A model generated the notes under the pieces. It did not search any database. It saw only the letters and a list, made by a program, of their open reading frames with translations, and was not told the DNA's origin. From Rhodopirellula sp. (GTDB lineage: Bacteria; Planctomycetota; Planctomycetia; Pirellulales; Pirellulaceae), in contig PAUV01000113.1 in NCBI GenBank assembly GCA_002712845.1, positions 1 through 12,406 of the forward strand: a DNA stretch of 12,406 nt, given 5' to 3'. Positions within the stretch are counted from its first letter, which is position 1, and each line of letters opens with the position of its first letter. A program made the translations under genes and the position numbers. Of this stretch, positions 1 to 12,406 are shown piece by piece.

Positions 1-15
1 AGCACTGCATCCTTG

Positions 16-30
16 GGCCATGCAATGGCC
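16..30. other. Short perfect hairpin near window start
   Basis: GGCCAT at 16-21 and ATGGCC at 25-30 are exact reverse complements around a 3-nt loop. A G-U pair (15/31) could extend the stem. It has no T-run and no visible link to a gene, so it could be chance. The stretch 1-257 otherwise holds no gene I can support, only this and the stronger hairpin at 62-86. Confidence 0.3.
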
Positions 31-61
31 TCCAGACTGCAGTGGCTTCCAGACGATCACG

Positions 62-86
62 CGCGGTCGATTCAGCATCGACCGCG
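62..86 (+). terminator. GC-rich 9-bp hairpin, candidate terminator
   Basis: CGCGGTCGA (62-70) and TCGACCGCG (78-86) are perfect reverse complements around the 7-nt loop TTCAGCA, followed by TTTC. The shape fits a transcription terminator for a gene upstream of the window, although the T-tract is short. It lies within an open-frame extension of the first sulfatase (from 42), which argues against using that far-upstream start. It could instead be a leader structure in the sulfatase mRNA. Confidence 0.5.
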
Positions 87-257
87 TTTCTAATGTCGCA
101 AGGAAAGTGCCTCCCCACGGCTCCGACGGTCGCAGCAAGCCTCAGCATCGATTTACCTGAGCACCGAGGCCAGAAGCTCGCAACACTGTATGATAGCAGG
201 GCCGGTGCACGTCGACCTGCCCTCCAATTTCCGCTCCCAACCTATTATTTCTTGCTG

Positions 258-2192
258 ATGAACGAATTGAAAATGCCACAACGAGCTATGGTTCTTTTGT
301 TTGTCTTGGCCGGCTTTACTGTTGCCAAGTGTTCAACCGCGTTTGCTGCGGACCGCCCCAACATCGTCTGGATTGTTTCCGAAGACAATTCAATTCATTA
401 CTTGGAACATTTCTTTGAGGGAGGCGCACCAGCCCCCAATATCGAGGCAATGGCGACTCACGGCCTGACATTCAACAATGCTTTTTCGAACGCCCCTGTC
501 TGCTCCGTTGCCCGCACTACACTCGCAACAGCATGCTATGGCCCGAGAATCGGAACCCAGTTCCATCGCAGATACGCCATGGCACCAATGCCCCAAGGTC
601 TGCGGATGTTCCCTGCTTACCTCCGCGACGCGGGATACTACACGACCAACAACAGCAAGAAGGACTACAACGCCGTGGAAGGCAAAGGTGTTTGGGATGC
701 TTCGTCCCGGAATGCTTCATGGAGAAATCGCCCGAAACAGGACCAGCCCTTCTTCCACATGCAATCACACGCGCAGTCACACGAAGGAAGTCTGCATTTC
801 AATCGCGCAGTCTTTGAAAACGACAAGACAAAAACTGATCCAAACAGTATCAAACTTGCAGACTACCACCCCGACACGCCATTATTTCGCTACACGCATG
901 CCCGCTATCACGATCGAATGCTTGACATCGATGCGATTGTGGGAAAAACCGTCCAGCAACTGCGAGAGGACGGGGTACTGGAAGACACCTTCATCTTTTA
1001 CTTTGGTGATCATGGTGGCGTGCTTCCTCGCAGCAAGGGCTATATCTACGAATCGGGACTGCATGTTCCGCTTGTCGTCCGAGTTCCTGAAAACTTCAAG
1101 CATTTAACGCCGGCTACGAACGGCACACGACTAGACGGCTTTGTCAGCTTCATCGACTTTGGTCCGACCACCTTGCACCTGGCAGGTGTCAAAGTTCCAT
1201 CTCAGGTAGATGGCAAAGCGTTCCTCGGCAAGAACATTTCGGAGTCAGCCATCAATGCTCGGGATGAATCATTTGGCTATGCCGATCGATTTGATGAAAA
1301 ATATGATTTCATTCGCTCGATCCGAAAAGGGAAATACCAATACATTCGCAACTACCAGCCGTACCTGCCGGATGGATTGAACAACAACTATCGATACAAA
1401 AATCTGGCGTTCGTTGAATGGCGTGATTTATATAACGCCGGAAAACTGACGGGAGCAGCAAAGCAGTTCTTTGACTCAAAGCCATCAGAAATGCTGTTTG
1501 ACTGTGAAACGGATCCGCATCAGATCAAGAATCTGGCAAATGATCCCAAGTACGCCAAAGTGTTGCGCGAACTTCGCGAAAGACTTCAACAAACCGTCAA
1601 AGGCTTGCCTGACCTGAGTTTTTACCCCGAAAGCTATCTTGCCGAAAATGCGATGCAAAACCCGGTCGCGTTTGGGCAACAACACAAGCAGGAAATCGCT
1701 GAGCTCGTTGACATTGCGGATCTTTCTCTAATTCCCTTCAAACAAGCCAAACCCGCGCTGCTGGCGGCAATAGCCTCTGACGACTCGATGAAACGCTATT
1801 GGGCTGCCATGACCTGCACGGCCTTTGCTGCGGACGCCGCAGAAATAGCAGCGAATGTGAAACCTTTGTTGAAAGATGAGGCATTGATCGTTCGCATGAG
1901 AGCAGCCGAGTTTCTGGGCAGAATTGGAGAGATCAATCCCCAAGACACACTGACACAAATTGTCAACACAACCCAGAATTCAGTCGAAGCCACTGAAGCT
2001 CTGAACTCGGTTGTCTGGTTCAAAGATTTCTTCAACGGTAAATATCCTGTCAAACGCTCAGACTTCAATCCGGTAAGCAACGGAGCGGATGTCGATGATC
2101 GCCTGAACTACATCAACGGTATTCCCTATCCACCCAAGGCCGGAAAAGGCAATGGTCGGAAGAAGCGTACCGCAAAGAACCAGAAGAATTGA
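258..2192 (+). CDS. Secreted sulfatase with C-terminal HEAT-like repeats
   Basis: A 644-residue type I sulfatase (alkaline-phosphatase fold), expected to hydrolyse sulfate esters outside the cytoplasm. The substrate cannot be read from sequence. The start at 258 puts a signal peptide (hydrophobic run ending AFA/AD, about residues 10-31) at the N-terminus. The frame is open back to 42, but that extension is not signal-like and contains a strong hairpin. ATGs at 273 and 288 are alternative starts. No Shine-Dalgarno is seen. Sulfatase core, about residues 33-450: metal-site S-E-D at 41-43 (usually D-D), the Cys motif C82-S-V-A-R86, G-D-H-G at 250-253 and K260 in R-S-K-G. The motif lacks the Pro of the usual C-x-P-S-R, although Cys and Arg remain. 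Residues about 490-610 form helical pairs resembling HEAT repeats. The tail is Lys/Arg-rich. The next sulfatase starts 67 bases downstream with no clear terminator between, which suggests co-transcription. The fold is certain; activity is less so because of the motif changes. Confidence 0.9.
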   Translation: MNELKMPQRAMVLLFVLAGFTVAKCSTAFAADRPNIVWIVSEDNSIHYLEHFFEGGAPAPNIEAMATHGLTFNNAFSNAPVCSVARTTLATACYGPRIGTQFHRRYAMAPMPQGLRMFPAYLRDAGYYTTNNSKKDYNAVEGKGVWDASSRNASWRNRPKQDQPFFHMQSHAQSHEGSLHFNRAVFENDKTKTDPNSIKLADYHPDTPLFRYTHARYHDRMLDIDAIVGKTVQQLREDGVLEDTFIFYFGDHGGVLPRSKGYIYESGLHVPLVVRVPENFKHLTPATNGTRLDGFVSFIDFGPTTLHLAGVKVPSQVDGKAFLGKNISESAINARDESFGYADRFDEKYDFIRSIRKGKYQYIRNYQPYLPDGLNNNYRYKNLAFVEWRDLYNAGKLTGAAKQFFDSKPSEMLFDCETDPHQIKNLANDPKYAKVLRELRERLQQTVKGLPDLSFYPESYLAENAMQNPVAFGQQHKQEIAELVDIADLSLIPFKQAKPALLAAIASDDSMKRYWAAMTCTAFAADAAEIAANVKPLLKDEALIVRMRAAEFLGRIGEINPQDTLTQIVNTTQNSVEATEALNSVVWFKDFFNGKYPVKRSDFNPVSNGADVDDRLNYINGIPYPPKAGKGNGRKKRTAKNQKN

Positions 2193-2259
2193 ACGCTGAC
2201 AACGCTGCGTTCGCCCGGAACTCGACCCAACACAATTCTCAGACAGCATTACCATCAGA

Positions 2260-5200
2260 ATGATTCAACGAGCACGCGCCGTGAATAGTTACACCTTACC
2301 GATGATGATCACACAAACGCTGGCGGCAACTTGCTGCATGTTGAGCGGAGTCGCTGCCTGTTTCGTCTTACCGCAGGTATGTGCGGCAGCGGAGGCAACT
2401 GAACAAGATATCGATACACGCCCCAACATTGTGGTCTTGATTGCAGACGATTGGTCATGGCCTCACGCCAGCGTGCTAGGCTCAAAATCGGTCAAGACAC
2501 CGTACTTCGATCGCGTCGCGAACGAAGGAACGCTGTTTGAGAATGCCTTTGTGTCGACACCCTCATGCACACCAAGTCGGCTCAGCATACTCACTGGCCA
2601 ACATCATTGGCGTCTGCAGGAAGGCGATAGTCTGGGCGGATCATTACGAGAGTCATACCCTGTCTACACCGAATTGCTTCAACAGTCCGGTTACCAGGTT
2701 GGTCGCTATGGAAAAGGGGTTTGGCCCAGCAAGCACACGTTTAGAAATCGGGATTCATTTGGAGAACGATATCGTTCCTTTGACGACTTCCTGAAACAAC
2801 GCGAAGCAGGACAACCATTCTGTTTTTGGTACGGTGGCCGTGAACCGCATCGCCCTTATGAAGCAGGCCTCGGCAAGAAGACCGGCATTAAACTGGCGAA
2901 TATCAAAGTCCCCGCGTGCCTGCCCGATAACCCGATCGTGCGAAATGATCTCGCTGACTACATGGCTCAGGTACAGCGATTCGACGATCAGGTTGGTGAT
3001 ATCATTCAACGCCTTGAAGCGATGAATGAGCTCGACAATACCATCGTGGTCGTTACCAGCGATAACGGGATGCCCTTCCCTCGTTGCAAGGCAACTTTGT
3101 ACGACATGGGCACACGTGTGCCGTTGGCAATCCGCTGGGGTAAAACGCAGCCGCATACGGTGACTGACTTTGTCAGCCTGTGTGACCTGGCACCTACCTT
3201 TCTAAACGCAGCAAACAGGAGCGTGCCGCAGCAAATGACGGGAAAAACGCTGCTGCCACAGATCAAAGCTACACAAAATGGCCAAATCGATCCGAACCGC
3301 ACGTTCGCCCTTAGCGGTTTGGAAAAACATGTTTACCCCTACCCTGCCCGATCATTAAGAACCGCAGACTTTCTCTACATTTCGAATTGGAATTCAGCTG
3401 ATTGGGAGACCGGGGTCGTCGAGGGACGGAATCCTGAATACGATTTTTCGGAATTACCTTGGCCGACAGAACCGGGAGCTTTTTCATACAACATCGACCC
3501 GTCGCCAACCAAACAATATCTGCGACTGAACCCTGAAACAGCCAAGCGTTTTGCGAACTTGGCATTTTCTCAAAAGCCCCCCGAAGAACTCTATGATCTA
3601 AAACGTGACCCGCAACAATTGACCAACTTGGCTAATTCACCCGAGTACGCACGAGCACAAAATCTTCTCCGTCGAAAATTGACTGCCGAGTTGATCCGCA
3701 GCAATGATCCTCGTACACGCATCAAAGGTTATCGCAACCGAAGCCTCGTGGGTTGGCCCATCCGCATCAGCCGTGAACTGCGAGACTCGCAACCCGAAAA
3801 GACCGCAACGGCACTCAAGCTGATCAAGCAGCAACTTCAGCACCTGACCTATATTCTCCCTGCAGAATCTCTCGCGATCATTCGAGACGTTCCGATCTGG
3901 CTTTCACCACCTTATGACGGAGTTCGTCCAACAGCTGAATACCATCCTGGTGCTGACTGGTTACAACAACAGGGTCGCAGACCTGAATTGGTTGAATGCG
4001 TAGAACTGACCAATATCGACATCTTCGCCCGTGAATACAGACGCATGCCCATGCTCATGCTGCATGAACTGGCACATGCTTACCACCACCAGTTCCTGGG
4101 TTTTGAGCATCCCGGAATCAATCAGGCTTACGAGCAAGCAAAGGCCAGCGGTAGCTATGAGTCAATTCTACGCGGCAACGGAAGACTTGAACGCGCCTAT
4201 GGCCTGAACAATTCACGGGAGTACTTTGCCGAAACCACCGAAGCATTTTTTGGAACCAATGATTTCTATCCATTCGTTCGTGCAGAATTACACCAGCACG
4301 ATCCTCGAATGGAAAAGACCCTGGCTCAAGCCTGGAAGCCGACCAACCCGCTGGCTCATGCTGGGACCCCAACCCGAGTGGCGGCCTTGACCCCGCGTGC
4401 CGCTGCCATTGCAGCACCTGCCCCCCCCAAAGAACCGCAGGTGACCGACTACAAGGTCACCGACATTCCCGAAGCACTGGAACTGGATCCATTTTACAGG
4501 AAGTACATACACGCCTCTGGCTATCCCATTGTTTCATCGGGAGCGGTAAACGACTACGCACTGAAAGAAGCCGCGTTCCTTGTCGACATGATGCTAAAAA
4601 AACGTCCCGACATTCGGCAGGCGATGATCGACAGTGGATCCCGCATGATCGTGATCGGCCACAACGAGTTCACTTCAGACATTCCTGAATACAAACACTT
4701 GCGTCCGAAAGATTTCTGGGATGCACGAGCGAGAGGTTTGGGGGGATCCCGTCAGGACGCTGTCTGCTCCTGTGCAGAAGAAAACGTACTTGCGTTTCCT
4801 GGAGATCCCTACTCGACCGAAAACATCCTGATTCACGAATTTGCGCACAACATTCACTTGCGTGGCTTAGTGAATCTGGACCCCACCTTTGATGACCGTC
4901 TACGCAAGTGTTATGACGAAGCGATGAAAAACGATCTTTGGCAATCCAAGTACGCATCCACCAATCATGCAGAATATTTTGCTGAAGGTGTGCAATCATG
5001 GTTCAACAACAATCGTCCACCCGATCACGACCACAACCACGTGGACACTAGAAAAGAGTTGATCGAATATGACCCTGGCCTGGCTGCCATTTGCAGAGAG
5101 GTCTTTGGTGCAACTGAATTGGCTTATACAAAGCCACAACAAAGGCTGAAGGGCCACATGCAGGGTTATGATCCCAAAAAGGCCCCCACATTCAAATGGC

Positions 5201-5286
5201 CCGCGCGACTGAACAAAACAAAACAAAAGATCCGCGACGACATCAAGAAACAGGGCGATGAACGCGAAAAGCCCTACAAAAACTAG
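2260..5286 (+). CDS. Sulfatase fused to two lethal-factor-like metallopeptidase domains
   Basis: A 1008-residue secreted multidomain enzyme. Residues 1-44 look like a signal peptide (hydrophobic core 15-40, ending CAAAEA); ATGs at codons 15 and 16 are alternative starts. Sulfatase domain, about 53-485: D63-D64, the formylglycine motif C103-T-P-S-R107, and S-D268-N269-G-M-P-F-P. This last pattern resembles heparan N-sulfatase (SGSH) rather than D-H-G enzymes. First metallopeptidase, about 495-695: H602-E-L-A-H606, Y647 and E654 in E-Y-F-A-E. An Ala/Pro-rich linker spans about 695-730. Second metallopeptidase, about 730-965: H859-E-F-A-H863, Y898 and E905 in E-Y-F-A-E. In both, Tyr lies exactly 7 residues before the Glu, as in anthrax lethal factor (Y728/E735, from memory). 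This points to a gluzincin of the lethal-factor / Pro-Pro endopeptidase type. The C-terminal 30 residues are Lys-rich. All active-site residues look intact, so desulfation plus proteolysis by one protein is plausible. The peptidase substrate is unknown. Confidence 0.92.
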   Translation: MIQRARAVNSYTLPMMITQTLAATCCMLSGVAACFVLPQVCAAAEATEQDIDTRPNIVVLIADDWSWPHASVLGSKSVKTPYFDRVANEGTLFENAFVSTPSCTPSRLSILTGQHHWRLQEGDSLGGSLRESYPVYTELLQQSGYQVGRYGKGVWPSKHTFRNRDSFGERYRSFDDFLKQREAGQPFCFWYGGREPHRPYEAGLGKKTGIKLANIKVPACLPDNPIVRNDLADYMAQVQRFDDQVGDIIQRLEAMNELDNTIVVVTSDNGMPFPRCKATLYDMGTRVPLAIRWGKTQPHTVTDFVSLCDLAPTFLNAANRSVPQQMTGKTLLPQIKATQNGQIDPNRTFALSGLEKHVYPYPARSLRTADFLYISNWNSADWETGVVEGRNPEYDFSELPWPTEPGAFSYNIDPSPTKQYLRLNPETAKRFANLAFSQKPPEELYDLKRDPQQLTNLANSPEYARAQNLLRRKLTAELIRSNDPRTRIKGYRNRSLVGWPIRISRELRDSQPEKTATALKLIKQQLQHLTYILPAESLAIIRDVPIWLSPPYDGVRPTAEYHPGADWLQQQGRRPELVECVELTNIDIFAREYRRMPMLMLHELAHAYHHQFLGFEHPGINQAYEQAKASGSYESILRGNGRLERAYGLNNSREYFAETTEAFFGTNDFYPFVRAELHQHDPRMEKTLAQAWKPTNPLAHAGTPTRVAALTPRAAAIAAPAPPKEPQVTDYKVTDIPEALELDPFYRKYIHASGYPIVSSGAVNDYALKEAAFLVDMMLKKRPDIRQAMIDSGSRMIVIGHNEFTSDIPEYKHLRPKDFWDARARGLGGSRQDAVCSCAEENVLAFPGDPYSTENILIHEFAHNIHLRGLVNLDPTFDDRLRKCYDEAMKNDLWQSKYASTNHAEYFAEGVQSWFNNNRPPDHDHNHVDTRKELIEYDPGLAAICREVFGATELAYTKPQQRLKGHMQGYDPKKAPTFKWPARLNKTKQKIRDDIKKQGDEREKPYKN
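4421..4428 (+). other. Run of eight C in the inter-peptidase linker
   Basis: A homopolymer of eight C lies within the codons for the Ala/Pro-rich linker (Ala-Pro-Ala-Pro-Pro, about residues 718-723) joining the two metallopeptidase domains. The frame reads through correctly as given. Runs like this are prone to slippage and to sequencing errors, so a one-base change here would separate the second peptidase from the first. Confidence 0.7.
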
Positions 5287-5301
5287 TCGTGTGCCCCACG
5301 A
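5287..5301. other. Weak hairpin directly after the fusion gene stop
   Basis: TCGTG (5287-5291) and CACGA (5297-5301) pair around a 5-nt loop immediately after the TAG stop. There is no T-run. It is too weak to call a terminator, so genes 2 and 3 may be read through together. Confidence 0.2.
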
Positions 5302-5403
5302 GCAAGCGAAGGGGGTGGTTACACTGTTTCAAGCACCTGCATTGCTTAACGCATCCAAGCAACTCGCCCCTGCAAGCCAAAGCGTCAACGCAGTTACCTG
5401 CTC

Positions 5404-7212
5404 TTGCCTACAGATTCGGTAGATCCTTTGAATTACCCTCTTTCCTGCTTCCAGCTGGCGGCGTTTCTTGTATTCACGCTGCCCGCTACGCTCAGCAAAG
5501 CTGACGAACCGAAAACCAGTTTGGCAGCTTCGGCTGCGCCGCCCAACGTGTTGTTCATTGCCGTTGATGATCTGAATGACTGGATCGGTTGCCTGAAAGG
5601 GCACCCGCAAACACTTACCCCCAACATCGATCGGCTAGCGGCTTCAGGAACATTGTTCACGAATGCGCACTGCCCCGCTCCCGCTTGCAACCCGTCGCGG
5701 TCAGCAATCATGACCGGCATTGCGCCCAACCAATCTGGGCTGTACGACAACCGGCAAAAGATGCGGGAGATACTTCCTACTGCTGACCTGATGCCCAAGC
5801 ATTTTTCACGCAATGGCTACCATTCACTAGGTTCAGGCAAAATCCTGCACTACTTCATTGATGCGCAATCATGGGACGATTACTACCCTGCCAAAGAAAG
5901 TGAGAATCCATTTCCGCGAACGCTGTACCCAAAACAGCGTCCCGTCAACTTGAGCCGCGGTGGTCCTTGGCAATATGTCGAAACTGACTGGGCAGCGTTG
6001 GATGCCACCGATGAAGAGTATGGCGGTGACTGGCTGGTGTCCAAGTGGGTTTCAGAGCAACTAGCGGAACAGCATCAAAAACCATTCTTCCTTGCGTGTG
6101 GTATCTACCGTCCTCATGAACCCTGGTTCGTCCCTCGACCTTACTTTGACAAGTTTCCCCTCGCCCAAATCCAACTGCCGCCGGGCTACCGGGCGGATGA
6201 TCTTGATGATCTACCAACGGCAGGTCGCAGACGTGGTCCCAACCGGTACTTTGAACACATCCAAGCGGAGAACCAGTGGAAGCAGGGAATTCAGGGCTAC
6301 TTGGCTTCCATCGCATTTGCGGATGCCATGGTCGGACGAGTGATCGATGCTTTGGAATCTGGTCCCAACGCTGACAATACGATTGTTGTCCTATGGAGTG
6401 ATCACGGATGGCATTTAGGTGAGAAGCAACACTGGCAAAAATTCACAGGATGGAGAGTCTGCACAAGAGTCCCACTAATCATTCGAGCCCCGGAAGGCTG
6501 CCCCGGGCTAACTGCTGGAACCGTTGCCGGCACAAAGTGCGACCAACCGGTGAACCTGCTGAGTCTGTTTCCTACACTGACCGATCTCAGCGGCATCCCC
6601 GAAAGCAGCCAAGCCGATGCGCCAAGTCTTCTTCCGCTGCTTGAAGACTCGCAAGCTGACTGGTCACATGTCTCAACCACCTACTTGAACCGCCCAGAAG
6701 ACTACAGCATCAGCGATCATGACTGGCGATACATCCATTACAAAGACGACAGTGAAGAACTGTATCAAATCAGTTCCGATCCACATGAATGGAACAACCT
6801 TGCTACGGATCCTCAGCACCTATCGCGTTTGCGGTACTTTCGCTCTCGTGCGCCCAAAGGTTTTCATGAATACGTGCCTATCAGTATCAATGCGATGCCG
6901 AAACTTCAATGGAATACGATCACCCAGGAAATGGCTCCTCCATCCAAGCCTGATGGACAGCCTTTCGATTGCTACTTTGTAAATCGCAGAACAGACGAGC
7001 TTGAGTTGTTCTGGATCAGCCCCGCGGGCAAGCCACAGAGCTACGGAATCCTGTCCCCCAATGTTCCCAAACGCCAAAATACGCGGCCCGGAGCTGTTTG
7101 GATGGTAGCTGACCAAGAGGGGCAGAACTTGGGATTTTTCAGGATAGGCGACCGGGGTTCACGAGCCATTGTCCCAGCAGTACCCCAAACCCAACTTGCT
7201 CCGAAAAAGTAG
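5404..7212 (+). CDS. Iduronate-2-sulfatase-like sulfatase with C-terminal VHL-like domain
   Basis: A 602-residue secreted sulfatase (numbered from TTG 5404). No in-frame ATG precedes the catalytic Cys. An in-frame stop lies at 5347, and the only candidates are CTG 5398, TTG 5404 and TTG 5428 (GGTAGA four bases upstream). All keep the signal peptide (hydrophobic stretch through about residue 31). The core resembles iduronate-2-sulfatase: D55-D56, formylglycine motif C95-N-P-S-R99, G-S-G-K146, R-P-H238-E-P-W, S-D333-H334-G-W-H-L-G-E-K341-Q-H-W. The core ends near residue 490. Residues 518-592 match the von Hippel-Lindau beta domain: N527-R, W537, G542, Y547, T560, G563, W566, with spacing identical to remembered human pVHL (N78, W88, G93, Y98, S111, G114, W117). 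The pVHL His115 position is Ala564. Animal pVHL uses this surface to bind hydroxyproline. Here the module may target the enzyme to a protein or glycoprotein substrate (inference). It ends A-P-K-K. Confidence 0.92.
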   Translation: MPTDSVDPLNYPLSCFQLAAFLVFTLPATLSKADEPKTSLAASAAPPNVLFIAVDDLNDWIGCLKGHPQTLTPNIDRLAASGTLFTNAHCPAPACNPSRSAIMTGIAPNQSGLYDNRQKMREILPTADLMPKHFSRNGYHSLGSGKILHYFIDAQSWDDYYPAKESENPFPRTLYPKQRPVNLSRGGPWQYVETDWAALDATDEEYGGDWLVSKWVSEQLAEQHQKPFFLACGIYRPHEPWFVPRPYFDKFPLAQIQLPPGYRADDLDDLPTAGRRRGPNRYFEHIQAENQWKQGIQGYLASIAFADAMVGRVIDALESGPNADNTIVVLWSDHGWHLGEKQHWQKFTGWRVCTRVPLIIRAPEGCPGLTAGTVAGTKCDQPVNLLSLFPTLTDLSGIPESSQADAPSLLPLLEDSQADWSHVSTTYLNRPEDYSISDHDWRYIHYKDDSEELYQISSDPHEWNNLATDPQHLSRLRYFRSRAPKGFHEYVPISINAMPKLQWNTITQEMAPPSKPDGQPFDCYFVNRRTDELELFWISPAGKPQSYGILSPNVPKRQNTRPGAVWMVADQEGQNLGFFRIGDRGSRAIVPAVPQTQLAPKK

Positions 7213-7257
7213 CCAAGCCCACCGCTGAACACTTGGCCAGACCGATCGGACAGAATC

Positions 7258-7280
7258 TGCGGACGGCCAAGCTGTCCGCA
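7258..7280 (+). terminator. Hairpin after third sulfatase, candidate terminator
   Basis: TGCGGAC (7258-7264) and GTCCGCA (7274-7280) are perfect reverse complements around a 9-nt loop, 46 bases past the sulfatase stop. No T-run follows. The loop contains GGCCAA (7265-7270), which can also pair with TTGGCC at 7233-7238, so a pseudoknot or alternative fold is possible. It may end the three-sulfatase transcript or lie in the leader of the peptidase gene. Confidence 0.35.
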
Positions 7281-7400
7281 CGTCCCGGCACCCTGCCTGA
7301 AAGATGCGTTTGAACGCAGGAAATCAAGGCCAACAGATTTTCAACCAACAGCAGAACGAGGCTCGGCTAGGCCTAAACACCTTCCCCAAAGCTTGGAAAA

Positions 7401-7430
7401 CTGAACCTGTTTCGCAGCATTTCGTATTAT
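7401..7430 (+). promoter_or_regulatory. Possible sigma-70-type promoter for the M1 peptidase gene
   Basis: TATTAT at 7425-7430 differs from the -10 consensus at one position. CTGAAC at 7401-7406 lies 18 bases upstream as a weak -35. The pair sits 66 bases before the chosen ATG at 7496, within the 283-base gap that suggests a separate transcription unit. Planctomycete promoter rules are poorly known, so this is only a candidate. Confidence 0.25.
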
Positions 7431-7495
7431 ACTTCTCGCTTACACATCATCGAAGCTTGGGTCAAAAAGGCCCGTTACACCACGACCTGCCCCGT

Positions 7496-10114
7496 ATGAA
7501 CACCCTGATGCGCAGCCTACTACTCGCCTTATGTTTCCTCGGTACTGTCACTCTCGTTTCTGCTGAAGAGCGGATTTGTCGCTATTGCGAAGAGGGGCGA
7601 AGTCATCTCCTGCCGCTCGGGCTCGACCTGCAAGGAAAGTTTCACTATGCCCCAGATCGTCAGGTTGACGTCAAGCACATCAAACTGGACGTCACTCCTG
7701 ACTTTGTGAAACGAACCGTCAGTGGATCTGTCAGCATCACAGCACAACCAATTGCCAAGCCAGTCGAATTGCTGAATTTGGATGCAAAGGACATCACTGT
7801 CAAAAAAGTCACTTGTGAGCAAGCGGCTGTCAAAGACTTTGTTTCAACACGCGAGTCGCTACAAATCCTGTTCGCACAACCTGTTCAGGTTGATACCGAA
7901 TTCACCGTTGTGATCGAGTACGCGGCGCAGCCCAATGCTGGGCTTTACTTTCGGACGCCAGCGATGGGATATCCGGAGACCGACACCCATATCTGGACTC
8001 AGGGTGAAACACACGAAGCTCGCCACTGGTTCCCGTGTTTCGATTACCCCAATGAGCGTTCCTCAACCGAGGTGATTTGCCATGTCCCCAAAGACATGAC
8101 GGTACTCAGCAACGGCGTGAAGAAGGGTGAATCCATCGATGCAAGCGGACTCAAGGCGGTGCGATGGTATCACGAGAAACCGCATGCCAACTACTTGATC
8201 TGCTTGGTAGCTGGCCACCTCGAAGGTCTGGAAAAGCGTCATCGAAACGTTCCCCTGGGTTTCTACACACAACCTTCTCTTGCCAAATACGCCGCCAACT
8301 CGTTTCGCGACACTCCCGATATCATGGCGTTCTTTGAAGAAGAAATAGGAGTTGAATTTCCATGGCCCAAGTATGACCAGGTCACGATCCTCGACTTCAC
8401 TGCTGGTGGCATGGAGAACACCACCCTGACCACCCTCACCGACGGGACCATCTTTGCAGAAGCAACTGAAAACATCCGCACCACCCGTGGTCTCGATGCC
8501 CACGAACTGGCGCATCAATGGTTTGGTGACTATGTCACGTGCAAAGACTGGAGCCACCTTTGGCTGAACGAAGGCTTTGCCACGTACTACACACATCTGT
8601 ATGAGGGCCACAAGTTCGGCCGCGATGCAATGCTTTATGGCCTGTACCGTGATGCATCGGGTCGGATTTTGACTCAGGGCAAGGACAAGAAACCCATTGT
8701 CTACAACGGCTACAAGAATCCGATGGAGCAATTTGATTATCGCTCCTACCCAAAAGGCAGTTGGGTGTTGCACATGCTTCGCTCTCAATTGGGTGAAGAC
8801 CTGTATCGCAAATGCATCAAGTCCTATCTTGAGAAGCACGCTCTCACTAGTGTTGTATCAGACGATCTGCGACAGGTGATCGAACAACACTCAGGCCGGC
8901 CAATGGATCGTTTCTTTGATCAATGGCTGTACCATGCTCGACACCCTGACCTGAAGATCAGCTACAAGTGGATGCCAAAACAGAACCTTGCAAAAGTCAA
9001 CATCAAGCAGACACAAACGCTGGATGATGATGTTTTGCAATTCCACTTCCCAACAAAACTGCGATTCATCGCCGATGGGATGTTGGTCGACTACCCCATC
9101 AACGTCACTAAGATTGAAGAGGACTTCTACGTCCCACTCGACAAGCAACCGGCGATCGTCAGATTTGACCCCGAATACAGCGTGCTGGCGAATGTTTCGT
9201 TCGACAAACCGAATGGGATGTTAAAAAAGCAGCTTGAAAACAACAACGACATGGTTGGTCGCCTGCTGGCGTGCAAACTCTTGGAAACGCGTAAGACGCA
9301 CGAGTCGGTCGAGTTACTGACCAATGCCTTGAAGAATGATTCTTTTTATGGGGTACGCATCGCCGCTGCATCTGCGTTGGCCAAGCACGAGTCAGATGAG
9401 TCTCTTGAAGTCTTAGCCGATAACTGGAAAACGCAAACAGACGCCCGCGTTCGCTCTGCCGTGGTTGAGAAGCTAACAAACCGCTATCGGGATGAAACAC
9501 CCGCGTTGATCCAAAGCGTGCTCGAAAATGAGAAAAACCCCGCTATCCTCGCAAATGCAATTCGCGGGCTGGGCAGATTCCATGGACCAACCACACACGA
9601 GGCTCTGCTCAAATTCCTGAACACGAAATCGTTTCGAAATGAGTTGGCCGTTGCCGCCATGTCAGCAATCCGTCAACTGGATGATGATGATTTACAACCT
9701 GCCGTCTTTAAGTCACTTCGCGAAAATGCAAAACAATTCCGCTCACGTGATTACGGTCGTGGCCTCGAAACACTTGCCCACACAAGTCGCCGATTGAAAG
9801 ATCGCAGCGAAGTCCGGCAATTCCTTACCGAACATCTTGATCACCCCAAGGCCAGCATTCAGGCAGCAGCCGTCCAAGCATTGGGAACCCTCGGCGACCC
9901 CAAAGCGATCACAATCCTTGAATCGGTCAGTCAGTCGGAAAACGAGCGGATCTCACGTCCGGCACAGCAGGCCGTGTCGAAACTGCGTGAAGTGAAACCT
10001 ACAACGCCAAAAGAGATTCTCGAGTTACGAAAAGAAATTGCTGAGGTTAAAAAAGAGAGTGATAAACTTAAAACGGAACTCAAAACACTCCGCGAACAAG
10101 TAGAAGCCAAATAA
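7496..10114 (+). CDS. Secreted M1 aminopeptidase with HEAT repeats and coiled-coil tail
   Basis: An 872-residue gluzincin of family M1, which removes N-terminal residues from peptides using one zinc ion. The ATG at 7496 starts a clean signal peptide (residues 1-23, ending VSA/EE). The frame is open to 7304, but that extension is not protein-like. The mature N-terminus carries C28-R-Y-C31. The M1 beta domain begins near residue 45. The exopeptidase motif is G304-G-M-E-N308 (usually G-A-M-E-N). The zinc site is H336-E-L-A-H340 with E359 in W-L-N-E-G-F, the exact HExxH-x18-E spacing. Y418 in S-Y-P-K-G is the likely transition-state Tyr. Catalytic elements look complete. From about residue 586 to 830 there are repeated two-helix units of HEAT type, then a heptad-patterned charged helix (about 838-872) likely to form a coiled coil. 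Together they suggest docking or oligomerisation, not known from sequence. It probably releases amino acids from peptides made by the neighbouring peptidases. Confidence 0.93.
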   Translation: MNTLMRSLLLALCFLGTVTLVSAEERICRYCEEGRSHLLPLGLDLQGKFHYAPDRQVDVKHIKLDVTPDFVKRTVSGSVSITAQPIAKPVELLNLDAKDITVKKVTCEQAAVKDFVSTRESLQILFAQPVQVDTEFTVVIEYAAQPNAGLYFRTPAMGYPETDTHIWTQGETHEARHWFPCFDYPNERSSTEVICHVPKDMTVLSNGVKKGESIDASGLKAVRWYHEKPHANYLICLVAGHLEGLEKRHRNVPLGFYTQPSLAKYAANSFRDTPDIMAFFEEEIGVEFPWPKYDQVTILDFTAGGMENTTLTTLTDGTIFAEATENIRTTRGLDAHELAHQWFGDYVTCKDWSHLWLNEGFATYYTHLYEGHKFGRDAMLYGLYRDASGRILTQGKDKKPIVYNGYKNPMEQFDYRSYPKGSWVLHMLRSQLGEDLYRKCIKSYLEKHALTSVVSDDLRQVIEQHSGRPMDRFFDQWLYHARHPDLKISYKWMPKQNLAKVNIKQTQTLDDDVLQFHFPTKLRFIADGMLVDYPINVTKIEEDFYVPLDKQPAIVRFDPEYSVLANVSFDKPNGMLKKQLENNNDMVGRLLACKLLETRKTHESVELLTNALKNDSFYGVRIAAASALAKHESDESLEVLADNWKTQTDARVRSAVVEKLTNRYRDETPALIQSVLENEKNPAILANAIRGLGRFHGPTTHEALLKFLNTKSFRNELAVAAMSAIRQLDDDDLQPAVFKSLRENAKQFRSRDYGRGLETLAHTSRRLKDRSEVRQFLTEHLDHPKASIQAAAVQALGTLGDPKAITILESVSQSENERISRPAQQAVSKLREVKPTTPKEILELRKEIAEVKKESDKLKTELKTLREQVEAK

Positions 10115-10206
10115 CACCTCGCATTCCAGGCACCTGGCAAGCCTACGTGCCGCGCGTTTGCGAAGTATTTTAATCACCCAATGATTTCCTCCGGGCTGTT
10201 GAATTA

Positions 10207-10236
10207 AAATGCTTTGCAACCAAATGCTTTGCAACC
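10207..10236 (+). repeat. Two tandem copies of a 15-bp unit
   Basis: AAATGCTTTGCAACC occurs twice without interruption, at 10207-10221 and 10222-10236, in the gap before the S15 peptidase gene. The identity suggests a recent slippage duplication. Each copy holds the inverted half-sites TTGCAA or GCTTTGC only weakly, so a protein-binding role is speculative. The remainder of the 252-base gap shows no clear gene, promoter or strong terminator; GGCAC/GTGCC (10129-10133/10147-10151) is a weak stem. Confidence 0.8.
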
Positions 10237-10366
10237 AACGGAGCAGTAATCGTGTGACCAGCGTCACAAGGGGTCTGCTTCCGCTAACCCATGTTTTTCA
10301 CTGGCATCAGTCATTCCCATGTGGCTGACTCCATTCCTTTCATAATGCTTATACGGATTCGTGTTC

Positions 10367-12223
10367 ATGCAACGATTTCTCGCTGCTCCACTGCTGTTGT
10401 TCCTGTACCTTCCGATTCTGCATGCAGCAGACCCTGTTGTTCCCGTTTTCAAGGATGGCGAGGCGCAAATTGTTGAAGGTTTCAAAGATTCAGACTTCTG
10501 GATCAGACACGACCTGTGGGTCGAAACTGAATTCGACACGGATGGAGATGGAAACCTGGATCGCATGCATGTCAGCGTGACGCGTCCCCGACAAACCGAC
10601 ACCGAAGGTTTGAAGCTACCCGTGGTTTATGTTTCCAGCCCATATTTCGCGGGCACCGGCTCAACGGCGGCCGAACATTTCTGGGACCCAAAACAGGAAC
10701 TTGGCACTGAGCCACCTGAACGAACTCACGGCCCGGGAGTGGTGCGAAAAGGAAAGCGTCCGATCATCTCAAGAACCCACCTCGATCAGTGGGTACCGCG
10801 AGGTTACATCGTCGTCCACTCGTCCTCACCTGGCACCGGACTATCTCAAGGTTGCCCCACCGTCGGTGGTGATAACGAATCGCTGGCCCCCAAGGCAGTC
10901 GTCGACTGGCTTTGCGGAAGAGCAAAAGGCTTCACTGAACCGACAGGTGGCGAACCAGTCAAAGCGTTCTGGTCAACAGGCAAGGTAGGCATGACAGGAA
11001 CGTCGTACAACGGCACCATCCCGTTGGCTGCCGCAACCACCGGTGTCGAAGGCCTTGAGGCAATCATTCCGATCGCTCCCAACACTTCGTACTACCACTA
11101 CTATCGATCCAATGGCCTGATCCGACACCCTGGTGGGTTTATCGGGGAAGACATCGATGCTCTCTATGACTTCATTCATAGTGGTGATGAATCAAATCGG
11201 GAGTTTTGTGACTGTAACGTTCGTGACAAGGAGATGGCGGAAGGGTTTGACCGGGTCAACGGAGACTACAACGATTTCTGGGCCGGTCGTGATTACCTGA
11301 ACGATCTTGAACCACTCAAAGCAGCCGTTTTAATGGCCCACGCCTTCAACGACTGGAATGTCGTTCCAGAACACAGCGTCCGCATTTACGAGGCACTCAA
11401 GAAAAAGGGAGTCCCCACACAGGCTTTCTTTCACCAAGGTGGTCACGGTGGCCCACCCCCTATGAAAATGATGAATCGATGGTTCACTCGATATCTGCAT
11501 GGTGTAGAAAACAAGGTTGAAGACGATCCCAAGTCATGGATCGTCCGAGAGAACAAAGAACGCGACAAGCCCACGTCGTACCCGGAATATCCGCACCCGG
11601 AAGCAGCCGCTGTGACTATGCATCTGGGGCAGACCACGACGAAGGGTGGACGTGGAGACTTGACGACAACTGCAACCACTAAACAGGGCAAGGAAACACT
11701 GATTGATAATTATTCCTTCAGTGGTGCGACCTTGGCAAAAGCCGAAAGAACTGACCACCGGTTGATGTTCGTGACGCCCACCTTGCAACAACCAGTGCAT
11801 ATCTCAGGAACACCACAAATCAAGATTCGCCTGGCCTGTGATAAGCCCGCCGCGAACCTTTCAGTGTGGGTAGTTTCACTGCCCTGGAATGATAATCGCA
11901 ACGCGAAAATCACTGACAATATCATCACCCGTGGTTGGGCAGATCCACAGAACTATCGATCGATCACTGAAAGTGAACCGCTTGAACCAGGTCGCTTCTA
12001 TGAGATGTCTTTCGATCTACAACCAGATGACCAAGTGATTCCGGCTGGCCAACAAATCGGCTTGATGATCTTTTCAAGCGACCGTGAATTCACACTCCAC
12101 CCGGAACCTGGCACCCAATTGACCATTGATCTGGATGCAACATCGCTGGCACTACCGGTACTGGGTGGAAAAGAAAAGCTGGAAGCAGCATTTCGTGAGA
12201 AAAGCAAAAAGAAAAAGAAGTGA
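10367..12223 (+). CDS. Secreted S15-family Xaa-Pro dipeptidyl-peptidase-like enzyme
   Basis: A 618-residue serine hydrolase of the alpha/beta fold, most like bacterial PepX-type Xaa-Pro dipeptidyl-peptidases, which release X-Pro dipeptides from N-termini. The ATG at 10367 gives a signal peptide of about 20 residues (ending LHA/AD); GTG at 10361 would add two residues. An Asp-rich loop D57-T-D-G-D-G-N-L-D65 precedes the hydrolase core and is typical of these enzymes. The nucleophile is S213 in G-T-S-Y-N-G, the acid D329 in F-N-D-W-N-V, and the base probably H360 in G-G-H-G (H356 is nearby). D-to-H spacing of 31 is close to that of lactococcal PepX (30, from memory). Residues about 405-600 fit the C-terminal beta-sandwich domain of this family. 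It ends K-S-K-K-K-K-K. S15 also includes ester and acyl hydrolases, so Xaa-Pro specificity is likely but not proven. The 252-base gap upstream suggests possible separate transcription. Confidence 0.9.
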   Translation: MQRFLAAPLLLFLYLPILHAADPVVPVFKDGEAQIVEGFKDSDFWIRHDLWVETEFDTDGDGNLDRMHVSVTRPRQTDTEGLKLPVVYVSSPYFAGTGSTAAEHFWDPKQELGTEPPERTHGPGVVRKGKRPIISRTHLDQWVPRGYIVVHSSSPGTGLSQGCPTVGGDNESLAPKAVVDWLCGRAKGFTEPTGGEPVKAFWSTGKVGMTGTSYNGTIPLAAATTGVEGLEAIIPIAPNTSYYHYYRSNGLIRHPGGFIGEDIDALYDFIHSGDESNREFCDCNVRDKEMAEGFDRVNGDYNDFWAGRDYLNDLEPLKAAVLMAHAFNDWNVVPEHSVRIYEALKKKGVPTQAFFHQGGHGGPPPMKMMNRWFTRYLHGVENKVEDDPKSWIVRENKERDKPTSYPEYPHPEAAAVTMHLGQTTTKGGRGDLTTTATTKQGKETLIDNYSFSGATLAKAERTDHRLMFVTPTLQQPVHISGTPQIKIRLACDKPAANLSVWVVSLPWNDNRNAKITDNIITRGWADPQNYRSITESEPLEPGRFYEMSFDLQPDDQVIPAGQQIGLMIFSSDREFTLHPEPGTQLTIDLDATSLALPVLGGKEKLEAAFREKSKKKKK

Positions 12224-12248
12224 TTTCGGCGAGAGTCGCAAACTGCTC

Positions 12249-12268
12249 ACGCCAGAATTATCTGGCGT
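12249..12268 (+). terminator. Perfect 8-bp hairpin after the S15 gene
   Basis: ACGCCAGA (12249-12256) and TCTGGCGT (12261-12268) are exact reverse complements around the loop ATTA, 25 bases past the stop codon. Its position and tight loop fit a transcription terminator, although only TTG follows in place of a T-run. Being symmetric, it could serve a convergent gene from beyond the window as well. Confidence 0.55.
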
Positions 12269-12283
12269 TGAACAAGATGCGTG

Positions 12284-12319
12284 GTGCTCTCGAGGTTTCT
12301 GAGCAAGCCTCCAGAGCAC
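12284..12319. other. Hairpin joining an inverted repeat copy to the tandem array
   Basis: GTGCTCTCGAGG (12284-12295) is the reverse complement, with a single mismatch, of CCTCCAGAGCAC (12308-12319), the first 12 bases of the first repeat unit. The loop is 12 nt. The inverted copy stands alone on one side of a direct array, so it could in principle pair with any unit. Confidence 0.6.
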
Positions 12320-12406
12320 GGGCCTCCAGAGCACGGGCCTCCAGAGCACGGGCCTCCAGAGCACGGGCCTCCAGAGCACGGGCCTCCAGAGCACGGGCCT
12401 CCAGAG
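12308..12406 (+). repeat. 15-bp direct tandem repeat array, truncated by window end
   Basis: CCTCCAGAGCACGGG is repeated six full times (12308-12397) plus nine bases (12398-12406), with every copy identical, and continues past the window. There are no spacers. The 15-nt period is a multiple of three, so all frames can stay open: the + strand reads Ala-Ser-Arg-Ala-Arg in one frame, and the - strand reads Leu-Trp-Arg-Pro-Val. Nothing else suggests that it is translated here. It is a minisatellite-like, probably length-variable, intergenic array. Confidence 0.95.

Follow-up and report, generated by a model that had tools for sequence, protein, structure and literature searches.

Gene content of the locus

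The window, that is, the whole 12,406-nucleotide stretch of the Rhodopirellula sp. contig that was analysed, carries a sulfatase fused to two zincin domains (alpha and beta) between two further sulfatase genes (sul1 and sul3), followed by two exopeptidase genes. Table 1 lists the features. The order sul1, sulfatase-alpha-beta, sul3, M1 peptidase and S15 peptidase, all on one strand, is found at loci L001, L002, L005, L006 and L007; L003 and L004 match it up to their contig ends, and L008 keeps sul3. Within about 20 kb in genome G005 lie a SASA protein and more sulfatases, one of which is fused to a GDSL lipase domain. Because these genomes are rich in sulfatases, closeness by itself carries little weight. 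Downstream of the S15 gene, positions 12307-12406 consist of a 15-base unit repeated perfectly in tandem (6.7 copies), up to the window end.

Table 1. Features of the window and the basis on which each was assigned
Feature	Position	Strand	Residues	Basis and remarks
sul1, sulfatase with C-terminal HEAT repeats	228..2192	+		Start set by eye; CSVAR in place of CxPSR
Sulfatase-alpha-beta protein (P0001)	2260..5286	+	1008 aa	Uninterrupted ORF, Pfam, motifs
S1-type sulfatase domain	2416..3726	+	53-489	D63 D64, C103-TPSR107, K152, H197, D268 N269, K277
Alpha zincin	3757..4353	+	500-698	H602-E603-H606, Tyr647, Glu654; nearest solved fold, lethal-factor catalytic domain
Linker, flexible, Ala/Pro-rich	4354..4458	+	699-733	Low model confidence over most of it; weakly constrained
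Beta zincin	4459..5157	+	734-966	H859-E860-H863, Tyr898, Glu905, DHDHNH 922-927; nearest solved fold, Pro-Pro endopeptidases
sul3, sulfatase (CNPSR) with C-terminal VHL-like domain	5404..7212	+	VHL-like, 522-573	Pfam, profile
M1 aminopeptidase with HEAT repeats	7304..10114	+		Pfam; true start maybe downstream of 7304
X-Pro dipeptidyl-peptidase (S15)	10361..12223	+		Pfam

The formylglycine (fGly) site of sul1, CSVAR, is kept in 6/6 relatives looked at, and the protein has Glu-Asp for Asp-Asp and DHG for DNG. A solved S1_8A sulfatase shows C-S-T-A-R, Glu-Asp and DHG at these positions in alignment; from these like substitutions, sul1 may be near S1_8A.

A sulfatase and two zincin domains in a single frame

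A reading of the window made from the sequence alone had described an intact 1008-residue frame with the fGly motif C103-T-P-S-R107 and two HExxH sites, at 602-606 and 859-863, and this is exactly what we found; the two sites read HELAH and HEFAH. At least two HExxH motifs appeared in 5 of 5000 shuffles of P0001 (mean 0.043). The N-terminus is hydrophobic and, judged by eye, resembles a Sec signal at residues ~15-43. A Pfam scan of the whole protein gave Sulfatase at 55-319 (E 2.6e-36), ATLF with its best match at 599-668 (32.8 bits against a cut-off of 27.4) and Peptidase_M90 with its best match at 837-920 (27.5 bits against 26.2).

An uninterrupted sulfatase-alpha-beta frame is also present in the seven Planctomycetota loci L001-L007, whose products are 74-97% identical to P0001 by domain, signal and linker apart, and in the Verrucomicrobiota locus L008, where an additional N-terminal sulfatase is included. 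A further relative, P0025 of Rubripirellula lacrimiformis, lies on an 8.5-Mb contig. The sequence-only reading had named an assembly error as the event that would undo the fusion; since the frame recurs at all of these loci and its domains bear signs of purifying selection, an assembly chimera was rejected and the combination of a sulfatase with two zincins is confirmed as real. Against seven relatives, dN/dS was 0.03-0.10 for the sulfatase, 0.03-0.09 for alpha and 0.008-0.03 for beta, and looser for the linker (0.15-0.9); these ratios leave out the sulfatase and linker of L005 and the beta domain of L007, for which no estimate was possible. By this measure all three domains are under purifying selection, beta most strongly.

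Alpha or beta matches at E 1e-60 are present in 121 of the 241 genomes searched within the G002 family, and full sulfatase-alpha-beta frames occur in at least eight (G001-G006, G178 and G188). Six of those eight genomes, together with G188 (equated with L003 by matching frame length), account for loci already named. Among the 30 loci given, at least two genomes hold other forms: G064 has a sulfatase-beta frame, in the same place as L043, and G192 has a frame with only the end of the sulfatase. The latter (L096) has 666 codons, starts late in the sulfatase and runs into alpha-beta; it looks as if the sulfatase was reduced while the zincins stayed. P0021 and P0027 are similar to it in length and layout. 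In the plasmid collection 470 records matched, none covering >80% of the query.

P0001 is a new combination of known folds. The Pfam architecture of proteins of this type is visible in databases, and a literature search of titles and the first lines of abstracts recognised no description of a sulfatase-M34 fusion.

Fold and active sites of the zincin domains

The alpha and beta domains of P0001 are homologous to each other (BLASTP 23% identity, 2e-06; hhalign probability 98.2, E 4.2e-14). Scanned alone against ATLF, alpha scored 19.8 bits, under the cut-off, and beta 18.9 bits. The gluzincin signature, i.e. HExxH with a downstream Glu and a Tyr seven residues before that Glu, is present at both sites of P0001 and was found in 122/122 alpha and 121/121 beta domains. 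In a model of the alpha-beta module (pLDDT 87.1) both domains adopt the gluzincin fold, and the nearest solved structures are Pro-Pro endopeptidases (PPEPs) and lethal factor. The M34/ATLF-like assignment made from the sequence therefore holds for both domains, in the kept catalytic positions as well as in the predicted structure. The module was modelled separately because sulfatases and related hydrolases made up the whole list of matches when the full-length model was used in a structure search (absence from such lists excludes no family). The full-length model has a pTM of 0.46, so contacts between the domains are not predicted. A sequence-profile search of solved structures for alpha or beta relatives gave nothing credible, and the fold of both domains is thus taken from the models. 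A viral structure library gave 0 matches at E 0.001.

With the catalytic residues intact in both domains, the idea of a degenerate second zincin was rejected. Both gluzincins are predicted to be active, probably with differing specificities. The literature search found no activity reported for any alpha or beta protein. The DHDHNH motif of beta (window 5023-5040) occurs in 115/120 tandems and in 119/120 of the single beta proteins listed, and is possibly a second metal site.

PPEP-1, -2 and -3 are secreted, share the M34-like fold and are 13-17% identical to the zincins described here; unlike P0001, they are not joined to a sulfatase or to a second zincin. The available portion of PMC12828418 describes for PPEP-3 a Glu pair at the zinc ligand and, eight positions ahead of the first zinc His, a His in the S1' pocket. 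Placed by motif offset rather than by superposition, the corresponding residues are A904-E905 and Y851 in beta and R653-E654 and R594 in alpha. Both features are absent, so we do not claim PPEP membership for either domain. CD1597, a PPEP-like protein with HExxH, had no activity on the Pro-Pro peptides tested, according to the part of PMC11460543 that could be consulted.

The lethal-factor catalytic domain (ATLF, M34) matches P0001 only in its zincin domains. In lethal factor one of two related domains has lost catalysis; here catalytic residues stand in both, the two domains occur in either order, and they are joined to sulfatases or to other hydrolases. M90 (MtfA-like) is known from a single-domain cytoplasmic protein and is a weaker structural match than PPEP; beta alone reached 24 bits with the M90 model, under the cut-off of 26.2.

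Alpha and beta occur alone, in tandem and with several partners

A search with residues 500-1008 returned 1215 proteins of 7998 scored, and the best 120 were analysed. With P0001 included (n=121), 62 have the order alpha-beta, 58 beta-alpha, and one has three copies. The Pfam partners among the best 120 of the 1215 are sulfatase (29), SASA esterase (7), DPP-IV (6) and DUF885 (2). The sulfatase precedes alpha-beta in 28 of the sulfatase-fused tandems and follows beta-alpha in P0095. A rescan of eight long tandems agreed on the partners except for P0053, which carries a third zincin in addition to the tandem and lacks a fusion partner. At E 1e-3 the alpha family comprises 2738 proteins and the beta family at least 6601. 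Alpha alone and beta alone are mostly proteins of 210-350 residues with one HExxH (120/120 for each among those listed), although some of the listed single proteins (P0122, P0260, P0292 and P0353) are fragments or carry remnants. Named members of both families are mostly called 'hypothetical protein', a few 'metallopeptidase' or 'zinc-dependent peptidase'.

The beta tree comprised 135 domains (45 from alpha-beta tandems, 40 from beta-alpha tandems and 50 of the 120 listed singles). The distribution of these three states on it requires 14 changes, and the well-supported branches imply four or more for alpha-beta. This shows that joining or loss occurred repeatedly. We concluded that alpha and beta are two paralogous, mobile families that are found alone, paired in either order and fused to several hydrolases. 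The 'tripartite enzyme' of the sequence-only reading stands as an architecture; what it overlooks is that the zincins are separate mobile families and the sulfatase is one partner among several. At L032 (8034-11785), immediately after a beta gene, comes a frame that fuses sulfatases of the sulfatase-alpha-beta type and the sul3 type, a further way in which these parts are arranged.

The sulfatase domain and its lineages

The sulfatase of P0001 has the features of a type I (S1) sulfatase: a C-x-P/A-x-R fGly motif and the metal-binding Asp/Asn residues. The His of GKxH is absent (GKGVWP instead) and the other catalytic positions are kept. This second active-site His is common in S1 sulfatases and not defining. 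It is also missing in relatives from Haliscomenobacter and Persicobacter (Bacteroidota), and an absence that spans the lineage in this way is a subfamily trait. The best solved matches include S1_8A (2.5e-37) and sulfamidase (4.5e-29). P0001 has in common with the S1 sulfamidase or S1_8 type the fGly motif, the metal Asp pair, DNG...K and SGSH_C, and differs in having GKG for GKxH and a C-terminal zincin pair. The S1_8 members include 2-O- and N-sulfate hydrolases (PMC12549532, available portion). In Formosa agariphila a GH78-sulfatase fusion (6hr5) likewise joins a sulfatase module to another hydrolase; there the partner is a glycosidase, in P0001 two peptidase-like domains.

A quick tree was built from 75 sulfatase domains. 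In it, fused sulfatases of P0001 type form one lineage with L043 and L032 (98). Because this lineage was sampled with the zincin query, the presence of a zincin next to its members is by construction. The lineage is adjoined by an annotated 501-residue sulfatase of Haliscomenobacter and by that of Persicobacter (99). Outside it fall the beta-sulfatase proteins of Fuerstiella (L027, L030 and L031) and the beta-alpha-sulfatase P0095, whose separateness from each other depends on weaker forks, long branches and a different domain order. The extra front sulfatase of L008, P0028 and P0022 belongs to another type again, clustering with the sulfatase beside a beta-alpha gene at L076 (99). Sulfatases of at least two lineages, and probably three or more, have thus joined these zincins.

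VHL-like domains

The C-terminal stretch of sul3 at window positions 6967-7122 matches Pfam VHL with a score of 22.9 (cut-off 21). Its relatives are over the cut-off in L001 and L006 and below it in L002, L005 and L007; L008 has no row. In a search of the PDB with a profile of seven sul3-type stretches, all matches at E <=1 were VHL chains (2.4e-7). In what we take to be the VHL pocket numbering, sul3 keeps W88, Y98 and W117, with S111 changed to Thr and H115 to Ala. The pocket residues were looked for in the accessible part of PMC5097156 and not found there.

A second, N-terminal VHL-like type, present in most beta-alpha tandems, is related to the sul3 type (hhalign 97.6%). Counted with models that include some of the counted proteins, VHL-like domains occur in 52/59 beta-alpha and 8/61 alpha-beta tandems, and in 0/120 single beta and 1/120 single alpha proteins listed; P0001 is not among the profile matches. 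The N-terminal type's own profile gave no VHL row in the PDB (best, an LRP4 chain at 1.7e-4; single stretches <=6.4 bits). A mixed profile does find VHL (2.5e-7), but it contains the sul3 type, so the link of the N-terminal type to VHL runs through its hhalign match to sul3. In presumably the same numbering, the N-terminal type shows Thr at 111, Gly, His at 115 and an aromatic residue at 117; Y98 was not seen.

Proposed function and alternatives

Accounts of how sulfated algal and animal glycoproteins are broken down usually invoke separate glycosidases, sulfatases and peptidases. Our main reading, to which we give a probability of about one half, is that P0001 is a secreted enzyme that acts on one kind of sulfated glycoprotein in two ways, by removing sulfate and by cleaving the backbone, with its neighbours finishing the degradation. 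A bacterium closest to marine Pirellulaceae (Rhodopirellula, Rubripirellula) would secrete the protein; the sulfatase domain would clear sulfate esters and expose the peptide, both gluzincins would then make endo-cuts in the backbone, and the products of the co-linear genes (two further sulfatases, the M1 aminopeptidase and the X-Pro dipeptidyl-peptidase) would complete the process. Coupled desulfation and proteolysis of one substrate, as first suggested from the sequence, is plausible. VHL binds hydroxyproline in eukaryotes; together with the PPEP-like fold and the X-Pro peptidases this suggests, as a lead, proline- or hydroxyproline-rich substrates, e.g. an algal hydroxyproline-rich glycoprotein or an arabinogalactan protein. 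We put forward the proline preference itself as tentative.

Several observations weigh against the main reading. Adjacency and fusion are cheap in sulfatase-rich genomes; no alpha or beta activity is reported in the papers searched, the PPEP pocket features are absent and CD1597 was inactive on Pro-Pro peptides. P0001 has no VHL-like stretch and few alpha-beta tandems do, the sul3 pocket carries the H115 to Ala and S111 to Thr changes, and the N-terminal VHL-like profile misses VHL in the PDB. The missing GKxH His and the low full-length pTM count on the same side.

An alternative that we consider unlikely is that the zincins act, like PPEPs, on the bacterium's own surface or secreted proteins and release cells or enzymes, the sulfatase being cargo or separate. 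The closest folds are PPEPs, whose known targets are surface proteins of their own hosts (PMC12828418 and PMC11460543, available portions); the characterised PPEPs act on adhesins encoded adjacent to the PPEP genes. The neighbours here, however, are sulfatases and exopeptidases rather than adhesins, and the PPEP pocket residues are not kept. Pro-Pro occurs in the alpha-beta linker of 10/28 sulfatase-fused proteins listed, including P0001, but 18/28 linkers lack it, and in several of the 10 it sits where beta starts, outside the linker proper. The data do not support a general rule of self-cleavage at Pro-Pro in the linker.

A division of labour as in lethal factor, in which one zincin would be the peptidase and the other would mainly position the substrate, seems improbable to us: the Pfam name of PF07737, 'N- and C-terminal domain', fits two related lethal-factor domains and beta is more constrained than alpha, but both domains of the aligned tandems retain their catalytic residues and each domain exists alone with its HExxH. 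Equally improbable, in our estimate, is an incidental fusion, i.e. that secreted hydrolases fuse by chance in sulfatase-rich genomes and share secretion but no substrate. Each of 7/7 genomes has at least 112-113 sulfatase matches (215-296 first-look candidates), so fusion with a sulfatase says less about a shared substrate than it would seem to, and a sulfatase beside a single beta gene was dropped as functional evidence because the density is too high. The varied partners and the number of genomes with full frames (at least 8/241) also fit chance; sulfatases of different lineages fused in different orders, the sulfatase-alpha-beta and sul3 pair kept in a second phylum (L008) and the strong constraint on every domain do not.

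A further reading is rather doubtful. In it, alpha and beta would be a matched pair, shuffled in both orders and joined to sulfatases, acetylesterases, DPP-IV and VHL-like domains that bind proline or hydroxyproline. Together they might form an as yet undescribed machinery outside the cells of Planctomycetota and Verrucomicrobiota that takes apart sulfated glycoproteins rich in proline or hydroxyproline, in which a bacterial relative of the VHL beta-domain would be the substrate-recognition module. The VHL-like domains also raise the testable question whether bacteria recognise proline or hydroxyproline. Both zincin families are large, with intact active sites in the members listed. If the main reading is true, a chain that unites a sulfatase with two peptidase domains, encoded in a conserved cluster beside X-Pro and M1 peptidase genes, would offer a direct way to study how enzymes gain access to the protein component of sulfated matrices.
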